Shown here: piece by piece, positions 1 to 64,000 of the stretch
Layout: every line of letters begins with the position of its first letter
How positions within the stretch are numbered: position 1 is the first letter of the stretch
Source of the DNA: Candidatus Bathyarchaeota archaeon A05DMB-4
Lineage (GTDB): Archaea > Thermoproteota > Bathyarchaeia > Bathyarchaeales > SOJC01
DNA: 64,000 bases
Assembly: GCA_019685575.1 (NCBI GenBank)
Contig: JABFQO010000005.1
Coordinates: 62,001-126,000 of the forward strand
Reading direction: 5' to 3'
Made by a program: the position numbers and the translations under genes
The notes under the pieces: model-generated
Told to the model about the DNA's origin: nothing
Seen by the model: the letters and a program-made list of their open reading frames with translations, nothing else
The model's database searches: none

Positions 1-466
1 GTAATGCATGTTGTCCGTGGGTTCGTCCCATCATTAAGGTACGTTTATGCTTTTGGGCTTGCTTTATTAGAACCTCTTCAAAATCACTTAGCCGCCGCTC
101 TAGAATCTTGACTGCTTCCTTAAGTTGCAAGGCGGTCGCTGTGTCAAGAATATCGGAACTCGTGGCTCCGAGATGCACGCAAGCCCCGCTGGGACCGCAT
201 ACCTCTGCCAAGGCGCGTACAAGCGCTGCAACATCATGCTTAATCTCTTTTTCAATAGCCTTCACTCTGTCGAGTTGGACATGCTTTATCGATGCCATCT
301 TCATGATAATTTGCGCATCTTTCTTCGAAATGTTACCCACTTCAGCGTGTGCCCACGCAAGCGTGGCTTCCACGTCTAACATTTTTTGCAGACGGTTTTC
401 TTCATCAAAAACTCGTAGCATCTCTTTTGTTCCGTATCTGCCCGTGTCGATTGGGAGTATTGGCAA
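1..466 (-). CDS. purB: Adenylosuccinate lyase, N-terminal part (gene runs off the left edge)
   Basis: PurB splits adenylosuccinate to AMP and SAICAR to AICAR, both with release of fumarate, in purine synthesis. Reading the minus strand from a TTG at 466 gives about 155 residues beginning MPILPIDTGRYGTKEML. GATSSDILDTATALQL follows near residue 100 and MGRTHGQHA at the window edge; both are signatures of the fumarase/aspartase superfamily and of PurB in particular. The start is fixed by AAGGAGG about 6 bases upstream of the TTG. Only the first third of a roughly 450-residue protein is present. The truncation is the window boundary and not a mutation. Confidence 0.93.
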   Translation of the reverse strand, partial: MPILPIDTGRYGTKEMLRVFDEENRLQKMLDVEATLAWAHAEVGNISKKDAQIIMKMASIKHVQLDRVKAIEKEIKHDVAALVRALAEVCGPSGACVHLGATSSDILDTATALQLKEAVKILERRLSDFEEVLIKQAQKHKRTLMMGRTHGQHAL

Positions 467-567
467 GTTTCTTCCTCCTTTCGTTTATTGTGTAAAGTTT
501 GTTTTTATCAGTTTGTATTATGTGGCGAAGTATCTTTTTATTACTTTACCAACTAGTATTGCTGGGT

Positions 568-1215
568 ATGGTGAGGGACGTGTTGGACGACGCCTTCTTT
601 GAAACGTTGAGACAGAGAAGTGAGAAATTCTTTCGACTTTCGCATCACGACAAATCGCATGTTGAAAGAGTGTACAATTTAGCCCTACGAATAGCAAGAG
701 AAGAAAACGCTGACGTTGATGTTGTTAAAGCCGCAGTTTTGCTTCACGACATAGCCCGAGCCATGGAGGACGAAGGGAAAATCGACGACCACGCCGCAGA
801 GGGTGCAAAGATGGCGAGAGAAATACTCGATGAAATCGGCTTTCCTAAAGAAAAGATAGGCGAAGTCATTCATTGCATTGAAGTGCACAGGTTCAGGAAA
901 GGCATGAAGGCTGAAACTTTGGAGGCAAAAATACTTCAAGACGCAGACAGATTAGACATCATCGGCGCCGTCGGCATAGCCCGAGTGTTCACGCGAGGAG
1001 GATGGAGTAATATACCCATACATGACCCAGCCATAAAGCCTAAGGAAAGGTATGACGGCAAATCCGAAACCTCAGTTAATCACATTTACGAGAAGATTCT
1101 TAAAGTAAAAGGCACGTTCAACACAGAAACTGCTCGAAGAATCGCCGAAGAAAGACATGAGTTCGTGAAAACTTTTCTTGAAAGACTCCTTAAAGAGTGG
1201 AAAGGAGAAATATAA
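568..1215 (+). CDS. HD-domain metal-dependent phosphohydrolase
   Basis: This is a soluble protein of 215 residues of the HD superfamily (YedJ/COG1418-like), which usually hydrolyses phosphate esters of nucleotides. The motif is visible as LLHDIAR at residues 58-64, with H75, H107 and a DADRLD segment near 125-130 that would complete the metal site. The reading frame stays open up to 499, but I prefer the ATG at 568. The upstream extension is hydrophobic and unlike the family, and a T-rich box A lies about 28 bases before this ATG, so the message is probably leaderless. The substrate cannot be read from the sequence. The asparagine-synthetase-like gene follows closely and may be co-transcribed. 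Confidence 0.85.
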   Translation: MVRDVLDDAFFETLRQRSEKFFRLSHHDKSHVERVYNLALRIAREENADVDVVKAAVLLHDIARAMEDEGKIDDHAAEGAKMAREILDEIGFPKEKIGEVIHCIEVHRFRKGMKAETLEAKILQDADRLDIIGAVGIARVFTRGGWSNIPIHDPAIKPKERYDGKSETSVNHIYEKILKVKGTFNTETARRIAEERHEFVKTFLERLLKEWKGEI

Positions 1216-1241
1216 ACCTCCAACCATGGAGATCATCGTTA

Positions 1242-2684
1242 ATGGGCGCCATCACAGCGGTAGTGACCAAAGAAGAACAAGACACGGCCAACGCGATTTT
1301 GACAATGATTAAAGAGTTGGCGCACCGCGGCAAAGTTGCTTATGGAATCGCAACCGCAAAAGAACAGACGCTTGCAAACTCCATAGAAAAACTTTGCCCA
1401 GAAAAACTTCGGTCTAACATTGGTTTGGGCTACGTTTTCTCCAAAACTCTTCCCACAGATGCCCCCCTCCTAATTAAAACCGACAACTTCACATTCGTTT
1501 TCGAAGGCAGAACACACCCGCCCATAAACATCAACGAAAAATTACAACCAAACCCTCAAAAAACTGCCGAAGGGATAATCAAAAACTGTGATGGCGCCTA
1601 CGTTTTTGCCATCGCCACCCCCGACGTCCTAATCGTCGGCAGAGACACCCTCGGATTGGCACCGCTCTATTTTGCCAAGAACAAATCATCCATCGCCTTC
1701 GCATCCGAACGCAAAGCATTGTGGAAACTCGGTTTAAAAACTGCAGAATCCTTTCCACCCGGCAACATCGCCACGATAAAAAGCCAAAGCTTCTCATTCA
1801 AACCCGTCAAAACAGTCAAGCAACCCAAGGTGAAACCTTTAGACATGAAGTTTGCGGCTGAAAAGCTACAAAGACTTTTGTTGCAGTCAGTCAAGGTACG
1901 GGTTTCCGACGTGAAAGAGGTCGCTGTCGCGTTTTCTGGCGGCTTGGACAGCGGCACGGTTGCTTTTCTAGCCAAAAAATGCATGGTCAACGTCGAGTTA
2001 ATAACTGTCTCGTTAGAAAATATGCCGGAAACCAGCCACGCCGAAGACGCTGCCAAAGCCTTAGCACTTCCAATCCACACACGAACCATCTCCGTCAACG
2101 ACGTAGAAAAAACGCTTCCCAAGGTTTTGTGGCTAATCGAAGACCCCGACCCCGTGCAAGCCAGCATCGCCCTTCCGCTTTTTTGGACCGCCGAACACGC
2201 CAAGAAACACGGGTTTAAAGTCTTGTTATCTGGTCAAGGTGCCGATGAACTCTTCGGCGGCTACCACAGATACCTCAGCATCTACGCGGAGAAGAGCCCT
2301 GAAGAATTACAGAAAACGTTGTTTCGCGATGTTGCACGATGCTATGAGACGAATTTTCAACGCGACAGCCACGCTTGCGCATTTCACCAAGTGGAACTGC
2401 GGCTTCCTTTCGCTGATTTTCGCGTGGTCAACTTTGCCCTAAGTTTGCCTTTATCACTCAAGATTGATTCTTCAGCTGACTTGCTAAGAAAAAGAGTGCT
2501 CCGCCAAGCCGCAGAGAACATGCACGTACCCCAACTAATCGTTTGCAAGACTAAAAAAGCAGTTCAGTACGCCACGGGAATCACCAAAACCCTGCAAACA
2601 TTGGCGAAAAGAGAAAACTTAAACACCTCAGACTACGTAAGAAAGGTTTTCCAAAAAATATACCCCGATGTGAAAACAGAATGA
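1242..2684 (+). CDS. Asparagine synthetase B-like protein lacking the N-terminal catalytic cysteine
   Basis: AsnB-type enzymes make asparagine from aspartate, ATP and glutamine in two domains. The C-terminal ATP-pyrophosphatase domain is intact: the SGGLDS P-loop lies near residue 235 and LLSGQGADELFGGYHRY near 330. The N-terminal half resembles the class II glutaminase fold (GRDTLGLAPLY near 140). The protein begins MGAITAVV, however, where true glutaminases begin MCG with cysteine as nucleophile. The start at 1242 is supported by GGAGAT about 10 bases upstream. The longer frame from 1197 gives no MCG either. Without that cysteine the enzyme may use free ammonia or act on another carboxylate. 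Its stop overlaps the next start by 4 bases (ATGA), which suggests translational coupling to the deacetylase. Confidence 0.85.
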   Translation: MGAITAVVTKEEQDTANAILTMIKELAHRGKVAYGIATAKEQTLANSIEKLCPEKLRSNIGLGYVFSKTLPTDAPLLIKTDNFTFVFEGRTHPPININEKLQPNPQKTAEGIIKNCDGAYVFAIATPDVLIVGRDTLGLAPLYFAKNKSSIAFASERKALWKLGLKTAESFPPGNIATIKSQSFSFKPVKTVKQPKVKPLDMKFAAEKLQRLLLQSVKVRVSDVKEVAVAFSGGLDSGTVAFLAKKCMVNVELITVSLENMPETSHAEDAAKALALPIHTRTISVNDVEKTLPKVLWLIEDPDPVQASIALPLFWTAEHAKKHGFKVLLSGQGADELFGGYHRYLSIYAEKSPEELQKTLFRDVARCYETNFQRDSHACAFHQVELRLPFADFRVVNFALSLPLSLKIDSSADLLRKRVLRQAAENMHVPQLIVCKTKKAVQYATGITKTLQTLAKRENLNTSDYVRKVFQKIYPDVKTE

Positions 2685-3745
2685 CCAAAACCGCGATAAT
2701 CTACACCCAAAAATATCTCGACCACAACCCGGGACCGACCCATCCTGAAAGCCCGAGGCGGCTTAAGGCGATTATGGAAGAACTAAAATCCAGCCGCATC
2801 ATCGACGAAGAAAACTGCAAAATTTTCGAGCCCGACCAAGCACGCAGAAAGGATGTCGAACTTGTTCATCATCCCGACTACATCGACCTCGTAAACCGCA
2901 CATGCTCTCTCGGCGGCGGTCTTCTAGACCACGGCGACACCGAAGTTTCGCCAGACAGTTATGAAGTAGCGCTCTACGCGGTGGGCGGTGTTTTAAAAGC
3001 CATAGATTTAGTCCTCGTAAAAAAAGTTGAAAACGCATTCGCTTTTGTTCGTCCACCGGGGCACCATGCCGGCCCGTACACTGCTTCGGGATTCTGCATT
3101 TTCAACAACATCGCGGTCGGAGCCAAATATCTTCTGCATCACTTCAACCTTGACCGTGTCTTGATTTTAGACGTTGACGCTCATCACGGAAATGGCACTC
3201 AAGAAATTTTTTACGACACTGACAAGGTGTTGTTTATTAGTTTGCATCAAGACCCAAGAGGTTTTCCGGGCACGGGTTTCGTGGATGAAATCGGCGAGAA
3301 AGACGGCTTGGGTTACTCGATAAACATTCCTTTACCATACAGAACTGGTGATGATGTTTACAAACGTGCCTTCGAGGAACTTGTTACGCCTATCGTGAAG
3401 CAGTACCGTCCACAGTTTATTCTAGTCTCAGCAGGGTTCGACGGCCACTACAGCGATCCAGTAGCATCACTTTCGCTCACCGTGGACGGCTACGCGAGAA
3501 CTTTTCGTTTCATTCGAGAGTACGCTGCAACCCTCTGTCAAGGAAAACTTGTCGCCGTGCTCGAGGGTGGTTACAGCTTAAGATTCGTTGGAAAAATCGC
3601 CGCATGCGCAGTTGCCGAAATGGCCGGGGTTGGGTATTCCTTCGCAGATAGCGTTCCACAGATAAATGGTGCTGTTACGAAACAAGGTGAAAAAGTGATA
3701 GAGGAAGTAAAAAAGATTCAATCCACGTATTGGAAGTTAGGCTAA
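2681..3745 (+). CDS. Histone deacetylase family (AcuC/class II HDAC-like) hydrolase
   Basis: Members of this family are zinc hydrolases that remove acetyl groups from protein lysines, polyamines or other amines. The 354 residues carry all the expected marks. HPESPRRL lies near residue 21, PPGHHAG near 124 with the tandem histidines, DVDAHHGNG near 165 with the metal ligands, SAGFDGH near 250 and LEGGYS near 300. It overlaps the asparagine-synthetase-like gene by 4 bases, so the two proteins probably act together. Whether the substrate is Alba (which is encoded in this window), another protein or a small amide cannot be decided. The family assignment itself is firm. Confidence 0.93.
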   Translation: MTKTAIIYTQKYLDHNPGPTHPESPRRLKAIMEELKSSRIIDEENCKIFEPDQARRKDVELVHHPDYIDLVNRTCSLGGGLLDHGDTEVSPDSYEVALYAVGGVLKAIDLVLVKKVENAFAFVRPPGHHAGPYTASGFCIFNNIAVGAKYLLHHFNLDRVLILDVDAHHGNGTQEIFYDTDKVLFISLHQDPRGFPGTGFVDEIGEKDGLGYSINIPLPYRTGDDVYKRAFEELVTPIVKQYRPQFILVSAGFDGHYSDPVASLSLTVDGYARTFRFIREYAATLCQGKLVAVLEGGYSLRFVGKIAACAVAEMAGVGYSFADSVPQINGAVTKQGEKVIEEVKKIQSTYWKLG

Positions 3746-3758
3746 TTTTTTAGGCGTG

Positions 3759-3941
3759 TTATTCGGTGACTTCTATTGCTGCGTTTGGGCATTGCGCCTC
3801 ACATGCTCGACAGACGAGGCATTCTGATTTTTTGACAGGAATGGATTTTTCGTTCTGTATTTCGAAAACTCCGACGGGGCATGTGTCGACACATGTTGCG
3901 CATCCGTTGCATTTTTCAAGATTCACCTTTACATCGACCAT
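3759..3941 (-). CDS. Ferredoxin with two [4Fe-4S] clusters
   Basis: This is a 60-residue cytosolic electron carrier. It has two complete cluster motifs, CNGCATCVDTCP near residues 14-25 and CLVCRACEAQCP near 42-53, in the arrangement of clostridial-type 8Fe-8S ferredoxins. It ends 14 bases from the deacetylase gene and is convergent with it. The gene stands alone on its strand, with an A/T-rich promoter region before it. It could serve the hydrogenase or formylmethanofuran dehydrogenase encoded elsewhere in the window, but nothing in the sequence ties it to one partner. Confidence 0.95.
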   Translation of the reverse strand: MVDVKVNLEKCNGCATCVDTCPVGVFEIQNEKSIPVKKSECLVCRACEAQCPNAAIEVTE

Positions 3942-4011
3942 TGCATTATCAACTCCTGTTTTTGGTTTTATTTTTCAAAATGTTTGGGTGGAATAAAAGG
4001 GTTTAGGAATT

Positions 4012-5853
4012 TTAGGTAGCGCCTTCGCTTAGTCTTAAAAGTGCGCCGTCCATGCTTGTTTTTGCCTTTTCTCTTCTTTTGTTGTACTGGTCTTGAAGCC
4101 GCTTGTAAGTCTCTAGCGAAATTTCTCCACGTCTATATTGTGCCGTTACGCGTCTCGCTTCTGCTTCTACTCCTTGTAGTTCTGCCTCGGCGACTTCGAG
4201 TTCTTTGATGATGTCTGCATATTTTGGACTGGCAGATTTTACTTTCTGTTTAAGGTCAACCATGTCTCTGTTTAATCTGGAAAGTTGGCTCTCCAGCATT
4301 CGTCTTCGAGCCTTATACCTTGCACGGGGCAATCGGCCTTTTTGCATTTGGGTGTCTAACGAATCCAACTCGCGGAGAATCCTTTTCCTTTCCTCATAAG
4401 ACGAAACTATGTCGCGAAGAACATGAGTTTTTACTCCAACCCCCGGCAACGGCGCAGGTACAGCGGCTCTTGGTGCTTTCCATATTAACGCGACAACGCA
4501 TCCTATCGCTGCGAGCGCTGTCATCCATAGCGTTGGGCGGTATGATGCCCAAAGTAAGGAGTAAGAATATTCCATCGTTAGGTTCATGTTATTGTATAGC
4601 GAAACATTGTAGGCTGTGAAGAGGATTTTCTCGGAAAGTGCTCCTTTCTGAAGAATGTAGTCTCCAGTGCCAGGCAACGTAGACTGCTTTAGAGATGCCC
4701 CCTCTGGGAAAGTGATGCTTGTGGTTAGTTTTCGAGCCACTCTGTTCAAGTTTTTGGTTGTTGGAAAGTTTAAATTGAAATCGCCCGGTGTTGTTTCGGT
4801 TAGATAGTATGTTCCGGGCAGGTAGTAAGTTAGTTTGAATTTTGTGGAGTTGCCTCGGTTTAAAGCAAGTCCAAAATCTACGGAGTAGGTTGTTGTGTTT
4901 TTGTCCGCTAAGGCTGCGGTTATGGCTTTTCCCTGCAGGTTCCATGCTGAGACGTTGTTGGCGCCTTCTGGAAGCCGTATTCGCATACCCGTCAATTGTT
5001 GTTGCATCTGGCTTGTCACAGTGTAATCTTCTGTTACGAAAATGTTGCCCCATCCGTCTATTTCTATGCGTCTCTCCAACGCGTCAATAGTGACTACTCG
5101 ATAGGTGTTGTCTTGTGAGGTAAAGTTCATCCAGCCTATGAAATTCGTAAGTTTTTCCAGCGGGGCTCTTGTGAGGCTGAGAATCTGTCCCTTTTCCAGA
5201 TTTCCTCCAATGGAGAACGTAGAGGGATTGCCGTCTACAAAGGGGGCTTTCGGGGGACAAACGATAGTTACGTTCACCGAAGACGCGTTTTGAGGCAAAC
5301 TAGGGTACGCTGGGTAATCCAACGTCAGAACCGGCTCGGTCACGTTCTTTCCAAGTTGTTCCTCGCTTGGATACGTGTAAGTTGAGGAGATTATGATGTT
5401 AGAGAACACAAAGACCGTGGTAAAACTGAAGGACTGACCGTCTGTTAATTGAACTCCACCTTCTGGAAAGACCACGGTTACACCGTAATATCCTATTTCG
5501 CCGAGCCCTGTGTCTAATATGACGTTGAACTCTTGTGATGGATTAGACGCGTTAAAGGCGAAACAATAGGCTAAACGATATTTGTACTTGTATGGAAAAC
5601 CAAGGGAATACTCAGTCAACGTTACAGTTTGGCCGGGTTTAGCCGACAATCTTAGCGTGTCGTTGATGACTACTGTGCCGCCTTCCAGAATTGTGACAAA
5701 GTGGTCTACATAATCTACTTGTACGTCATCGAGCACGGAGGCTTTTATCACAATTGTCTTCGTCGTGGTTGCATTTGCATTTATGAAAACGAGCGCTGAA
5801 AAAGCGAGAAAAGAGAGGATACATATTAGCAGGATAGGCTTTGTTTTTCTCAT
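4012..5853 (-). CDS. Secreted/membrane-anchored protein with beta-rich ectodomain and C-terminal coiled coil
   Basis: I do not recognise the family. The chain has about 613 residues from the second ATG (5853), which is preceded by GAAGGG; an ATG 18 bases upstream is also possible. It starts with a signal segment (KPILLICILSFLAFSALVF), followed by about 400 residues of extracellular, beta-rich sequence with many N-x-S/T sites. One transmembrane helix follows near residue 450 (MTALAAIGCVVALIW). The last 130 residues are highly charged and probably a cytoplasmic coiled coil. This suggests a surface protein linked to something inside the cell. Neighbours give no functional clue. Confidence 0.8.
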   Translation of the reverse strand: MRKTKPILLICILSFLAFSALVFINANATTTKTIVIKASVLDDVQVDYVDHFVTILEGGTVVINDTLRLSAKPGQTVTLTEYSLGFPYKYKYRLAYCFAFNASNPSQEFNVILDTGLGEIGYYGVTVVFPEGGVQLTDGQSFSFTTVFVFSNIIISSTYTYPSEEQLGKNVTEPVLTLDYPAYPSLPQNASSVNVTIVCPPKAPFVDGNPSTFSIGGNLEKGQILSLTRAPLEKLTNFIGWMNFTSQDNTYRVVTIDALERRIEIDGWGNIFVTEDYTVTSQMQQQLTGMRIRLPEGANNVSAWNLQGKAITAALADKNTTTYSVDFGLALNRGNSTKFKLTYYLPGTYYLTETTPGDFNLNFPTTKNLNRVARKLTTSITFPEGASLKQSTLPGTGDYILQKGALSEKILFTAYNVSLYNNMNLTMEYSYSLLWASYRPTLWMTALAAIGCVVALIWKAPRAAVPAPLPGVGVKTHVLRDIVSSYEERKRILRELDSLDTQMQKGRLPRARYKARRRMLESQLSRLNRDMVDLKQKVKSASPKYADIIKELEVAEAELQGVEAEARRVTAQYRRGEISLETYKRLQDQYNKRREKAKTSMDGALLRLSEGAT

Positions 5854-5989
5854 TATGACCCTTCTTTGCATGTTTGACGGAACGATTTGAATTTGTCTTG
5901 GTATCTAATAACCGTTTTTCCTTATAACCATTAGTTTTCTGAAAGTGGTTAAAAAACCGAGAAAAATGTCTTCTTTTTCGCAAGTTCAT

Positions 5990-7141
5990 TCAAGGCGTAG
6001 TTTGCTTTAGAAAGCACGGTAGGGTTTTGTCTTTTAGTTCCACGTAACGCCTCATCCGTCTAGCCAAATGCGCTCCGACTATTTGCTCTAAATCGCCAAA
6101 ATAATGAATTTTGCGCATATTTCTTGCTTTGAGTATCCTTTTCGCCGTCACAGGCCCGACACGTGGTATCCGTAAGACTTCGTTGTACGTCGCCGTATTC
6201 AAGTCCAACGGAAACATGTCCCTGTCTAGTTTTGCGAGCATCAACTTTGGGTCGGCATCGGGCAGGAAGCCTTCATCGTCAACTATGGGCGCGAAGGAAT
6301 TCGCCGTGAAACCATAGTCTTTTATGAGGAAGGAAGATTGGTACAGCCGATACTCTCGAGACGGTGAGCAAGCGGGTTTTCTCTCCAAGGGCGTTTGGCG
6401 GATGGGTTCGAAACCGCTGTAGTAGACGCGTTTGAGCATTAGTTTTTTGTAGAGCCACTCCGTAACTTGCAAATGTTCCCAATCATTATCGTCAACCGCG
6501 CCCACTATCATCTGTGTGTCAATTCCTGCTCGGGCAAACCCAAACTCTGGCTTTATTTTTGTGTTCTTTGCTTTGGATGTCTCGTCGACCAACCAATCCA
6601 ACCGTTTCAAAACCGCCTCCTTTAACCCTCCCTTGTCGGGACAGAGTTGACTGAATATGCTTCTGTTGGGCGCTTCGAGGTTTATTCCCACTCTATCGGC
6701 AAGTTCTACTGCTTCGCAAATATAGTGCCTACTTACGCCCGGCATGAGCCTAAGATGAATGTACCCCGTAAATCTCATGCCTCGGAGAAGCCGCAACACT
6801 TCCAACTGCTTTTCCATAACATAATCTGGGTCACGCGTCACAGAGGAACTCAAGAAAAGCCCACTTATCCGCCCAGTCTTCCAAAGATGCAAAGTCACGG
6901 TTGCCAGTTTCCGTGTTTCCCAATCGATCCGCTGAAGGTTTCTTTTCGCCCTGAACGCACAGTAGGCGCATTCGTTTTTGCAATGGTTTGTTAACAGGGT
7001 CTTAAGAAGCGGAACACATTTTCCTCTTGCGGCTGCTTCGTAAATAGGCACTGCTGTTTGATCCCATTCAGCGCCAACTCGGAGAAGATGCCACTTGTCT
7101 CTTCTTTTCAGTAAACTTGTCACGGTTACTCGATAAAACAC
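5990..7141 (-). CDS. Radical SAM protein with C-terminal helix-hairpin-helix (putative DNA modification/repair type)
   Basis: The 383 residues carry the cluster motif C54-x3-C58-x2-C61 (CKNECAYC) followed by AFR, and further conserved radical SAM segments (HLRLMPG near 150). The last 65 residues form a helix-hairpin-helix unit (LRIPRVGPVTAKRILKAR), which usually binds DNA. This matches the family annotated as putative DNA modification/repair radical SAM proteins, often paired in bacteria with a uracil-DNA-glycosylase-like partner. No such partner is adjacent here. The reaction is unknown. It is expected to be cytosolic and oxygen-sensitive. Confidence 0.88.
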   Translation of the reverse strand: MFYRVTVTSLLKRRDKWHLLRVGAEWDQTAVPIYEAAARGKCVPLLKTLLTNHCKNECAYCAFRAKRNLQRIDWETRKLATVTLHLWKTGRISGLFLSSSVTRDPDYVMEKQLEVLRLLRGMRFTGYIHLRLMPGVSRHYICEAVELADRVGINLEAPNRSIFSQLCPDKGGLKEAVLKRLDWLVDETSKAKNTKIKPEFGFARAGIDTQMIVGAVDDNDWEHLQVTEWLYKKLMLKRVYYSGFEPIRQTPLERKPACSPSREYRLYQSSFLIKDYGFTANSFAPIVDDEGFLPDADPKLMLAKLDRDMFPLDLNTATYNEVLRIPRVGPVTAKRILKARNMRKIHYFGDLEQIVGAHLARRMRRYVELKDKTLPCFLKQTTP

Positions 7142-7234
7142 TGGCGCTCAAGTAGGATATTTTCATTTGGCAAACGAAAAATTGAAAAGAACGCATAATT
7201 CAAGTGCAGTTTTGCTAAGAATTTGTTGTCTCGG

Positions 7235-7579
7235 TCAGAGACCGGCTTCCCTCAAGTAGTAGCCATCGTCTCTTTTTGCTCCGAAACTTCTTACTCCCTT
7301 CTTCTTAAGCTGGGTTCTCAGTTTCTGCGCATAATTGCGGCTGATTTCTCCTCTTTTCTCCATGTAATCGATGATTTCTTCGGCTTGCTTTGCAGTGTCG
7401 CATCGGCAAATGAAGTCAATCACGTCGGGGGTGTAGTTGTCAAAACATTTAACTGCTGCTTTCTCGCCCGCTTCAACGTCGGTTCTAACCGAATTAATGC
7501 GCACCTTGGATTTTCCGCCGTCCATTTCTTCGGCTAAGTGGGGAAACATTTTCTTGAAGGTTGCTTTGTCGACATTCAT
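7235..7579 (-). CDS. DUF2095 family archaeal protein
   Basis: This is a small soluble protein of about 114 residues beginning MNVDKATFKKMFPHLAEEMD. It resembles the archaea-specific family DUF2095, whose function is unknown. I chose the ATG at 7579 because AGGGTGA lies 6 bases before it; an in-frame ATG at 7606 lacks a ribosome site. A good box A (TTTAAATATC) lies on the minus strand near 7665-7674. This implies a 5' leader of about 65 bases, which is long for this genome. The C-terminal half is lysine/arginine-rich (KLRTQLKKKGVRSFGAKR), so nucleic-acid contact is possible but not shown. Confidence 0.8.
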   Translation of the reverse strand: MNVDKATFKKMFPHLAEEMDGGKSKVRINSVRTDVEAGEKAAVKCFDNYTPDVIDFICRCDTAKQAEEIIDYMEKRGEISRNYAQKLRTQLKKKGVRSFGAKRDDGYYLREAGL

Positions 7580-7849
7580 GCTATTCACCCTAGGGCTATT
7601 TGTCATGGAGTTTGCCGTGGCTCGTTATTTGCAGTTGTGTACGTCAAGTTTTTCTATGCATAAAGAGATATTTAAACAGATTCAAGTTTCAGCGTCAGTC
7701 GCTTCGATTTTTTCAATGTTTTCTCGAGCGCATCAAAGACGGCGAACAGAGGCTGGTGTGAATAAAGAGTAACCCTCATTTATGAGAAACGATACCATAC
7801 ACAACAACATAACCCGCGTATATGAATCATAACAAAACACGTTGGAGCA

Positions 7850-8746
7850 ATGACGAAATTGCCAGCAGTTTCAAAGGCCGTTGCAGAAAAAATTAGAGAA
7901 CTAGAAAATCAACTCGCGCCCATACGAGAACAAAGAGACAAATTACACAAAGAAGCACAACAATGGATGGAAAAACGAGACGACACCCGCGAAAAAATAA
8001 GAAACCTTCACGAAGAAATCGCGAGTCTAAGAAAACAACGTGACGATATTAACCAAAAAGTCAAAGACCTCAAAATCATACGTGACCAACTAGTAATGGA
8101 CCGAAAAGAAAAACTTGCCAAGGTTATCGAGCTTAAACAAAAACTCTCGTCTCTTAGACAGAACCCGGCGAAACCCGTTCGCGCCATTGAAAAAGAAATC
8201 GAAAGCCTCGAATGGAAGATACAAACTAGCTCCCTTACGTTGCCACAAGAAAAACGAATAATAGAGCAGATTGCAGAACTCGAAAAGCAACTCTCATCCT
8301 ACAGACAAGCACAAACGATCCGTAAAGAAATCAACACGCTGCAACAGCAAATGAGAACACTACGCGGCGAAGAGAAGAAATTTCACAACCAAATCTCAGA
8401 AATGGCAGAGCAGGGAAGACGGATTCATCAAATCATGACAGAAAAGGGCGCAGACATCCCTAAATTGAAAGCCGAAGCAGAAGAATACCACAAAAAATAC
8501 ATAACCACCATAAGACAAGCACAAATTCTAAATAAACAATGCATACCCCTCATGGCACAAATCCGTGCGTTATCAGGTAAAGCCAAATCTGAAGAAAGAA
8601 AAGAAAAAACACAACGCGAAACAATGCTCATGCAAGAACTGGAAAAACGGGCTTTAGAAAAACTGAAACGTCATGAAAAGTTGACGTGGGAAGAGTTCAA
8701 GATTCTTGCCGAAAAAGGCCTTATGGAAAACGCCGCCGAAGAGTGA
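7850..8746 (+). CDS. Long coiled-coil protein (COG1340-like)
   Basis: Nearly all 298 residues form heptad-rich, charged coiled coil (for example ELENQLAPIREQRDKLHKEA), with only short breaks. The last 40 residues (LKRHEKLTWEEFKILAEKG) form a small amphipathic cap typical of archaeal COG1340 proteins. The role of that family is unknown; structural or ribosome-associated roles have been proposed. No signal peptide or membrane helix is seen. It heads a co-directional run with the DUF373 gene, the phosphorylase, the prenyltransferase and a PKD protein. Confidence 0.82.
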   Translation: MTKLPAVSKAVAEKIRELENQLAPIREQRDKLHKEAQQWMEKRDDTREKIRNLHEEIASLRKQRDDINQKVKDLKIIRDQLVMDRKEKLAKVIELKQKLSSLRQNPAKPVRAIEKEIESLEWKIQTSSLTLPQEKRIIEQIAELEKQLSSYRQAQTIRKEINTLQQQMRTLRGEEKKFHNQISEMAEQGRRIHQIMTEKGADIPKLKAEAEEYHKKYITTIRQAQILNKQCIPLMAQIRALSGKAKSEERKEKTQRETMLMQELEKRALEKLKRHEKLTWEEFKILAEKGLMENAAEE

Positions 8747-8789
8747 CACATAAACTATAAGTGTCGATGCAAAGTTATATGAGAATGGC

Positions 8790-9980
8790 ATGACGACTCC
8801 AGCCGAGAAAAAAGAACACGTTCTGATCTTATGCGTTGACCGAGACGGTGACATAGGTTCCAAAGCAAAAATAAAAACCCCCATACTTTCCCGCGAAGAA
8901 AACCTTAACGCCGCAGTGGCTTTGGCGCTAAAAGACCCCGAAGAACCTGACGCAAATGCTATGTTCGAGGCCATAAGAATCTATGACCGCCTAAAAGAAG
9001 AAGGAAAACCTCACGAAAATTTTCAAATCGCCACAATCTCGGGCACTGAACTCGGAGGAGTGGGCGCGGACAGAAAACTCGTGGCAGAACTTGCTGAGGT
9101 ACTGAAAAATTTCAAGGCTGACGAGGTTATTCTCGTAACAGACGGTTACAGCGACGAAGCAGTACTCCCTCTTGTCGAATCGCGAGTCCCTGTGAGTTCA
9201 GTGCGAAGAATAGTCGTCAAACACAGTGAATCCCTAGAAGAAACAGCCGCGGTCTTTTCACGGTACTTCAAGATGATAATGGAAGACCCGCGATACTCAC
9301 GCCTCGTGTTAGGAGTCCCCGGTGTACTATTAATCGCGCTGGTCATTCTTTCATACTATAACCTTTTAGGACTAACATGGCTGGTCTTCCTAATCATCCT
9401 AGGCGGCGTGCTTCTGGTCAAAGGATTCGGCGTTGACAAAGCAGCGAAAAACGTTGTAAAATGGGTAAGAGAGTACGAACCGCCAGCCGTGCCGGTTCAG
9501 ATTGCAAGCTTTGCTACTGGCGCTGGGTTGCTTTCTATGGTTATTGGAGTTTACCTCGGTGGAAGCCAAGTAAACAGTTACCTTACGTCTATTTCGCCGC
9601 CTTCCGACATCGGCCAGTGGATAGGGCTACTTCCCAGATTGTTTGGCGAATTCATTTCCCAAGCAACTGCCTTAATAGTAATCGGTCTATGTGTATTGCT
9701 TTCGGGGAGGGCGATTAGATGGTATTTTGAGCGAGACCCAAGATTACTCCGCACTATCGACATAATCGCCGTGGTTGCTTGGTCATCGCAAATCTTTCTC
9801 CAAGCATCACAGATTCTAATTAACCCTGCAACTGAATATGCCGGACTCGTGATAAGCATGCTCATCGGAATCTTGATAGGCATAGCCGCGTTGCTCGTGA
9901 CCTTCCTTGTCCACAAGAAATATGGAGACTTTTTCAAGAAGAAAGGGGTTGAGATTGAAGAGTTTAAAGAAGAAGATTGA
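8790..9980 (+). CDS. DUF373 family membrane protein
   Basis: The N-terminal 170 residues are soluble. They contain LILCVDRDGDIG (12-23), ISGTELGGVGADRKL (near 84) and ILVTDGYSDE (near 112), which are conserved features of the archaeal DUF373 family. The C-terminal half has five or six predicted membrane helices, beginning with LVLGVPGVLLIALVIL near 173. The aspartate-rich soluble part suggests a metal- or phosphate-binding site, but no activity is established for the family. The end of this gene overlaps the start of the phosphorylase gene, so the two are probably translated from one message. Confidence 0.87.
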   Translation: MTTPAEKKEHVLILCVDRDGDIGSKAKIKTPILSREENLNAAVALALKDPEEPDANAMFEAIRIYDRLKEEGKPHENFQIATISGTELGGVGADRKLVAELAEVLKNFKADEVILVTDGYSDEAVLPLVESRVPVSSVRRIVVKHSESLEETAAVFSRYFKMIMEDPRYSRLVLGVPGVLLIALVILSYYNLLGLTWLVFLIILGGVLLVKGFGVDKAAKNVVKWVREYEPPAVPVQIASFATGAGLLSMVIGVYLGGSQVNSYLTSISPPSDIGQWIGLLPRLFGEFISQATALIVIGLCVLLSGRAIRWYFERDPRLLRTIDIIAVVAWSSQIFLQASQILINPATEYAGLVISMLIGILIGIAALLVTFLVHKKYGDFFKKKGVEIEEFKEED

Positions 9981-10746
9981 AATCGCCATCATAGGTGGAA
10001 CAGGACTTGAACCCTTGATAAAAAACGCAGAGGCCATTCAGGTTGGAACTCCTTACGGGATTCCACCACGAATACTTGTAGGCACGCTACATGAAAGACA
10101 AGTTGCCTTCTTGCCACGCCACGGCGCAAGTCACACGGTTCCACCTCATAGAGTGAATTATAGAGCCAACATCTACGCGTTGCACCAATTAGGAGTTCAA
10201 CGAATCATCGCCACAAACGCTGTAGGCGCCATCAACAGAGACTTGAAACCGGGAAACCTAGTCGTTCCACACGATTTCATCGACTTTACAAAACTTCGCC
10301 CAACCACGTTTTACGAAAACGCCCCAGTTACGCATGTGGATATGTCGCAGCCCTACTGCCCAGAAATTCGAGCCTCACTCATAAAAGCCGCAGAACAGTC
10401 GGGCGTTGACATTTGGGAAAAAGGCGTGTTGGTTTGCACTGAAGGCCCCCGCCTTGAGACTCAGGCTGAAATTGAGATGTTTCGCCGTTTAGGCGTTGAT
10501 GTCGTAGGCATGACCAGCGTACCCGAAGTGGTCCTTGCTCGAGAGCTAGAAATCTGCTATGCCCCCCTTTGCTTCGTTACGAACATGGCGGCGGGCATGC
10601 AAAAAAGGTTAACCACGAGCGAAGTGAGAAAAACAGCCAAAAAAGCATACCCAGTGCTTCAGAAACTTTTAAGAGAGACGGTTAAAAATTTACCCATCAA
10701 GCGTAACTGCCTCTGCCCGCACGCCTTAGAACACGCGAGGTTTTGA
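9955..10746 (+). CDS. Purine nucleoside phosphorylase / methylthio-nucleoside phosphorylase family
   Basis: Enzymes of this family cleave purine nucleosides, 5'-methylthioadenosine or 5'-methylthioinosine with phosphate, in salvage. Visible signatures are IIGGTGLE at the N terminus, LPRHGASHTVPPHRVNYRAN near 60, TNAVGAIN near 90, and the active-site run TSVPEVVLARE followed by FVTNMAAG near 205-225. The frame is open from 9907. I favour the TTG at 9955, which follows GGGG by 6 bases and gives 263 residues, the usual family length. That leaves a 26-base overlap with the DUF373 gene. Specificity for inosine, methylthioinosine or methylthioadenosine cannot be settled from these residues. Confidence 0.9.
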   Translation: MKSLKKKIEIAIIGGTGLEPLIKNAEAIQVGTPYGIPPRILVGTLHERQVAFLPRHGASHTVPPHRVNYRANIYALHQLGVQRIIATNAVGAINRDLKPGNLVVPHDFIDFTKLRPTTFYENAPVTHVDMSQPYCPEIRASLIKAAEQSGVDIWEKGVLVCTEGPRLETQAEIEMFRRLGVDVVGMTSVPEVVLARELEICYAPLCFVTNMAAGMQKRLTTSEVRKTAKKAYPVLQKLLRETVKNLPIKRNCLCPHALEHARF

Positions 10747-10756
10747 GAGGAAAACA

Positions 10757-11539
10757 ATGCTACAAACCCTACTATCCATCACCGGCATCTACAAACTGTA
10801 CGAAAAATGGCTATGGTACCAAATAAAAAACGGCGTACGCCCAGATCACATCGGAATTATTCTCGACGGAAACCGTAGATGGGCCGAAGAGCATTCACTT
10901 CCGATTTGGCTGGGCCACAAAGAAGGCGCGGAAAAAATTGAGCGTTTGCTTGATTGGTGCTTCGCTTTAGACGTAAAATCAGTGACGCTTTATTCTTTTT
11001 CCACGGAAAACTTTCTCCGTTCTCCTCAAGAAGTGGAGGAAATTATGAAAATTGCCGAGGAAAAACTGACTAAAATTCTTACCGACGAACGCATCCACAA
11101 AAACAAAGTCCACGTTACCGTGATCGGTCGTCACAACCTCCTTCCAAAATCGCTTCAAGAATTGAGCCGAAAAGTGGAAGAAGCAACAAAAAACTATGAC
11201 AAACACTTCCTTAACATCGCCCTTGCCTACGGTGGCAGAGCCGAAATCGTTGACGCCGCAAGAAAAATCGCCCAAGAAGTAGAAAAAGGAAAACTGAAAC
11301 CCGACGCAATTCAGGAAAACTTGTTCGAAAAATACCTATACACGTCACATCTGCCCAAACAAGAACCCGACCTTATCATAAGAACCAGCGGCGAAGAACG
11401 CCTAAGTGGCTTTTTACTCTGGCAAAGCGCTTACAGCGAACTTTTGTTTCTGGACATTTATTGGCCTGATTTCCGCCGAATCGACCTTTTACGTGCCGTG
11501 AGAACCTTCCAAAAAAGAAAAAGACGTTTCGGGCGGTAA
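10757..11539 (+). CDS. uppS: Cis-prenyltransferase (undecaprenyl-diphosphate synthase family)
   Basis: The enzyme condenses isopentenyl diphosphate units in cis to make long polyprenyl diphosphates, the precursors of dolichol-type glycan carriers in archaea. It has 260 residues. HIGIILDGNRRWAEEH near 31-46 holds the catalytic aspartate, SFSTENF near 80, and IIRTSGEERLSGFLLWQ near 215 is the conserved C-terminal signature. The gene is 10 bases downstream of the phosphorylase and has AGAGGA before its ATG. The product would supply the lipid carrier for glycosylation of the asparagine-rich surface proteins encoded in this window. That link is inference. Confidence 0.95.
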   Translation: MLQTLLSITGIYKLYEKWLWYQIKNGVRPDHIGIILDGNRRWAEEHSLPIWLGHKEGAEKIERLLDWCFALDVKSVTLYSFSTENFLRSPQEVEEIMKIAEEKLTKILTDERIHKNKVHVTVIGRHNLLPKSLQELSRKVEEATKNYDKHFLNIALAYGGRAEIVDAARKIAQEVEKGKLKPDAIQENLFEKYLYTSHLPKQEPDLIIRTSGEERLSGFLLWQSAYSELLFLDIYWPDFRRIDLLRAVRTFQKRKRRFGR

Positions 11540-11555
11540 CAAGGAGAAATTAGCG

Positions 11556-12368
11556 ATGAAAATTTTTGCGGTTGTAATGGTTCTTCTTATATCGTTGCCG
11601 TTTTATAGTGTCTTTTCTCAAAGAGAAGTTGCAGTTGCCATTTTCCCTTTCCTTTCCACTAACCAATCTGAAGAACCGCTGATAGCCAATTTCACCTACT
11701 CTCCAAGCGATGTTGTTGTAAATCGGCTAGTTAACTTCCATGACTATTCGAGCGGAGCAATTACCCTTTGGCTTTGGGACTTTGGCGACGGTGTGACTGA
11801 CAACGCTACTGTGCGCGAAGAGGCAAACAAGACCCACATGTACGCTGTCTCGGGAGATTATCTGGTAAGCCTAACCGTGTTCGACAGTCAAGGCAACTCA
11901 AGTGTCCATGAGGCATTAATCGACGTTCGAAAAATCAACACAACCCTTTCATTGAATATGCCTGATTCCGGCCCGCCAGGAAGCAGTTTTTCATTAACTG
12001 CAATTTTGAGAGATGAATATGGCGCTCCAATTAGCAGTTTTCCAGTTGCCTTTTACCTTGTCAATGAGCAAAGCAACTCTCTCATAGGCTCAAGCTATAC
12101 GGATTCCATAGGCCACGCATCCATAAACTATACGCCCCCAAGTTCAGGTGTTTACCAAATCAAGGCTGTATTCAACGGAACAGACGTCTATGCAGAATCA
12201 ATCAGCGACTTGAAAACTCTCCAAGTAGGCTCAGACCTTGTACCCTACGCTGTTTTGGCGTCAGTTCTAGTTCTGATAATGAGCATATCTCTTGCTTATA
12301 TCCGATTGAAAAGACGTGGAACAGAAAAAGAAGAAACACTGCCCGAAGAGGAAGAAACAAGTAAATAA
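11556..12368 (+). CDS. Secreted PKD-domain protein with C-terminal membrane anchor
   Basis: The 270 residues start with a signal peptide (IFAVVMVLLISLPFYSVFS). A PKD domain at about 40-125 contains the hallmark WLWDFGDG. A second Ig-like domain at about 125-225 (GPPGSSFSLTAILRDEYG) follows, then one membrane helix (YAVLASVLVLIMSISLAYI) and a short acidic cytoplasmic tail. Such proteins sit on the cell surface and are thought to bind protein or carbohydrate. AAGGAG lies before the ATG, 16 bases after uppS, so it is the last gene of that operon. Confidence 0.85.
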   Translation: MKIFAVVMVLLISLPFYSVFSQREVAVAIFPFLSTNQSEEPLIANFTYSPSDVVVNRLVNFHDYSSGAITLWLWDFGDGVTDNATVREEANKTHMYAVSGDYLVSLTVFDSQGNSSVHEALIDVRKINTTLSLNMPDSGPPGSSFSLTAILRDEYGAPISSFPVAFYLVNEQSNSLIGSSYTDSIGHASINYTPPSSGVYQIKAVFNGTDVYAESISDLKTLQVGSDLVPYAVLASVLVLIMSISLAYIRLKRRGTEKEETLPEEEETSK

Positions 12369-12413
12369 ACGGCAAAACTTCCTAAGGATCTTTACAAATA
12401 AACAAACAACATT

Positions 12414-13619
12414 TTAAGCACGTTTTCTAGCGCTTACGATAGAAATAACGTCACCATTCTTAAGCACATAGTCCTCGCCCACCCGCTTTTTTTCGTGCGC
12501 TTCTATAGCATAGATAAAGCTTTCACCTAGCTCGGTGTGGATTTTATAAGCCAATCCACGCGCAGTTGTGCCATAAGGAACAATGTAAGCGTCAGGCAAC
12601 ACATGCCCCTGGTGGTCGCTGAGGTGCTCAATGTCTTCCACTGGATAAACCACTATACTGTTGAGAAGTTTAAAGTAAGCCATGTTAATCGCGTCCTGCA
12701 CGCCCGTGCTTCCGAATTTCATAAGGATTCTTTCCTTGATCGTTTCCAACGCTTTTAACTGCGCCGGCGTCATTTTTTCTGGGTTAATAATGTTAAAGTT
12801 GCAGTCGCCGGGGCGGTAATCAGTCAGCCTCATTTCCGCCGATCTTCTCAGCGCCAATTCACCCTCAGCACAACACGGGACAACAATGTAGTCAAGAGCC
12901 TTAAGTCGCTCAAGATTCTCTTCAGCACATGGCAAATCAATCTTATTCGCCGCGATCAGCATTGGCTTGGCGATGCTCCGCAATTTGTCGACAAATTTGA
13001 GAAAATCAGCGTCGCTCCAAGTGTATGGTTTTTCCGCATTCAACCCTGCCGCTCTAATCGCTTCATACAAATGTGCCCGTTTTATAGCCAGCCCGCTCAG
13101 CCGTTCTTCGAGATTTTGGAAGAAATCCGCCTTTTCCGACTCGACGCTTCTTACAAGTTTAGGCCAATCTCGCCTCAATATGCTAGCCATCCACATCGTC
13201 AACTCCACTTCCAAAAAACGGGCATCTTCGGCGGGATCTCTTTCACCGGGCTTGCATATCCTTCCCTCCGCGTCCGTCCCCCCAGACGCGTCAACGATGT
13301 GGATAAGGGCATCTGCTTTCCGTATTTCGTCCAAGAACTGGTTGCCCAATCCTTTTCCTTGCCATGCGCCTGGCACAAGTCCTGCGCAGTCGATGAGTTC
13401 GACTGGGATCAGCCTTACGCCGTCTATGCAAATGGAGTTTTTCGGGTTGTCTTTAACGTTGAATTCTTTGCAGGCGCAGGGAACGCGAACGTATCCCACG
13501 CCTCGGTTAGGTTTGATTGTGGTGAATGGGTAATTGGCTATCTCTGCTGGGGCAAGAGTTGCGGCGCAGAAGAATGTGGATTTGCCTGTGTTGGGTTTGC
13601 CTACTATGCCAACCATCAT
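12414..13619 (-). CDS. ychF: YchF/OLA1-type GTPase/ATPase with TGS domain (archaeal)
   Basis: This is a ribosome-associated P-loop NTPase. The 401 residues include G1 GKPNTGKST at 7-15, G3 DCAGLVPGAWQGKGLG near 77, G4 ANKIDLP near 224, and a C-terminal TGS domain (near 320-400, with YIVPYGTTARGLAYKIHTELG). The archaeal form has a longer insert between G3 and G4 than bacterial YchF, as here. Two adjacent ATG codons give an uncertainty of one residue at the start. It is convergent with the PKD gene and probably transcribed alone. Confidence 0.94.
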   Translation of the reverse strand: MMVGIVGKPNTGKSTFFCAATLAPAEIANYPFTTIKPNRGVGYVRVPCACKEFNVKDNPKNSICIDGVRLIPVELIDCAGLVPGAWQGKGLGNQFLDEIRKADALIHIVDASGGTDAEGRICKPGERDPAEDARFLEVELTMWMASILRRDWPKLVRSVESEKADFFQNLEERLSGLAIKRAHLYEAIRAAGLNAEKPYTWSDADFLKFVDKLRSIAKPMLIAANKIDLPCAEENLERLKALDYIVVPCCAEGELALRRSAEMRLTDYRPGDCNFNIINPEKMTPAQLKALETIKERILMKFGSTGVQDAINMAYFKLLNSIVVYPVEDIEHLSDHQGHVLPDAYIVPYGTTARGLAYKIHTELGESFIYAIEAHEKKRVGEDYVLKNGDVISIVSARKRA

Positions 13620-13699
13620 TGGTTATGCGTTCTCCGTGTGTATTTTAAGCGTAATCTTGTAAATGAAACTTCCTAAAAATCGTTAGTATGCATAGATTT

Positions 13700-14551
13700 T
13701 TAGCGTTTTAAGAACATGTTTAAATCGGCTTGCCTTTTGCCGATTGGTTTTTCTGTTCGTATTTGTTCGCCAAAAACAACCCGCATACCGTCAACTGCTG
13801 CGATGACGGGGATTCCGCATTCTTGGGTTATTCGTTTAGCCTCTTTTGTTGGGCCTTCTAGTATCATTCGCATACCGAAATGTGTAATCACTGCTATTTC
13901 GGGCTTTGTTTCTTTTATTATCTTAATGGCGTCATCGGTTGTCATGTGTCCGGTCCATGGTTTGCCTCCTGGGCGCATGACGCAAAGGATTAGCAATCTG
14001 GCGTTTTTGTATTGTTCACCTATGTTAGCGTAGTATTCTGTGTCGCTTGTGTAGGCGAATTCTCCAAATTCGGCGGTTTTGAAACGGTATCCTACCGCGT
14101 CTGGGTCGGTGTGTTGTGCTTTTGTTGTTGTGATTGTCATTTGGTTTATTTGAAAAACTGTGTTTGGTGTTGTGGTTATGGTTTGTTGGGGCATTTTTTG
14201 GTGGTATTTTGAGATTGATGCTTCGCATGTTGTGTTGCCGTTTAGGACGCTGTTTGCTGCTGCTAGTGTGCCTCTTTTTTGTATTGTGCCTCGTGTCATG
14301 GCTTCGACGAGTACTTCTGCGTCTGTGTAGTGGTCTGGGTGCGAGTGGGAGATTATTATGGCGTTGATTTTTTGTGGGTCTAAACCGGCGTTTATTGAGT
14401 AAATTAGTGCGCCGGGGCCTGGGTCGAGGTGAATGTTTGTTTTGGCGTCTTCTGTGATTATGCGGATGCCCGCGGTTCGGCGTTTTTGGGTTATTGTGGC
14501 GAATCTTCCTCCGCCCGTTCCGAGGAAATGTAATGTGACTGGGTTTGGCAT
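13700..14551 (-). CDS. MBL-fold metallo-hydrolase
   Basis: The 283 residues contain the metallo-beta-lactamase signature SHSHPDHYTD near 68, an early GTGGG turn, an HTDPDAVGYRF segment near 157, FAYTSDTEY near 175 and ITHFGMRM near 225. These supply the histidine and aspartate metal ligands of a phosphodiesterase or RNase Z-like enzyme. The reaction is not predictable. The coding strand is unusually rich in A and C (many ACA, AAC and CAA codons), so the plus strand here is rich in G and T. That bias continues across the intergenic region into the restriction gene. Confidence 0.88.
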   Translation of the reverse strand: MPNPVTLHFLGTGGGRFATITQKRRTAGIRIITEDAKTNIHLDPGPGALIYSINAGLDPQKINAIIISHSHPDHYTDAEVLVEAMTRGTIQKRGTLAAANSVLNGNTTCEASISKYHQKMPQQTITTTPNTVFQINQMTITTTKAQHTDPDAVGYRFKTAEFGEFAYTSDTEYYANIGEQYKNARLLILCVMRPGGKPWTGHMTTDDAIKIIKETKPEIAVITHFGMRMILEGPTKEAKRITQECGIPVIAAVDGMRVVFGEQIRTEKPIGKRQADLNMFLKR

Positions 14552-14704
14552 GGTTAAGGTTATTGTGTTTTGGGTGTTTTTGGTTTTCTGTTTTTTTGGG
14601 TTCGGTGGGGGTTTTGTTTGGGTGGATGGTTGAGTGTTTGTGCGTTGTGGTGGGCGGTTAGGCTGTGTCGGTTGTGTGCGTTGTGACCTGTGTGTGCCGC
14701 GTTT

Positions 14705-14780
14705 CTAGGCCCTCTTCCATATATGATCCTATTAGGCTCCAAATATACGGCAAATATGATCAGAGAACCGGCGGTTCACT
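14705..14780 (+). repeat. Dispersed intergenic repeat, copy 1
   Basis: This copy has the shared lead CTAGGCCCTCTTCC, then CATATATG, an interrupted inverted repeat GATCCTATTAGGCTC, a direct repeat of CAAATAT at a spacing of 11 bases, and a 3' hairpin GAACC/GGTTC. It is followed by a T run. It lies in the 750-base gap between the MBL gene and the restriction gene. Compared with copies 3 and 4 it has C for A in the second half of the palindrome and ACGG for ACCG in the direct-repeat spacer. The function is unknown. Confidence 0.85.
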
Positions 14781-14915
14781 TTTTGGGCTTTGTGTTGTGT
14801 GTGTGTTTGGTTGAGGGATGTTGTGAGTAGAGGTTTTTTGGGGGTAAATAAAAAAAGATTTTGATGTTGTTATTGTTGATGTTGAAGAATGGGGTTAGAC
14901 TGGGTAAACTTGCGT

Positions 14916-15038
14916 TTATCGTCTTCTGCTGCTTCTTCTTTTTGACCAACATTCTCTGCAGTAGACTGGTCTGCTCGGGTCGGGCTTGAATGGGACTTCG
15001 CATTCGGCGCCACAATCAGCGCAGACAGCCTTGTGCAT
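14916..15038 (-). CDS. 40-residue zinc-ribbon protein of the CxxC-x17-CxxC type
   Basis: The minus strand encodes 40 residues starting MHKAVCADCGAECEVPFKP. Cysteines 6 and 9 and cysteines 27 and 30 form two CxxC pairs separated by exactly 17 residues. RPVYCRECW surrounds the second pair and the tail is arginine-rich. This matches the small zinc-ribbon family named for the CxxC-x17-CxxC spacing (TIGR04272), whose members are tiny proteins of unknown function, probably binding nucleic acid or a ribosome. An in-frame TTG 15 bases upstream could be the true start. A box A-like CAATATAG lies about 30 bases upstream on the minus strand. Confidence 0.8.
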   Translation of the reverse strand: MHKAVCADCGAECEVPFKPDPSRPVYCRECWSKRRSSRRR

Positions 15039-15305
15039 TTGTCTTTCAGACAACTAATTTTTCACACTCCACTATATTGATGGTAGATGGTTACGGGGAT
15101 ACAACTTATAAAGTTATGGTTGTGGGTGTGCTTGGGTTTAGTTTTGTGTTGTTTGCTGCTTTTCTTTATTATGTATTTTTAGATGAGCCGCGAATTTGGG
15201 CGGAGAATTGCGGGTTTTTTGTGTGGTTTTGGTGGTGTGGTGGGGTAAGTGTTTTATGGTTGGTGTTGTGTGTATTCTTCGGGTGTGTGTTGAGGGGAAG
15301 CGTGT
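15039..15305. other. GT-rich intergenic stretch upstream of the restriction gene, with a doubtful small membrane ORF
   Basis: The plus strand is strongly G/T-biased. A reading frame from ATG 15080 to 15319 would encode about 79 residues with two hydrophobic stretches (VVGVLGFSFVLFAAFLYYVF, then a Trp/Phe/Cys-rich segment) and would overlap the next gene by 14 bases. It has no ribosome site, and its hydrophobicity could come simply from G/T-rich codons. A box A-like CTTATAAAG near 15107-15115 may instead drive the restriction gene. I leave the ORF unassigned. Confidence 0.3.
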
Positions 15306-18197
15306 TTGGGTTTGGGTAAGCCTACTGAGATGACTATCAGGGATTTGTTGCAGAACGAGCTAAAGCGTAAGGGCGTGGTGGTGGTTCCTGAGGTTAGTTT
15401 TAGGAGTTTGGATGGTAGGCGTTTGGTGCCTGATTTGGTTTTGAGGAATGGTGCGAGTTATGTGGTTGAGACGAAGTTAGGCGCTGAGACTAAGCTTTTG
15501 GATACTATGGTGCAGTTGTATGATTATAACAAGAATGTGGCTGAGGCGAAGGGTGCTTTTGCGGTTTTGTTTCCTGAAGAGTTAAGGCGTCCTTGGCCTA
15601 GTGACATGATTGAGAGCATCGCCAGAGATTCGAAGACGGTGATTAGTTGTGTTGGGATTTTCAAGGACTTAAGACCTAGTCAGCCGTTTAAGGGTAATTT
15701 GTTTGAGGTTGCGGATTGGATTGCTGGTCATGTTTTGAAGCCGCCTGTGGTTGAGGCGGATACGGGTTTTGCCATTAATATCCTGCGGGATGCTGTAAGC
15801 TATATCACTGCTGCTGTTAGGCAGTTGCAGGGCAAGGAGTTGGAGGATATTTTCGGTGGGAAGACGGTTTTTGAGAATATTCTGCAGTATGAGGAGGGGC
15901 GTTATCCGTTGGAGGAGATGCGTCAGGCTGCGACTTATTTGTTGGTTAATCAATTGTTGTTTTATCATGTTTTGTCGCGTGTGGATGCGAGTTTTCCTGC
16001 GGTTGATGAGGAGAAGATTCATAGACCTAGCGATTTGGCGATGTATTTTGAGCCTGTTTTGAAGAAGGATTATGCGAGTGTTTTTGGTTTTGATGTGGCT
16101 TCTCGTTTGCCAGAGTCTGCGACTGAGGTTGTGAAGAAGGTTGTTATGGTTGTTAAGGCTTTGGCGCCTGAGAAGATTAGGCATGATTTGTTGGGCAAGG
16201 TTTTTCATGAATTAATTCCGTTTGAAATTAGAAAATCTGTGGCTGCATTTTATACGAACAATGAGGCTGCAGAAATTCTAGCACAGTTAGCTATCGACAA
16301 GCCTGATGCAAAGGTTATGGATTTAGCGGTTGGCAGTGGCACGCTTCTGGTTGCTGCTTACCGCAGAAAACGAGAATTGTTGCAGAAGACCAAGGGAACG
16401 ATTGAACTTGAAGACCACAAAAGGTTCTTGGAGCAGGACTTAACTGGAATAGACATCATGCCTTTTGCAGCGCATTTGGCAGTTGTACATCTTTCTCTAC
16501 AAGCCTTACTTTATGAAACAGAAAAAGTGAGAGTAGCAGTTTGGGATTCTACGGAGTTAAAGCCTGGGCAGACGATACCCGCCATTTCAAGCGAGTTAAA
16601 AGCAGCGTATAGACGACCAACATTAGACATGTTTGCAAAAGGTGGCTTCAAAGAAGACGCCTATGTAACAAAAGGCTCAGTAACAATGGAAGGAGTTGGC
16701 GGCCAAGGAATTCCTTTAGAACAAGCCGATTTAGTGATAATGAACCCGCCATTTACTCGACAAGAAAGATTGCCTGCAGACTATAAAACCGCAATGGAGA
16801 AACGCTTGCAAGAGTATGAAGGCTATCTGCATGGGCAACTTGGATTATATGGCTACTTCATTTTCCTAGCAGACCGATTTGCGAGAGAAGATGGAAGAAT
16901 TGCTTTAGTTTTGCCTGCAACAGTCCTTCGAGTGATGTCTACGAAGGGAGTGCGCAAACTGTTAACTGAAAAATATCTTATCGAATATATTATTACTGCA
17001 TGGGAAAGAGCAGCTTTCTCTGAGGGAGCGCAGTTTCGGGAAATACTTCTTATTGCACGGAAATGTAAAAAACCAGAAAATGGCAAGTGTGTCATAACCT
17101 CTTTGAAAAAGCTACCCCGCTCAGTTGAAGAAGCCAAAGAATATGCAGAAAAAATCAAGTCATGCCGTAATCTTCGTCTCGGTGAAATCCACAATGACGA
17201 AACCATGATTTCAAGGGTAATTGAACAGAACGAATTGAAAAGAAACTTGGAGAATCAGTATATCTTGATATCTACTTACGACCTTCAGGTGCCTGCATTG
17301 CTTGGACAACTTACGAGAAAAGGAACGATAGGAAAACTTGCACCTTTCAAAAGTTTTCTGAACAAGGTTGGTGGTCATATTCTACGATTTGACTACAAAC
17401 CATCTTATCATGGGACATTTCTACTAGAGCCATTCCGTGCAATAAAAAAGGTTGACCAATGGATAGTCAAAGACATTGAAAATGGATTTTTGACGATTGA
17501 GAACAGATTCAGCATGGAAAAGTTAAAGGTTCCTCTGAAAGCTCTAAGCAGAGGCTTAAGAAGACCTGCCCGCACAAATAAACTGGAGATAACAGAAATA
17601 CTTGACTATATAGTAACTGCCAAGTTTGATGATGTCAAAAAGCTTCTAAAAAACCCATCTGTCTTAAAAGAATGGAGAAATTATGTTAAACCTAGACTCG
17701 CAAACTTGCTAATTTCTAGACGCTTTGACATTTCAGGTCCAGGAACCACGCTAATCGCTTATTATTCTCAGACGCCAGCTGTTGGAGTAGACATGTGGGA
17801 CATCAAAGATATTGCTGAGGAAGATGCCAAGATTCTTGCAATATGGTTCAATAGTACACCCAACATACTAGCAACAGTTGTTCATAGGACGGAGACTCGT
17901 GGAGCATGGATGAAACTTCATGAATACACTCTGGATGAATCACTAATCCTCAACCCAAGCGCACTTTCGGAAGATGAACGCATGACGCTTCTCGACACCT
18001 ATAACAAAGTAAAAAATGAAACATTCCCGAGCATTCTTGAACAACTTAGAAATAGGTTTCCTGCTCGTGTTGAGATTGATAGGGCTGTTTTGGGGGTGCT
18101 TGGTTTTGGTGATGCTGAGGTTGACCAGATTCTGGACTATCTCTACCCAGCCCTAGCAGACGAGATAGAGCAACTCAAAAAACTAATGCAAGGGTAA
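15306..18197 (+). CDS. Single-chain restriction-modification enzyme: PD-(D/E)xK nuclease plus N6-adenine methylase (type IIG/I-like)
   Basis: The protein has 963 residues. The N-terminal 60 hold a PD-(D/E)xK nuclease signature: PDLVL with D43, then VVETKLG with E55 and K57. A helical linker follows. The methylase core has AdoMet motif I DLAVGSGTLL near 340 and catalytic NPPF near 480. The remaining 400 residues probably recognise DNA (specificity domain). No separate HsdS or HsdR gene is adjacent, so cutting and methylation would be in one chain. The TTG at 15306 has GAGGGG 8 bases upstream; an ATG at 15330 is an alternative. Base composition changes inside the gene near 16200, from G/T-rich codons to A-rich ones, as if two segments had been joined. 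Confidence 0.85.
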   Translation: MGLGKPTEMTIRDLLQNELKRKGVVVVPEVSFRSLDGRRLVPDLVLRNGASYVVETKLGAETKLLDTMVQLYDYNKNVAEAKGAFAVLFPEELRRPWPSDMIESIARDSKTVISCVGIFKDLRPSQPFKGNLFEVADWIAGHVLKPPVVEADTGFAINILRDAVSYITAAVRQLQGKELEDIFGGKTVFENILQYEEGRYPLEEMRQAATYLLVNQLLFYHVLSRVDASFPAVDEEKIHRPSDLAMYFEPVLKKDYASVFGFDVASRLPESATEVVKKVVMVVKALAPEKIRHDLLGKVFHELIPFEIRKSVAAFYTNNEAAEILAQLAIDKPDAKVMDLAVGSGTLLVAAYRRKRELLQKTKGTIELEDHKRFLEQDLTGIDIMPFAAHLAVVHLSLQALLYETEKVRVAVWDSTELKPGQTIPAISSELKAAYRRPTLDMFAKGGFKEDAYVTKGSVTMEGVGGQGIPLEQADLVIMNPPFTRQERLPADYKTAMEKRLQEYEGYLHGQLGLYGYFIFLADRFAREDGRIALVLPATVLRVMSTKGVRKLLTEKYLIEYIITAWERAAFSEGAQFREILLIARKCKKPENGKCVITSLKKLPRSVEEAKEYAEKIKSCRNLRLGEIHNDETMISRVIEQNELKRNLENQYILISTYDLQVPALLGQLTRKGTIGKLAPFKSFLNKVGGHILRFDYKPSYHGTFLLEPFRAIKKVDQWIVKDIENGFLTIENRFSMEKLKVPLKALSRGLRRPARTNKLEITEILDYIVTAKFDDVKKLLKNPSVLKEWRNYVKPRLANLLISRRFDISGPGTTLIAYYSQTPAVGVDMWDIKDIAEEDAKILAIWFNSTPNILATVVHRTETRGAWMKLHEYTLDESLILNPSALSEDERMTLLDTYNKVKNETFPSILEQLRNRFPARVEIDRAVLGVLGFGDAEVDQILDYLYPALADEIEQLKKLMQG

Positions 18198-18240
18198 ACC
18201 ACCACAAGTACCCAACTATATTTGAAACCAAATAGAAAAG

Positions 18241-18318
18241 TCTAGTCTAAGACGTGTTCTCACAGAAACCCAAAACCCGCCCTGCATAGTGCTATGCAAA
18301 AACGATACCTAGACTAGA
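18241..18318. repeat. Palindromic element A (shares a 14-bp motif with the element at 44.8 kb)
   Basis: The element is bounded by a perfect 9-bp inverted repeat, TCTAGTCTA at 18241-18249 and TAGACTAGA at 18310-18318. Inside lies a second perfect stem, TGCATAG/CTATGCA at 18283-18298, with a 2-base loop. Fourteen bases at 18304-18317 (CTAGTCTAGGTATC on the minus strand) recur exactly near 44844 and are also followed there by a hairpin. It lies between the restriction gene and the initiator tRNA. It may be a small structured RNA, a terminator or a miniature mobile element. Confidence 0.6.
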
Positions 18319-18370
18319 GAGCCGCGTGCGCGCACACAAAAAACGCCCAACCTCCAGAATGCATAAGAGA

Positions 18371-18449
18371 TGGTAGCGGGGGGTAGATTTGAACTACCGA
18401 TCTCTGGGTTATGAGCCCAGCGGGTTAAACCTGGCTACCCCACCCCGCT
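18371..18449 (-). tRNA. Initiator tRNA-Met (anticodon CAT), CCA encoded
   Basis: Read on the minus strand, the acceptor arms AGCGGGG and CCCCGCT pair fully and make an A1:U72 pair, the archaeal/eukaryotic initiator hallmark. The anticodon stem-loop is CTGGG CTCATAA CCCAG, with the three G-C pairs typical of initiators. The T arm GGTAG TTCAAAT CTACC is complete. The discriminator A is followed by encoded CCA (18371-18373). No intron is seen. The tRNA body is 18374-18449. Confidence 0.95.
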
Positions 18450-18583
18450 TCTTCACCGAAGCCTTAACATAAATCGCGTGTGTGGTGTAAGTAGTTAGAA
18501 TCGTGTCTTTTAAAAACTTATCCATGAACCATACGAAAAACCTATACAGCCTAAAGCCATGTCTAAAGAGAGAAGGTGAACCC

Positions 18584-19228
18584 GTGGACAAAACAATCTT
18601 CCACGAACTATTCAAACCCAAACTAAAAAAACCCACACTAATCGTCGGACTCCCAGGCTTCGGCAACGTCGGCAAAATCACAGCAAAACTCCTAATCAGA
18701 TTCGCAAACGCCAAACCCTTCGCAGAACTCTACTCACCCTTCTTCCCCGACTACGTACTCATCAACCCAGAAGGAATCTGCCGACCACCCCGCTACGAAT
18801 TCTACGCATCCTCAACAGAAAAAACCAACCTAATCATACTAACCGGCGACACACAACCATCCCTCGACGACGTAGTCGCACACTACGAACTATGCAACGA
18901 AATCCTCGACCACAGCCTCGAATACCAAACCCAATCACTAATCACAATCGGCGGCGTACCCGTCTCCACACCAACAAAAGAAGTCTACGTAGCAGCCACC
19001 TCACACGAACTCGCCACAGAAATCATGAGCAAAGGAGCACTCATCTACGGAAAAGGCAGAATCATGGGAGGCACAGGACTCTTTCTCGGACTCGCCAAAG
19101 AACGCGGCCTAAAAGGAATATGCCTCTTAGGCGCAACCACAGGAACAAAACCCGACAAAGGCGCAGCACTCGAAGTCTTCAAATTCCTAACAAAAATCCT
19201 CGAAACAAAAGTAAACGAGGCACTATAA
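18584..19228 (+). CDS. PAC2 family protein (proteasome assembly chaperone-like)
   Basis: The 214 residues from the GTG at 18584 show VGLPGFGNVGKITAKLLI near 20 and TIGGVPV near 125. A glycine-rich GKGRIMGGTGLFLGLAKERGL follows near 160. These are typical of archaeal PAC2 (COG2047) proteins. Related eukaryotic chaperones help assemble the proteasome core; the archaeal role is not established. The frame is open from 18503, but AGAAGGTGA 5 bases before the GTG fixes the start. The coding strand is markedly C/A-rich, the opposite of the G/T-rich stretch a few kilobases upstream. Confidence 0.88.
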   Translation: MDKTIFHELFKPKLKKPTLIVGLPGFGNVGKITAKLLIRFANAKPFAELYSPFFPDYVLINPEGICRPPRYEFYASSTEKTNLIILTGDTQPSLDDVVAHYELCNEILDHSLEYQTQSLITIGGVPVSTPTKEVYVAATSHELATEIMSKGALIYGKGRIMGGTGLFLGLAKERGLKGICLLGATTGTKPDKGAALEVFKFLTKILETKVNEAL

Positions 19229-19289
19229 CGGGAAAAACATTAATATTCATTAAACACATTGTGGATTGCATAATGTAAAGTGAAGATTC

Positions 19290-19517
19290 ATGTTAAAAAT
19301 TAACAGTTTAATGAAGAAAGCCGCAAGCGGACGAGTTGGAAAAATCCTCTTAACCCTCATTGCAGCAGCGTTGATGTTTGGCGGTCCAACCTATCTTATA
19401 TACGCGGCTAGGAAGGCTCTTCCGTTCCCGTATTTAGAAATTCTAGGAATAGTGTTATTTTTTGTCGGACTTTATGTTTTCTTACAAGTCTACGCGGAAG
19501 AAAAACCTGCGTCGTGA
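19290..19517 (+). CDS. Small membrane protein, two helices
   Basis: This is a protein of 75 residues with two hydrophobic helices (ILLTLIAAALMFGGPTYLIY and LEILGIVLFFVGLYVFLQVY) and a basic N terminus, so the ends are probably cytoplasmic. I do not recognise a family. The next small gene, 80 bases downstream, encodes a protein of similar size and topology, and the two may be related or interact. The first ATG is 19290; an in-frame ATG at residue 8 is equally possible. Confidence 0.6.
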   Translation: MLKINSLMKKAASGRVGKILLTLIAAALMFGGPTYLIYAARKALPFPYLEILGIVLFFVGLYVFLQVYAEEKPAS

Positions 19518-19597
19518 CTTGCCATTTGAAACATCAGCCTTAAATAAATCCTTTAAACTATTGAATAGAACCACAAAAAACAAAAGAGGTTTCGACA

Positions 19598-19813
19598 TTG
19601 AGCAGTGAAGAAGCACCTGTGGGCTTAAGAATAGGCGAACGATTCTTTGGACTAATGCTTATCCTCATCGGAGTCATTGTGTTCTATTTTGCTTACACGA
19701 GTATTTCATCGCTTCTTTCGATCGTGCCTTATCCAGGGTTCTTTCTGTTTGCAGGTGTGGTGCTGATACTTATCGGCGTGTTGCTAATTTTCGCTAGGTC
19801 AGGAGAGGAATAA
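19598..19813 (+). CDS. Small membrane protein, two helices
   Basis: The 71 residues start at a TTG with AGAGGT about 8 bases upstream. There are two membrane helices (GLMLILIGVIVFYFAYTSI and GFFLFAGVVLILIGVLLIFA) joined by a short loop containing PYPGFF. It resembles its upstream neighbour in size and layout, which also has PFPYLE between its helices. The CBS-domain gene begins 23 bases after it, so the small proteins may form a membrane unit with a nucleotide sensor. No function is assigned. Confidence 0.65.
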   Translation: MSSEEAPVGLRIGERFFGLMLILIGVIVFYFAYTSISSLLSIVPYPGFFLFAGVVLILIGVLLIFARSGEE

Positions 19814-19836
19814 GCACAGGATGGAGGAAACCGGGT

Positions 19837-20289
19837 GTGGCGGGAATCATTCCTGTTAGGGACATCATGAGTACCAAAGTGAGAACGGCGAAAACTGAGT
19901 CGACGATGATGGAAGTCGTGCGAAAAATGAACAAGTTCGACGTGGGATCAATCGTCATTCTTGACAGTGCAGCAAGACCGGTGGGCATTGTTACTGAGCG
20001 AGATGTTTTGCGGAAGATTGTAGAGCCTCAGTTGCCACCTGATTCAGTCAAGGCGTTGCAGGTAATGTCGGCGCCTTTGGTTACAATTAACGCGGATGCC
20101 GGGGTGGAGCAGGCAGCGAAGTTGATGAGTAAAAAACGGATTAAGAAGCTTCCCGTAGTTGACGGTGGCAAGCTTGTGGGCATCGTTACGAGCATGGACA
20201 TCATGCGGAGTCAGCCCAAGCTTATCTCTGAATTGAGTGATTTAATCTGCCGTATTATTCTTCTGAGAAAAAATGATGCGGTGTCGTGA
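19837..20289 (+). CDS. Protein with two CBS domains
   Basis: The 150 residues form a CBS pair (Bateman module): IPVRDIMSTKVRTA near 5, PVGIVTERDVLRKIV near 48, VMSAPLVTINADAG near 75 and LVGIVTSMDIMRS near 112. Such modules bind adenine nucleotides or S-adenosylmethionine and regulate partner proteins. No catalytic domain is attached. The start is a GTG with GGAGG 8 bases before it, and the gene lies 23 bases after a small membrane protein gene. Partner and ligand are unknown. Confidence 0.9.
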   Translation: MAGIIPVRDIMSTKVRTAKTESTMMEVVRKMNKFDVGSIVILDSAARPVGIVTERDVLRKIVEPQLPPDSVKALQVMSAPLVTINADAGVEQAAKLMSKKRIKKLPVVDGGKLVGIVTSMDIMRSQPKLISELSDLICRIILLRKNDAVS

Positions 20290-20650
20290 GAGAAAATTTC
20301 AGCGGTTAGTTGAGGTTTTTGGCTGAAGAGAGGAGAAGGTTTGTAGAATTTGTGTATCTCAACTTTCCGCCTCATTAGAGGATTGTTCTAGAACAAAGTT
20401 CTATATAGTTTTTTCTTAAAAATTCTGAAGTCGTTGGAAGAAATGATGGGGGTTTTGAGGGTTGGGCGAGTTTCTAACCCTAACTCGCTCTTAATGGGTG
20501 GCGTTGATTTGACTTTTTTAGGCATATAATAGAAGTGCGAATACACGAACTCTCTGGGTACATTTTTTGAAGACTATGTATAGCCTTTTGTCTTTGTGTG
20601 AGAAATGAAGATTGACGGAATTAGGACAAGGAAGGGTGTGTGAGAGATTG
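20290..20650. other. 360-base gap between convergent genes with an orphan promoter-like site and hairpin
   Basis: A perfect 14-bp palindrome TTGTTCTAGAACAA lies at 20383-20396 and overlaps AGAAC-AAA-GTTCT. A TATA-like CTATATAG follows at 20401. Downstream, GCGAGTT at 20466-20472 pairs with AACTCGC at 20482-20488. A 28-codon ORF (20443-20529, start ATGATG, preceded by GGAAGAA) spans the hairpin. A promoter here has no recognised gene to drive, so a small RNA or peptide is possible. Nothing else is seen. Confidence 0.35.
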
Positions 20651-22351
20651 TTATGGTAGGGTTTTTATGTAAATTGTCCTCAGTCCCTCGTCGGTGTACA
20701 CTCGTATTACAATGTTTTTGCCCCGTAGTGCTGTCCAGTCCCATTGGCACGTGATGGTGGCTGTGCTGTCTGTTCCGAGCAACAATGGAAGAGACGTGCT
20801 TGTGGCGTTTACTTCGGTTCCGTTGGCCAGTAGGATTGAGATTCTTGTTATGTTAGCGCTTCTGGTGGAGGATAAGTCGTTATGAAGTGTTATTTCGAAT
20901 TGTGACGTGTTCGCCGTGTTAAAGACTGTTGACGTGACGTTCAAGTAAACCGTATAGTTCAGAGCGCTTATAGGGGTTCTAATCACGCGGAAAGTCGCGA
21001 ACCCTTCGTCAGTGTAAACGTTGATGTTGACTGTTTTGTTGAGGTATGTTGTCCAACTCCATGAACAACCAAACATCGTCGTCTCGCCTATCCCGACACT
21101 GTACGGACCAGATAGTGGCAGGGTTATGAGGTTCTGAGAGGTTTCTGTGCCATTCTCAAAAGTCACCGTGATTTTCGTGATGGTTGCTGTTTTTATCGAG
21201 TATGGGGAGTTTTTAACCGTAACCAAGAAGCGATCAGTATCAGCGAAGACTGGTTCTTCGGGTATGCTTAGCATGGCGGCGAGGGGTGTTCTTTTCTGGC
21301 CTGATTCTTTTACGCCTTGCAACATGTACACGGTAACTATGGTGTTGTTGTTTCTGAGGCTTGTCCAGTTCCAATTGCATGTAAATGTGGCCGTCGAGTT
21401 GCCGAGCACGCCGTTATTGGAAGAGTTTAACGAAGGTGTCACGTTTACAACTGTACCGTTCTGCATGCGCGCCTCTATTTTTGTGACGTTGAGGGGCGTG
21501 TTTGTTGAAACGTTGTTTTTGACAGTGACATTAAAGTGCATAGTGTCAGCGGGGTTGAAAGCTATGTCCTGAACCGTGAAAGCAAGTCTTGGCACCACTG
21601 TAGCATTTGTTCCAAAATAGCCCTGAAGCGTCCTGACCGTGATGTTATGGCTACCGCCGATTGTTGCGTAAGATGCCCAACTATAATTAAGATTAAACGT
21701 TTTAGACTCACCCGGCGAAAGCGCGAATGGCAAACTCGGCTTGGTATAATTAGTTATCTCGTATTCGTCAATCCATATTTTTGTAACATTAAGATGAGTC
21801 GCTGACAAGTTATCATTTCGAAGCGTCACGGTGAAGTTGCTAACTCCCAAAATGGGGTTAAAATCAACATTCGCCACCAGTAGCCTACTGTACGGAAGGA
21901 CGGCTGCCGAAGTTGAGCCTATTCCATTTTTAACAAACACTGAAACAATTAATGTTCGGTTTACCAAAGAAGACCAAAAAGTTCTCACCGAGAAAGTTTG
22001 GCTTTGTCCTCGTGAAAGGGAGAACGGAAGTGTGGGTAGCACGTTGGTTGCGTAATGCAGTGTGCCTTCGTCTTTAACTGAATACGCTATGGATTCAATT
22101 TCGACGAACTCGTCGGGCGAGAATGAAGGATTAAGCACCGTTACATTAAACAGTGTTGCGTTTTGCGGCGGAAAATAAACATCAACTATGGACACGGTGT
22201 TTTTCTCCGGGATTTTTTCTTTTAGCGACAAATAGAAGCCCATTGTCCAAAGGTACGAAAGAACACCGCCAATTATAGCCGACAACAAAAGTAAAATGAC
22301 AAGCGCTATAGTTGAAAGAGCCTTCATGTTTTTATCAAATCTTCTATACAT
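20651..22351 (-). CDS. Membrane-anchored surface protein with tandem Ig-like repeats
   Basis: The 566 residues have an N-terminal helix (ALSTIALVILLLLSAIIGG) in signal-anchor style. They then carry five or so repeats of about 95 residues. Each repeat contains a segment like FNVTVxNxxS, an N-x-T-rich strand, a tryptophan pair such as CNWNWTSL or CQWDWTAL, and ends near VYTDEG or VYMLQG. Asparagine-linked glycosylation sites are abundant. The start has GGGAG 7 bases upstream. No enzymatic motif is visible. It is likely an adhesin or cell-surface stalk, and I know no named family that fits exactly. Confidence 0.8.
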   Translation of the reverse strand: MYRRFDKNMKALSTIALVILLLLSAIIGGVLSYLWTMGFYLSLKEKIPEKNTVSIVDVYFPPQNATLFNVTVLNPSFSPDEFVEIESIAYSVKDEGTLHYATNVLPTLPFSLSRGQSQTFSVRTFWSSLVNRTLIVSVFVKNGIGSTSAAVLPYSRLLVANVDFNPILGVSNFTVTLRNDNLSATHLNVTKIWIDEYEITNYTKPSLPFALSPGESKTFNLNYSWASYATIGGSHNITVRTLQGYFGTNATVVPRLAFTVQDIAFNPADTMHFNVTVKNNVSTNTPLNVTKIEARMQNGTVVNVTPSLNSSNNGVLGNSTATFTCNWNWTSLRNNNTIVTVYMLQGVKESGQKRTPLAAMLSIPEEPVFADTDRFLVTVKNSPYSIKTATITKITVTFENGTETSQNLITLPLSGPYSVGIGETTMFGCSWSWTTYLNKTVNINVYTDEGFATFRVIRTPISALNYTVYLNVTSTVFNTANTSQFEITLHNDLSSTRSANITRISILLANGTEVNATSTSLPLLLGTDSTATITCQWDWTALRGKNIVIRVYTDEGLRTIYIKTLP

Positions 22352-22483
22352 GGTCTACTCCCTTCGCATGAGATTACTGTGATGTGTTGTATTCAATTTT
22401 AACATTTACCTAATAAGCGTTAACCTTTAAACACCCCTAACCACGATAGCCCACAGAGAAAAACAAACCCATAAAACAATACA

Positions 22484-22490
22484 TTTAAAT
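22484..22490 (+). promoter_or_regulatory. Box A (TATA) element for the QueT-like gene
   Basis: TTTAAAT within ACATTTAAATCC is a good archaeal box A. Transcription would start about 25 bases downstream, near 22509-22512. That is exactly where the structured leader begins, so the hairpin would be the first thing transcribed. Confidence 0.55.
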
Positions 22491-22509
22491 CCAAAAAACA
22501 TAACTGGGC

Positions 22510-22598
22510 ATGTATGGCGGGTGAGTGGGGTGCCTCCCCACCCGTTCCGCCATGTTTAGGAAATATAAACCCCGGGCGTGTGGGAGGTGAAAGAAGGT
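22510..22598 (+). promoter_or_regulatory. Structured 5' leader, candidate riboswitch or translational attenuator
   Basis: A perfect outer stem ATGGCGG (22514-22520) with CCGCCAT (22547-22553) encloses an inner stem GTGGGG (22525-22530) with CCCCAC (22536-22541), loop TGCCT. The strand CCTCCCCAC (22533-22541 region) is also complementary, with one bulged C, to GTGGGAGG, which contains the ribosome-binding site of the following gene. Two exclusive folds, one masking the ribosome site, are therefore possible. It does not match the preQ1, TPP or fluoride aptamer cores that I know. Ligand control is inference. Confidence 0.5.
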
Positions 22599-23294
22599 TT
22601 GAATGTTAAAGATTTGGCGTTGGCGGCTATCGTTGCGGCACTTTATGCTGTGCTTGTAGTGGCTTTGGCTGGGATTAGTTTTCAGTTGGTACAAGTAAGA
22701 GTGGCGGATGCTTTGATTCCTTTGTCTATTGTTTTGGGGTGGCCGGCAGTGGTGGGAGTGACGGTTGGTTGTGTCATTAGTAACGTGGTGACTCCGATGC
22801 CCAGCGTGCTCATAGACATCACTTTCGGCGCGACTGCGAATTTTTTCGCAAGTGTGTTGGCTTGGAAAATCGGCAAACTGAAGTATCGAGGTGTTTTGGA
22901 TGCGGGTGTGTCTTTCGTTCTCGTTGCCATGCTTGCCAGTTTGTCGCTCTTTTCTTGGACAATGCTTCACACGGGTTTCTTTGGTGGTCCATGGTTTACG
23001 ATTGCAGGCTTGGAGTTCGTTAATGGTGCCTTGAATAGTGTCTTTTTCGTTTTGTATCTGTTTATCCTCGTGTGGGTGGCGGTGCATTTCAGAATAGAGA
23101 GCAGAGTAAACGATTTCGTGGGTTGTCTGGCGGCAGCGGTCACCGTGACTTTCGTGGTAGGCACATATTTAGCGTGGCTCACTGGGATGGAGCTTTGGGT
23201 TTGGTGGCTCGGCATAGGCGCGGGCTCGCTGATTTCCATCTGTGGAATTGGCTACTTGTTGCTTCAAGTTCTCAGAAGAATAGAAATCCGTTGA
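22599..23294 (+). CDS. queT: QueT-family transporter (ECF S-component, queuosine/deazapurine precursor uptake)
   Basis: The 231 residues have six membrane helices. The first two carry AALYAVLVVALAGISFQLVQVRVADAL, which contains the VRVxxAL segment typical of QueT (PF06177), and VVTPMPSVLIDITFGATANF follows near 75. The QueT family imports 7-deazapurine precursors through energy-coupling-factor transporters. In an archaeon the likely use is archaeosine or queuosine-like tRNA modification. GGAGGTGA 8 bases upstream fixes the start at TTG 22599, although the frame is open from 22578. No ECF ATPase or T-component is adjacent. The 75 extra C-terminal residues, with two more helices, are unusual. 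Confidence 0.82.
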   Translation: MNVKDLALAAIVAALYAVLVVALAGISFQLVQVRVADALIPLSIVLGWPAVVGVTVGCVISNVVTPMPSVLIDITFGATANFFASVLAWKIGKLKYRGVLDAGVSFVLVAMLASLSLFSWTMLHTGFFGGPWFTIAGLEFVNGALNSVFFVLYLFILVWVAVHFRIESRVNDFVGCLAAAVTVTFVVGTYLAWLTGMELWVWWLGIGAGSLISICGIGYLLLQVLRRIEIR

Positions 23295-23310
23295 ACACGA
23301 CCTTTATTCG

Positions 23311-24720
23311 TTAAATCTTTTTCTTTCTTTTCAACACGGCGATCAAAAATGTTAGTAGCGCAAGGAGTGGCAAGATTAACAAGACGGGAAACTCGGGCAC
23401 CACAATTATGGTTGAGGCTTGAGTCGTGTGCGTATAGCTGAAATAAATGGCAACGTGCGTAAAGTTGTACACCGCAGTATGCGCTTGGTTTTGTCCATTC
23501 ACAAAAACCGTGTAAGGCGACTCGATCAAATCTGCCGGGAAGACCACTCTGCAAATCCCTAACGTCCCGCTTGCGCCCGAGACTTGGAAGTTTATTTGTT
23601 TGGCTGCTTGATTAAAACTGAAACCAGAGATGATGGAATTGCTTATAGTGTAAACCTTGCGTGATCCAGTTTGAGACGTGACTGCGAATTCCCGGAAAGG
23701 TCCGATTAATGGGCGAGCATCCCGGTTGCCCGTAGCTATGTCGTACCATTGGTCGCCTATCCCGTTTCTATCGGCATCCGTGCCCGTATAGTCGCTCCAA
23801 TAATTGCCTTCTGAAAAATCGCCGGAGGTGTTCCACGAGTTAACAGTAGGGGTTGAGACGAATTTGACTTGTTTCGTGTTGTTTATGAAATTATTGTGGT
23901 GTATTACGTTATTTGCACTATTACTAAAAATCAACCCTGCTGTTTGACTGCGTTGAATGGTGTTGCCTATTACTTTGTTGTTGTTTCCATTGTTCTTCAT
24001 TTCGATTGATGAATTGTTATCTGTAAAGGTATTTCTCACAACCCAGTTTTGTGAAGAAGCGGCGAGGTTCACACCCAAGAAAATGCTCGAGGTGAAAGTG
24101 TTATTTTTTATGGTAAAACCCGTAGAACCATCTATAAGATAAACCCCAACATGAACCCCATGAAATACATTGTTTATAACAGAACCCGTTTGGGAATTAT
24201 AAGCATACACTCCGGCGCTTCCAAAAAATCCTGAGTCTCCGAGAAATGACGAAGAGACAACTGTGACATTAAAAGATGTCTCAGCCCGCACCGAGAATGA
24301 ACAGCCCGAAAAAACATTATCTTCTAACAAGGTATTATTTGAACGATAAACATAAACTCCAAACCCCTGATACTGGCTACCGGCGTTCCGTATTGTGAAA
24401 CCTCGAATTGTCACGTTGTTTGCTTTAACAACGGTTATGTTTTCGTTTTTGTTTTGGCCATCGATGATTGTAGACTCTCTGTTAGTGCCTTGTAGCGTTA
24501 AGCCATCTTTCGTGATGACTAGATTAGTTTCATTGTAAATACCGTTCGCAACCATTATCGTGGCGCCGGGATTAGCGGCGGTGATTGCGTCTTGTATAGT
24601 GGGGTATTGGCTAGGAACATTCAACACGCCCGGATTTGACAAGACGGGATGAATTGTTGCAAACGCAAAAAGCACACTCGTCAAGAGCAGAGTTGTTAGG
24701 AAAACCGCCTCAGTTCTCAA
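23311..24720 (-). CDS. Secreted parallel beta-helix (NosD-like) protein with PEF-type C-terminal sorting signal
   Basis: The protein has 469 residues, starting at TTG with a signal peptide. VPSQYPTIQDAITAANPGATI and short N-N-x-I-x-x-N repeats build a right-handed beta-helix (CASH/NosD fold), used for binding or cleaving polysaccharide. Near residue 300 comes EGNYWSDYTGTDADRNGIGD, a linker also found in the large protein at 49.6 kb. The C terminus VVPEFPVLLILPLLALL plus basic tail resembles the PEF-CTERM signal recognised by archaeosortase, so the protein is probably cut and lipid-anchored. No catalytic residues can be singled out. Confidence 0.85.
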   Translation of the reverse strand: MRTEAVFLTTLLLTSVLFAFATIHPVLSNPGVLNVPSQYPTIQDAITAANPGATIMVANGIYNETNLVITKDGLTLQGTNRESTIIDGQNKNENITVVKANNVTIRGFTIRNAGSQYQGFGVYVYRSNNTLLEDNVFSGCSFSVRAETSFNVTVVSSSFLGDSGFFGSAGVYAYNSQTGSVINNVFHGVHVGVYLIDGSTGFTIKNNTFTSSIFLGVNLAASSQNWVVRNTFTDNNSSIEMKNNGNNNKVIGNTIQRSQTAGLIFSNSANNVIHHNNFINNTKQVKFVSTPTVNSWNTSGDFSEGNYWSDYTGTDADRNGIGDQWYDIATGNRDARPLIGPFREFAVTSQTGSRKVYTISNSIISGFSFNQAAKQINFQVSGASGTLGICRVVFPADLIESPYTVFVNGQNQAHTAVYNFTHVAIYFSYTHTTQASTIIVVPEFPVLLILPLLALLTFLIAVLKRKKKI

Positions 24721-24806
24721 CTATGTGCACGCTCTGTCAATAGAAACATTGTAAACACTCAAATATTTGTTATTTCTTTCCAGCAAATAATGACGCGTAA
24801 AAACCG

Positions 24807-25628
24807 TTAAACAGAAATCTCCATCGTCTGCTTTGGATACTTTGCTTGGAAAACTTTGCTGAAAGACTTTCTCGGACGCGTGAACTGGTTGATTTTTTGT
24901 TGGATTCGTCGGTAGATGAAGTAACGTTTTACGTTTCGGGTAATATCGTTAATGCCTCTTTCATGAGAATGAAAAACGCTGAAGGCCTGGTCGATAACTA
25001 TTCTGTAACCGCGGGCAACCATTTCTTTACTCCAATCGTAATCCTCCAATCCGTAACGCTTGCTTTCGGGAATAATTTGGAGTAGTTTTTCGTCGAAGGG
25101 GTAGATTTGCCATAAGGATTTTCTGATTATGCAGTTGACTGTGGAGCACCAATCCTGCCGCAGAAACATTTTTTGGCCTAAAACGTAAATCCATTCATTC
25201 ACACTTTCAAAAGAAGCCCTTTCAGGGTGAGCGATGAAAAACCCGCTTACGCCTGCAGTGTTTGGATTCTCAAAATGCCTTAATCCATCCTGTAGCCAAT
25301 ACAAAGATACGGGAAGAGAATGCGCGTTTGTTAGGCAAACTAACTCGTTCTCAGCCGCGTTTACGCCTAGATTTGTGGAGTAGGCGTGAGAAAAATCATC
25401 GTCAGCAAGGGGCACCAGTTTAAGTCCAACCTTCTCCTTGAAACATTTTGCCACGGTTTTTTGCAGAATTCTGCGTAATTCATGCAGTTTTCTTTTGGTG
25501 GAATAATTGTCGACTATAATTATTTCCGACGGGCAGATCGTTTGCATAGATAGGCTTTCTATTAGTCTTTCGAAGTGTGTTTCTTTGTCGCGAGTTCTGA
25601 TGACAACTGAAACACTCAAGGCAGTCAT
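24807..25628 (-). CDS. Family 2 glycosyltransferase
   Basis: The 273 residues start with the GT-A fold SVSVVIRTRDKETHFERLIESL. IIIVDNYST lies near 38 and ADDDFSHAYSTNLGVNAAEN near 75, followed by GLEDYDWSKEM near 197, which would carry the catalytic base. The enzyme would transfer a sugar from a nucleotide donor onto a lipid or protein acceptor at the inner face of the membrane. It follows a second GT2 gene by 16 bases on the same strand, and the pair probably works in one glycan pathway. The acceptor is unknown. Confidence 0.9.
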   Translation of the reverse strand: MTALSVSVVIRTRDKETHFERLIESLSMQTICPSEIIIVDNYSTKRKLHELRRILQKTVAKCFKEKVGLKLVPLADDDFSHAYSTNLGVNAAENELVCLTNAHSLPVSLYWLQDGLRHFENPNTAGVSGFFIAHPERASFESVNEWIYVLGQKMFLRQDWCSTVNCIIRKSLWQIYPFDEKLLQIIPESKRYGLEDYDWSKEMVARGYRIVIDQAFSVFHSHERGINDITRNVKRYFIYRRIQQKINQFTRPRKSFSKVFQAKYPKQTMEISV

Positions 25629-25644
25629 TCTTTCCTCATTATTT

Positions 25645-26502
25645 TTAGGGTTGTTTCTGCGACATTATGCGGTACACGACGTAGGCAGTGTAAAACCCAT
25701 AAGCCAACACGTATTTAGGCATTTTTCGAAGCGCCCCGAACCGAAAGGCGTCGGCTATTATGTTTATGCTTCCCTTCGTGGTCCAGACGGTTTGCGGGCG
25801 GTAATGTATGCAGTAGGGATCATACGTGGCTATAATGCGGTAGCCTTTCTTGGTTATCCAATCTTTGATGAACGCGTCCTCGAACACGTGCAAATTTTCT
25901 GGAATCACGATGTCTTCCACAGCCTCACGTCGAAGCAACAAATCATGCGTCCCACCCCTCAGATCAAAAATCTTCCTCGTCACTCTTAGAAAAAGCCTCA
26001 GAATGCGTGAGCTAAGGATTTCTGACCACACCTCGATTCCCCAAACCGCGCCAACGTCCTTATCGATTAAACTCTTTGCTTTCTCGAACCATCCGTTGCA
26101 AAGCACGGCGTCGCTGTCGACGAACATGAACCAGTCGGTTTGGACGTTTTTTATTCCGATTTTTCTGGCTTTGCCTCGTGACCCCTTGTCTTGAATCAAC
26201 AACACATCGCGGTGTTTTTTGCTGAATTTTTTTACAATATCTAAAGTTTTATCCGTGGAGTAGCCGTCTATCACGATTAGGCGGTTAACAGGCACGTTCC
26301 GATACACCGCCTTCAAACAACGCTCCAACTGAGCCTCACTATTCTTAGTTAACACCACAACATCTATTTTCCCAATCCTTTCTGCAGAGTTTTCCCGAGA
26401 AAATCGCGTTTGAGCGTGTATGGGCTTCAATGTTATGGCAACCCATTTTTCGAGGCTGATTATTGTTCTGGACTTTAAGCCATAAATAAAGATTCCGACC
26501 AA
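25645..26502 (-). CDS. Family 2 glycosyltransferase
   Basis: This is a GT2 protein with IDVVVLTKNSEAQLERCLKAV near 45, LIVIDGYSTDKT near 76, DSDAVL near 128 (the DxD-type metal site) and EDAFIKDWITKKGY near 208. The frame allows a start at 26502. Box A-like sequences near 26475-26490, shared with the divergent gene at 26521, lie inside the first codons. The real start may therefore be lower, for example TTG at 26430. The last 30 residues are hydrophobic and may touch the membrane. It is followed by the second glycosyltransferase. Confidence 0.85.
   Translation of the reverse strand: MVGIFIYGLKSRTIISLEKWVAITLKPIHAQTRFSRENSAERIGKIDVVVLTKNSEAQLERCLKAVYRNVPVNRLIVIDGYSTDKTLDIVKKFSKKHRDVLLIQDKGSRGKARKIGIKNVQTDWFMFVDSDAVLCNGWFEKAKSLIDKDVGAVWGIEVWSEILSSRILRLFLRVTRKIFDLRGGTHDLLLRREAVEDIVIPENLHVFEDAFIKDWITKKGYRIIATYDPYCIHYRPQTVWTTKGSINIIADAFRFGALRKMPKYVLAYGFYTAYVVYRIMSQKQP
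26471..26492. promoter_or_regulatory. Bidirectional promoter between glycosyltransferase and phospholipid synthase genes
   Basis: GACTTTAAGCCATAAATAAAG contains box A-like elements readable on both strands: CATAAATAAA on plus, and TTTATTTATGG or GGCTTAAAG on minus. On plus it lies about 35 bases before the ATG at 26521. On minus it would start transcription near 26450-26460, downstream of the longest possible glycosyltransferase start. Confidence 0.4.
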
Positions 26503-26520
26503 AATACTTCCAGAAAACCT

Positions 26521-27126
26521 ATGCTAACCAAACTCAAACAGCGAATACAACAAACACTCACTGGAGTGGCAAAAGTAACCCACGAAATAGGCTTCACACC
26601 CAACCGGCTGAGCGGACTAGGCATAATACTCGCATTGCTCTCAGCCATTGCTTATTGGCAAGCCTCAGCCAACCCCCCAATGCTAATCTTAGCGGCTTTT
26701 CTTTTATTGTTCTCCGGCTTCTGCGACGCCTTGGATGGCGTTCTCGCACGATTATGCCAGCAAACCACGGTTTTCGGCGGTTTCCTCGATTCCCTCCTCG
26801 ACCGCTACGCAGACGCAGCGGTTATGGTCGGCATAATAGCCAGCGGATTCGCCAACTTTTTCTGGGGGCTTGCAGCAATCGTGGGCGCGTTGCTAGTGAG
26901 TTATGCCAGAGCCCGAGCCGAAGCCGCCGGCGTGAAAATGGAATCAATCGGAATCGCAGAACGCGCAGAACGCATAATACTTCTTCTCCTAGGGAGCCTA
27001 ATCACGCTTTTTTGGTCAGATGCTTTAGGATGGAGCGTGATAGTTCTAGCTTTTCTGACAAACATCACCGTACTTCAACGCGCAGTCTATTTTTACAAGG
27101 CTTCAAAAAAACAGATGGCGGATTAG
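26521..27126 (+). CDS. CDP-alcohol phosphatidyltransferase (archaetidylinositol-phosphate synthase-like)
   Basis: This is an integral membrane enzyme of 201 residues with about six helices. The family signature is complete: D69-A-L-D72-G-V-L-A-R77, then G87, D90 and D94 (FGGFLDSLLDR). Enzymes with this motif move a polar head group, here perhaps inositol-1-phosphate, onto a CDP-activated archaeal lipid. The close match of the early region (TPNRLSGLGI) to archaetidylinositol-phosphate synthases supports that reading, but another head group is possible. The stop overlaps the convergent S26e gene by 4 bases. Confidence 0.88.
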   Translation: MLTKLKQRIQQTLTGVAKVTHEIGFTPNRLSGLGIILALLSAIAYWQASANPPMLILAAFLLLFSGFCDALDGVLARLCQQTTVFGGFLDSLLDRYADAAVMVGIIASGFANFFWGLAAIVGALLVSYARARAEAAGVKMESIGIAERAERIILLLLGSLITLFWSDALGWSVIVLAFLTNITVLQRAVYFYKASKKQMAD

Positions 27127-27410
27127 CGTCTTTGCCAAGGCTGTCTGCGTTCGTCTCTCGCGCGGACTTTCACGACGCCTCGATGCACGGCGCACGAAAC
27201 GCAATAGTAACGCGTGTCCATCGGCGTAGCTATATATGCTCCCTTTTGCCTAAGTTCTTTCGCCAAGGCATAATCAACCATCGAATATCTTCGGGAGACT
27301 TTTTTGGCTTTGTCTCGGGGCACGAGTTCGCCGCATCCGCTGCATTGGACCAACGCGCTTTTTCCTTTTCCGCCTTTTGCTCTTCCACGACTTTTACGTT
27401 TAACTGGCAC
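27123..27410 (-). CDS. rps26e: Small ribosomal subunit protein eS26
   Basis: The 95 residues start at a GTG. The N terminus is basic (MPVKRKSRGRAKGGKGK), followed by a zinc ribbon with CSGCGELVPRDKA near 23 and CVSCAVHRGVVKVR near 70. This protein sits near the mRNA exit of the small subunit and contacts the message upstream of the start codon. It is found in eukaryotes and in the TACK-type archaea, but not in most euryarchaea, so it is a useful lineage marker. Two A/T boxes in the 107-base divergent gap (near 27426 and 27450) could serve it. Confidence 0.96.
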   Translation of the reverse strand: MPVKRKSRGRAKGGKGKSALVQCSGCGELVPRDKAKKVSRRYSMVDYALAKELRQKGAYIATPMDTRYYCVSCAVHRGVVKVRARDERRQPWQRR

Positions 27411-27517
27411 TTTTTATCACACTTGTATATATTCAATGCAAATGGGTATTTATATACTGCATGCTAGAATTCAACATTAAAAACATCTTCTACAATTAAC
27501 TCACAAGGGATGATGGT

Positions 27518-28447
27518 GTGAAAACGTTCGATATAGTCACGGTTGGGCACTTCGCCATCGACCAAATAGTCACATCGGGTTTCAGTTACAAGCAGATGCT
27601 AGGCGGACCACCAGCGTACGTCTCTCTCGCAGCAGGAAAACTTGGCGCGCGGGTGGGCGTAATATCCGTGATAGGCGAAGACTTCCCCGAGGCTTATATA
27701 AATTTCCTCCAGAAAAATAACATCGACTTGTTTGGAGTGGGAATGGTTGACAACGACGTCACAACCTCCTTTGTCCTCGAATATTACAACGGAAAACGCA
27801 TACTTTGGCTCGACAACCTCGGCCCAAAGATTCTTCTGGAAGATTTACCGAACGATTTTAGTGCAAAAAATATTCACGTGGCACCAATTGCTGGCGAAAT
27901 CGCCCCCGAAGTTGTGCGCGAACTACGCGAGAGAACAGACATTCTTTCTCTCGACCCGCAAGGTTTTTTGCGAGAATTCAGCGTCAACGGCAGAACAAGT
28001 TTGAAAAACATGCTGTCCCCCTCAGTTCTTGAACAAATCGACGTTTACAAGTCTTCTTCTGAAGAAATTAGAGCGGTTACAGGGCTACGGAGTTTAGAGA
28101 TGGCCATGAAGAAGATCCGAGAATTCGGCGTCAAAACAGTTGTCGTCACCATGGGCACTGGTGGAGCCGCAGTGCTTTTCGATGACACCTTCCGTAAGGT
28201 TCCCGCGTACATGTCAAAAACCATTGTTGATCCAACAGGCGCTGGAGACACGTTCGCCGGGGCTTTCCTAGCGGAGTACGTGAAAGGAAAAGACGCCGTA
28301 TGGTGTGCTTGTGTGGGTTCTGCGATGGCTTCATTTAAGGTGGAAACCGTCGGTCCATATTCTCTACCCGAAAAAGAGGCTGTTTATGAACGTGCGCAAC
28401 TCCTGCTCGCGAAGTGTATGCATACGAAGACACACAACGAGTTATAG
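27518..28447 (+). CDS. PfkB-family carbohydrate/nucleoside kinase
   Basis: The 309 residues have the ribokinase fold. LGGPPAYVSLAAGKLGARVGV near 28 is PfkB signature 1, and DPTGAGDTFAGAFLAEY near 240 is signature 2 with the catalytic aspartate and the anion hole. The start is GTG 27518. The sugar or nucleoside substrate cannot be told. Members of this clade phosphorylate ribose, adenosine, inositol or ketohexoses. The downstream small zinc protein and thrS lie on the same strand. Confidence 0.92.
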   Translation: MKTFDIVTVGHFAIDQIVTSGFSYKQMLGGPPAYVSLAAGKLGARVGVISVIGEDFPEAYINFLQKNNIDLFGVGMVDNDVTTSFVLEYYNGKRILWLDNLGPKILLEDLPNDFSAKNIHVAPIAGEIAPEVVRELRERTDILSLDPQGFLREFSVNGRTSLKNMLSPSVLEQIDVYKSSSEEIRAVTGLRSLEMAMKKIREFGVKTVVVTMGTGGAAVLFDDTFRKVPAYMSKTIVDPTGAGDTFAGAFLAEYVKGKDAVWCACVGSAMASFKVETVGPYSLPEKEAVYERAQLLLAKCMHTKTHNEL

Positions 28448-28509
28448 CGGGTTCAGAAAAGAACATAAGCACAAACAGTGTTTGACATACAAGACTGGAG
28501 GCGTCGTTA

Positions 28510-28716
28510 GTGGGACGGATAGCAAAAGGCGTAAAATGCAGCGTTTCAGGATGCGGCAAAGACGCTGTCCGCTCTCTTGCAACCGCCAAAGTAACCCAAG
28601 CGGGATTGAAAGTGGGCGACGTGAGGCGAGCATATTTGTGCAAGGAGCATTATAAACAGTATAAGAAGGCAACAAAGAAAGAAAAAATGCTAGAACAATG
28701 GCGGTACAGAGGTTAG
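28510..28716 (+). CDS. Small conserved-looking zinc-binding protein
   Basis: This is a basic protein of 68 residues starting at GTG (GRIAKGVKCSVSGCGKDAV). CSVSGC at about 9-14 and LCKEHYKQY near 44 provide three cysteines and a histidine that could hold one zinc. The tail is rich in lysine (KKATKKEKMLEQWRYRG). I do not recognise a named family. It is placed between the PfkB kinase and thrS, 65 bases before the latter. A role in translation or RNA binding is a guess from the charge and neighbour. Confidence 0.7.
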   Translation: MGRIAKGVKCSVSGCGKDAVRSLATAKVTQAGLKVGDVRRAYLCKEHYKQYKKATKKEKMLEQWRYRG

Positions 28717-28781
28717 AAAGACTAATTTGCCAAAACGCATTTTAAACTGTCTGTTTAAGCAATAGAGAGGCTGAAAAACAG

Positions 28782-30656
28782 TTGCGCATATTGCAGTTAC
28801 ATTCAGACTTCATAGAATATAAACCGATAAAAAAAGAAATTGCCATGGCAGAAAAAGCCGAAGAAAAAATGCACAAGTTCGAAGACATTGTTGTCTTGTT
28901 TGTGGCTGTCGAAGAGGGCGACAACGACGCTGTGGCAAAAAAAGCCATAGAAGAAATCAAACAAAGCCTCGATAAACTCAAAGCAAAACGCGTCCTCATC
29001 TATCCCTACGCGCACTTGAGCAGCAACCTAGCTAAACCCGCTGACGCGTTAAACGTGATTAAAGCCATGGAAAAATACGCAAAAGCCAATGGACTCGAAG
29101 CCTACCGCACGCCCTTCGGCTGGAACAAACAATTCACTATATCGATAAAAGGACACCCGCTCGCCGAGCAGTCGCGAACTTTCCTGCCCACAGAAGCCAA
29201 GGCTGAGAAGGCAGAGGAAGAGAAAGTTTCTGAAGCCGTTAAAGCCGAAGAAAAACTCAAATCCACATGGTATATTCTTCAGCCCAACGGCAAAATGATG
29301 CCAGTTGAAGAATTCGATTTTGCTAAACACGAAAACCTCGGAAAATTCGCCAGATACGAAATCTCCAAAGTTCGCGCCGTCCAGCAGATGCCGCCCCACG
29401 TGCCGCTGATGAAGCGCCTAGAAATTGCCGACCACGAGCCCGGCAGCGACCCGGGCAATTTCCGTTGGTATCCAAAGGGACGTTTAATTAAGTCTTTGCT
29501 TGAGCAGTACGTGACTGAAGAGGTTGTTAAGTACGGCGCCATGGAAGTTGAAACGCCAGTAATGTATGATTTTCAGCATCCCAGCCTCGCAGACTATTTG
29601 AACCGTTTTCCAGCGCGACAATACCTACTCAAATCTGAGGACAAGGAATTGTTCTTGCGTTTCGCGGCTTGTTTTGGGCAGTTCCTTATTATGCACGACA
29701 CACAGTTTTCTTATCGCCAGCTTCCGTTGAGGGTTTACGAGTTAACAAGGTACAGTTTCAGAAGAGAAAAAAGCGGCGAACTGGCTGGGTTCAGACGTTT
29801 AAGAGCGTTCACGATGCCTGATTGTCATGCCTTTTGTGCCGACGTGAAACAAGCTAAAAAAGAGTTTGTGACGCGTTTTAAGTTGTCCATGAGGGTTCTG
29901 GAAGGAATCGGCATTGGAAAAGATGACTATGAACTGGGACTGCGGTTTACGAAGGATTTCTACCAGAAAAACAAGACATTCCTCACGTCTCTGGTTAAGT
30001 TGCTCAAGAAACCCGTGCTTGTTGAAATGTGGACAGAACGCTTTTTCTATTACATCCTAAAATGGGAATTCAACTTCGTCGACAACCAAAATAAAGCCTC
30101 AGCCCTTTCAACCGACCAGTTGGACGTCGAAAACGCCAAAAGATACGACATCACCTACGTGGACGCGAAAGGCAAAAAACGCAACCCTCTCATACTGCAC
30201 TGTTCTCCAAGCGGCGCCATAGAAAGAGTGGTCTACGCATTGTTGGAAAAAGCGTACATGGACCAGCAAAAAGGGAAAGCACCGATGCTACCCCTATGGC
30301 TCGCGCCGGTACAAGTTAGAGTAGTACCTCTCTCAGATAAATTCCAGAAAAACGCAGAAAAAATAGCTCAAGAAATCGAAAAAAACAACATTCGCGTTGA
30401 TGTTGACGACCGCGTGTTGACGATGCAGAAAAAAGTCCGCGAAGCCGAAACCGAATGGATAAACTACATAATCGTCGTTGGACAAAAAGAAATCGATTCG
30501 GGAATCCTACCCGTTAGAGACAGAAAAATGGGAAAAATTAGACCCATGAAACTAGAAACGCTGGTAGAAGAGATAAAAGAGGAAACCAAAGGCAAACCTT
30601 TCAAACCCTTACCCTTACCAAAACTGCTCTCAAACCGACCACAATTTTATGGATAA
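28782..30656 (+). CDS. thrS: Threonyl-tRNA synthetase, archaeal type
   Basis: The enzyme charges tRNA-Thr. The N terminus (MRILQLHSDFIEYKPIKKEI) is the archaeal editing domain, a D-tyrosyl-tRNA deacylase-like fold unlike the bacterial N2 domain. It is followed by the class II core with motif 2 region LTRYSFRREKSGELAGFRRLRAF near 325. HCSPSGAIERVVYALLE is motif 3 near 470. An anticodon-binding domain with LAPVQVRVVPLSDKF near 507 completes it. The total of 624 residues is normal. The start is TTG 28782, with GAGAGG about 11 bases upstream. Confidence 0.95.
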   Translation: MRILQLHSDFIEYKPIKKEIAMAEKAEEKMHKFEDIVVLFVAVEEGDNDAVAKKAIEEIKQSLDKLKAKRVLIYPYAHLSSNLAKPADALNVIKAMEKYAKANGLEAYRTPFGWNKQFTISIKGHPLAEQSRTFLPTEAKAEKAEEEKVSEAVKAEEKLKSTWYILQPNGKMMPVEEFDFAKHENLGKFARYEISKVRAVQQMPPHVPLMKRLEIADHEPGSDPGNFRWYPKGRLIKSLLEQYVTEEVVKYGAMEVETPVMYDFQHPSLADYLNRFPARQYLLKSEDKELFLRFAACFGQFLIMHDTQFSYRQLPLRVYELTRYSFRREKSGELAGFRRLRAFTMPDCHAFCADVKQAKKEFVTRFKLSMRVLEGIGIGKDDYELGLRFTKDFYQKNKTFLTSLVKLLKKPVLVEMWTERFFYYILKWEFNFVDNQNKASALSTDQLDVENAKRYDITYVDAKGKKRNPLILHCSPSGAIERVVYALLEKAYMDQQKGKAPMLPLWLAPVQVRVVPLSDKFQKNAEKIAQEIEKNNIRVDVDDRVLTMQKKVREAETEWINYIIVVGQKEIDSGILPVRDRKMGKIRPMKLETLVEEIKEETKGKPFKPLPLPKLLSNRPQFYG

Positions 30657-30740
30657 CTCCATTCAAAACGAAGTCCCCCAAAAACTATATCAAATAAGAG
30701 CAGTAATCTACCTATTCTAAGAGAAAGGAGAATAAACACT

Positions 30741-31634
30741 TTGGAGAAGCAAGAACTCCAAATCTATATCGACGGCAAATTCTACCCTAAATCAGAAGCA
30801 AAAATATCAGTCTACGACCACGGACTTCTTTACGGCGACGGAGTATTTGAAGGAATCCGCGCTTATAACGGAATAGTATTCAAACTAGAAGAACACATCG
30901 ACCGACTCTACAAGTCAGCCCACGCGATTATGCTAAACATTGGCATCCCAAAAAAAGACATGATAAAAGCAGTTATAGACACGCTTAAGAAAAACAAGCT
31001 CCAAGACAGCTACATACGCTTGGTAGTAACCAGAGGCGTCGGCGACCTCGGACTAAACCCCAACAAATGCAAAAAACCCACCATAATCATCATCACCGAC
31101 ACCATCAAACTTCACAGCGATAACGACGCAAAAGAAAAGGGCATAACCGCCATGATAACGTGGGTGCGCCGAGACGCCATAGACGCAACCAGCCACGAAG
31201 TCAAATCACTAAATTACCTAAACAGCATACTAGCCAAAATCGAAGCCAACAACGCGGGCGTCGAAGAAGCCATAAGCCTGGGAAGAACGGGGTACGTGTG
31301 CGAAGGAGTCGCCGAAAACATATTCCTAGTAAGAGACAACATAATCTTTACACCTCCAAGCTCAACAGGTGCGTTACCCGGCATAACCGCCCAAGTGATT
31401 ACGCGCATTGCTAAAAAAATGGGCTACGCAGTAGTGGAGAGAAACATTTCGCCCACCGAACTCTTCACGGCCGACGAAGTCTTCTTCACAGGCACAGCCG
31501 CAGAAGTCATTCCAGTACGTGAGATAAACAAAAGAACAATAGGCAACGGAAAACCAGGCCCTGTTACGAAACGCTTAATGGAAGAATACCAGAAAGTGGT
31601 GCGAGACCCAAAAGAGGGCGTACCAATCAAATAA
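30741..31634 (+). CDS. ilvE: Branched-chain amino acid aminotransferase
   Basis: This fold-type IV PLP enzyme moves amino groups between glutamate and the 2-oxoacids of valine, leucine and isoleucine. The 297 residues include YDHGLLYGDGVFEGIRAYNG near 25-44, the PLP lysine in EVKSLNYLNSILAK near 155, EGVAENIFLV near 190 and FFTGTAAEVIPV near 250. The start is TTG with AGAAAGGAG upstream. The gene is convergent with the class I aminotransferase. Confidence 0.93.
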   Translation: MEKQELQIYIDGKFYPKSEAKISVYDHGLLYGDGVFEGIRAYNGIVFKLEEHIDRLYKSAHAIMLNIGIPKKDMIKAVIDTLKKNKLQDSYIRLVVTRGVGDLGLNPNKCKKPTIIIITDTIKLHSDNDAKEKGITAMITWVRRDAIDATSHEVKSLNYLNSILAKIEANNAGVEEAISLGRTGYVCEGVAENIFLVRDNIIFTPPSSTGALPGITAQVITRIAKKMGYAVVERNISPTELFTADEVFFTGTAAEVIPVREINKRTIGNGKPGPVTKRLMEEYQKVVRDPKEGVPIK

Positions 31635-31646
31635 CTAATTCACTTT

Positions 31647-32846
31647 TTATTTTTTCATAAACCCTTCTAGCATATCGAAAGCTTTTTGCATGATTCCCAA
31701 AGGTGCACAAAACACTGCTCTTACGTGCCCCGAACCATATTTTTCGCCAAACCCAGAGCCGGGTACGAAGAGAACGCCAGTGTTGTTCAGGACATCGAGG
31801 ACAAATTCCATGTCATTCTTCCACCGAGAGCCAACCTGTTCAATCTTAGGAAACACGTAGAACGCGCCTTCTGGCTTAGTACAACTTATGCCGCTGATTT
31901 CGTTTAGACGCTTCCAAGAAAAATCACGTCTTTTTCGCAACTCATCAACCATGCTTTTAATGTGATCTTGTGGCCCCCTTAACGCCACAGCACCGGCTTT
32001 TTGAACTGGTGTGCAAGCGGATAGTCGTATGCGGGTTTCCTTTTCGATACATTCTTTAAGTTCGTTTAGCCTTCCAGCCGTATCGTGGAAATACAAGTAG
32101 CCAAGCCGCCAGCCGGTCATTAGGTATGCTTTGGAAAAGCCGTTCAACCCGACAACGGGTAAGTCTTTGGCTATGTGAGAGGTGCTCACGAATTTTTTCT
32201 CGTAAACAATCCTGTCGTAAATTTCGTCAGAGAGCACAAGAAGATTATGCTCGCCGGCGATGTCGAGTATCTGTTTCACGGTTTTTTCGTCGTAAAGCGC
32301 GCCCGAAGGATTGTTGGGATTAATAATAACAATAGCACGGGTTGATTTAGAAATCTTCGCTCGGATGTCGTCAATGTCGGGCTGCCAGTTTTCGGTTTCG
32401 ATGGTTCGATAGGCGACGGGTGTTCCTTCAAAAAACTGGACGTAAGACATGTACGGCGGGTAGGTCGGACCTGGAATCAATACCTCGTCGCCTTTTTCTA
32501 TCATCGCCGCCATGAGAAGATGGATTCCCTCGGAAACCCCTGCTGTGACGATGACGTTTTCTGGCGTGATGTCTACACCGTTTACTTTCTTTTCTTTTTC
32601 ACAGATTGATTCTTTAAGGTCTCGTTCACCTTCCGAGGCTGCGTACCAGTTTGCACCCGAATTCACAGCGTCAAACAAGGCTTGCTTGATGTGTTTGGGC
32701 GTGTCAAAATCGTACTTCACCGGGTCGCCGATGTTGAGGTAGAGGATCTTTCGTCCCTGTTTTTCGAGGTTTTTTGCGAAGCCAATTATGTCACGAATAG
32801 CGTATTCGATTGATTTTGCTCTTTTTGAAACTTTAAACGCTCTCAT
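31647..32846 (-). CDS. Class I/II aminotransferase (aspartate/alanine-type)
   Basis: This is a PLP-dependent enzyme of 399 residues. YLNIGDPVKYDFDTP lies near 36, NPNNPSGALYDEKTV near 175 and LSDEIYDRIVYE near 208. The PLP lysine is in GLNGFSKAYLMTGWRLGY near 236, and the substrate carboxylate arginine is near the C terminus (GHVRAVFCAP). It resembles archaeal aspartate/alanine aminotransferases. It lies 18 bases downstream of the FAD oxidoreductase gene on the same strand, so both may act in one amino-acid route. Confidence 0.92.
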   Translation of the reverse strand: MRAFKVSKRAKSIEYAIRDIIGFAKNLEKQGRKILYLNIGDPVKYDFDTPKHIKQALFDAVNSGANWYAASEGERDLKESICEKEKKVNGVDITPENVIVTAGVSEGIHLLMAAMIEKGDEVLIPGPTYPPYMSYVQFFEGTPVAYRTIETENWQPDIDDIRAKISKSTRAIVIINPNNPSGALYDEKTVKQILDIAGEHNLLVLSDEIYDRIVYEKKFVSTSHIAKDLPVVGLNGFSKAYLMTGWRLGYLYFHDTAGRLNELKECIEKETRIRLSACTPVQKAGAVALRGPQDHIKSMVDELRKRRDFSWKRLNEISGISCTKPEGAFYVFPKIEQVGSRWKNDMEFVLDVLNNTGVLFVPGSGFGEKYGSGHVRAVFCAPLGIMQKAFDMLEGFMKK

Positions 32847-32864
32847 GATTCATTTTCCCCATGT

Positions 32865-34151
32865 TTATATTATGAGTTTTTCTGGTTCCACATTACGTTT
32901 TTTCATTCCTAGGTCGCTGACTTTAAACTCTTTTTCTCCATGCAACAGTGCAGTTTCTTCGCCTGCATAAATTGCCGCTGCTATTCTGCCCACAGCGTCG
33001 GCTTTCATGTTTCCGCTTCCACTGCAACTGCCTACTACAATCACGTCGTCTTCTTCAAAGATTACGGGTTGCCCATCCAAAGTGTTTAAGGCATACTGCC
33101 CTGCCCACGCGCCGTGGAGTTGTGCGCCAACAAATTGCGGAAAGTATTTTGTGGCAACTTGGTAGATTCCGTATTTGTAGAAGTTTTCTTCAGGTTGCGG
33201 GTCGTCCTCGAGTTTAAATGCACGAGGAAAGTGGTCGCCGTAGCTGAACCAGAAGGCTTCTTCTTCAAGGGCCGGTTTAATGTAGACTCGTGGTTTTGGA
33301 AGTATAGTGAAGGGCATGCAGTTTTCTTTGGTAAAGCCTCGGGTATGAAGCAACTGTTTTAGCGGTTCAGTATTCGCCCTCACCGAGAACAGTTGACGTT
33401 TTATCGGTTTTGAAGGCGTATCGATGCCGACTTGATCAAGAAGAACCGACGCCCACGTTCCAGCGGCGACGATGGTTTTTTTGGCTTTTAATATTCCCCT
33501 GTTAGTTTTCACGCCGGCGGCGTGCGGGTTTTGCCAGAAATAGGGTTCGCCGGGAATCCCAAGGCTGTTTTCGGGTTCCACAATGATGCCCTCTACGCGT
33601 GTGTTATACTGGGTCTGCCCACCCATCCGTTTGAATTCTGTCTCGTAAAATTTCACGAGTTCATCTATATCAATGGAGCCTGCTTTGGGTACAAGAACGC
33701 CTATGTTTGCGTCTAGCAGGCCCATCATCTGCGCTTCTTCGTCGCTTGTAACGTTGGTGTTCATTTTAAGTTTTTCAGCGAGTTCTTTCTCCTCAAAAAT
33801 CTTGTAATCCAACCCACGTTCCTTCATAGCGTTAAGTACCGGTTCAGCGGTTTTGTAGTCTTCTTCTGAGAACAGCCACAAGTAGCCAGTCCACTTCAGT
33901 TTCAAATCAACCTTCAGCGTCTCGTGAACGTGACGATAAAACTCTACCGAAGTGTCCACCAGCGTCAAGTTTGTGCGGGAATAGAAAAAGCAACGAAACA
34001 TCGCTGCACTTTTAGCTGTGTTTCCTTGTCCAGCGGCACTTAATTTGTCTACAACTAAAATTTTGTCTTGTGGTTTCATTCGTTTAATGTGATATGCGGT
34101 TGCAAGCCCGAAAATGCCTGCGCCAACTATCACGGCGTCGTATTCACTCAT
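32865..34151 (-). CDS. FAD-dependent oxidoreductase of the DAO (sarcosine/glycine oxidase-like) family
   Basis: The 428 residues begin with the dinucleotide-binding motif DAVIVGAGIFGLATAYHI (5-22). IVAAGTWASVLLDQVGI lies near 228, and VVGSCSGSGNMKADAVGRIAA near 378 closes the FAD site. Relatives oxidise secondary amines, 2-hydroxy acids or glycerol phosphate. In an anaerobe the electron acceptor is unlikely to be oxygen. It precedes an aminotransferase by 18 bases. The substrate is unknown. Confidence 0.87.
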   Translation of the reverse strand: MSEYDAVIVGAGIFGLATAYHIKRMKPQDKILVVDKLSAAGQGNTAKSAAMFRCFFYSRTNLTLVDTSVEFYRHVHETLKVDLKLKWTGYLWLFSEEDYKTAEPVLNAMKERGLDYKIFEEKELAEKLKMNTNVTSDEEAQMMGLLDANIGVLVPKAGSIDIDELVKFYETEFKRMGGQTQYNTRVEGIIVEPENSLGIPGEPYFWQNPHAAGVKTNRGILKAKKTIVAAGTWASVLLDQVGIDTPSKPIKRQLFSVRANTEPLKQLLHTRGFTKENCMPFTILPKPRVYIKPALEEEAFWFSYGDHFPRAFKLEDDPQPEENFYKYGIYQVATKYFPQFVGAQLHGAWAGQYALNTLDGQPVIFEEDDVIVVGSCSGSGNMKADAVGRIAAAIYAGEETALLHGEKEFKVSDLGMKKRNVEPEKLII

Positions 34152-34264
34152 AGCCCATCCCGACTGAGAAGTATGTGTTCATAGAAAAAGACGGTTATAT
34201 ACGTAACTGTTCAGCCGCTAACGCTGATGAGCCAAGCCATCTTAGTTTAGCCAAAAACCAACCA

Positions 34265-35077
34265 TTACAAAACTACACAATCAGAACCCACATAAACATT
34301 CATACGGTTTCCCCTTACAAAACCTAATAAGCAAATGCCTAAACGTTCCGCAACCTCTATTCCCGAATCCAAAGCAGCAGCCTGCGAAGCCACCAGAGAG
34401 ATCCGCATTCTCCCTGCCTTTAAAACAATATCGCCACTCAAACGTCCACTTACCGCCAAAAAAAGTTCTTTAAAATCGACGCCGCCTAAAACACCTACGC
34501 CGATTACTTTGTCAACCGCGTTGTGTCGCCCTACGTCTTCCGCAAACGCGACCAGTTTTCCATCCCAAGTGTTCAAAGAAGCAACATGTACCCCGCCTGT
34601 TTTTCTGAAAACCGTCGATAAATCACCCAAGCGTCTAACACATTCCAAGATTGTCCCAGCTTTCACCACAGAGCGATTTTCAATTTTCACTGGTTTAATA
34701 CGGTCGATGAGTTTCGACAATGGCCAATTTTCAGCAGATCCGCACGCGGTAACTATCAGCCGAGCGAAGGGTTGTGATAGACTAATACGTTTCTCAATGT
34801 CCACCCCGCGCTCCAATCGAATCATACATCTTCCATCATTTTCCAAACCCACTTCTTTTACATCGTCCAAGGAATGCAGAACACCTTCTGAGAAAAGATG
34901 CCCAAGGGCCATTTCCTTTAGCATGTTTGGAGAACATAGAATAGTGACGTAGTGAGTTTCGTCGAGAAAAACGTGCAGTGGGGCTTCCTTGGCTATGTTG
35001 TCTTTTTTTTGTGTAGCCGTTTTTTCGGTCGTGTTCACACGTACAATTTCAACCTCGCGCAATCCTTCATGTTCCAT
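34265..35077 (-). CDS. fdhD: FdhD-type sulfurtransferase for the molybdenum/tungsten cofactor
   Basis: FdhD passes sulfur from a desulfurase to the bis-MGD cofactor of formate-dehydrogenase-like enzymes. The 270 residues show PLHVFLDE near 33, FRKTGGVHVAS near 160, DVGRHNAVDKVIG near 180 and SGRLSGDIVLKAGRM near 209. Where bacterial FdhD has CxxC, this protein has TACGSAENW with only C112. The gene starts 1 base after the end of the RimK-like gene. The nearest likely client is formylmethanofuran dehydrogenase, whose operon begins 9 kb away. Confidence 0.92.
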   Translation of the reverse strand: MEHEGLREVEIVRVNTTEKTATQKKDNIAKEAPLHVFLDETHYVTILCSPNMLKEMALGHLFSEGVLHSLDDVKEVGLENDGRCMIRLERGVDIEKRISLSQPFARLIVTACGSAENWPLSKLIDRIKPVKIENRSVVKAGTILECVRRLGDLSTVFRKTGGVHVASLNTWDGKLVAFAEDVGRHNAVDKVIGVGVLGGVDFKELFLAVSGRLSGDIVLKAGRMRISLVASQAAALDSGIEVAERLGICLLGFVRGNRMNVYVGSDCVVL

Positions 35078-35078
35078 C

Positions 35079-35957
35079 TCAATTCTTCACCTCAGACAAA
35101 ACATGCTGCACAACCTCTTCAGCAACATTCACCTTCGTCACAGACTGCAACCCCCTCCAGCCTGGTTGACTGTTTAATTCCACGATTATTGGGCCTTTTT
35201 TGCTTTCCAAAATATCAACACCTGCCACTTTGCATCCAATTACCTCAGCAGCCTTTACCGCCAAATCAGCAAAATCATCGTCTAAACCTAACGGAACTGG
35301 CTTGGCGCCGAGACTGACGTTGGTTTTCCATGTGTTAGCAACCCGTCTCATAGCCGCAACAACACGCTTGCCAACCACAAAAGCGCGAATGTCAGAAAAC
35401 CCATGTTGAACAAATTCCTGAACGTACAACACATGATGATAAAACCCGAGCGCACGAAAAACACGCGTGGCAACTTCGGGGTCAGAAACCCGTGTGGAAC
35501 CAATTCCCCTCGAGCCAAAAATAGGCTTCACCACCACATCACCACCCAACTTATGAAAAGCCTCCAAAGCCCTATCAGCATCCTCAGTCACCACCGTACG
35601 AGGCACTGGCAATCCCGCTTCCTCCAAAAGCGCAAGTGTATAAAACTTGTCCACAGATCGTTCAATCGCACTTGGCGGATTAATAATAACTATGCCTAAA
35701 CGATGAAGTTTATGTAAAAGATCCATTCTAAAAATTATTTCTTCCAAAGAGCCTCTGCCGATAGGACGCATAATTAAAGCATCCAGTTCCTTAGTAACAT
35801 CGATTTCGTCAACCGTAACTTTAGGCCAAACACCCACATGCGCAACAAGCTTTGAGAAACTGAAACAGAAAGGTGTGATTCCGTTTTTTTCCATGGCTCG
35901 ACGCAGCTGGATGGAGCACCAGCCGTTTTCGTTTCGTGTCAGTATTCCCATTTTCAC
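35079..35957 (-). CDS. RimK-type ATP-grasp alpha-L-glutamate ligase (MptN-like)
   Basis: ATP-grasp ligases of this clade add glutamate to a carboxylate: lysine-carrier protein, ribosomal S6, F420 (CofF) or tetrahydromethanopterin (MptN). The 292 residues contain INPPSAIERSVDKFYTLALLEEAGLPVPRT near 90, the ATP loop VKPIFGSRGIGSTRV near 142, and VDILESKKGPIIVELNSQPGW near 255 with the magnesium ligands. GTG 35957 is chosen because AAGGGA lies 6 bases before it. The C1-pathway surroundings favour MptN, which would finish the H4MPT cofactor used by Mch. That is inference. Confidence 0.85.
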   Translation of the reverse strand: MKMGILTRNENGWCSIQLRRAMEKNGITPFCFSFSKLVAHVGVWPKVTVDEIDVTKELDALIMRPIGRGSLEEIIFRMDLLHKLHRLGIVIINPPSAIERSVDKFYTLALLEEAGLPVPRTVVTEDADRALEAFHKLGGDVVVKPIFGSRGIGSTRVSDPEVATRVFRALGFYHHVLYVQEFVQHGFSDIRAFVVGKRVVAAMRRVANTWKTNVSLGAKPVPLGLDDDFADLAVKAAEVIGCKVAGVDILESKKGPIIVELNSQPGWRGLQSVTKVNVAEEVVQHVLSEVKN

Positions 35958-36021
35958 GTTGTTTCCCTTAGTAGGTTCTACTAACACGAAAGATACAAAA
36001 AGGTTTAGTTATCAAACACCA

Positions 36022-36969
36022 TCAGAATTTACGAATCCACGGCGCCAAATCATCAGCACTTTTTACCTTCCTCGCAAGGTCTATTTTTAAGTAGGCCGCT
36101 TGTTCATTGTAGTATGGCGCGCCTTTTCTTGAAAAAAGAGTCAAAACCCTTCCACTGTGGTTCAGTTTGAAGCCCTCCATACTTGGCTCGTGACCGCGAA
36201 TCAGCATATTGACTTGGAACATTCCTAGAAACCTCGCCGTTACGTCGTGTCCAAACAGTTTGCCTGCTCCTCGCGGCGAAGCACATGTTTCAGCAATTCC
36301 TTCTTCCGGGTCGTTCCACAAAATTTCCTCAAGAAAAGTCTCTTTCGGATGCTTTTTATGCGCATAAGCCAAATCATCGAGCGAACGAGCCTTTGTAGGA
36401 AAGCCTCCGTGAATCAAAATGTAGCGCTCTTTCACGAGAACTGTGTTGTAGAGTTGATTAAAAAGCAAGCGTATACTGTTGTAAGTCGACTCACCATTTT
36501 GACCAAATCTATGTCGAAACTGAAACGGCAAATCATGCGGCGAAGCGAGTAAATCTTCGGGTCCTTCGTGGTTGCCACGCATGAGTATGACGTTTTCTGG
36601 AAACCATTTTTTAAGCTGGAGCACCATGTAGTAAACATCGGCGGAGTATAATCCGCGGTCGCCATAGTCACCCAGAAAGATGAGCATAACGTCTTTGTGG
36701 CTTTGAATGTTTTGCAGGAAACCGCTATCTTTAAGGATGTGCACGAGACTTTCAAGATCGCCATGAACGTCGCCAACGATGATGGCCTCGCCTTCCGGCG
36801 CAAGCGTTACAAGTTTTCCTTCCACCAACATTTTTCCTACTTGCGCTGCTTCTTTCTCGAGCATACAAGTAACTTCCTCAACTAAAGCAACAAACCCGTC
36901 AGTGTCCGCGTCAAGCGCCGCTTTAGCTAACGCCAGAACTTTTCGCCCATTGCCCAAACGCGCTGTCAT
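36022..36969 (-). CDS. PPP-family serine/threonine protein phosphatase
   Basis: The 315 residues carry the full set of metal-binding motifs: GDVHGD at 66-71, GDYGDRG at 100-106 (usually GDYVDRG), RGNHE at 131-135, ILIHGG near 184 and IRGHEPS near 258. The N-terminal 60 residues are helical and specific to archaeal members. The enzyme removes phosphate from serine or threonine of cytosolic proteins. It is divergent from the transporter at 37097, with a 127-base promoter region between. The target is unknown. Confidence 0.92.
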   Translation of the reverse strand: MTARLGNGRKVLALAKAALDADTDGFVALVEEVTCMLEKEAAQVGKMLVEGKLVTLAPEGEAIIVGDVHGDLESLVHILKDSGFLQNIQSHKDVMLIFLGDYGDRGLYSADVYYMVLQLKKWFPENVILMRGNHEGPEDLLASPHDLPFQFRHRFGQNGESTYNSIRLLFNQLYNTVLVKERYILIHGGFPTKARSLDDLAYAHKKHPKETFLEEILWNDPEEGIAETCASPRGAGKLFGHDVTARFLGMFQVNMLIRGHEPSMEGFKLNHSGRVLTLFSRKGAPYYNEQAAYLKIDLARKVKSADDLAPWIRKF

Positions 36970-37096
36970 TCTTCCTCGCTTCTAAAAACAACTCTTTTTC
37001 TACTTAAATGTTGATAATCGAGTTTTTTACTCGTTTTTGAGTAGTTACTCTTAAATAATTAAACCTTATGAAAATCACGAGCACGGTGCAAACAGC

Positions 37097-37687
37097 ATGA
37101 CAGCAACTAGCGCAAAAAAAGTGGCTTTCATCACGATGATGATAGTTTTGGGCAACGTATTCTCAGGCATTTCAATCTATCTGGGACCAATCTACCCTGG
37201 CGTTAACCTTGACTTTTCTCATATAACTACATTTATCGCGGCGATTTATGGCGGTCCTGTTTACGGGTTTATTGTGGGTTTTTTTGGCGGGGTTTGGGCA
37301 GGTTTTTATTTTGGTTTCATCGGCGGCACGCTTTCGTGGCTTAGCCTTCTAGGGCTGCCTGTTGGGAAATCGTTGACTGGGTTGGCAACTGGGTTGTTCT
37401 ATAGAATATTTAGAATTCGAGAAAAAAGTCATGCATCTCTAATCACAGTGCCCACTATATTGGTGTCTTTTATTCCCGAAACTCTTTTTACAGTAATTTA
37501 TTTCTTAGCGTTGGCACCGTACTTTTTTGCCTTTGGCTTTGGCATGTTTATGCTTGGAATTATCTTACCCAAGGCGTGGGCGGAAATCGTTTTTATGAGT
37601 TTTCTTATGGCTGCGCTTGTTGGTAATCAAGGTTTCAGTACGTTTGTCACAAGTTTTCTTTCAACCCGTGCTACGAGGACGGCATAG
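37097..37687 (+). CDS. ECF-type S-component-like membrane protein
   Basis: This 196-residue protein has about six hydrophobic segments. The first helices contain VAFITMMIVLGNVFSGISIYLGP, and GPVYGFIVGFFGGVWAGFYFG near 52-72 is typical of small substrate-binding ECF S-components. The ligand is not recognisable and no ECF ATPase is adjacent. It ends 1 base before the convergent CPBP protease gene, so the two share the intergenic boundary with no room for separate terminators. Confidence 0.7.
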   Translation: MTATSAKKVAFITMMIVLGNVFSGISIYLGPIYPGVNLDFSHITTFIAAIYGGPVYGFIVGFFGGVWAGFYFGFIGGTLSWLSLLGLPVGKSLTGLATGLFYRIFRIREKSHASLITVPTILVSFIPETLFTVIYFLALAPYFFAFGFGMFMLGIILPKAWAEIVFMSFLMAALVGNQGFSTFVTSFLSTRATRTA

Positions 37688-38419
37688 TTATTTTTTCTTT
37701 TTTGGTGAAGAAAACGTGAAAACGAACCCAACAATGTCGTGGGCAACGTGAGCAACGACAACCGCCAGCAACGAGCCTGATAAAAAGAAGACAACGCCAA
37801 ACAAAATTCCACCGTACAACGACAAAAGGGCATTATAAACGCCTTGATACAGTTGAGGCACAAAAGCAAAAACCGCTTGAACGATTATGGCAATCACGGG
37901 CAAGGTTAAGTAAAGAAGATGACCAAGCAAGTATCCTCTAAAAATTAGTTCCTCCAAAACCCCTGCAAGCATAGAGGCAATGAACACAGTAAAGAATAGA
38001 TGCGCTTGAGGTGTTGACATGGAAGATGCCAAAAGTTGGTCCAATTCGAGTTCACGCTTAGTTTTTGAAACTAAAAACTTGCGTCGAGCGATAGAAATTA
38101 AGAAATTCACGGGCATGCCGCCGAAAAATATGAGCACTCCGCTGAGCACTCCTAAGAAAATCAAACTTGCCGAGGGACTGTTGGTGTCAAAACTGAAAAC
38201 CACGAAAAGTTCTCTCTGAGGAACCAGCGCGAAAACCGCGAGCAAGAGAAGCAAAATAGATTTTTCAAACGAAGATAACCAAATAAGCCGCTTGAACGAA
38301 GGAGGTTTTTCATAATTGAGTGAGTACCTCGGGTCGGTTTTGTACGTGAAAAGCATGTAAATTGCGTAGGCGATTAGGAAGCCGTAAAGCCCAAGATACG
38401 CGAACCATTGGCTTTCCAA
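37688..38419 (-). CDS. CPBP (CAAX/bacteriocin-processing) family intramembrane protease homologue
   Basis: The 243 residues form several membrane helices. Motif 1 is EELIFRGY with E156, E157 and R161, and motif 4 is HVAHDIVG with H224 and H227. The usual motif 2, phenylalanine then three residues then histidine, would fall in VFAFVPQLY (183-191), but no histidine is present. The protein may therefore be a non-canonical or inactive protease. It is the last gene of the fwd-mch operon, 13 bases after mch, starting at TTG. A link with the C1 enzymes is not obvious. Confidence 0.8.
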   Translation of the reverse strand: MESQWFAYLGLYGFLIAYAIYMLFTYKTDPRYSLNYEKPPSFKRLIWLSSFEKSILLLLLAVFALVPQRELFVVFSFDTNSPSASLIFLGVLSGVLIFFGGMPVNFLISIARRKFLVSKTKRELELDQLLASSMSTPQAHLFFTVFIASMLAGVLEELIFRGYLLGHLLYLTLPVIAIIVQAVFAFVPQLYQGVYNALLSLYGGILFGVVFFLSGSLLAVVVAHVAHDIVGFVFTFSSPKKKK

Positions 38420-38432
38420 AATTCTTCCCAGC

Positions 38433-39392
38433 CTAGGTGTTGAGCCCTATTGATTGCTTGAGCACTTTGATGTCGATTTCGCCAGCCTTGAAAACCTTAC
38501 CTGTTTCCAAGTTATTTATTATGACTACCGCGGGTGCAAAAAGGCGTGGGTCTATTTTGTAGAAGTCGTTGTCTGCTTCTTTGAAGATTTCTCTGAAGGG
38601 TTTGCCGTATTGCTTTGACATTTTCGACGGTGCCTTACACACCAATTGCTCCAGTTTTTCATCATCCCCGTAACGAACCACGTAATACGCAACGCCGCCG
38701 TAGAGAATCACGTCGTTTGTTCTCCCCATAGCATGAGCGAATTTCGGATGTACTGGTGCTATCGGAGCACATCCCCAAGCATAACTGATCACCGTCGGGT
38801 CCAAGCCCAACTTCATTAGTTTATGTATTCCCGTTTCAACGATTCGTCCAGAAACTTGTACAGAGCCGGCTACGCTCGTGGTTGGAGTTAGGATTATGAA
38901 AAGTTTGTTCGGTTTTATTTTGCATTCCGAGGCAAACTGCACCACTAGTTCTTCTGGGGGTCTTTTGTCGGTTTCTAACACGACGGTTGCAGTGTTTGCC
39001 TTGTCTTTGTAACGGATTTTTTCGTAAATGTCCTTTGGCTTTAAAGCGAGCGCACGAGCCGGGCCCGAACCGATCGCAAAAAAATCTTTACTGGAAATCT
39101 GCCAGCCTGCATATTGCGAACCTAACGTGGCTAAGGACGGATGATCAGTGGTCACAAAAACCGTGGGTAGTTCCAAGTCGCCATATTGTTTCATAAGGAT
39201 TTCTGTCTTGCCCAAGCCGCCCATGCAAATTTCGGTAATGATTTTGCCGACCAAGAAGCCTCCCGTTGCTTGTACTCCGGCGTCGATTAGGGTAGTGCCA
39301 GATTTCATTTTTGAAACTGTAACGCCGTATTCTTCCGCCTTGTCGCAGAGTTCTTCGACAAGTTTGTAGGCATTATGATTTACGCTGAGCAT
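38433..39392 (-). CDS. mch: Methenyltetrahydromethanopterin cyclohydrolase
   Basis: Mch interconverts 5-formyl- and 5,10-methenyl-H4MPT in the methyl branch of the archaeal Wood-Ljungdahl pathway and in methanogenesis. The 319 residues match the family along their length. ICMGGLGKTEI lies near 55, VFVTTDHPSLATLGSQYAGW near 77, FAIGSGPARA near 103, ILTPTTSVAGSVQVSGRIVETG near 166 and YAWGCAPIAPVHPKF near 203. It lies 62 bases after fwdC on the same strand. The formyltransferase Ftr, which acts between Fwd and Mch, is not in this window. Confidence 0.96.
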   Translation of the reverse strand: MLSVNHNAYKLVEELCDKAEEYGVTVSKMKSGTTLIDAGVQATGGFLVGKIITEICMGGLGKTEILMKQYGDLELPTVFVTTDHPSLATLGSQYAGWQISSKDFFAIGSGPARALALKPKDIYEKIRYKDKANTATVVLETDKRPPEELVVQFASECKIKPNKLFIILTPTTSVAGSVQVSGRIVETGIHKLMKLGLDPTVISYAWGCAPIAPVHPKFAHAMGRTNDVILYGGVAYYVVRYGDDEKLEQLVCKAPSKMSKQYGKPFREIFKEADNDFYKIDPRLFAPAVVIINNLETGKVFKAGEIDIKVLKQSIGLNT

Positions 39393-39454
39393 GTGTGGTA
39401 ATAGATGTCAAACAAATATAAAATGAACGGAATCATACGGGCCTCCTTAGCGCG

Positions 39455-40276
39455 TTAGAGGTATTTTTCGTAGAAATCTAAATGCTGGTTTTTTGCTTTT
39501 GCAACATAAAGTTTTCCATTGCCTTTCTCCACAAGGTCACCGGTGAACGAGTAGAATGGCCCTAATATTTCTTCGCCGTCTACTTTGACCTTTTTCTTAA
39601 CATCGTCAAAAGTAAAGGACGGCAGTACCGATGCGGCGTTACCGAGTATTACGATTTTCCCATCAATTATACTCGCTCCTGCCCGTCCTTCCGTGTCACC
39701 CTGAACAAAAATCGTTCCGTTGTGCATATGAATACCCACGAATTGTCCTGCGCTGCCGTAGATTTTTATCAATCCTTTACGCATAAAGCAACCGACCTCA
39801 TTCCCAGCGTTTCCGTAAATAATTATTGCGCCACCCATCATTCCTTTCATACTGCCTCGATAAGCTGCACCTACATAATCGCCCACGTTGCCTTTGACGG
39901 TTATTGTTCCACCCTTCATCATAGCGCCCAGCCACGATCCCACGTCTCCAGTGACGGTTATTGTTCCACCCTTCATTTTCTCGCCCAAGTGCATGCCAAC
40001 ATTGCCCTCGATGGTTATTTCGCCTTCCGTCATTGCTTCACCAATTCTTTTAACCCTGCGCAAGTCACCCGTGACTTGGATGCTGGTTTCTTTAGGGGTT
40101 TCGCCGCTTTCGCCTGTTATTTCGAAAAGTTCGCCTAGTGTGCGTTTTTTGTTTCCTTCCCAAACTTCGAACTTTTTGATTTTGTCAATTGTTTGGGATG
40201 CGAAGGCGTCTGGGCTTATGTTTCGGGCGTTTACTGGAACCTTGAACAAGTATTTGGGACGCATAGAAACCGTCAT
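39455..40276 (-). CDS. fwdC: Formylmethanofuran dehydrogenase subunit C
   Basis: FwdC is the beta-helical scaffold subunit related to the C-terminal domain of glutamate synthase. It shows repeated units of about 19 residues such as GEITIEGNVGMHLGEKMKGG and GTITVTGDVGSWLGAMMKGG, at about residues 75-230. ATG 40276 is used because GGAGGTGTG precedes it; the frame stays open for 25 codons upstream into fwdA. The start lies 4 bases after the fwdA stop. The full length of about 273 residues is normal for a stand-alone C subunit. Confidence 0.95.
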   Translation of the reverse strand: MTVSMRPKYLFKVPVNARNISPDAFASQTIDKIKKFEVWEGNKKRTLGELFEITGESGETPKETSIQVTGDLRRVKRIGEAMTEGEITIEGNVGMHLGEKMKGGTITVTGDVGSWLGAMMKGGTITVKGNVGDYVGAAYRGSMKGMMGGAIIIYGNAGNEVGCFMRKGLIKIYGSAGQFVGIHMHNGTIFVQGDTEGRAGASIIDGKIVILGNAASVLPSFTFDDVKKKVKVDGEEILGPFYSFTGDLVEKGNGKLYVAKAKNQHLDFYEKYL

Positions 40277-40280
40277 GTTT

Positions 40281-41975
40281 TCACACCTCCGCATGTACCT
40301 GGATTGGCGCTGAAACAGCAAGGTTATGTTCTGGTACAAGATAATTCTCATATTGCACGGTGTAGTATTCTGCGAATTTCTCTTTCAAAATTCGAGTCTC
40401 AACTAAGGCTTTCTCTGCTTCGACATTTACCCAGAAGGTTCGACCGCTTATGCTCTTGACGACCTCGCCGCCTTTTACGACAATCTGCCCGTCTTTAATA
40501 GTATAAGCCGCGTGTTTGAAGGCTCTTCGGATCAGTCGCGGGTTGGCATTGAGATCAGTTTTTTCAGGGTTTAAATCGTAAATGGCAATGTCAGCGTCTG
40601 CGCCTACACCCAGATGCCCTTTATCTTTCAATCCCAACGCCTTTGCTTGCCCAGCACGTGTGGCGATTGCGATTTCGTAAGGCGTGTATTCTCTGTCGAT
40701 GGTTGGGAGAAGGCTTTTGCTTCGGGCTTTCTTGTTAATTCTCTTCATCATCTTCTCTCTAGCTTTACGGCTCATCAGCCACGAGATGATTTTGGGGTAA
40801 GCGATGAATGGCCCTGCGTTTGGGTGATCGGTTGTAAGGAGGATTTTCCAGGGGTCTTTGATAAGTAGAGCAAGTTCCAAGCCTATTGACCATTGAGTGG
40901 CGTGAACATAGCTTGAGCGTTTATAATGGAAAGGTACGATGCCGCTGCTGGTTTCGGTTTCTACGTCGCCGTTTATCCATTTGTTTCCGCTTAACTGATA
41001 GAGAATGAATTGAAATGGGCCGTCAGCCGTCATTGTGGTTGTGTCTGAAAACACGACCTGCCCCATGTCAAGCGTAACGTGATTATGCGCGTTGATGTAA
41101 TTTGCGATTTTGTCAGCCGCTGATTCGAAGGTTCTCCAATCGTTGCCAGCAAAAGCGCTGAACTGGCAATGTGTGATGTGGATGAGGGGGCGGTTGTTGT
41201 GATTTAAGCCTTCAACGCACTGCATTGTCTTTAGCGTGTTCTCGTAGTTGCCTGGTTTGCCGAGATTGTTTGTGTGCACGTGAATCGTGTGGGGCAAATG
41301 TAAGAGTTGGTTTACTTTGCACAAACCCCTGACGATTTCTCGAGGTGTAATGTTAAAATTCGGAACCGTGTCGTCAATGTTGCTAACATTTCTGCCAAAC
41401 CCCCACGCTTCAAGTCCACCCGGGTTTACAAGTTTTATTGCGTATCCTTTTGTGGCGTTTAATTCCCATGCAACATAAGCGGCACATTCGTCTATTCTGC
41501 CCTCACTTAGGGTTTCCAGCACTATCCAAGAATCGCCCAAAAGCGGGTATGTTGCCTTGTCAATGATAGGTGTGTCGTTCAATTCTTCGTGCGTATGTCT
41601 TGCTTTAAGAGGCGGCATAGCAGGATCCATCACCATCGTCCAACCCATCTTCGCATAACGGTAGCCTGTAGTGAACGTTGACGGAATCGAATAGCCAACA
41701 CCCGAACGTGTTTTGCTGGTTCGAGGCTCCACGTCCTTGTAGTGATCCTCAGGCCGCAGCAATCTACCCAAATTAACTTTCGCGCCAGCAATGTGAGAAT
41801 GGATGTCCACACCGCCGGGCATCACCATCATCCCAGAAGCGTTGATTTTCTTTACTCGTTTACCTTCGATTTTTTCGACTATTTTTCCGTTTTTTACGGC
41901 GATGTCCATTTTTTCGCCATCTATCTTGTTAATCGGGTCGTAGACGAAACCGTTTCTAATCAAAAGTTCAGTCAT
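40281..41975 (-). CDS. fwdA: Formylmethanofuran dehydrogenase subunit A
   Basis: FwdA is an amidohydrolase-fold subunit that condenses formate with methanofuran, or hydrolyses the product, at a dinuclear metal site. The 564 residues show MPGGVDIHSHIAGAKVNLGR near 52 with two metal histidines, LGDSWIVLETL near 149, HTIHVHTNNLGKPGNY near 229, PLIHITHCQFSAFAGNDW near 264 and LLTTDHPNAGP near 387 with the catalytic aspartate. It overlaps fwdB by 4 bases (ATGA). The subunit works inside the D-B-A-C complex. No FwdF/FwdG polyferredoxin gene is attached. Confidence 0.96.
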   Translation of the reverse strand: MTELLIRNGFVYDPINKIDGEKMDIAVKNGKIVEKIEGKRVKKINASGMMVMPGGVDIHSHIAGAKVNLGRLLRPEDHYKDVEPRTSKTRSGVGYSIPSTFTTGYRYAKMGWTMVMDPAMPPLKARHTHEELNDTPIIDKATYPLLGDSWIVLETLSEGRIDECAAYVAWELNATKGYAIKLVNPGGLEAWGFGRNVSNIDDTVPNFNITPREIVRGLCKVNQLLHLPHTIHVHTNNLGKPGNYENTLKTMQCVEGLNHNNRPLIHITHCQFSAFAGNDWRTFESAADKIANYINAHNHVTLDMGQVVFSDTTTMTADGPFQFILYQLSGNKWINGDVETETSSGIVPFHYKRSSYVHATQWSIGLELALLIKDPWKILLTTDHPNAGPFIAYPKIISWLMSRKAREKMMKRINKKARSKSLLPTIDREYTPYEIAIATRAGQAKALGLKDKGHLGVGADADIAIYDLNPEKTDLNANPRLIRRAFKHAAYTIKDGQIVVKGGEVVKSISGRTFWVNVEAEKALVETRILKEKFAEYYTVQYENYLVPEHNLAVSAPIQVHAEV

Positions 41976-43432
41976 GCATTGGATCTCCTTTGGCTTCTCT
42001 TCAGTTTACGAACTTCTCGAAGAATCCGTCGCAGAATCTCTTCATCAGAAAGCAAGCCTTTGGGCGGTTTGACTACCCGTTTCAAGGGTAATGGCACGCC
42101 GTCCATGCGGTAAGCGATTCCCTCGGCTTCGATACCTACAAAAGTGCTTGGTAACACTACATCAGCCATAAGCGCCGTTGCGCTTTTTTCCGGATCGATA
42201 ACAATAAGCGGGTTCTTTACGAGGTTTTGCGCGGCAACTCTTGGAAAGTTTGCTACGGGGTCTGAGGCAATTACAAGCGCCGCGTCTGATTCATCTCGGG
42301 ACAAAATATCCACTGCAGAGGTTTCGCCTGGGTTGTAAAACGGGAAGCCTTGAGAAAAATCAACCGAGAAAGGATAGCCTGTTTGCCAGATGGAAACCAT
42401 GTTGGCGCCGGTGACGTTAAAGTGTCCACGCATGGGCATAATGACAAATTTTGTGGCAAAATTCAGATCCCGTGTGAGGGCTAAGGCAGCGTCGATGTTA
42501 CGTAGTTTGCCAGAACTCATCGTTAAACCGACGCCGAAAAAAAGAACGCCGAACTTGCAGCCGATCATTACGTCCACGATTTTTTCCAGTACACCAACGG
42601 GGACGCCTGCAACTTTTTCAACTTCTAATTCCTCGTTCTTGACGAGCATGCGCATGGCTTGGAGAAGTTCGTAGTCCTTGTTTGGTTCTACTTGAACAAA
42701 GTAGTCAGCGAATTCTGCCGAATGAGTTCTCCGCGCGTCGATCACGATGAGTTTTCTTTCTTTTTCTGTTTCTAAAGTCGGAGGAAACTGGTTTCCCGTA
42801 ATCGGTGGGACTGAAAATTCTTCCATTAGCGCGAGTTGCGATGCGCGTTCGAGTTTTTTCTTGCCGATTACGCCTCGGAGTCGTGAGACGTAGCGTTTCC
42901 ATTCGCTGGGTTGGAATCTTCCTTCGGTAAAAGCAGTGTACCGTTCAAGGTGTCGAGGATGGGCGCTGTAGGGGTCGCTTCCCCAGTAGATAATGAGGTC
43001 TGCGCGGTGACGGATTTGGCCGAGCGTGCAAGTAGAGATGCCCACGTCTTGTATGCTAAGTATGGATGGGCCATGGCACACGGAAGAAGTGTTGTCGATG
43101 ACGCCGCCGATTTCTTCTGCCAATTCGATGCCTGCGCTGATAGCTTCGCAGCATGTGGAACTCCAACCGTAAAGGAGCGGATAAGATGCTTCGGCCAGTA
43201 TTTTGGCGCTTTTCTTTATCGCCTCGGTCCATGAAGTTTCAACCAGAGTGCCGTTTCTTCTTATTAGGGGATTCAAGTTTCTGTGGTGCGGGTCGGAGTA
43301 GTTTAAGAATTTTGCCTCGCCCATTGCGCATGCATTTTTTACGTCTACCACTTTGTTCTTTTTTACTGTTAGTTCTATGTCGTCGCAGAAGGTTCCGCAA
43401 ATCGGGCAGGTAACGTTTTTTACGATTGGCAT
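41972..43432 (-). CDS. fwdB: Formylmethanofuran dehydrogenase subunit B (Mo/W catalytic subunit)
   Basis: FwdB reduces CO2 to formate at a molybdenum or tungsten bis-MGD centre. The 486 residues begin with a [4Fe-4S] site, CPICGTFCDD at 9-18 plus C35. SSVCHGPS places C119 at the position of the metal-ligating cysteine of known FwdB, so the enzyme does not use selenocysteine. WGSDPYSAHPRH near 150 and IASDPVANFP near 385 are further pterin contacts. It lies 3 bases after fwdD and overlaps fwdA by 4. Molybdenum and tungsten forms cannot be told apart. Confidence 0.95.
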   Translation of the reverse strand: MPIVKNVTCPICGTFCDDIELTVKKNKVVDVKNACAMGEAKFLNYSDPHHRNLNPLIRRNGTLVETSWTEAIKKSAKILAEASYPLLYGWSSTCCEAISAGIELAEEIGGVIDNTSSVCHGPSILSIQDVGISTCTLGQIRHRADLIIYWGSDPYSAHPRHLERYTAFTEGRFQPSEWKRYVSRLRGVIGKKKLERASQLALMEEFSVPPITGNQFPPTLETEKERKLIVIDARRTHSAEFADYFVQVEPNKDYELLQAMRMLVKNEELEVEKVAGVPVGVLEKIVDVMIGCKFGVLFFGVGLTMSSGKLRNIDAALALTRDLNFATKFVIMPMRGHFNVTGANMVSIWQTGYPFSVDFSQGFPFYNPGETSAVDILSRDESDAALVIASDPVANFPRVAAQNLVKNPLIVIDPEKSATALMADVVLPSTFVGIEAEGIAYRMDGVPLPLKRVVKPPKGLLSDEEILRRILREVRKLKRSQRRSNA

Positions 43433-43435
43433 TTT

Positions 43436-43837
43436 TCATTCTTTCCCAAAAGCTTGTTTCAGTAATTCATGTAGCGGCAGTACGCGTTCTGCGGATGTTG
43501 CGGGTTCGATTTCTGCGTGTATGCCTTTGAAAGAAGGCATTCCAGTGCTGTGTGTTGTGGGGTTTGCTACGGCGTTTATCCAAGGGCCGTAGGGCATGTA
43601 AATTATTCCCGGGTGCGGTCCACGTATTGATTCTTTGGCCTTGACAATGATCGAGCCGAATTCGGTGGAAACTTTGATGTTTGCGCCGTCTTTTATTCCC
43701 AATGCATCCAAGTCGTTGGTGTCAACTTCGCAGATTGCCACGCTTTCATAATATTCTTGCGAAGTTTTTCCGTGTTCTTTTCCTGTGCCTTGGTTGATTG
43801 TTCGGCCGCTTAGGAGTGTAACCTTCATTTTTTGCAT
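43436..43837 (-). CDS. fwdD: Formylmethanofuran dehydrogenase subunit D
   Basis: FwdD is the molybdopterin-dinucleotide-binding domain that completes the active site of FwdB. In formate dehydrogenases the two are fused. The 133 residues contain LLSGRTINQGTGKEHGK near 8-24, a beta-barrel with ALGIKDGANIKVSTEFGSI near 45-63, and PHPGIIYMPYGPWINAV near 73-89. It is the first gene of the operon, with GAGGAAAG upstream of the ATG; an ATG at residue 4 is possible. Confidence 0.94.
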   Translation of the reverse strand: MQKMKVTLLSGRTINQGTGKEHGKTSQEYYESVAICEVDTNDLDALGIKDGANIKVSTEFGSIIVKAKESIRGPHPGIIYMPYGPWINAVANPTTHSTGMPSFKGIHAEIEPATSAERVLPLHELLKQAFGKE

Positions 43838-44045
43838 GTGCTTTCCTCGGGTGAGTCATGGTTGTGAAAGATTATTTTAGCGTTTACAAGCCTATTAAGG
43901 TATTGAGGGGTTGGCACTGTTGCTTGTTTGTTTGGGATGTATCGAATTTTGATATATGTCGAGAAGTGGAATGTAGCTTTATTTATTTATCTTCTATAGT
44001 TGTTTTCTAGAAGAAAGTTCCTTGGTTTGGGGAAAGAAGGAGTGC

Positions 44046-44684
44046 GTGGGTTTGGGTAAGCGGTTTGCGGTATGGGTTTTGGGTTTTTTGACGTTTTTAG
44101 CCGTGCTTCATGTTTTAGAGGCTTTTTTTGCTTTCACTCAGAATGCGCCTCTTAGGTTGCTTTGGTTGTATCCGTTTAGCAGCTGGTTTGGCACGGTTGA
44201 TGTGGCTGTGTATTTTTGGGGTAGTTTGGGAGCGGTTTGTGTCCTTTGGGGCTTGACGTGTTTGGTTGCACTGCAAAGTCCGTTGGACATGTTGCTTTGC
44301 AAGGTTCTCAAGGATGCGCAGTTGGAAAATGAAGAGGAAGTTAGCATTTTGAGCGCGAAGGGGAATTTTTTGGAGATGATGAACGATAGTTTGATTAACA
44401 ACACGGTTGAGTTGGGTAATGTTAAGGATTTGTTGTTTAACGTTCGGGCTGAAGTGTTAAACTTGAGGGGTTTACAGGATGTTGTGGGCGGTTTAAAGTC
44501 GGATGTAGCTCATTTGAAAACGTCAATTAAAAAATTGGAAACTAACTTGACAAAAAATATTATTTGCCCCGCGTGTGGAAAAGATGTGCAGCATGATTTC
44601 CGCGTATGCCCCTTTTGTGGCGAGGACTTGTTGAAAGAAAAAATTGTGTTGGCAGAGCATGCTGCGCTTAGGCTGCATAAATGA
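44046..44684 (+). CDS. Membrane protein with coiled coil and C-terminal zinc ribbon
   Basis: Two membrane helices (VWVLGFLTFLAVLHVLEAFFAF and YFWGSLGAVCVLWGLTCLVAL) are followed by about 80 residues of helical coiled coil. A zinc ribbon (CPACGKDVQHDFRVCPFCGEDL) lies near the end. I do not recognise a family. The start is uncertain: the frame opens at 44022, but AAGGAG lies just before GTG 44046 and TTG 44052. The start region GTGGGTTTGGGTAAGC is nearly the same as that of the restriction gene at 15306, and both would begin M-G-L-G-K. Confidence 0.65.
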   Translation: MGLGKRFAVWVLGFLTFLAVLHVLEAFFAFTQNAPLRLLWLYPFSSWFGTVDVAVYFWGSLGAVCVLWGLTCLVALQSPLDMLLCKVLKDAQLENEEEVSILSAKGNFLEMMNDSLINNTVELGNVKDLLFNVRAEVLNLRGLQDVVGGLKSDVAHLKTSIKKLETNLTKNIICPACGKDVQHDFRVCPFCGEDLLKEKIVLAEHAALRLHK

Positions 44685-44727
44685 AAGGTTTAGTTAGTTT
44701 TTTCTCTGTGTGCGCGCGTTTCTCTCT

Positions 44728-44776
44728 CCCTCTTCCATATATGATCCTATTAGGCTCCAAATATACCGCAAATATG
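44728..44776 (+). repeat. Dispersed intergenic repeat, copy 2
   Basis: This copy has the core only: CCCTCTTCCATATATGATCC, then TATTAGGCTCCAAATATACC, then GCAAATATG. It lacks the 3' hairpin seen in the other three copies and the GCTCGGCGCTGG lead of copies 3 and 4. Like copy 1 it has C instead of A in the second half of the palindrome. It lies 44 bases after the stop of the zinc-ribbon membrane gene. Confidence 0.85.
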
Positions 44777-44841
44777 GTTTTGATGTTGTGATGTGTTGTC
44801 GTGTTGCGGGCGAGTTTCTTTCCTAAAACGCACACGCCTTT

Positions 44842-44885
44842 CCCTAGTCTAGGTATCATTTCTGCAAAGCAGAACGCACACGAGG
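44842..44885 (+). repeat. Palindromic element B (related to the element at 18.2 kb)
   Basis: CCTAGTCTAGG (44843-44853) is an 11-base palindrome around a central T. The 14 bases CTAGTCTAGGTATC are identical to the minus strand of element A. Next comes the hairpin TTCTGC-AAA-GCAGAA, as element A is followed by a TGCATAG/CTATGCA hairpin. Pairing is kept while the sequence differs, which fits a structured element. It lies 67 bases after repeat copy 2. Confidence 0.5.
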
Positions 44886-45080
44886 GTGGGCGGGGCGTCA
44901 GATTTTTTAATGGTTTTCATGCAAAAGTTTGTGCTGTAGAATGCGGGCTTCTTTTGAGAGTTTTTGGATATGATTTGCAGCAAATCTTAGATCTTTACTG
45001 TGCCATGAAGAAGCACGAACCGTTGAGTGAATAAGTCTTAAATACCTTTTTTTGGTGGAGATTGTCCTGAGGAGGATAGG

Positions 45081-45587
45081 TTGGTAAAGTGTGTATTTGT
45101 GGTGGGATTTGCCGTTTTGTTTGTTTATTGGTTTGTAAGTCGAGTTTTTGCTAATCCTATTCCTATAGGACCGCCTCCAATATCTGGAACGCCCATGGAG
45201 TATTTTATAATATTTATAGCTGAAGCCTTCGGTCTGCTTGGGGTAGGTATGCTGACCCGTAACAATCAAACGAGATGGGAAAAAGCCGCGATAACTATGG
45301 CTGTAGCTCTAGTCGCAAGTTACGTAGTCGGCATAACCATATGGACGTCCGGGTACATGGCTGGGATTTCTCTTTATAATCCGCTAGTTATTCCGCCGAG
45401 GGGTACACCTAATCTTGCTGGTTTGGTAATTGTGTTGCTCCCAGAATTTATCGGTACAATAATAGGTGGGATTATAATTCACGCGAAACAAAGAACCTAT
45501 TGGAGCACTGCCTTTGGCACTATGGCTCTTGCGATGCTTACGAGTTTGCTTGCTGGCAGCATGCTCGTTACCGTATTTCTTAGCTAG
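45081..45587 (+). CDS. Integral membrane protein of unknown function
   Basis: The 168 residues start at TTG with GGAGGATAGG directly upstream. There are four or five helices: CVFVVGFAVLFVYWFVSRVFA (possibly a signal), EYFIIFIAEAFGLLGVGML, ITMAVALVASYVVGITIW, LAGLVIVLLPEFIGTIIGGII and FGTMALAMLTSLLAGSMLVT. Proline-rich loops join them (NPIPIGPPPISG). No family is recognised and no neighbour suggests a role. Confidence 0.7.
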   Translation: MVKCVFVVGFAVLFVYWFVSRVFANPIPIGPPPISGTPMEYFIIFIAEAFGLLGVGMLTRNNQTRWEKAAITMAVALVASYVVGITIWTSGYMAGISLYNPLVIPPRGTPNLAGLVIVLLPEFIGTIIGGIIIHAKQRTYWSTAFGTMALAMLTSLLAGSMLVTVFLS

Positions 45588-45659
45588 AAGTAATTTTAGC
45601 ATGGAGACGGGGTCGGTGATTGTTTGTTTTTTTTTGGAAAGAGCGGCTTCAACATTTGT

Positions 45660-45977
45660 CTACTTACAACAATGGCTCTTTTGGCTTTCTATGAAAAACT
45701 TCTTTGCTTGCTTAATGTAGGTTGCAAACTCGAAACTGTCGGTTATGTCATATTGTATATTTAGCCTTAGAAAAAGGCTCTTCACTATGGCTTTTTCAAG
45801 AGGCAAGGCACCTTCGTGGAAGATAGAGTAGAGGTGTCTGTGAAGCTCTTCCGGTTCTTCCGCATAAAGACCTGACTCGGCATTGAACAGAAATGGTTTC
45901 ATGCCGCTTTCTCCTAGCACTTGTCGTAAGACCTCGATAATGCATTCATTAAGGGTTTCATTAAATTTGAATTCCAT
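45660..45977 (-). CDS. NitrOD5-like small helical protein
   Basis: This is a soluble, mostly helical protein of about 105 residues. The pattern EELHRHLYSIFHEGALPLEKAIVKSLFLRL followed by FEFATYIKQAKKFF resembles the small archaeal NitrOD5 output domain, often fused to signalling proteins but here alone. ATG 45977 has GGAGGGAGTG before it. The protein at 46654 on the other side of the SRP RNA has the same layout (FAAALEAFLSSGAFVIENLI, then KLVDYVKTL), so the two are probably paralogues facing away from each other. Function is unknown. Confidence 0.7.
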   Translation of the reverse strand: MEFKFNETLNECIIEVLRQVLGESGMKPFLFNAESGLYAEEPEELHRHLYSIFHEGALPLEKAIVKSLFLRLNIQYDITDSFEFATYIKQAKKFFIESQKSHCCK

Positions 45978-46202
45978 CGACACTCCCTCCGAAGGAGCCC
46001 TCAAACTTTTCTCTTTAGCGTGATCTCCACCTTAACAGAAAAACCAGCAAATCTGTCTTATTTTATTTTTTATAGAAAAAATTAACAATAGCATACAAAA
46101 AATAAAAATGAGTTTTCTTGAATGACCATGACAAGGGTCAAATTAACGAATTATATGTTTAATTTGATTCGTTAAGCGAGAAAGTTATTCAGTAAGCAAA
46201 AA

Positions 46203-46539
46203 GCGGCGGGTCACGGGGTTTCGTCGCTCAGTATTCGCTTGATCCCGCCGCCTCTTTACTCGTACCCGCACCCCCTCGAGCGCTGAACGTCCAGACTTAG
46301 GTTGCTCCCTCCCGGGCCTGGCCAGGTTCGCCTGGTAAACATGGAAACAGACTTCCCTACGGAAGCCGCTCCACGACCGCCAGCCCCGAAGGACGGGTAT
46401 TCATGGTCAGAGGACAGTAGACCACGCGCTCTTAGGCGACTCAGACTCCGCTCTCGGCCCATCTTGTAGAGGGTTTATGGTCTGAGCCTTTTTAGGGGCT
46501 CGTCAGGGGACCCCTAGCCCCCCGCCTAAGACCCGCCGC
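46203..46539 (-). ncRNA. Signal recognition particle 7S RNA
   Basis: The ends pair through GCGGCGGGTC (plus strand 46203-46212) and GACCCGCCGC (46530-46539), forming the long closing helix 1 characteristic of archaeal SRP RNA. Read on the minus strand, the SRP54-binding helix 8 is visible as ACCAGGCGAACCTGG followed by CCAGGCCCGGGAGGGAGCAACC-like sequence with the conserved asymmetric loop. TGGGCCGAGAGCGGAG lies near the 5' domain. The length of about 337 bases is slightly above the usual 300-320. High G+C against an A/T-rich surround supports a structural RNA. It guides SRP19/SRP54-dependent targeting of membrane and secreted proteins. Confidence 0.93.
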
Positions 46540-46566
46540 AAAAACAGTTTGATGCCTTTGAAGGTT

Positions 46567-46576
46567 TAAAACTTTA
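46567..46576 (-). promoter_or_regulatory. Box A for the SRP RNA
   Basis: GTTTTAAACC on the minus strand is centred about 30 bases upstream of the 5' end of the SRP RNA at 46539. This is the expected position for an archaeal TATA element driving a stable RNA. Confidence 0.6.
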
Positions 46577-46653
46577 CTAATCCACAACCAACCAAAAACG
46601 TAAAATAGCGTTTACCATGATACCACAACAGTCGCAGAGAGGGAAGGCAAAAA

Positions 46654-46965
46654 ATGGCAAAAGGCTTTGAAGAAGCCTTCACCGAAATCGCAGACGAATC
46701 ACTGAAGGAATTCTTTTCCGAACCCGCCGCAAAAATAATCTACAACTTCATCGAGACACACTATGGAATCAAACCCAAAGAAATCGGAAACAACCTAGAC
46801 GCTTTTGCCGCGGCGTTGGAAGCGTTTCTTTCATCGGGCGCATTCGTGATAGAAAACCTCATCGCAAAACGGCTTTACGAGTACTACGATGCAAAGTTTG
46901 AAACAAAACAAGGATACAAACTCGTAGATTACGTGAAAACATTAAGACAAACAAAGAAAAAATGA
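46654..46965 (+). CDS. NitrOD5-like small helical protein
   Basis: This soluble helical protein of 103 residues starts MAKGFEEAFTEIADESLKEFF. It shares with the gene at 45660 the order: helix, loop, LEAFLSSGAFVIENLIAKRLYEYY, then KLVDYVKTLRQ. This pattern fits the NitrOD5 domain. GAGAGGGAAGG precedes the ATG. The SRP RNA lies between the two, transcribed away from this gene. A shared regulatory or structural role is possible but not shown. Confidence 0.72.
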   Translation: MAKGFEEAFTEIADESLKEFFSEPAAKIIYNFIETHYGIKPKEIGNNLDAFAAALEAFLSSGAFVIENLIAKRLYEYYDAKFETKQGYKLVDYVKTLRQTKKK

Positions 46966-47001
46966 ACACAAAAAAGCAAGCCCACACACCAAAGCACACG
47001 C

Positions 47002-47154
47002 TTACTTCTTGGATTTCTTCTCCGCTCCCGGCTTCACCTCCTTCATCGGAACACCACAACATATGAGGTCACAAGGGGCACAAGCACACGGGTTATCAAC
47101 AACCACAACAACCCCGCACTCCTCACACTTGTATTTCGAGCCTTTCTTAGCCAT
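47002..47154 (-). CDS. Desulforedoxin-type mini iron protein (50 residues)
   Basis: The minus strand encodes 50 residues starting MAKKGSKYKCEECGVVVVVD. The CxxC at 10-13 and CC at 32-33, followed by GVPMKEV, match the desulforedoxin and N-terminal desulfoferrodoxin site that binds one Fe(SCys)4. Between them lies an extra NPCACAPC with three more cysteines, which is unusual and could bind a second metal. GGAGGTGA lies 9 bases before the ATG. Rubredoxin-like electron transfer or defence against oxygen species is the family role. Confidence 0.8.
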   Translation of the reverse strand: MAKKGSKYKCEECGVVVVVDNPCACAPCDLICCGVPMKEVKPGAEKKSKK

Positions 47155-47284
47155 ACCTGTTTTCACCTCCCGCCGTCATTTTAATTAAAGAATCACTACT
47201 TGACGAATATAAAACTATTCAAAATAGACGCCCCCCACTAACACTCACGAGTCTGAGCAGACTCTTGCGCATCAGAATACGAGA

Positions 47285-47365
47285 TTAATAACCTCTTTTC
47301 TCTTCGTGCTTCTTCTTCTTTTTAATATTCTTCTTTTTCAAAGCCTTCACAGAGTTTTTCTCCAT
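47285..47365 (-). CDS. Possible 26-residue lysine-rich peptide from a leaderless message
   Basis: The minus strand reads ATG at 47365 to TAA at 47285. It gives a peptide starting MEKNSVKALKKKNIKKKKKH, followed by EEKRGY, with 11 lysines in 26 residues. A strong box A (CTTATAAATG) is centred 26 bases before the ATG, the exact spacing for a leaderless archaeal transcript. The charge would suit nucleic-acid binding. So short an ORF can arise by chance, and only the promoter spacing lifts it above noise. Confidence 0.35.
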   Translation of the reverse strand: MEKNSVKALKKKNIKKKKKHEEKRGY

Positions 47366-47386
47366 CCAACTATTACGAGAACAGCA

Positions 47387-47394
47387 TTTATAAG
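47387..47394 (-). promoter_or_regulatory. Box A upstream of the lysine-rich micro-ORF
   Basis: CTTATAAA on the minus strand, centred near 47391, lies 26 bases before the ATG at 47365. No other gene on this strand begins within reach before the desulforedoxin-type gene, 210 bases away. Confidence 0.45.
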
Positions 47395-47426
47395 CGTTCA
47401 AATAAAAAGCAAAGCTTCACACTTGG

Positions 47427-47927
47427 TTATACTGCTATTTTTTCGGACCTTTTGCCACTCATAAATTCCACGTCGATTCTACCAATCGTGGTTGATTTTA
47501 GTTTTTCCAGTTTCCTAGATTCGAGTCTTTCAATAAGTTTTTCCGGGTTTTTGTCTAGTTGTTTTATCATGCATTTTGCCGCTTGGACTTTTTCTTCGAG
47601 GTTTTGGACAAAAGTTACTTTTCCAGAAAAGTGCACCGACGCATATTGGTGGTCGCACTCGCCATGTTCGTAGCCATAATCTAAAAGCGCCTGTCCCCAA
47701 ACGCTGTTGTTTGTTTTTAGGAAGTCGAGTTTTTTGCCTTCCTCCGCGCAGTGAAAATAGATACAGTTGTGTTCTTCATCATACCCACAACTGAGCGAAA
47801 CAAGGTAGGGATTGTTCTCACGCGACATGGCGATGGTTACATACTGCACGGTTTTCAGTATTCGTCTAAGAGTTTTCTGATCGGTAATTTCTTTGTCCCT
47901 GCGCCTCACGTGGTAGACCATAGTCAT
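47427..47927 (-). CDS. Pyridoxamine-phosphate-oxidase-fold flavin protein (NimA-like)
   Basis: The 166 residues form a split beta-barrel. VYHVRRRDKEITDQKTLRRIL opens the chain, YVTIAMSRENNPYLVSLSCGYDEEHNCIYFHCAEEGKKLDFL covers 29-70 in segments typical of the NimA/PNPOx-like group, and YASVHFSGKVTFV follows near 95. These proteins bind FMN, F420 or haem. NimA relatives reduce nitroimidazoles, but most roles are unknown. It lies 27 bases before a small membrane protein on the same strand. Confidence 0.85.
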   Translation of the reverse strand: MTMVYHVRRRDKEITDQKTLRRILKTVQYVTIAMSRENNPYLVSLSCGYDEEHNCIYFHCAEEGKKLDFLKTNNSVWGQALLDYGYEHGECDHQYASVHFSGKVTFVQNLEEKVQAAKCMIKQLDKNPEKLIERLESRKLEKLKSTTIGRIDVEFMSGKRSEKIAV

Positions 47928-47954
47928 CGTACGCCCATCGTTGCAGTTTTTAGG

Positions 47955-48146
47955 CTACCCAAGAGCCCATTTAATCCACATAGCAACGATTGCGCCTATT
48001 CCGACAATCACGGAGACAAGGAGCACGGCGAGGTTTTGCCAAAAGTCGTAATTGCCCGCGAAGAAAGCCAGCCAAAGTATAACAAAAGCCAACCAGCCGA
48101 CACCGACGATTACTGTTCCCGCAACTCTTGAACCAAGCGAATTCAT
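47955..48146 (-). CDS. Small membrane protein, two helices
   Basis: I start at ATG 48146 (MNSLGSRVAGTVIVGVGWLA), giving 63 residues. The longer frame from 48227 adds a non-conserved-looking, polar 27 residues. The two helices are VAGTVIVGVGWLAFVILWLAFF and LAVLLVSVIVGIGAIVAMWI, joined by AGNYDFWQN. The pattern is common among small archaeal membrane proteins, but no function is known. It lies between malate dehydrogenase and the flavin-fold gene on the same strand. Confidence 0.65.
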   Translation of the reverse strand: MNSLGSRVAGTVIVGVGWLAFVILWLAFFAGNYDFWQNLAVLLVSVIVGIGAIVAMWIKWALG

Positions 48147-48312
48147 AGCGGAATATTTCGAAAGACACGGTAATATCATTTTCGCGTATTCTCCCTTTGC
48201 ATCCAAACCCGAAGCAGGCTGTATCATAGCAGCGGGTATTGCAACAAACTTACAACAAACTCAAACCCGCTGGTACCCAGCCTAAAAACACACGTGCGCG
48301 GAATGTTAAAGA

Positions 48313-49236
48313 TTATGCAGGTTTGTACGTCTTCTTAGTCGCTTCTTTCACCGAAGCCACCGACTTCTCAAACTCCCTCTTCGTCTCGGCATCGAGATTA
48401 AGCTCCAAAATTTTCTCAACCCCGTTCCTTCCAAGGACGCAGGGCACACCGATTGAGACGTCCGAGAAACCATATTCACCTTGCAGAAACGTGGAAACGC
48501 TCATAACCCTATTCCTGCCCCTCAACACAGCGTCCGCCATAATAGCTATGACCACGCCAGGCGCATAGGTTGTGGCGCCCTTAAGCCTTATCACGTCTGA
48601 GCCAGAACTTCTCGTCAAGGACACGATCTTTTCAACCTGCTCCTTGGTAAGTAACTCGGTTATGGGTATGCCTGAAACAGAAGCGTATCTTACTAGCGGC
48701 ACCATGGTGTCTCCGTGCTCCCCGATCACCAGACCGCGGATGTCTTCTCTGGAAACTCCAAGTTCCAGTGCTATGTACGACCTGAAACGCAAAGTGTCCA
48801 AGATGTTGCCCATCCCGAAAACTCTGTTTCTTTCAAACCCGGATTCTTTGTAAGCCACGTAAGTCATGACGTCAACAGGGTTAGTCACCATCATAAGCCT
48901 ACAATCTGGGCAGTACTTCGCAACCTCCTTCACCACAGATTTAACTATCTTCGCATTTTTTTCTGCAAGGTCAAACCGGCTCATGCCAGGCTGTCTCGCT
49001 TGCCCCGCCGTAACAATGACAAGTTCTGAACCCTCTATTTCGCTGTAGTCGCTCGTTCCTCTAATCTTTCCGTCAAACTCGATCGCTGGAGCCGCCTGCA
49101 TCATGTCCAAGGCTTCGCCCTGCGCCAAGTTCTCGACGACGTCGACCAGAACAACATCACTCGTCCGAAACCGCAAAATATCAAACGCAGCAGCGCTTCC
49201 CACTTTTCCTGCACCGATGATCGAAATCATATGCAT
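48313..49236 (-). CDS. mdh: Malate dehydrogenase (LDH-like family)
   Basis: The enzyme interconverts malate and oxaloacetate with NAD(P). ISIIGAGKVGSAAAFDIL binds the nucleotide, and AGQARQPGMSRFDL carries the two substrate arginines. The first arginine marks malate over lactate specificity. NPVDVMTYVAY lies near 125, and GEHGDTMVPLV near 180 holds the catalytic histidine. The frame opens at 49275, but a box A-like TTTATGTAAAAC near 49255 argues for a leaderless start at ATG 49236 or 49230. The protein has about 307 residues. Confidence 0.92.
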   Translation of the reverse strand: MHMISIIGAGKVGSAAAFDILRFRTSDVVLVDVVENLAQGEALDMMQAAPAIEFDGKIRGTSDYSEIEGSELVIVTAGQARQPGMSRFDLAEKNAKIVKSVVKEVAKYCPDCRLMMVTNPVDVMTYVAYKESGFERNRVFGMGNILDTLRFRSYIALELGVSREDIRGLVIGEHGDTMVPLVRYASVSGIPITELLTKEQVEKIVSLTRSSGSDVIRLKGATTYAPGVVIAIMADAVLRGRNRVMSVSTFLQGEYGFSDVSIGVPCVLGRNGVEKILELNLDAETKREFEKSVASVKEATKKTYKPA

Positions 49237-49313
49237 TACGTGAGACGTTTGTTTTACATAAATCATGCGGTTCAAAGGCTAAGCCTGACGCATCTTCAAA
49301 ACACCGTGTTCTT

Positions 49314-49402
49314 TGGCGCGGGGTGTGGGATTTGAACCCACGCGGCCGTTTCCAGCCACAGACTTAGCAGGCCTGCCCCCTACCAGGCTAGGGCAACCCC
49401 GC
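49314..49402 (-). tRNA. tRNA-Ser (anticodon GCT), CCA encoded
   Basis: On the minus strand the acceptor arms GCGGGGT and ACCCCGC pair. The anticodon stem-loop is CAGGC CTGCTAA GTCTG with anticodon GCT, reading AGC/AGU codons. A long variable arm TGGCTGGAAACGGCCGC marks a class II serine tRNA. The T arm is GTGGG TTCAAAT CCCAC. The discriminator G (49317) is followed by encoded CCA at 49314-49316. No intron is seen. Confidence 0.94.
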
Positions 49403-49580
49403 CCAGTTTTTGCCGACTCCGCTTAGTTTTTTATGCAGTCGTCCCTATTTTCGTTTTCTGAAGAAGAGCAGGTCGTCTTTTTGGCAGAGATATTCGAATC
49501 CGACGGAAAGCAGTTTTTGATTTCTCCTTTCTATGTTTCCTTTTGGTAACCTATATTAATTAGAGCGTGAAAAACGAGTT

Positions 49581-52500
49581 GTGATGTACTTGAGAGAAAA
49601 GATTGCGTTACTAATGATTCTTATTTCTTTAAACATGATAATTGCGGGGTTAGGCAAAATTGGAAATGCACAAGACGGCGTATTAGAAACCATCTACATT
49701 TTGCCCGATGGTAGTGTGAGCCCAGCAACCCCGCTTATCACGCACACTGGTGACTTCTATTCACTTACTGGCAACATTAACGCCACGATCATAGTGCAAA
49801 AAGGTGGAATAACATTCAGTGGCAATGGCCATACCCTATATGGCAACAACACACCTTACGGCGCGGCTGTAAGCGGCTTTGTCATAAACGGAGTGAATAA
49901 TGTTACGATAATGAACACTCAAATAATCAACTACAGCTATGGGGTATTCCTGCAAAACACGATGTATAACAACATCACCAACAACTACTTTGACTATGAC
50001 AGTTATGCTGTTGGATTGCATGGCAACGCAGATTACAACACGATTGCCAACAACACGATGACGCGGGGGCTTCAGGGGGTTTACACCGATTTCGGTTTCA
50101 ATAACAACATCACCGTAATCTACAATAGCATAACCAATCTTGATAGTGGCGGCGTCGGCATTAATCTTCTCAACTCTGCAGGCAACGTCGTAAAAGGAAA
50201 CATGATGGACCATAACAATAAGGGCATAAATCTCTATGACTGCACTAACTCTGTTGTAAGCGGCAATATCATAACCTATATGGATCAAGCGGGCATCCAT
50301 TTAATAGACTCATCTGGGAACACGATAGTTGGCAACAAAATCAACCGAACCAGACCAGGTCCAGGCATATGTTTGGATTCCTCTTCCGAGAATAATGTTT
50401 CTGGAAATGAACTCTGGTATAATGAGGAAGGCATACGCGTCGTATCGTACTCAACGCTGAACACGGTGTTCGGCAACAACCTCACCTATAACGACTATGG
50501 TGTAGTGCTATACAATCATGCTGACAATAACACGTTCTACCACAACAACTTCGTCTACAGCATCGACTATCAAGTATTCTTCTTATCCAGCGACAACCTC
50601 TACAACAAATGGAACAGCAGTACCGAAGGCAACTACTGGAGCGACTACACGGGCGTTGACGCAAACAGCGATGGCATAGGCGACACGCCATATGTCGTAA
50701 ACGCAGATAACGTTGACAATTTTCCTTTAATGCAATCATACTCGGTAAAACATATGATTTCTGTAATTAACGTAACAACATCCAAGACCGTGACCGCGAT
50801 GGGCGTCCCCATTTTGATTTATGTGGATGTTGAGAATGCGGGTGACTCTGACGCGAGTTTCGGTGTAACCGCATATGCTAATAATTTGATTGTGGGCACG
50901 CAGATAGTAGAAAATATGGCTCCAAAATCGTCCAAAGGGCTTACTTTTCTATGGCAGACAGCAGGCTACCCACAGAAAACTTACACTATACGCGCGATAG
51001 TCAATGCAATATCCAGCGACTTGCAAATCATAAACAATGGGATGCATACAAACGAGCCAGTAAACTTGGTGGGAAATGGCTGCTGCATAGTAGTGGCTGG
51101 AACTAAATACGGCGACACTTTGGTCGATCTGATAAACTATGGAACCAACCGAACCTATCTGATACTAAAAGAAATTGGTTACAAAGACGACGAAATCTAT
51201 CTGATGCACCAACCAAGATATAACCCTGAAGATGTAGATGGCGACGGGCAGAACGATGTTGATGCAAACTCCACAGCGGCAAATCTTCAATGGGCAATCG
51301 AATCATGGGCAAGATATCGCGTAAGCCCCACCGAGCCCTTGTTTGTTTACCTATTCGATCATGGTGGTTTTAATCAGTTTTGTATCAGACCAGGTGAAAA
51401 TGTTTTGGATTCAGATTTGGCAACATGGATAACTAATCTGGAAAGCGCTACAAACGCCTCCGTTCATTTGATCTATGCCGCTTGCCAAAGCGGTAGCTTT
51501 ATAGATACTTTGTCAGCGTCTGGAAGGATAATTATCACTTCATGCGGTGCTTCGCAAAGCTCGTATATTTATGAAAAATGGGAAGCTTTCTCCGTTCCAT
51601 TCTGGAACAGCATCAAATCAGGCCACTCCATTATGGAAGCGTTTAACTATGCATCTGGCAGAATGGATCTATTAACACAAACACCTCGGTTAGACGACAA
51701 TGGAGACGGCATTGGCCATTGGGCTTGTTTGCCAAACAACGGTGACGGAAACTTGGCTGCCAACACCTATATTGGACACTGTGAATGGCCATATCCCTGG
51801 ATAAGCTGCGCAATCGCAAAGCAAACCTTCACGTGGCCGCCGCCGTCAAGTGTGGCTCTATGGGCTAAAGTTGAGAACAAGACTAAACTGGCGCATGTAG
51901 CAGTTTACATGCAGCCTCCCGACTGGGGCCCTCCCGAGCCGAATGGCACGCTTGTAGTCCCTAATTTCGAACGCTTCGAGATGACTGACCCAGACCATGA
52001 CGGAAACTGGACAGTAAACATTCCCAACATCAACTTTACAAGTCACGCTTCTGGAGCCAGCAAATTCATATTCCTCATTACGGCAGAAGAAGAGAATGGC
52101 GATACAGCTACTTTAGAAATCTTGGAAGTTGAATTCACTGCTTCAGGCTTACCTGCAGATGATGCTGAAGCACCAAAAGTATACGTTGAACGTCCACTCG
52201 AAGAAAGCGTAGTTTATGGCACGATAAAGATTAACGGTACTGCAACTGACGATTCATGCCTTCAAAAAGTGGAACTATACATAGATAGTAACTTGGTGGA
52301 CACGCTTAACCTCGGCTCCTACTCAGTTTCATATTTCGCCTTCAATTTCAACACAACATCGCTTAAAAATGGAGTAACGCAAATCCTCGTTAAAGTCTTT
52401 GACGGCTCAGGCAACACCAGCAACCAGTCTATAACAGTATATGTCCACAACTTTGTTCACGACGTAGTGGTCACTGACCTAAAGCCTTCTTCAACTCTGG

Positions 52501-52871
52501 TTAATCAAGGCGAGACAGTTAACGTGAATGTTACAGTTGCCAATCATGGCGCCTACACAGAAACAATAAATGTTACTCTTTACGCAAACTCAACCGCGCT
52601 AACCTCTCACATATTGACACTTGAACCAGCAGACTTTGCAACCACCTCTTTTGTATGGAACACAACAAGCTTTGCTAACGGCAATTACGTATTAAACGCA
52701 GAAATCTCGCCTGTAACTGGAGAAGTGGATACAACAAATAACGGCCTAGCGTTAACAGAAACACCACTTGTAATAATTCCAGAGTTTTCATCAACCACTA
52801 TCCTGCTACTAATCATGGCTCTCTCTGCAATATCTATTATCGCTGCAAGGAAGAAACCTAAAAGGCAATAG
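49581..52871 (+). CDS. Giant surface protein: beta-helix, clan CD cysteine-protease-like domain, CARDB/Ig domains, PEF-type anchor
   Basis: The protein has 1096 residues. A signal peptide lies at 1-30. A NosD-type beta-helix spans about 60-370 and ends with EGNYWSDYTGVDANSDGIGD. A CARDB-like Ig domain follows at about 395-490. At about 500-720 comes a caspase/gingipain-like (clan CD) domain with LFVYLFDHGGFNQF (H near 593) and LIYAACQSGSFIDTL (C near 635), the expected His-Gly and Ala-Cys dyad. Further Ig and CARDB domains follow (VYVERPLEESVVYGTIKING near 870, VVTDLKPSSTLVNQGETVNV near 965). The C terminus, VIIPEFSSTTILLLIMALSA plus a basic tail, resembles an archaeosortase signal. It is probably an exposed, glycosylated enzyme. 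Confidence 0.82.
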   Translation: MMYLREKIALLMILISLNMIIAGLGKIGNAQDGVLETIYILPDGSVSPATPLITHTGDFYSLTGNINATIIVQKGGITFSGNGHTLYGNNTPYGAAVSGFVINGVNNVTIMNTQIINYSYGVFLQNTMYNNITNNYFDYDSYAVGLHGNADYNTIANNTMTRGLQGVYTDFGFNNNITVIYNSITNLDSGGVGINLLNSAGNVVKGNMMDHNNKGINLYDCTNSVVSGNIITYMDQAGIHLIDSSGNTIVGNKINRTRPGPGICLDSSSENNVSGNELWYNEEGIRVVSYSTLNTVFGNNLTYNDYGVVLYNHADNNTFYHNNFVYSIDYQVFFLSSDNLYNKWNSSTEGNYWSDYTGVDANSDGIGDTPYVVNADNVDNFPLMQSYSVKHMISVINVTTSKTVTAMGVPILIYVDVENAGDSDASFGVTAYANNLIVGTQIVENMAPKSSKGLTFLWQTAGYPQKTYTIRAIVNAISSDLQIINNGMHTNEPVNLVGNGCCIVVAGTKYGDTLVDLINYGTNRTYLILKEIGYKDDEIYLMHQPRYNPEDVDGDGQNDVDANSTAANLQWAIESWARYRVSPTEPLFVYLFDHGGFNQFCIRPGENVLDSDLATWITNLESATNASVHLIYAACQSGSFIDTLSASGRIIITSCGASQSSYIYEKWEAFSVPFWNSIKSGHSIMEAFNYASGRMDLLTQTPRLDDNGDGIGHWACLPNNGDGNLAANTYIGHCEWPYPWISCAIAKQTFTWPPPSSVALWAKVENKTKLAHVAVYMQPPDWGPPEPNGTLVVPNFERFEMTDPDHDGNWTVNIPNINFTSHASGASKFIFLITAEEENGDTATLEILEVEFTASGLPADDAEAPKVYVERPLEESVVYGTIKINGTATDDSCLQKVELYIDSNLVDTLNLGSYSVSYFAFNFNTTSLKNGVTQILVKVFDGSGNTSNQSITVYVHNFVHDVVVTDLKPSSTLVNQGETVNVNVTVANHGAYTETINVTLYANSTALTSHILTLEPADFATTSFVWNTTSFANGNYVLNAEISPVTGEVDTTNNGLALTETPLVIIPEFSSTTILLLIMALSAISIIAARKKPKRQ

Positions 52872-52931
52872 CCATACTCCCAAACTCGAATTTTGCTCAC
52901 TCATATTTCCTAAGCGCGCCACATCAAATAT

Positions 52932-53191
52932 TCAAAAAGCATACAACAAAGCAACAGCCAAAATACACAAAGTTTCTTCAACACTGGGTTGTTCCTTGGG
53001 CAAATTGAAAGAAGTTGTTGTTCTATAGCCCTTAGGGTCAACAACTTCTAATCCAAGCCTGTGAGTTTTCATGCGCATTGCTTCAACTGGCTTATTTAAA
53101 GTCTTAGCGATTATGTTGAGAGGCTTTTTTCGTTAATCAACTGTCTTAGTTTTTGTTCGTCTTCAATTGACCAAGGCTTGCCTCTGGGCAT
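52932..53191 (-). pseudogene. Frameshifted SANT/HTH-like DNA-binding protein remnant
   Basis: Reading on minus from ATG 53191 (AGGGTGA upstream) gives MPRGKPWSIEDEQKLRQLIN, then stops after EKSLST. A one-base shift at the run of six A (53125-53130 on the plus strand as T) restores a good frame: PLNIIAKTLNKPVEAMRMKT, then HRLGLEVVDPKGYRTTTSF and LPKEQPSVEETLCILAVALL, to a stop at 52932. The layout is that of a small Myb/SANT-type helix-turn-helix protein. It may be a dead gene, a sequencing slip in the homopolymer, or a programmed -1 frameshift of the kind used by insertion sequences. Confidence 0.6.
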
Positions 53192-53370
53192 TAAGTCTTC
53201 ACCCTAAAGAACACGCCAATCAAAGTGCCAATAAAACCGAAATTATCCGCAGTGCTGGCCGTTCTAAAAGGAGCTTCAGTGGGTTGGCGCACATAGTCAA
53301 GCAAGTGAATATGGCAGCAACAATAATATGGAGTGCAATCACGACAGGCATAACAGCAGGACTAGACTGC
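53192..53370. other. Unresolved coding-like stretch upstream of the SANT remnant
   Basis: On minus, an open frame without a clear start ends with VRQPTEAPFRTASTADNFGF, IGTLIGVFFRVKT and TAA, the TAA overlapping the ATG of the SANT remnant as TAATG. This would suggest translational coupling. Plus-strand and other minus frames are also open here. I cannot choose among them. It may belong to the same decayed element. Confidence 0.25.
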
Positions 53371-53467
53371 TAGAAAGAAAAGTCTTGTGAGAAGCGTTTT
53401 TGTCCTTTTTTCGCTTTATGTTTTTAAGAATAATTTTCAAACCTCAGAAGATCCCCCATGGCAAAAT

Positions 53468-53476
53468 CTTATAAGG
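53468..53476 (+). promoter_or_regulatory. Box A for the heliorhodopsin gene
   Basis: CTTATAAGG lies about 28 bases before the ATG at 53501, the spacing of a leaderless archaeal promoter. It supports 53501 as the original start of the heliorhodopsin gene, rather than the TTG at 53574. Confidence 0.5.
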
Positions 53477-53500
53477 ACTCCGTAACGATAATGTCATTTT

Positions 53501-53605
53501 ATGAGTTATAAAGAAATACAAAAAACTATTGCAGGGTCACCCATTTCGTTTGCTGGTTTAAGGCGTTTAAACATTGGCGCAGGCATCCTCCAGCGCGCGC
53601 GCTAG
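53501..53605 (+). pseudogene. Detached N-terminal piece of the heliorhodopsin gene
   Basis: ATG 53501 opens a frame of 34 codons: MSYKEIQKTIAGSPISFAGL, then RRLNIGAGILQRAR and TAG. GLRRLNIGAGILQ matches the start of helix A in heliorhodopsins. The frame stops in the run CAGCGCGCGCGCTAGC (53591-53606). The main body of the protein continues in the next frame from the same run. About 6-15 residues of helix A also seem to be missing, so an indel larger than one base may have occurred. Confidence 0.6.
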
Positions 53606-54239
53606 CAAAGTACCTTTCACAGTCTATCCTGATCCTCAGATACTTTTTACAGTGAGTTATTTAGGCGTTATAGTCGCTTCATTTCCGCTTATTTCAGCAT
53701 TGGCTCATCTCATTATTGCATTTCCAAAGAAACAAAACTACATTGACAATCTTAAGAAAGGAATGAATCCTTACCGGTGGTATGAATATGCCTTTTCCAG
53801 TTCAATAATGATAGTGCTTATAGCTACATTTGTTGGCGTATGGGATTTCTGGTCGCTCGTAATGATTTTTGTTCTGAATGCGATGATGATTATGTTTGGG
53901 TATTTAATGGAAGTTATGAATCAGACAACCGAGAAGACCGTATGGTCGCCTTTCATTTTAGGGTGTATTTCTGGTGGAATCCCGTGGGTTGTGATGTTCG
54001 CCTATTTCGTTGCAGCAATCACGTCTACGGGCACGAATCCCCCAGCATTTGTTTACGCAATTTTCTTCATATACTTCATTGTTTTCAACATATTCGCTTT
54101 GAACATGGTTCTTCAATACAAAGGTGTTGGACGCTGGAGAGACTACCTGTACGGCGAAAGAGTCTACATTATTCTTAGTTTTGTGGCTAAAACATTACTC
54201 GCTTGGCTTGTATTCATTGGGGTATTTGCACCATTTTAG
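53574..54239 (+). CDS. Heliorhodopsin (retinal-binding membrane protein), helix A disrupted
   Basis: The 221-residue frame matches heliorhodopsins from helix B onward. RWYEYAFSSSIMIVLIA (68-84) has the counterion glutamate E71. GYLMEVMNQ lies near 109, FILGCISGGIPW near 127, and QYKGVGRWRDYLYGERVYII at 181-200. LSFVAKTLLAW has the Schiff-base lysine K206. The E-to-K spacing (135) is that of the reference heliorhodopsin (134). Heliorhodopsins bind retinal with the N terminus in the cytoplasm; their cellular role is still debated. The N-terminal 15 residues here are out of frame with a better start at 53501. Apart from this the gene looks intact. Confidence 0.88.
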   Translation: MAQASSSARASKVPFTVYPDPQILFTVSYLGVIVASFPLISALAHLIIAFPKKQNYIDNLKKGMNPYRWYEYAFSSSIMIVLIATFVGVWDFWSLVMIFVLNAMMIMFGYLMEVMNQTTEKTVWSPFILGCISGGIPWVVMFAYFVAAITSTGTNPPAFVYAIFFIYFIVFNIFALNMVLQYKGVGRWRDYLYGERVYIILSFVAKTLLAWLVFIGVFAPF

Positions 54240-54318
54240 ATCAAAGATTTCAATCGATCAGCAAAATGTTTGAGAACATAATTAAACTGGCGACATATGA
54301 TGATGTGGAGGTGGAAAA

Positions 54319-54435
54319 ATGACTAGGGTTGGAGAGATTTATTTGTGTGGAATATGCGGTAACAAGGTCAAAATCATTGACGCAGGAAAAGGGACGCTAG
54401 TTTGTTGCGGGAAACCAATGAAACTCGTGAAATAG
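54319..54435 (+). CDS. Desulforedoxin (38 residues)
   Basis: ATG 54319 to TAG 54435 encodes 38 residues with YLCGICGNKVKIIDAGKG, then LVCCGKPMKLVK. CxxC at 10-13 and CC at 29-30 form the single Fe(SCys)4 site of desulforedoxin, nearly at full family length. GGAGGTGG lies 4 bases upstream of the ATG. It lies 79 bases after the heliorhodopsin stop. A role in moving electrons to superoxide reductase or rubrerythrin is usual for the family. It is a second mini iron protein beside that at 47002. Confidence 0.85.
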   Translation: MTRVGEIYLCGICGNKVKIIDAGKGTLVCCGKPMKLVK

Positions 54436-54904
54436 AGACCTCTTTGCGAAATCGCATAAGGAAAAAGCAGTGTTCTGTTAGTTGTTGTTATCAGAAAACA
54501 AGACTTGAATTGTTTAGAAGCAGAAACGAGGAAATTTGCACGAGCTATCGGAGGTTAGAAGCCCCTTATCAGGAGAATTCGTCATCTTCTACGAAAATAA
54601 GGCAACTACGCCCTCACTAGCACGTAGCTTAATCTATTTATTGTGTTATTTTCTGCATTTTGCAAACGGATGTTCGCGTGCTGCGGTTTAGTTAGGGAGA
54701 ATTTGTTTTTGTTTGGCTGTTTTTGGTTCTTCGATAATGAGGAGAAAAAGGATGTGGAAGAAAAGTTAAGCGTCTCATCTATTCTTCTTTCTTCTTTTAC
54801 TCCTTCCGGTACTCCTTTTCCAAAATCCTTAAAAAATCCGACCCCTTTCTTCAGCCCTTTTCCGAAAATGCTTAAATTCAATTCTATTGACGATTTAGGA
54901 GAGA
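54436..54904. other. 470-base gap with a possible decayed small gene and the tRNA-Val promoter
   Basis: On plus, one frame reads KSSVLLVVVIRKQDLNCLEA, then ETRKFARAIGG and stop (to about 54555). A second frame continues LSGEFVIFYENKATTPSLAR from about 54558 to 54670. Both look protein-like and may be halves of one frameshifted gene, but I cannot name it. GCTTAAATTC near 54870-54879 is a likely box A for the tRNA at 54905. Longer ORFs covering the tRNA are shadows. Confidence 0.3.
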
Positions 54905-54981
54905 GGGCCGGTCGTCTAGCTTGGTAGGACATTGGCTTTACGAGCCAAAGGTCGCTGGTTCAAGTCCGGCCCGGCCCACCA
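54905..54981 (+). tRNA. tRNA-Val (anticodon TAC), CCA encoded
   Basis: The acceptor arms GGGCCGG/CCGGCCC pair. The D arm is GTCTAGCTTGGTAGGAC, and the anticodon stem-loop TTGGC TTTACGA GCCAA has anticodon TAC. The T arm is GCTGG TTCAAGT CCGGC. The discriminator A (54978) is followed by encoded CCA (54979-54981). No intron is present. A box A lies about 30 bases upstream. Confidence 0.95.
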
Positions 54982-55269
54982 ATAATGGTTTGTGTTTATA
55001 GAAGATTTTGCGTGGTTGTTTCAGACGGTTTTTGCAGTAACTTGCAAGGATACCCGAGCGGATGCGGGTTGCTTCTTGTTATAAGATTGGCGTTCTTTGT
55101 GTGCACCCGTGGATGCAAAAGGTGCGAAAGACAATATGAACCAAGGTGCATGCGTTGTGTTCGCGGCGTATGCCGATCCGAATTGGGCTCTGTCTTGAAG
55201 AACATGCTTAGGTAAAAACAAAAAGAGAAAAAGTTTCGGATGGCGGTTTTAGTCGCTAGTAGCTTGCGT
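54982..55269. other. Gap after tRNA-Val with a doubtful cysteine-rich ORF
   Basis: An ATG 4 bases after the tRNA (54985) opens 76 codons ending at 55215. They include CTRGCKRCERQYEPRCMRCV and RGVCRSELG, a cluster of cysteines that might bind metal. There is no ribosome site, and the first half is not protein-like. I do not call it a gene. No other structure is seen before the Alba stop. Confidence 0.25.
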
Positions 55270-55554
55270 CTATTGTTTGAGAGTGATCTCCATAGTGGAG
55301 ACTTTTCTCGGATTTCCGCCTTCCTGTGGGGTGATTTCCTCAGTACCGATGGCTATTTGTTCGATGCTGACGTCTTTGAGGAATTTTCGGCGAATAACTT
55401 CGGCCACGTCTACGGCGGTGCTTATGGCTTGTCCTCTGGCTTTCAAGGTTACTTTCTCTGCGTTGTTGTTGAAGCAGGCGATGACCGCCATGACGTAGTT
55501 CATCGGGGGTTTACGACCGATGTATATCGTGTTTGGATCTCTTTCTTGGCTCAT
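55270..55554 (-). CDS. albA: Alba chromatin protein
   Basis: Alba is a small dimeric protein that coats archaeal DNA and RNA. From ATG 55554 there are 94 residues. TIYIGRKPPMNYVMAVIACF holds the acetylatable-lysine region, here with RK in place of the usual GKK. VTLKARGQAISTAVDVAEVI follows, then QIAIGTEEIT and STMEITLKQ. The open frame extends 18 codons upstream without family similarity. The gene is apparently leaderless. The HDAC-like enzyme at 2.7 kb could act on it, but that is speculation. Confidence 0.95.
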   Translation of the reverse strand: MSQERDPNTIYIGRKPPMNYVMAVIACFNNNAEKVTLKARGQAISTAVDVAEVIRRKFLKDVSIEQIAIGTEEITPQEGGNPRKVSTMEITLKQ

Positions 55555-55681
55555 GTTTTCTACGTTCCTTGTTCTTGTCTGTTGTTTAAAGCGGAAAATA
55601 CAATGCACATTCTCCTATAAAACCCTATTCAAACAAACTTCTAGAACAAGCATGCAACCTGACTGTCTCAATGGATTCTGG

Positions 55682-56641
55682 TTAATGGGCTTGGTCTTTC
55701 ATGTACTTTGTTAACGTGTTTCTACAGTAGGCTGTACCGTCGCACATGATTGTATTGTATTCAGGGAAGCCTTCCCGGCAAGCAGCAAATTCCAAACCAT
55801 GCCCAAGGACAACCGAGCGGAGTTTATGGATAATAGTCCTCTTCTTCTCGGCAGCCAGGTACCTATAACCCACGATCCATTCGCCGTCTTCGTACGCTTT
55901 AACAATCTTTTCGTATTTTTCGGGAAAGAGTTGCTGAACCTTCGTAAAGAATCCTTTCACTGGCTTTACGGTGGCCACCGTGACTTGTTTCACGCCGACT
56001 TCAGAAAGCATGCGTACAAGGGTTTCGAATTCCTTCGGGTCGTCGTTCACGTAAGGTATTATCGGGTCGATCCTAGCCGTTGCAGAAACTCCTTTGGCGA
56101 CAATTTTTTGCAGAGCGTTTATTCTTTTTTCTGGCGTTGGCGCATTTGGTTCGATTTTTTTGGCTGTGTCTTCGTTTGGAGTTGTTATCGTAACCGAGAC
56201 GACGGTTGACGTTTTTCGGAACAAATCAACATCACGCGTCACCAAATCCGATTTTGTAACCATCAACAACGGAAAACCATGCCTAACAAGCACTTCAACA
56301 CACTTGCGTGTGATTTGGTAGTCACTTTCCAAGGGTTGATAAGGGTCAGTGCAGTCACTTATCATCACGGGCAATTTCTGTTTCGTGCTTGCCGCCATCG
56401 CTTCTATGTGCTCAAGCAACTTAATTCGAGGCGCGGGTGAACCGTTAAAACTTGGAAACTTCGTTGCGTAGCAGTAGATACAGTTATGCCCGCAGCGTCC
56501 AAGGTACGTGTTCAAGTTGTATTTTGGGGAGCAAGTGCAGAAGCCTTGCGCAAACGAGTTGAAACGAGGCAGTTGCATACAAAATTGCCTACACAACCGT
56601 GACTTATAACGTCTCCATAACCTCCACATGATGACAGCCAA
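55682..56641 (-). CDS. SPL-family radical SAM protein (COG1533)
   Basis: The 319 residues carry C50-x3-C54-x2-C57 (CGHNCIYCYA), and an additional CTCSPKYNLN just before it. SDCTDPYQPLE lies near 95, LMVTKSDLVTRD near 125, VSVTITTPNED near 145 and RIDPIIPYVND near 190. These place it with the spore-photoproduct-lyase-like radical SAM proteins of unknown substrate that are common in archaea. It lies 6 bases after the FTR1 permease on the same strand. The first 20 residues are doubtful. Confidence 0.87.
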   Translation of the reverse strand: MAVIMWRLWRRYKSRLCRQFCMQLPRFNSFAQGFCTCSPKYNLNTYLGRCGHNCIYCYATKFPSFNGSPAPRIKLLEHIEAMAASTKQKLPVMISDCTDPYQPLESDYQITRKCVEVLVRHGFPLLMVTKSDLVTRDVDLFRKTSTVVSVTITTPNEDTAKKIEPNAPTPEKRINALQKIVAKGVSATARIDPIIPYVNDDPKEFETLVRMLSEVGVKQVTVATVKPVKGFFTKVQQLFPEKYEKIVKAYEDGEWIVGYRYLAAEKKRTIIHKLRSVVLGHGLEFAACREGFPEYNTIMCDGTAYCRNTLTKYMKDQAH

Positions 56642-56647
56642 AGATGA

Positions 56648-57526
56648 TTAAGCCAAAATTTCACGAGTTCTCCAATAGTTCTTGAGCACGTACGCGCCCA
56701 TGACAAACCAGTAGGCAAGATAAACGATAACGCGTAGCCACTCGGGATTTCCATCATAACCTACCAAAGCCCCAAGAAGCGAGCCTATAACGCCCTTCTC
56801 ATGCAGCAACGGATAGGTTCCATTAACGCCGAGAGGCGGGTTTATGTCAAAGGCAGGTTGGCTTAACACGCCCAATTGTATATTCAAGGTTTCTCCAGCT
56901 TCTATTAATTCATGAACCCCGTACCCTACGAGTCCCGCGGCGAAGATTATGAGAATTATGCTTGTCACTTGAAAGAACCTTTTAACATCCAGTCGATGCA
57001 CGCCCCTCATTAAAACCCACGCCGTCGCCAGCACAACAAAAACTGCGAATGATAAACCGACGAGCGTACCAGCCGAATCGATGGTTAGAAGAGTGGTTAA
57101 AAAGAGCACGGTTTCCAGTCCCTCCCTGAACACCGCAACAAAAGCCAGCGCTACAATGCCGAACAATTGTCCCCGGGTAACTGTTGACTCGACCTTCTGT
57201 TCCAATTCTGTTCTTATGGTTTGAGCATGTTTAGTCATCCAAAGAATCATGTAAGTCAACGCGAAAGCGGCAAAAAGCGCCGCAACTCCTTCAAAAACTT
57301 GAGCGCCAAACCCCGTCAAATTCCCGTAAACCACTAACAACACACTCCCGAACAGACAACTAAGGCCAACAGCAACGCCGGCGCCGTAAAGGGAATATCT
57401 AATCAGGCTTTGTCTCCTGCTTTTTTTGAGGTAAGCGATTATGATGGCCATGATTAGTGAGGCTTCAAGCGCCTCTCTGAAAGTTATCAGAAAACTCGGA
57501 AGCAACGACTCGTACAAGGCTTGCAC
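56648..57526 (-). CDS. FTR1-family iron permease
   Basis: This is an integral membrane protein of 292 residues with seven helices. The family's iron-binding REXXE motifs are both present: REALE at 17-21 and REGLE near 134. It imports ferrous or ferric iron. Bacterial EfeU and yeast Ftr1 work with an oxidase, but no EfeO/EfeB-like partner is adjacent. It starts at GTG. The neighbouring radical SAM protein and ferredoxins all need iron. Confidence 0.92.
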   Translation of the reverse strand: MQALYESLLPSFLITFREALEASLIMAIIIAYLKKSRRQSLIRYSLYGAGVAVGLSCLFGSVLLVVYGNLTGFGAQVFEGVAALFAAFALTYMILWMTKHAQTIRTELEQKVESTVTRGQLFGIVALAFVAVFREGLETVLFLTTLLTIDSAGTLVGLSFAVFVVLATAWVLMRGVHRLDVKRFFQVTSIILIIFAAGLVGYGVHELIEAGETLNIQLGVLSQPAFDINPPLGVNGTYPLLHEKGVIGSLLGALVGYDGNPEWLRVIVYLAYWFVMGAYVLKNYWRTREILA

Positions 57527-57620
57527 AGTCCCAGTGAGGTCTTACGCGTACACTAAAAATAAAGTGCGATTAGTCGTATATTTAAGCCTTCTCCAAGAAC
57601 GCTCTTGTTCGTATAATGGT

Positions 57621-57842
57621 TTATTCGGTGCTGATTACTTGCACGGGGCATGAGATTTTGGCGTTTTCTACGCATGCCGTTAACTCGTCTCCTACTTCGC
57701 CCTTGCCTAATTCTTCCTTTCTGTACTTTTCGGTTATCGCGGCTTTTCCGTCAAGTTCAATGAGCAATTTGAAAACTTCTGGGCAGACTGCCTCGCACGT
57801 GCCGCAGCCTATGCATCCTTCTCGGTCTATGAAAATTTTCAT
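57621..57842 (-). CDS. Monocluster [4Fe-4S] ferredoxin
   Basis: The 73 residues have CIGCGTCEAVCP, where C10, C13 and C16 bind the cluster, and the fourth ligand is in SCPVQVI near the end. C20 and the cysteine in LTACVENA are placed like the disulfide pair of Thermotoga-type ferredoxin. This makes it a low-potential one-electron carrier. It lies alone, 94 bases after the FTR1 start on the same strand, and is divergent from the next ferredoxin. Confidence 0.93.
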   Translation of the reverse strand: MKIFIDREGCIGCGTCEAVCPEVFKLLIELDGKAAITEKYRKEELGKGEVGDELTACVENAKISCPVQVISTE

Positions 57843-57964
57843 GCGTCATCGCTCGGGGTTTTCTATGTTGTGCATCTCGTTTAAAACTCTTCACATGTTC
57901 TGAACCGAGAAAAAATTTTCGGTGGACAATAAAGGTTTAATAACTCTTGAGAACACGTTAAAAA

Positions 57965-58165
57965 ATGGCGGAGCACATGGTAAAAATACGGATTGACTAT
58001 GCCAAATGCGATGGAACCGACAAACTCTGCGTCGAAATATGCCCTTTTTCGATTTTCCGCGACAAGAAATCCGCAAAACCCACGGTCGTAAATGAAAAAG
58101 ACTGCATTTTGTGCAGAACATGCCAAGTAAATTGCCCGGCTCAGGCTATAGAAATTTCTGTGTAA
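57965..58165 (+). CDS. Ferredoxin-like protein with one canonical and one altered cluster motif
   Basis: The 66 residues have a normal second motif, CILCRTCQVNCP. The first reads CDGTDKLCVEICP, with a spacing of six residues between the first two cysteines and one cysteine fewer than usual. That cluster may be [3Fe-4S] or missing. The gene is convergent with the hydrogenase large subunit, ending 10 bases away. It could be the electron partner of that enzyme, although it is on the opposite strand. Confidence 0.88.
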   Translation: MAEHMVKIRIDYAKCDGTDKLCVEICPFSIFRDKKSAKPTVVNEKDCILCRTCQVNCPAQAIEISV

Positions 58166-58175
58166 TCCTTACCCT

Positions 58176-59588
58176 TTACAGGGTTTTCAGCAATCTGCCT
58201 TTGTTGTTTCTTATTTCTATGGTTAACCAGTTGTTGGCGAGTCTTGTGGCGCATTTTATGCACGGGTCGTAGGCGCGTATAACCATCTCGATTCTGTTCA
58301 AAAGTCCAGGTTTGACGTCGCCTTGATGTATAAATTCCGTTGCTGCGTCTTTCACGTTAAGGTTTATCGCTGCGTTGTTGATTTGTGTGGGGATTATTAG
58401 TTTCATGTTTTCTAGTCGGCCTTCCTTTGTTAGTTCGTATTCGTGGGCGAGTGTTCCTCTTGGTGCCTCGACAACGCCTATGCTTTTGCCTGGTTTTGGT
58501 GTGACCTTGACTCGCGTGTTTGTTTTTGTTAGGGTTTTGTCTTCTAAGAGTTCCTTCGCCCGTTCGCAAGCATACATCAAGTCGATTAGCCGTGCATAGT
58601 CGAAAAGCAAAGTAGTATGTGCTGGGCTTCCATATTTCTGTTTGAACTCTTTCAGTTCTTTGTTGGCGATTTCTGTTGTTGCTTTCTTGTTGATGTTCAC
58701 TCTGGCAGTGGGACCGACTTGAACTATGCCCTTAGGCCACCCGACGGTTTTTAGGTAGGCAAATTTGGCGTAAGTCCATTCGTATCTTTTTTCTTCTACA
58801 TGTTGCATGTACTCTTGTGCGTCAAATTCTGAAAGGGTTGTGCCTTCGGGGGTTATGACGCGTATTTTGCCTTCGTGAAATTCCACGGCGTCATTGTTTG
58901 TGGTTGCCATGTAGTAGGTCTTGTAGTCGCCGGCTTTTTTGAATGCTTCCCAATTTTTCTCGAAAAGTTCCTTTCCCAACGTGAGGGCTTCTTTGGTTAT
59001 TTCGTAAGCGTTTTCGGCTTCTTTCAGAAGTTCTTGTCGTTCGGTTTCTTTAAGTGGATTGATTATTCCGCCGGGTATTGTAGAGAAGATGTGCACGTCG
59101 CGTTTGCCAACGATTTCGAGAATGCGTGCGCCGAACGTTCTCAGTGCTATGGCTTTTTTACCTATGTCTGGTTTTTGCTGCATTATTTGGAAAATGTTTC
59201 TTTTCGACGCGTCTTCTTCGGAGGAGAACCAGAAATCGGGAAGGATTAGGAAGAAGAAGACGAGGGAGTGGTTGCTGATTATTTGACCCATAAGGAGAAG
59301 TTCGCGAAGTTTTTTGGCAGTCTCAGTGATTTCTGTGCTGTAAATGTTTTCGATGGCTTTTACGGACGCAACGATATGCGCGGTTGAACACACGCCGCAG
59401 ATTCTTGAAATAATAAAGGGCAGTCTATCTGCTTCCATGCCTCGCAAGAAATAGTCAAAGCCGCGAATTTCTGTGCAATAGAAGTAGGCGTCTGAAACGT
59501 TGCCGAAATCATCGAGAAAAATCGTGACCTTACCATGTCCTTCAATGCGGGTAGTTGGCGAAATGTTAATCTCACGTTTTAAGCTCAA
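58176..59588 (-). CDS. NiFe hydrogenase large subunit (group 3, F420-non-reducing-like)
   Basis: This subunit carries the NiFe active site for H2 oxidation or production. From TTG 59588 there are 470 residues. RIEGHGKVTIFLD opens the chain. The L1 motif is RICGVC with C64 and C67. The C-terminal L2 motif DPCIKC ends about 24 residues before the terminus, a tail probably removed by a maturation protease after CATR. The frame is open further upstream, but GGGAGAGTGA precedes the TTG, which overlaps the small-subunit stop by 4 bases. Closest in layout to MvhA/HoxH-type soluble enzymes. Confidence 0.93.
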   Translation of the reverse strand: MSLKREINISPTTRIEGHGKVTIFLDDFGNVSDAYFYCTEIRGFDYFLRGMEADRLPFIISRICGVCSTAHIVASVKAIENIYSTEITETAKKLRELLLMGQIISNHSLVFFFLILPDFWFSSEEDASKRNIFQIMQQKPDIGKKAIALRTFGARILEIVGKRDVHIFSTIPGGIINPLKETERQELLKEAENAYEITKEALTLGKELFEKNWEAFKKAGDYKTYYMATTNNDAVEFHEGKIRVITPEGTTLSEFDAQEYMQHVEEKRYEWTYAKFAYLKTVGWPKGIVQVGPTARVNINKKATTEIANKELKEFKQKYGSPAHTTLLFDYARLIDLMYACERAKELLEDKTLTKTNTRVKVTPKPGKSIGVVEAPRGTLAHEYELTKEGRLENMKLIIPTQINNAAINLNVKDAATEFIHQGDVKPGLLNRIEMVIRAYDPCIKCATRLANNWLTIEIRNNKGRLLKTL

Positions 59589-60454
59589 ATCACTCTCTCC
59601 CTTGCTTTGGCTCGTTCGAACCTTGAGAAAATAAACGTGTGGAAAATGAAGGGGTTGCGATAAAGCTCTTCCCGCACCTTTTCTTCTGGAATACTTGTCC
59701 GTTTGGATATCACCTGAACTAAGAATGCATAGATATCCCTCGACCGGTAAAGAAGCGAATCGCATGGTCCTCTGCATCCGAAACATGTAAAGCCGGCACG
59801 TGGGCACGGTGCGCCGCAACCTTCGCGGGTTAAAGAGCCTAGACAGATGAATCCTTGGCTTACTAGGCATAATACCGGGTCGGCTTCCTTTTCGTAAATT
59901 CCGTAGAGCTTGTCGAGTTTTGCAGGAACTATTTTCCGGTTACATTCTGTGCAGACCACTGCGTTGTGGCGTACTGGCGGTTTTCCGCTAACGATGCTTT
60001 TCAACGAATGCACTATAAGGAAAGGCATAGGTGGGCAACCGGGAATGTAGTAGTCGACATCGACGAAGTTGCAAATCGGATACATCAAATCCTTCAATTC
60101 CAGTAACTTTCCAGCCTCAAGGAGAGAGTATTCTTTTTCCAAAAGTGTCTTAACAGAAAACGTGTCACCGAGGCTTGTTATTCCGCCATGCGTAGCGCAT
60201 ATGCCTAGGGCGACAAGAATCTTTGATTTGGCTCGGACTTCGCGGATAAGCCTCTCGTCTTCCACTGTTCTAACTCCCCCCTCGACTATGGCCAAGTCAA
60301 CATTCGGAATCTCTTTTAAATCAACAAAGGTGGGCGAATAAACTATCTCAAAGTCACTGGAAAGAATTTCAAGTAAAGCGTTACCAGCGTTAAGAAATGA
60401 ACATACGCAGCCGGCGCAACATGTTAAAGAAACCACGCTGACTTTCATTTTCAA
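59585..60454 (-). CDS. NiFe hydrogenase small subunit (F420-non-reducing-like)
   Basis: The 289 residues begin VSVVSLTCCAGCVCSFLNAG, with the proximal cluster cysteines. YIPGCPPMP near 138 and a cysteine-rich region (CTECN near 168, CLVSQGFICLGSLTREGCGA near 197, CPRAGFTCFGCRGPC near 217) hold the medial and distal clusters. It passes electrons from the NiFe site to an external carrier. No signal peptide is present, so the enzyme is cytosolic. MvhD and heterodisulfide reductase genes, the usual partners, are not in the window. Confidence 0.92.
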   Translation of the reverse strand: MKMKVSVVSLTCCAGCVCSFLNAGNALLEILSSDFEIVYSPTFVDLKEIPNVDLAIVEGGVRTVEDERLIREVRAKSKILVALGICATHGGITSLGDTFSVKTLLEKEYSLLEAGKLLELKDLMYPICNFVDVDYYIPGCPPMPFLIVHSLKSIVSGKPPVRHNAVVCTECNRKIVPAKLDKLYGIYEKEADPVLCLVSQGFICLGSLTREGCGAPCPRAGFTCFGCRGPCDSLLYRSRDIYAFLVQVISKRTSIPEEKVREELYRNPFIFHTFIFSRFERAKARERVI

Positions 60455-60616
60455 TCTCTCGCAACACGATTGTGCTTCAAACTTGCTTATGGACTAAACG
60501 TATAAATCCCTTTAGTTTCTACCCACAAATCAAACAACAATACCTCAACAATCGTCTAACACAAACTTTTAATGACTGAATCTAACACTCTCTATCTACA
60601 CTTGGAGCGAAAAAGA

Positions 60617-61051
60617 ATGAGCAGAAGAGAAGAACTCGTTAAACTCATTAACGAACAAATAAAAATTGAAAACGATTACGTCGAACGCGCCGCCAAACTG
60701 GAAAAAATGATAAGCAACGCAGCCGCGAAACTGCTTTTGCGCGAAACACGATTAGATTCTTCAAAACACGCAGGCATTCTGAACGGCATTCTCGAAATGC
60801 TCAAAGGGTTGCCGCCGGAGAAATCGCTTTGGGACTATCAAATCGAGAGTTATACAGACAAACTTGCGGTAAAAGAATCACTCAAGAGCCACATACAAAT
60901 AGAAGAGGAGATGCTGGCTCACGTAAGAAAAGAAATCAGACACACCGAAGACGAAGGCATAAAACTACTACTGAAACACATAGCCGAAGACGAAAAGAAA
61001 CACCACAAAATACTCACCACAGTAATCAAAAACTTCTACAAAGTCGAATAA
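60617..61051 (+). CDS. Ferritin-like/rubrerythrin-fold protein
   Basis: This all-helical protein has about 144 residues. Helix 1 has EQIKIENDYVERAAKLEKM and helix 2 LDSSKHAGILNGILEM. A third has IQIEEEMLAHVRKEI and the fourth IKLLLKHIAEDEKKHHKIL. The E..., H..., EExxL and ExxHH positions can form a di-iron centre of the ferritin-like superfamily. GGAG lies 9 bases before ATG 60617; the frame from 60572 is less likely. It is divergent from the hydrogenase and could store iron or detoxify peroxide. Confidence 0.75.
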   Translation: MSRREELVKLINEQIKIENDYVERAAKLEKMISNAAAKLLLRETRLDSSKHAGILNGILEMLKGLPPEKSLWDYQIESYTDKLAVKESLKSHIQIEEEMLAHVRKEIRHTEDEGIKLLLKHIAEDEKKHHKILTTVIKNFYKVE

Positions 61052-61130
61052 CAAACCAATCAAACCGATCCCCGACAAACCCAACCTCCCAAACCATTCT
61101 CCACACACCCACCAGAACAGAAAAACACAA

Positions 61131-61222
61131 GAGAACCCGTAGTTCTCTGTTCATATTTGCGGTATATTTGGATCCTAATAGGATCATATATGGAAGAGGG
61201 GCCTAGCCAGCGCCGAGCAACG
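61131..61222 (-). repeat. Dispersed intergenic repeat, copy 3 (inverted)
   Basis: This is the full-length form on the minus strand: lead TTGCTCGGCGCTGGCTAGGC, core with the near-palindrome GATCCTATTAGGATC, direct repeats of CAAATAT, and a 3' hairpin GAGAAC-CCGTA-GTTCTC (61131-61147). The hairpin arms differ from those of copies 1 and 4, but pairing is kept. It points away from copy 4, so the pair brackets 61.2-63.6 kb. Confidence 0.88.
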
Positions 61223-61332
61223 TCGAAAGTACTCACAAACTGAAGAAGCACGTACTATCGTCAACAACTAGCAACACCTTTCACCACAAAATTTAACTTT
61301 CCCCATACAGAGAAGTGCAACACAGATAAAGA

Positions 61333-61779
61333 TTGATCTCGAAAAAGAAAATAGCCATAATCGTAACCACTATAATCATAATAAGCGTCATCGCAGTCAC
61401 GAGCTTTTTCTCTTGGCAATTTAACGTGGCACTTGGCGAAGTTGAAAATACTATTAGAAGTTTCATCGGAGAAGTAAACAGCTACGACGCCGCGGGAGCA
61501 TGGGCATTAACATCTCAAACGTACCGCAACACGTTCCCCGGCGGATTCGCCACATTTAAAGCATTCATCAATTCACTCAACGCTACACAGTGGCATTCAG
61601 AAATCCAGAACATTACCAAAAAAAGCATCGAAACTAGAAACGAAAAAACAATAGCAAACTTCACGCTAACAGCAAGCATAACAGACACCGAACAAGGCAC
61701 ATACACAATCACATGGATCTTCACGCTGACCAAAGAAAACAACCAATGGCTAATCGACAATTGGAGACCAGAACACTAA
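61333..61779 (+). CDS. Membrane-anchored NTF2-like small protein
   Basis: The 148 residues start at TTG. The N-terminal helix IAIIVTTIIIISVIAVTSFF is an uncleaved anchor or signal. The remainder, IRSFIGEVNSYDAAGAWALT near 42 and ITWIFTLTKENNQWLIDNWR at the end, looks like an NTF2/DUF4878-type domain that closes with a typical WLIDNW strand. Such domains bind small ligands or help assemble surface complexes. The family assignment is tentative. It lies inside the segment bounded by repeat copies 3 and 4. Confidence 0.65.
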   Translation: MISKKKIAIIVTTIIIISVIAVTSFFSWQFNVALGEVENTIRSFIGEVNSYDAAGAWALTSQTYRNTFPGGFATFKAFINSLNATQWHSEIQNITKKSIETRNEKTIANFTLTASITDTEQGTYTITWIFTLTKENNQWLIDNWRPEH

Positions 61780-61810
61780 AACCCCTTACCAAAAACAAAA
61801 AAACAATTAC

Positions 61811-62146
61811 TCATCGCTTATGCCTTTCGTTTCTCGCCTTCCTCGCCTCTCTTTCCCTCCAATCCCTCTTCCGTTGCGTCTCGATGGATTTCGAAGTATA
61901 AAAAGACGGTTTCGCGTAAGATTCTGAACGGTATTGACTAATATTTCTGTAAAAAGTTTCATAATCAATCTCATCTTTCGAAAGCAAAGAAACCATCTGA
62001 TTCAGCTGAGTTTTAACCTCCTGTGATTTCGCTTTGTCCCACAACTCAGAATAAACCAGATACGCCGCATGAAATTTGAAATCAGACGGTCGATCGATTA
62101 ATAGCTTCTCAACTTTTACCTCGCCTGCATCTGCTTCAGGGTTCAT
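61811..62146 (-). CDS. Uncharacterised charged protein
   Basis: I do not recognise this 111-residue soluble protein. The first part is helical (FKFHAAYLVYSELWDKAKS), with KTQLNQMVSLLSKDEIDYET following and FYRNISQYRSESYAKPSFYT in the middle. The C-terminal 25 residues are extremely basic and arginine-rich (ETQRKRDWREREARKARNER), which suggests RNA or ribosome binding. It has its own promoter region (A/T-rich, near 62180). The codon pattern is like that of its neighbours. Confidence 0.65.
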   Translation of the reverse strand: MNPEADAGEVKVEKLLIDRPSDFKFHAAYLVYSELWDKAKSQEVKTQLNQMVSLLSKDEIDYETFYRNISQYRSESYAKPSFYTSKSIETQRKRDWREREARKARNERHKR

Positions 62147-62270
62147 AACTATCCTAGCTTAGTTTAGGAGCAATACATCAACTATAATTAATAAAGGTTT
62201 TTTTAATTATGGTACAACAGTGTTTTGCGAAAGTAGATCCTTCAAGGATCATAACTATTGCGGATCGAAA

Positions 62271-63065
62271 TTATACCACGGGCTTTGCAGAAAATTGTTG
62301 GGGCTTGGTGAATTTAGAAAGCTCTGACGCTTTAAGAACTTCTCTTCTTTTTAAAATTTCGTCAAACTCTACAAATTCGCCGTTTACAATTTTGAGCCTT
62401 GCATCTATTTTGTTCTTCTCTATTTTTATCACATTATAGGAATTGCAGAAAAAGCCTCTCAATTTCTCGCATGACACGCTTCCTGCATGAACTACAAGCA
62501 TGTCCTCGATTTTCCATCTCCATGGTCGGTGTCGGTGCCCGCACAAAACAAGATTGACTTTCGATTTTGTGAGGCTTCTTAGAACATCGCCTGCGTCGAT
62601 GACGGTGATTTGGTCGGCTCCTGTGTCTGGAACTGGGACGATGTGATGGTGTATGGCGACGATTTTTGTTTTGTTTTTATATTTTGTGAGCGTGTGTTCT
62701 AGCCATAGATTTTGGCGGTGTCCGATTTCGCCATCGTCTCGGTCGGGTCTTGCGGAACTGAGCACAATTATCACTGTGTCGTCGATTTCTGTGACTTGGG
62801 TGAAGGGGAAGCATTTGCGGAAGAGAAGGTATCCGGTTGAGCGGTAGTCGTGGTTGCCGCTGACGAAGATTGTTTTTTCTGTTTTTAGTTTTTTTAGTTC
62901 GGCGACTGCGGTTTCGAATTGTGATTTTAATCCGTCTTCTGTAAGGTCGCCTGTTACTAGTACCGCGTCGGGTTTCATTGTGTTTATTTTTTTTATGGCT
63001 TGGCGGAAGTTTTCTTTTTGGAACATTGGTCCGCAGTGGATGTCGGAGATTTGTACGAGCAACAA
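62271..63065 (-). CDS. Calcineurin-like metallophosphoesterase
   Basis: The 264 residues show the full motif set: VQISDIHCGP near 4, DAVLVTGDLTEDG near 33, VSGNHDYRSTG near 68, VAIHHHIVP near 136 and VLCGHRHRPW near 173. These bind two metal ions and hydrolyse phosphate esters, often cyclic nucleotides or nucleic-acid ends. The start is TTG 63065 (or 63062). The inverted repeat GATCCTT-C-AAGGATC at 62236-62250, just past the stop, may end transcription. Confidence 0.92.
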   Translation of the reverse strand: MLLVQISDIHCGPMFQKENFRQAIKKINTMKPDAVLVTGDLTEDGLKSQFETAVAELKKLKTEKTIFVSGNHDYRSTGYLLFRKCFPFTQVTEIDDTVIIVLSSARPDRDDGEIGHRQNLWLEHTLTKYKNKTKIVAIHHHIVPVPDTGADQITVIDAGDVLRSLTKSKVNLVLCGHRHRPWRWKIEDMLVVHAGSVSCEKLRGFFCNSYNVIKIEKNKIDARLKIVNGEFVEFDEILKRREVLKASELSKFTKPQQFSAKPVV

Positions 63066-63199
63066 TTTGTTTTCCCCTTTTGGTTTTTATGGTTCTAAGA
63101 TATAAGTTTGTTTTTATTATTTGGTGGTAAGAGGTGTTTGGGAAATGGTTATCTGCTGGTGATTTTTCTATGGTTGGTTTGATGAGGTTGTGTTAAGGG

Positions 63200-63616
63200 T
63201 TGGCAAAGTCTTGTGGTGTGTGGCGTATTTCGGTTTGTGGTTTGAATTGTGCGATGTGTGACATTTTTCGGGCTGGGCATGGTGATGGGGAGTTGCGGGA
63301 TGCGATTGTGGCATGGTTTAAGAAAGAGCGGAATAAAATTGTCAAGCCTGATCATGTACGTTGTGAGGGTTGTAGGGGGTCTCTTGAAGCGCATTGGAGC
63401 GGGGATTGTAAAATGATGCTTTATGCGAAAAGGAATTGGTTTGATTATTGTTTTGAATGTGAGGAGTTTCCGTGTGCTTCTGTTAAAGAATTTAGTGATG
63501 ATGGTTCTCCTCATCATAAGAGAACCGTGGAAAACGCCAAAAAAATGCGAGAAATCGGCATCGAAGCATGGATAGAAGAACAGAAGAAAAAGGGGCAATG
63601 TTTGTTCTGCCCTTAA
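63200..63616 (+). CDS. DUF3795 cysteine-rich protein
   Basis: The 138 residues begin SVCGLNCAMCDIFRAGHG, the DUF3795 signature (CGLxCxxC). VRCEGCRGSLEAHWSGDCKM follows near 52, FDYCFECEEFPCASVKEF near 78, and CLFCP closes the chain. Ten or more cysteines could bind zinc or an iron-sulfur cluster. Function is unknown, and the family is common in anaerobes. The first two thirds use G/T-rich codons, the last third A-rich codons. Repeat copy 4 begins 14 bases after the stop. Confidence 0.87.
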   Translation: MAKSCGVWRISVCGLNCAMCDIFRAGHGDGELRDAIVAWFKKERNKIVKPDHVRCEGCRGSLEAHWSGDCKMMLYAKRNWFDYCFECEEFPCASVKEFSDDGSPHHKRTVENAKKMREIGIEAWIEEQKKKGQCLFCP

Positions 63617-63629
63617 ACGTCAAATTCTG

Positions 63630-63721
63630 TTGCTCGGCGCTGGCTAGGCCCCTCTTCCATATATGATCCTATTAGGATCCAAATATACCGCAAATATGAT
63701 GAGTGAATCGGTGGTTCACTC
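63630..63721 (+). repeat. Dispersed intergenic repeat, copy 4
   Basis: This is the full-length form, nearly identical to copy 3 in reverse: lead TTGCTCGGCGCTGGCTAGGC, core GATCCTATTAGGATC, CAAATAT twice at a spacing of 11, and a 3' hairpin AGTGAA-(7 bases)-TTCACT (63702-63720). It lies between the DUF3795 gene and tRNA-Ser(CGA), and ends 57 bases before the tRNA. Confidence 0.88.
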
Positions 63722-63778
63722 TTAAGGGTTTGCGGGGTAAAGTCTAAATGTGGTGATGCTGAAACGGGTATGTGCGGT

Positions 63779-63901
63779 GCCGGGGTGGCAGAGTGGCAAT
63801 GCGCTGGACACTCTCGCACAATTTAAGTGTAAAAGAGGGACAGACTCGAGATCCAGTGGGTCTTCGGGCTCACAGGGGTTCAAATCCCTTCCCCGGCGCC
63901 A
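63779..63901 (+). tRNA. tRNA-Ser (anticodon CGA) with an intron at an unusual position, CCA encoded
   Basis: The acceptor arms GCCGGGG/CCCCGGC pair. The long variable arm GTGGGTCTTCGGGCTCAC marks serine. The anticodon stem CTGGA (63804-63808) pairs with TCCAG (63852-63856), but 43 bases lie between instead of 7. Removing 63810-63845 (36 bases) leaves the loop CTCGAGA with U33 and anticodon CGA. The intron would then lie between positions 32 and 33, not at the canonical 37/38. TCTC in the intron and GAGA in the exon could form the central helix of a bulge-helix-bulge motif. Exact cut sites are uncertain. The discriminator is G63898, with CCA encoded. Confidence 0.88.
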
Positions 63902-63954
63902 TTCTTTCAGCAGTTTCTGCAACGCTAGCATGCCCTTTGCAGCAAAGTTTTTTA

Positions 63955-63981
63955 GGTACTACAGGCTCTTGGTACTACAGG
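63955..63981 (+). repeat. Direct repeat before the right edge
   Basis: GGTACTACAGG occurs twice (63955-63965 and 63971-63981), separated by CTCTT, a period of 16 bases. It is followed by GAAAAAGT and an ATG at 63990 that may open the next gene; only MSK is visible before the window ends. Confidence 0.6.
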
Positions 63982-64000
63982 GAAAAAGTATGAGCAAGGA

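Follow-up and report, generated by a model that had tools for sequence, protein, structure and literature searches.

A conserved RNA element in the leaders of archaeal queT, queC and queE genes, a likely riboswitch for a 7-deazaguanine

A queT gene in the 64,000-nt stretch of Candidatus Bathyarchaeota archaeon A05DMB-4 DNA analysed here (the window) has a leader, at about 22511-22589, that represents a conserved RNA element some 60 nt long. We interpret this leader as a cis-acting translational OFF switch for queT and most probably as a riboswitch for a 7-deazaguanine, with preQ0 as the foremost candidate, a likely reading in which ligand binding, the identity of the ligand, the OFF polarity and the two-state switch are inferred. 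The conserved element, covariation in its outer stem (P1) and in a helix between an anti-Shine-Dalgarno (anti-SD) strand and the SD, the position of its promoter and its gene context are shown.

An initial annotation, made without database searches, had proposed a box A at 22484, a hairpin with a 7-bp outer and a 6-bp inner stem, and a strand complementary to the SD, all of which we recovered at the positions given here (all features on the plus strand). The predicted promoter, a TATA-like box A (TTTAAA, 22484-22489), precedes P1, in which AUGGCGG (22514-22520, with the conserved core GGCGG at 22516-22520) pairs perfectly over 7 bp with CCGCCAU (22547-22553). Within P1 lie the near-invariant loop segment GUGAG (22521-22525; U second in 119/119 leaders), whose bases are candidate aptamer positions, the alternative inner stem found by folding, GUGGGG (22525-22530) with CCCCAC (22536-22541; 6 bp), and the pyrimidine strand CCTCCCCAC (22533-22541). 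The proposed pairing of this strand with GTGGGAGG (22580-22587) held with a correction: contiguous pairing is limited to 6 bp between the anti-SD CCUCCC (22533-22538, overlapping the inner stem) and the SD GGGAGG (22582-22587), and the remaining CAC pairs with GUG (22578-22580) across the bulged U22581 (RNAduplex). This helix, P2, continues through CAC-CCG (22539-22544), the CCG pairing with the CGG (22573-22575) of a conserved tail, AAACCCCGG (22567-22575; A and two Cs invariant in 119/119). Two further candidate aptamer bases, UU (22545-22546; second U in 119/119 leaders, first in 112/119), separate P2 from the 3' strand of P1, and the A-rich linker that follows (22554-22568) exceeds that of most relatives (parser link length 17 in the window vs 6 in 71/119). 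The isolated hairpin is more stable than expected by chance (-25.8 kcal/mol, z = -3.66; 0/200 shuffles as stable) but the full 102-nt leader is not (z = -0.23), so the window sequence by itself is merely suggestive of function and the comparative evidence decides.

Related leaders are built alike, following the arrangement GGCGGGUGAGUGGG-n-CCUCC(C)ACCCGUUCCGCC-AUAUAA-ACCCCGG-nGUA-(G)GGAGGU just 5' of the start codon. With a covariance model, R1, the element was recognised in 130 of 163 genomes from the order, or about 124 when only matches at E < 1e-5 are counted; for the class the figures were 190 of 257 and, at E < 1e-3, about 182. Other classes of the phylum yielded additional matches. The genome of Bathyarchaeum tardum, known from an enrichment (PMC10477458), likewise has a copy (L286). 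Scanning a collection of 84,980 species with a DNA pattern returned at least 119 stretches, whose record titles name Bathyarchaeota, Methanomethylicota (Methanomethylicia), Nitrososphaerales and further Thaumarchaeota, together with Ca. Njordarchaeum and an Asgard-group MAG. None of these stretches was bacterial, and viral contigs contained no instance of the pattern. The element occupies the same position upstream of orthologues across the class and conservation reaches through AAAnCCCGG as far as the SD; that it is a conserved structured RNA is very likely.

Covariation was assessed in a curated set of 119 distinct leaders. P1 is paired in 98.7% of cells and shows double changes at three pairs, amounting to 30 double-change cells; shuffles gave a mean of 4.3 (maximum 10), and slid registers gave none. 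Tracing the inner P1 pair on the QueT tree showed 3/3 independent changes to be two-sided, G:C becoming C:G, although this test rests on only those three; several apparent covariations are clade-inherited, and tree-based tests gave no significance for AC:GU or for the outermost P1 pair. The anti-SD:SD helix is paired in 91.6% of cells and has 105 double-change cells vs a shuffle mean of 51 (maximum 65), clearly exceeding slid registers. Its compensations include CAUCUCC:GGAGAUG (L097), UUUCCGAC:GUCGGAAA (L156), GCCCUCCU:AGGAGGGC (L132), GCCCCCU:AGGGGGC (L133), CCCUCU:AGAGGG (L126) and CCACC:GGUGG (L101), and on the tree the pyrimidine tract and the SD shift register in concert (~6.1 shifts the same way vs 0.2 opposite; median p = 0.03). 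The AC:GU pairs covary weakly (11 double-change cells vs 3.6), and CCG:CGG, paired in 97.5%, is too invariant for covariation to support or oppose it. The P1 and anti-SD:SD helices thus both covary while crossing each other, from which we infer, without a solved structure, an H-type pseudoknot of P1 and a long bulged P2 (anti-SD, AC and CCG with CGG, GU and SD) that buries the SD. A subgroup of four leaders (L121, L132, L133, L139) carries the tail ACCCCAA instead of ACCCCGG, compensated by an extended anti-SD:SD helix of up to 8 bp, and three of the four have CU rather than UU preceding the 3' strand of P1; this may be a variant of altered specificity.

The initial annotation had envisaged two exclusive folds, a picture that the comparison of leaders refines. 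An anti-SD:SD helix of at least 5 bp is kept in 117/119 leaders, making the SD pseudoknot the conserved partner pairing, whereas the inner stem, which uses the same strand as P2 and can form in most leaders, is dispensable. We rejected the inner stem as a conserved core, given that 25/119 leaders cannot make 4 bp there. By nearest-neighbour energies P2 beats the inner stem in 129/129 sequences (medians -17.2 vs -3.7 kcal/mol), a comparison that leaves out pseudoknot penalties. Where present, the inner stem likely provides the SD-free alternative fold, the two-state switch itself being inferred. The check set beforehand, a search of orthologue leaders for conserved structure, covarying pairs and conserved loop bases, found all three, and the refutation named for it, orthologues lacking such a structure, did not arise.

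Gene context, our chief guide to the ligand, links the element to a single pathway. All 112 readable pattern loci have que genes (queT, queC or queE) downstream, singly or in operons, arranged as queT, queT-queC, queC or queE-queC; the other 7 of the 119 were left out because the contig or locus stops too early. Of 52 QueC matches in the order, 44 lie on the strand of an element and no more than 600 nt downstream of it, mostly in a queT-queC arrangement, with queC directly after the element in G091 and G092 and at 128 nt in G094. Ten loci from Nitrososphaerales and other Thaumarchaeota have queE first: eight of these ORFs were read and three HMM-tested (L177, L232, L246), the best families all being QueE at scores under the NCBIfam strict equivalog cut-offs, and in the remaining two loci an ORF of equal length stands before queC. 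Second in the queE-first loci comes queC or a glutamine-amidotransferase-QueC fusion. This association with queC and queE operons, which points to preQ0, adds to the initial annotation. Two of the 112 loci open with an unnamed membrane protein, then queC. A membrane-protein family of ~230 aa directly follows the element in L062, L064, L065, L118, L119, L123 and L165, with queC next in two pattern loci; it has no NCBIfam match and no credible Pfam match, and from its position alone could be a deazaguanine transporter.

The gene downstream in the window (22599-23294) encodes QueT, as initially suggested (PF06177, E = 3.8e-24; 86 bits vs a Pfam curated cut-off of 33.7), though no NCBIfam model matched it; whole-genome searches with this protein found relatives in 137 of the 163 genomes of the order. 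The host genome (94% complete) encodes the archaeosine TGT TgtA (473.6 bits), has no QueD match, and gives only weak matches to QueC and QueE models, which we read as other PP-loop and radical-SAM proteins. With TgtA present and no convincing QueC, QueD or QueE, this organism is expected to rely on an imported deazaguanine precursor, as inferred from gene content. The window QueT also contains ~70 extra residues (window 22890-23102, residues about 105-174 numbering from 22578) that are absent from its closest orthologues (165-225 aa), where the tblastn segments 6-102 and 175-235 adjoin each other. Elsewhere the window encodes an archaeal SRP RNA (46204-46538, minus strand; RF01857, 149.9 bits) and tRNA genes at 18374-18449 (minus), 49317-49402 (minus) and 54905-54978 (plus).

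In most of 128 leaders a TATA-like hexamer starts 30-35 nt upstream of P1, where hexamer positions peak sharply, as does A+T. Archaeal promoters lie at a usual distance from the transcription start, and we therefore place the mRNA start just 5' of the hairpin, an inference from promoter position and not a measurement. This supports the initial proposal that transcription begins right at the hairpin, and argues against a start downstream of it, which had been named as a refutation. A program-called ORF opens at GTG 22578, within the SD helix, and relatives start at a place corresponding to TTG 22599, which we accordingly prefer as the likely queT start codon.

A conserved, covarying 5' UTR structure tied to the genes of one pathway satisfies one of two general criteria for a riboswitch; the other, direct ligand binding that alters gene expression, is inferred here. 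In the mechanism we propose, a plentiful 7-deazaguanine, most likely preQ0 (7-cyano-7-deazaguanine, the archaeosine precursor), would turn queT off: P1 would form, the loop strand CCUCCC-CAC-CCG would pair with the downstream CGG..GUG.GGGAGG, and the resulting H-type pseudoknot would bury the SD, the ligand presumably sitting where P1 and P2 meet, close to the conserved UU and AAAnCCCGG. For the ON state we envisage the loop strand refolding onto GUGGGG or staying open, leaving the SD free. Translational control through SD sequestration is very likely even in the absence of expression data. Direct sensing of a metabolite by the leader is a step less secure, though still likely, as there are no binding, probing or expression data, and SD pairing without a ligand would be constitutive, which speaks against a ligand switch. 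Given direct sensing, preQ0 is likely the main ligand, again without binding data; it is the most economical choice because QueE and QueC make preQ0 and archaea build archaeosine, not queuosine, from it (PMC5372724). We do not exclude preQ1, archaeosine base or queuine.

The rival that survives best, and which remains possible, is a riboswitch that senses a deazaguanine other than preQ0, such as preQ1, queuine or archaeosine base. In its favour, queT of bacteria has been linked both to preQ1 riboswitches and to the transport of preQ1 (PMC11625349, PMC5372724), and a preQ1-I-like leader, described below, replaces the element at seven Bathyarchaeial queT genes. Against it stand the biosynthetic role of queC and queE, the archaeal use of preQ0 for archaeosine with no queuosine (PMC5372724), and the archaeosine type of the TGT in the window genome. 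We regard as unlikely a second rival, in which the leader is no direct aptamer but the site of a regulatory RNA-binding repressor that senses the metabolite or tRNA-modification state and stabilises the SD pseudoknot. The entire sequence evidence is equally compatible with a protein ligand; however, the compact invariant core, the SD within a pseudoknot and the link to the transport and synthesis genes of one compound have the usual look of a riboswitch, and no candidate regulator is at hand so far (none was sought). Very unlikely is an ordinary stable 5' UTR hairpin without switching, whose SD pairing merely tunes translation: the unexceptional stability of the whole leader (z = -0.23) fits it, but the strict deazaguanine-gene link does not, nor do unpaired bases that hardly vary among several archaeal classes. 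A DNA operator without an RNA role, suggested by the P1 inverted repeat right after the predicted start, where an archaeal repressor could bind, and by compensatory P1 changes that would equally preserve a DNA palindrome, is all but excluded: it accounts neither for covariation of the loop with an SD about 40 nt away, in both register and tract length, nor for conservation of the AAAnCCCGG tail.

Returning to the preQ0 riboswitch reading, we lean, by a modest margin, towards a bolder form of it: a new, natively archaeal riboswitch class. Its H-type pseudoknot, which has no sequence relationship to preQ1-I, -II or -III, would bury the SD on sensing preQ0, not preQ1, and would control queT uptake and queE/queC synthesis in several archaeal classes. 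If true, this would be a previously undescribed class in a domain with few known. It would make regulation of archaeosine supply directly testable, would likely provide a preQ0-selective aptamer, would flag genes such as that of the unnamed membrane protein as candidate deazaguanine transporters, and would represent another route to the SD-occluding logic of bacterial preQ1 switches.

The initial statement that the leader has no known preQ1 core held. Rfam riboswitch families, those for preQ1 included, gave no match at E <= 10 in window 22470-22640, RF00522 gave none at E <= 1 in ten related loci, and permissive Rfam thresholds yielded only sub-gathering matches, none to a riboswitch family. 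Because no preQ1 family matches and the downstream genes all serve 7-deazaguanine import or synthesis, the suggested new type of archaeal deazapurine aptamer is the best-supported reading, its ligand binding remaining unproven. A review of the preQ1 families does not mention archaea (PMC11625349), and the open literature searched contained no preQ0, queuine, deazapurine or archaeosine riboswitch phrase; subscription journals lay mostly outside this search and priority is uncertain. The element resembles preQ1-I (RF00522), especially class I type III, in that its inferred fold, a small pseudoknot of the H type, lies in the 5' UTR of deazaguanine transport or synthesis genes and takes the SD into a pseudoknot helix (PMC11625349). 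However, preQ1-I has UC or AC directly before the 3' strand of P1, including the specificity C (PMC11625349), whereas the archaeal element has UU, the adjoining base being U in 119/119 leaders, and differs further in its long loop with a 6-8 nt anti-SD, its AAAnCCCGG tail, its lack of an Rfam match and its archaeal hosts. With preQ1-II (RF01054) it shares a place before queT and a P1-loop anti-SD that pairs with and occludes the SD, but preQ1-II is an HLout pseudoknot with four pairing regions found only in Bacillota (PMC11625349), and the archaeal linker of 6-17 nt has no conserved hairpin, with no room for one at the 6 nt seen in 71/119 leaders, the sequence being unrelated. PreQ1-III (RF02680) likewise occurs before queT and uses an anti-SD:SD helix as expression platform, yet comprises five helices in about 100 nt (PMC11625349) compared with two in about 60 nt for the archaeal element, which has no RF02680 match. 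Membership of preQ1-I, -II and -III was rejected, as the tested defining features of each are not met.

Two further leader types precede archaeal queT genes. One, at L302 and L303 (G135, G129), is ~100 nt long and G+C-rich, has the SD within a terminal stem, is unlike the other two types, and has no Rfam match above gathering. The other, GGUAG-UUUCCG-UAUAUAAC-CUACC-UUAAAAAA-CCGG, precedes seven Bathyarchaeial queT genes (L292-L298, in G029, G047, G046, G036, G039, G063 and G147); it has no Rfam match at E <= 10, and a model built from these seven leaders (R2) found no other strong match in 257 genomes. Genome G063 has two queT genes, with one leader type before each. This type shares with the main element its gene family and host class, a loop CCG with a tail CGG and an A-rich tail, but differs in its P1 (GGUAG:CUACC), in having AC before the 3' strand and in its short loop without an anti-SD, and is much nearer to preQ1-I, which it resembles in that AC, the A-rich tail and the H-type topology. 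These seven leaders are possibly the first archaeal preQ1-I-like elements, and the occurrence of two different pseudoknots on one transporter family supports a shared deazaguanine signal.
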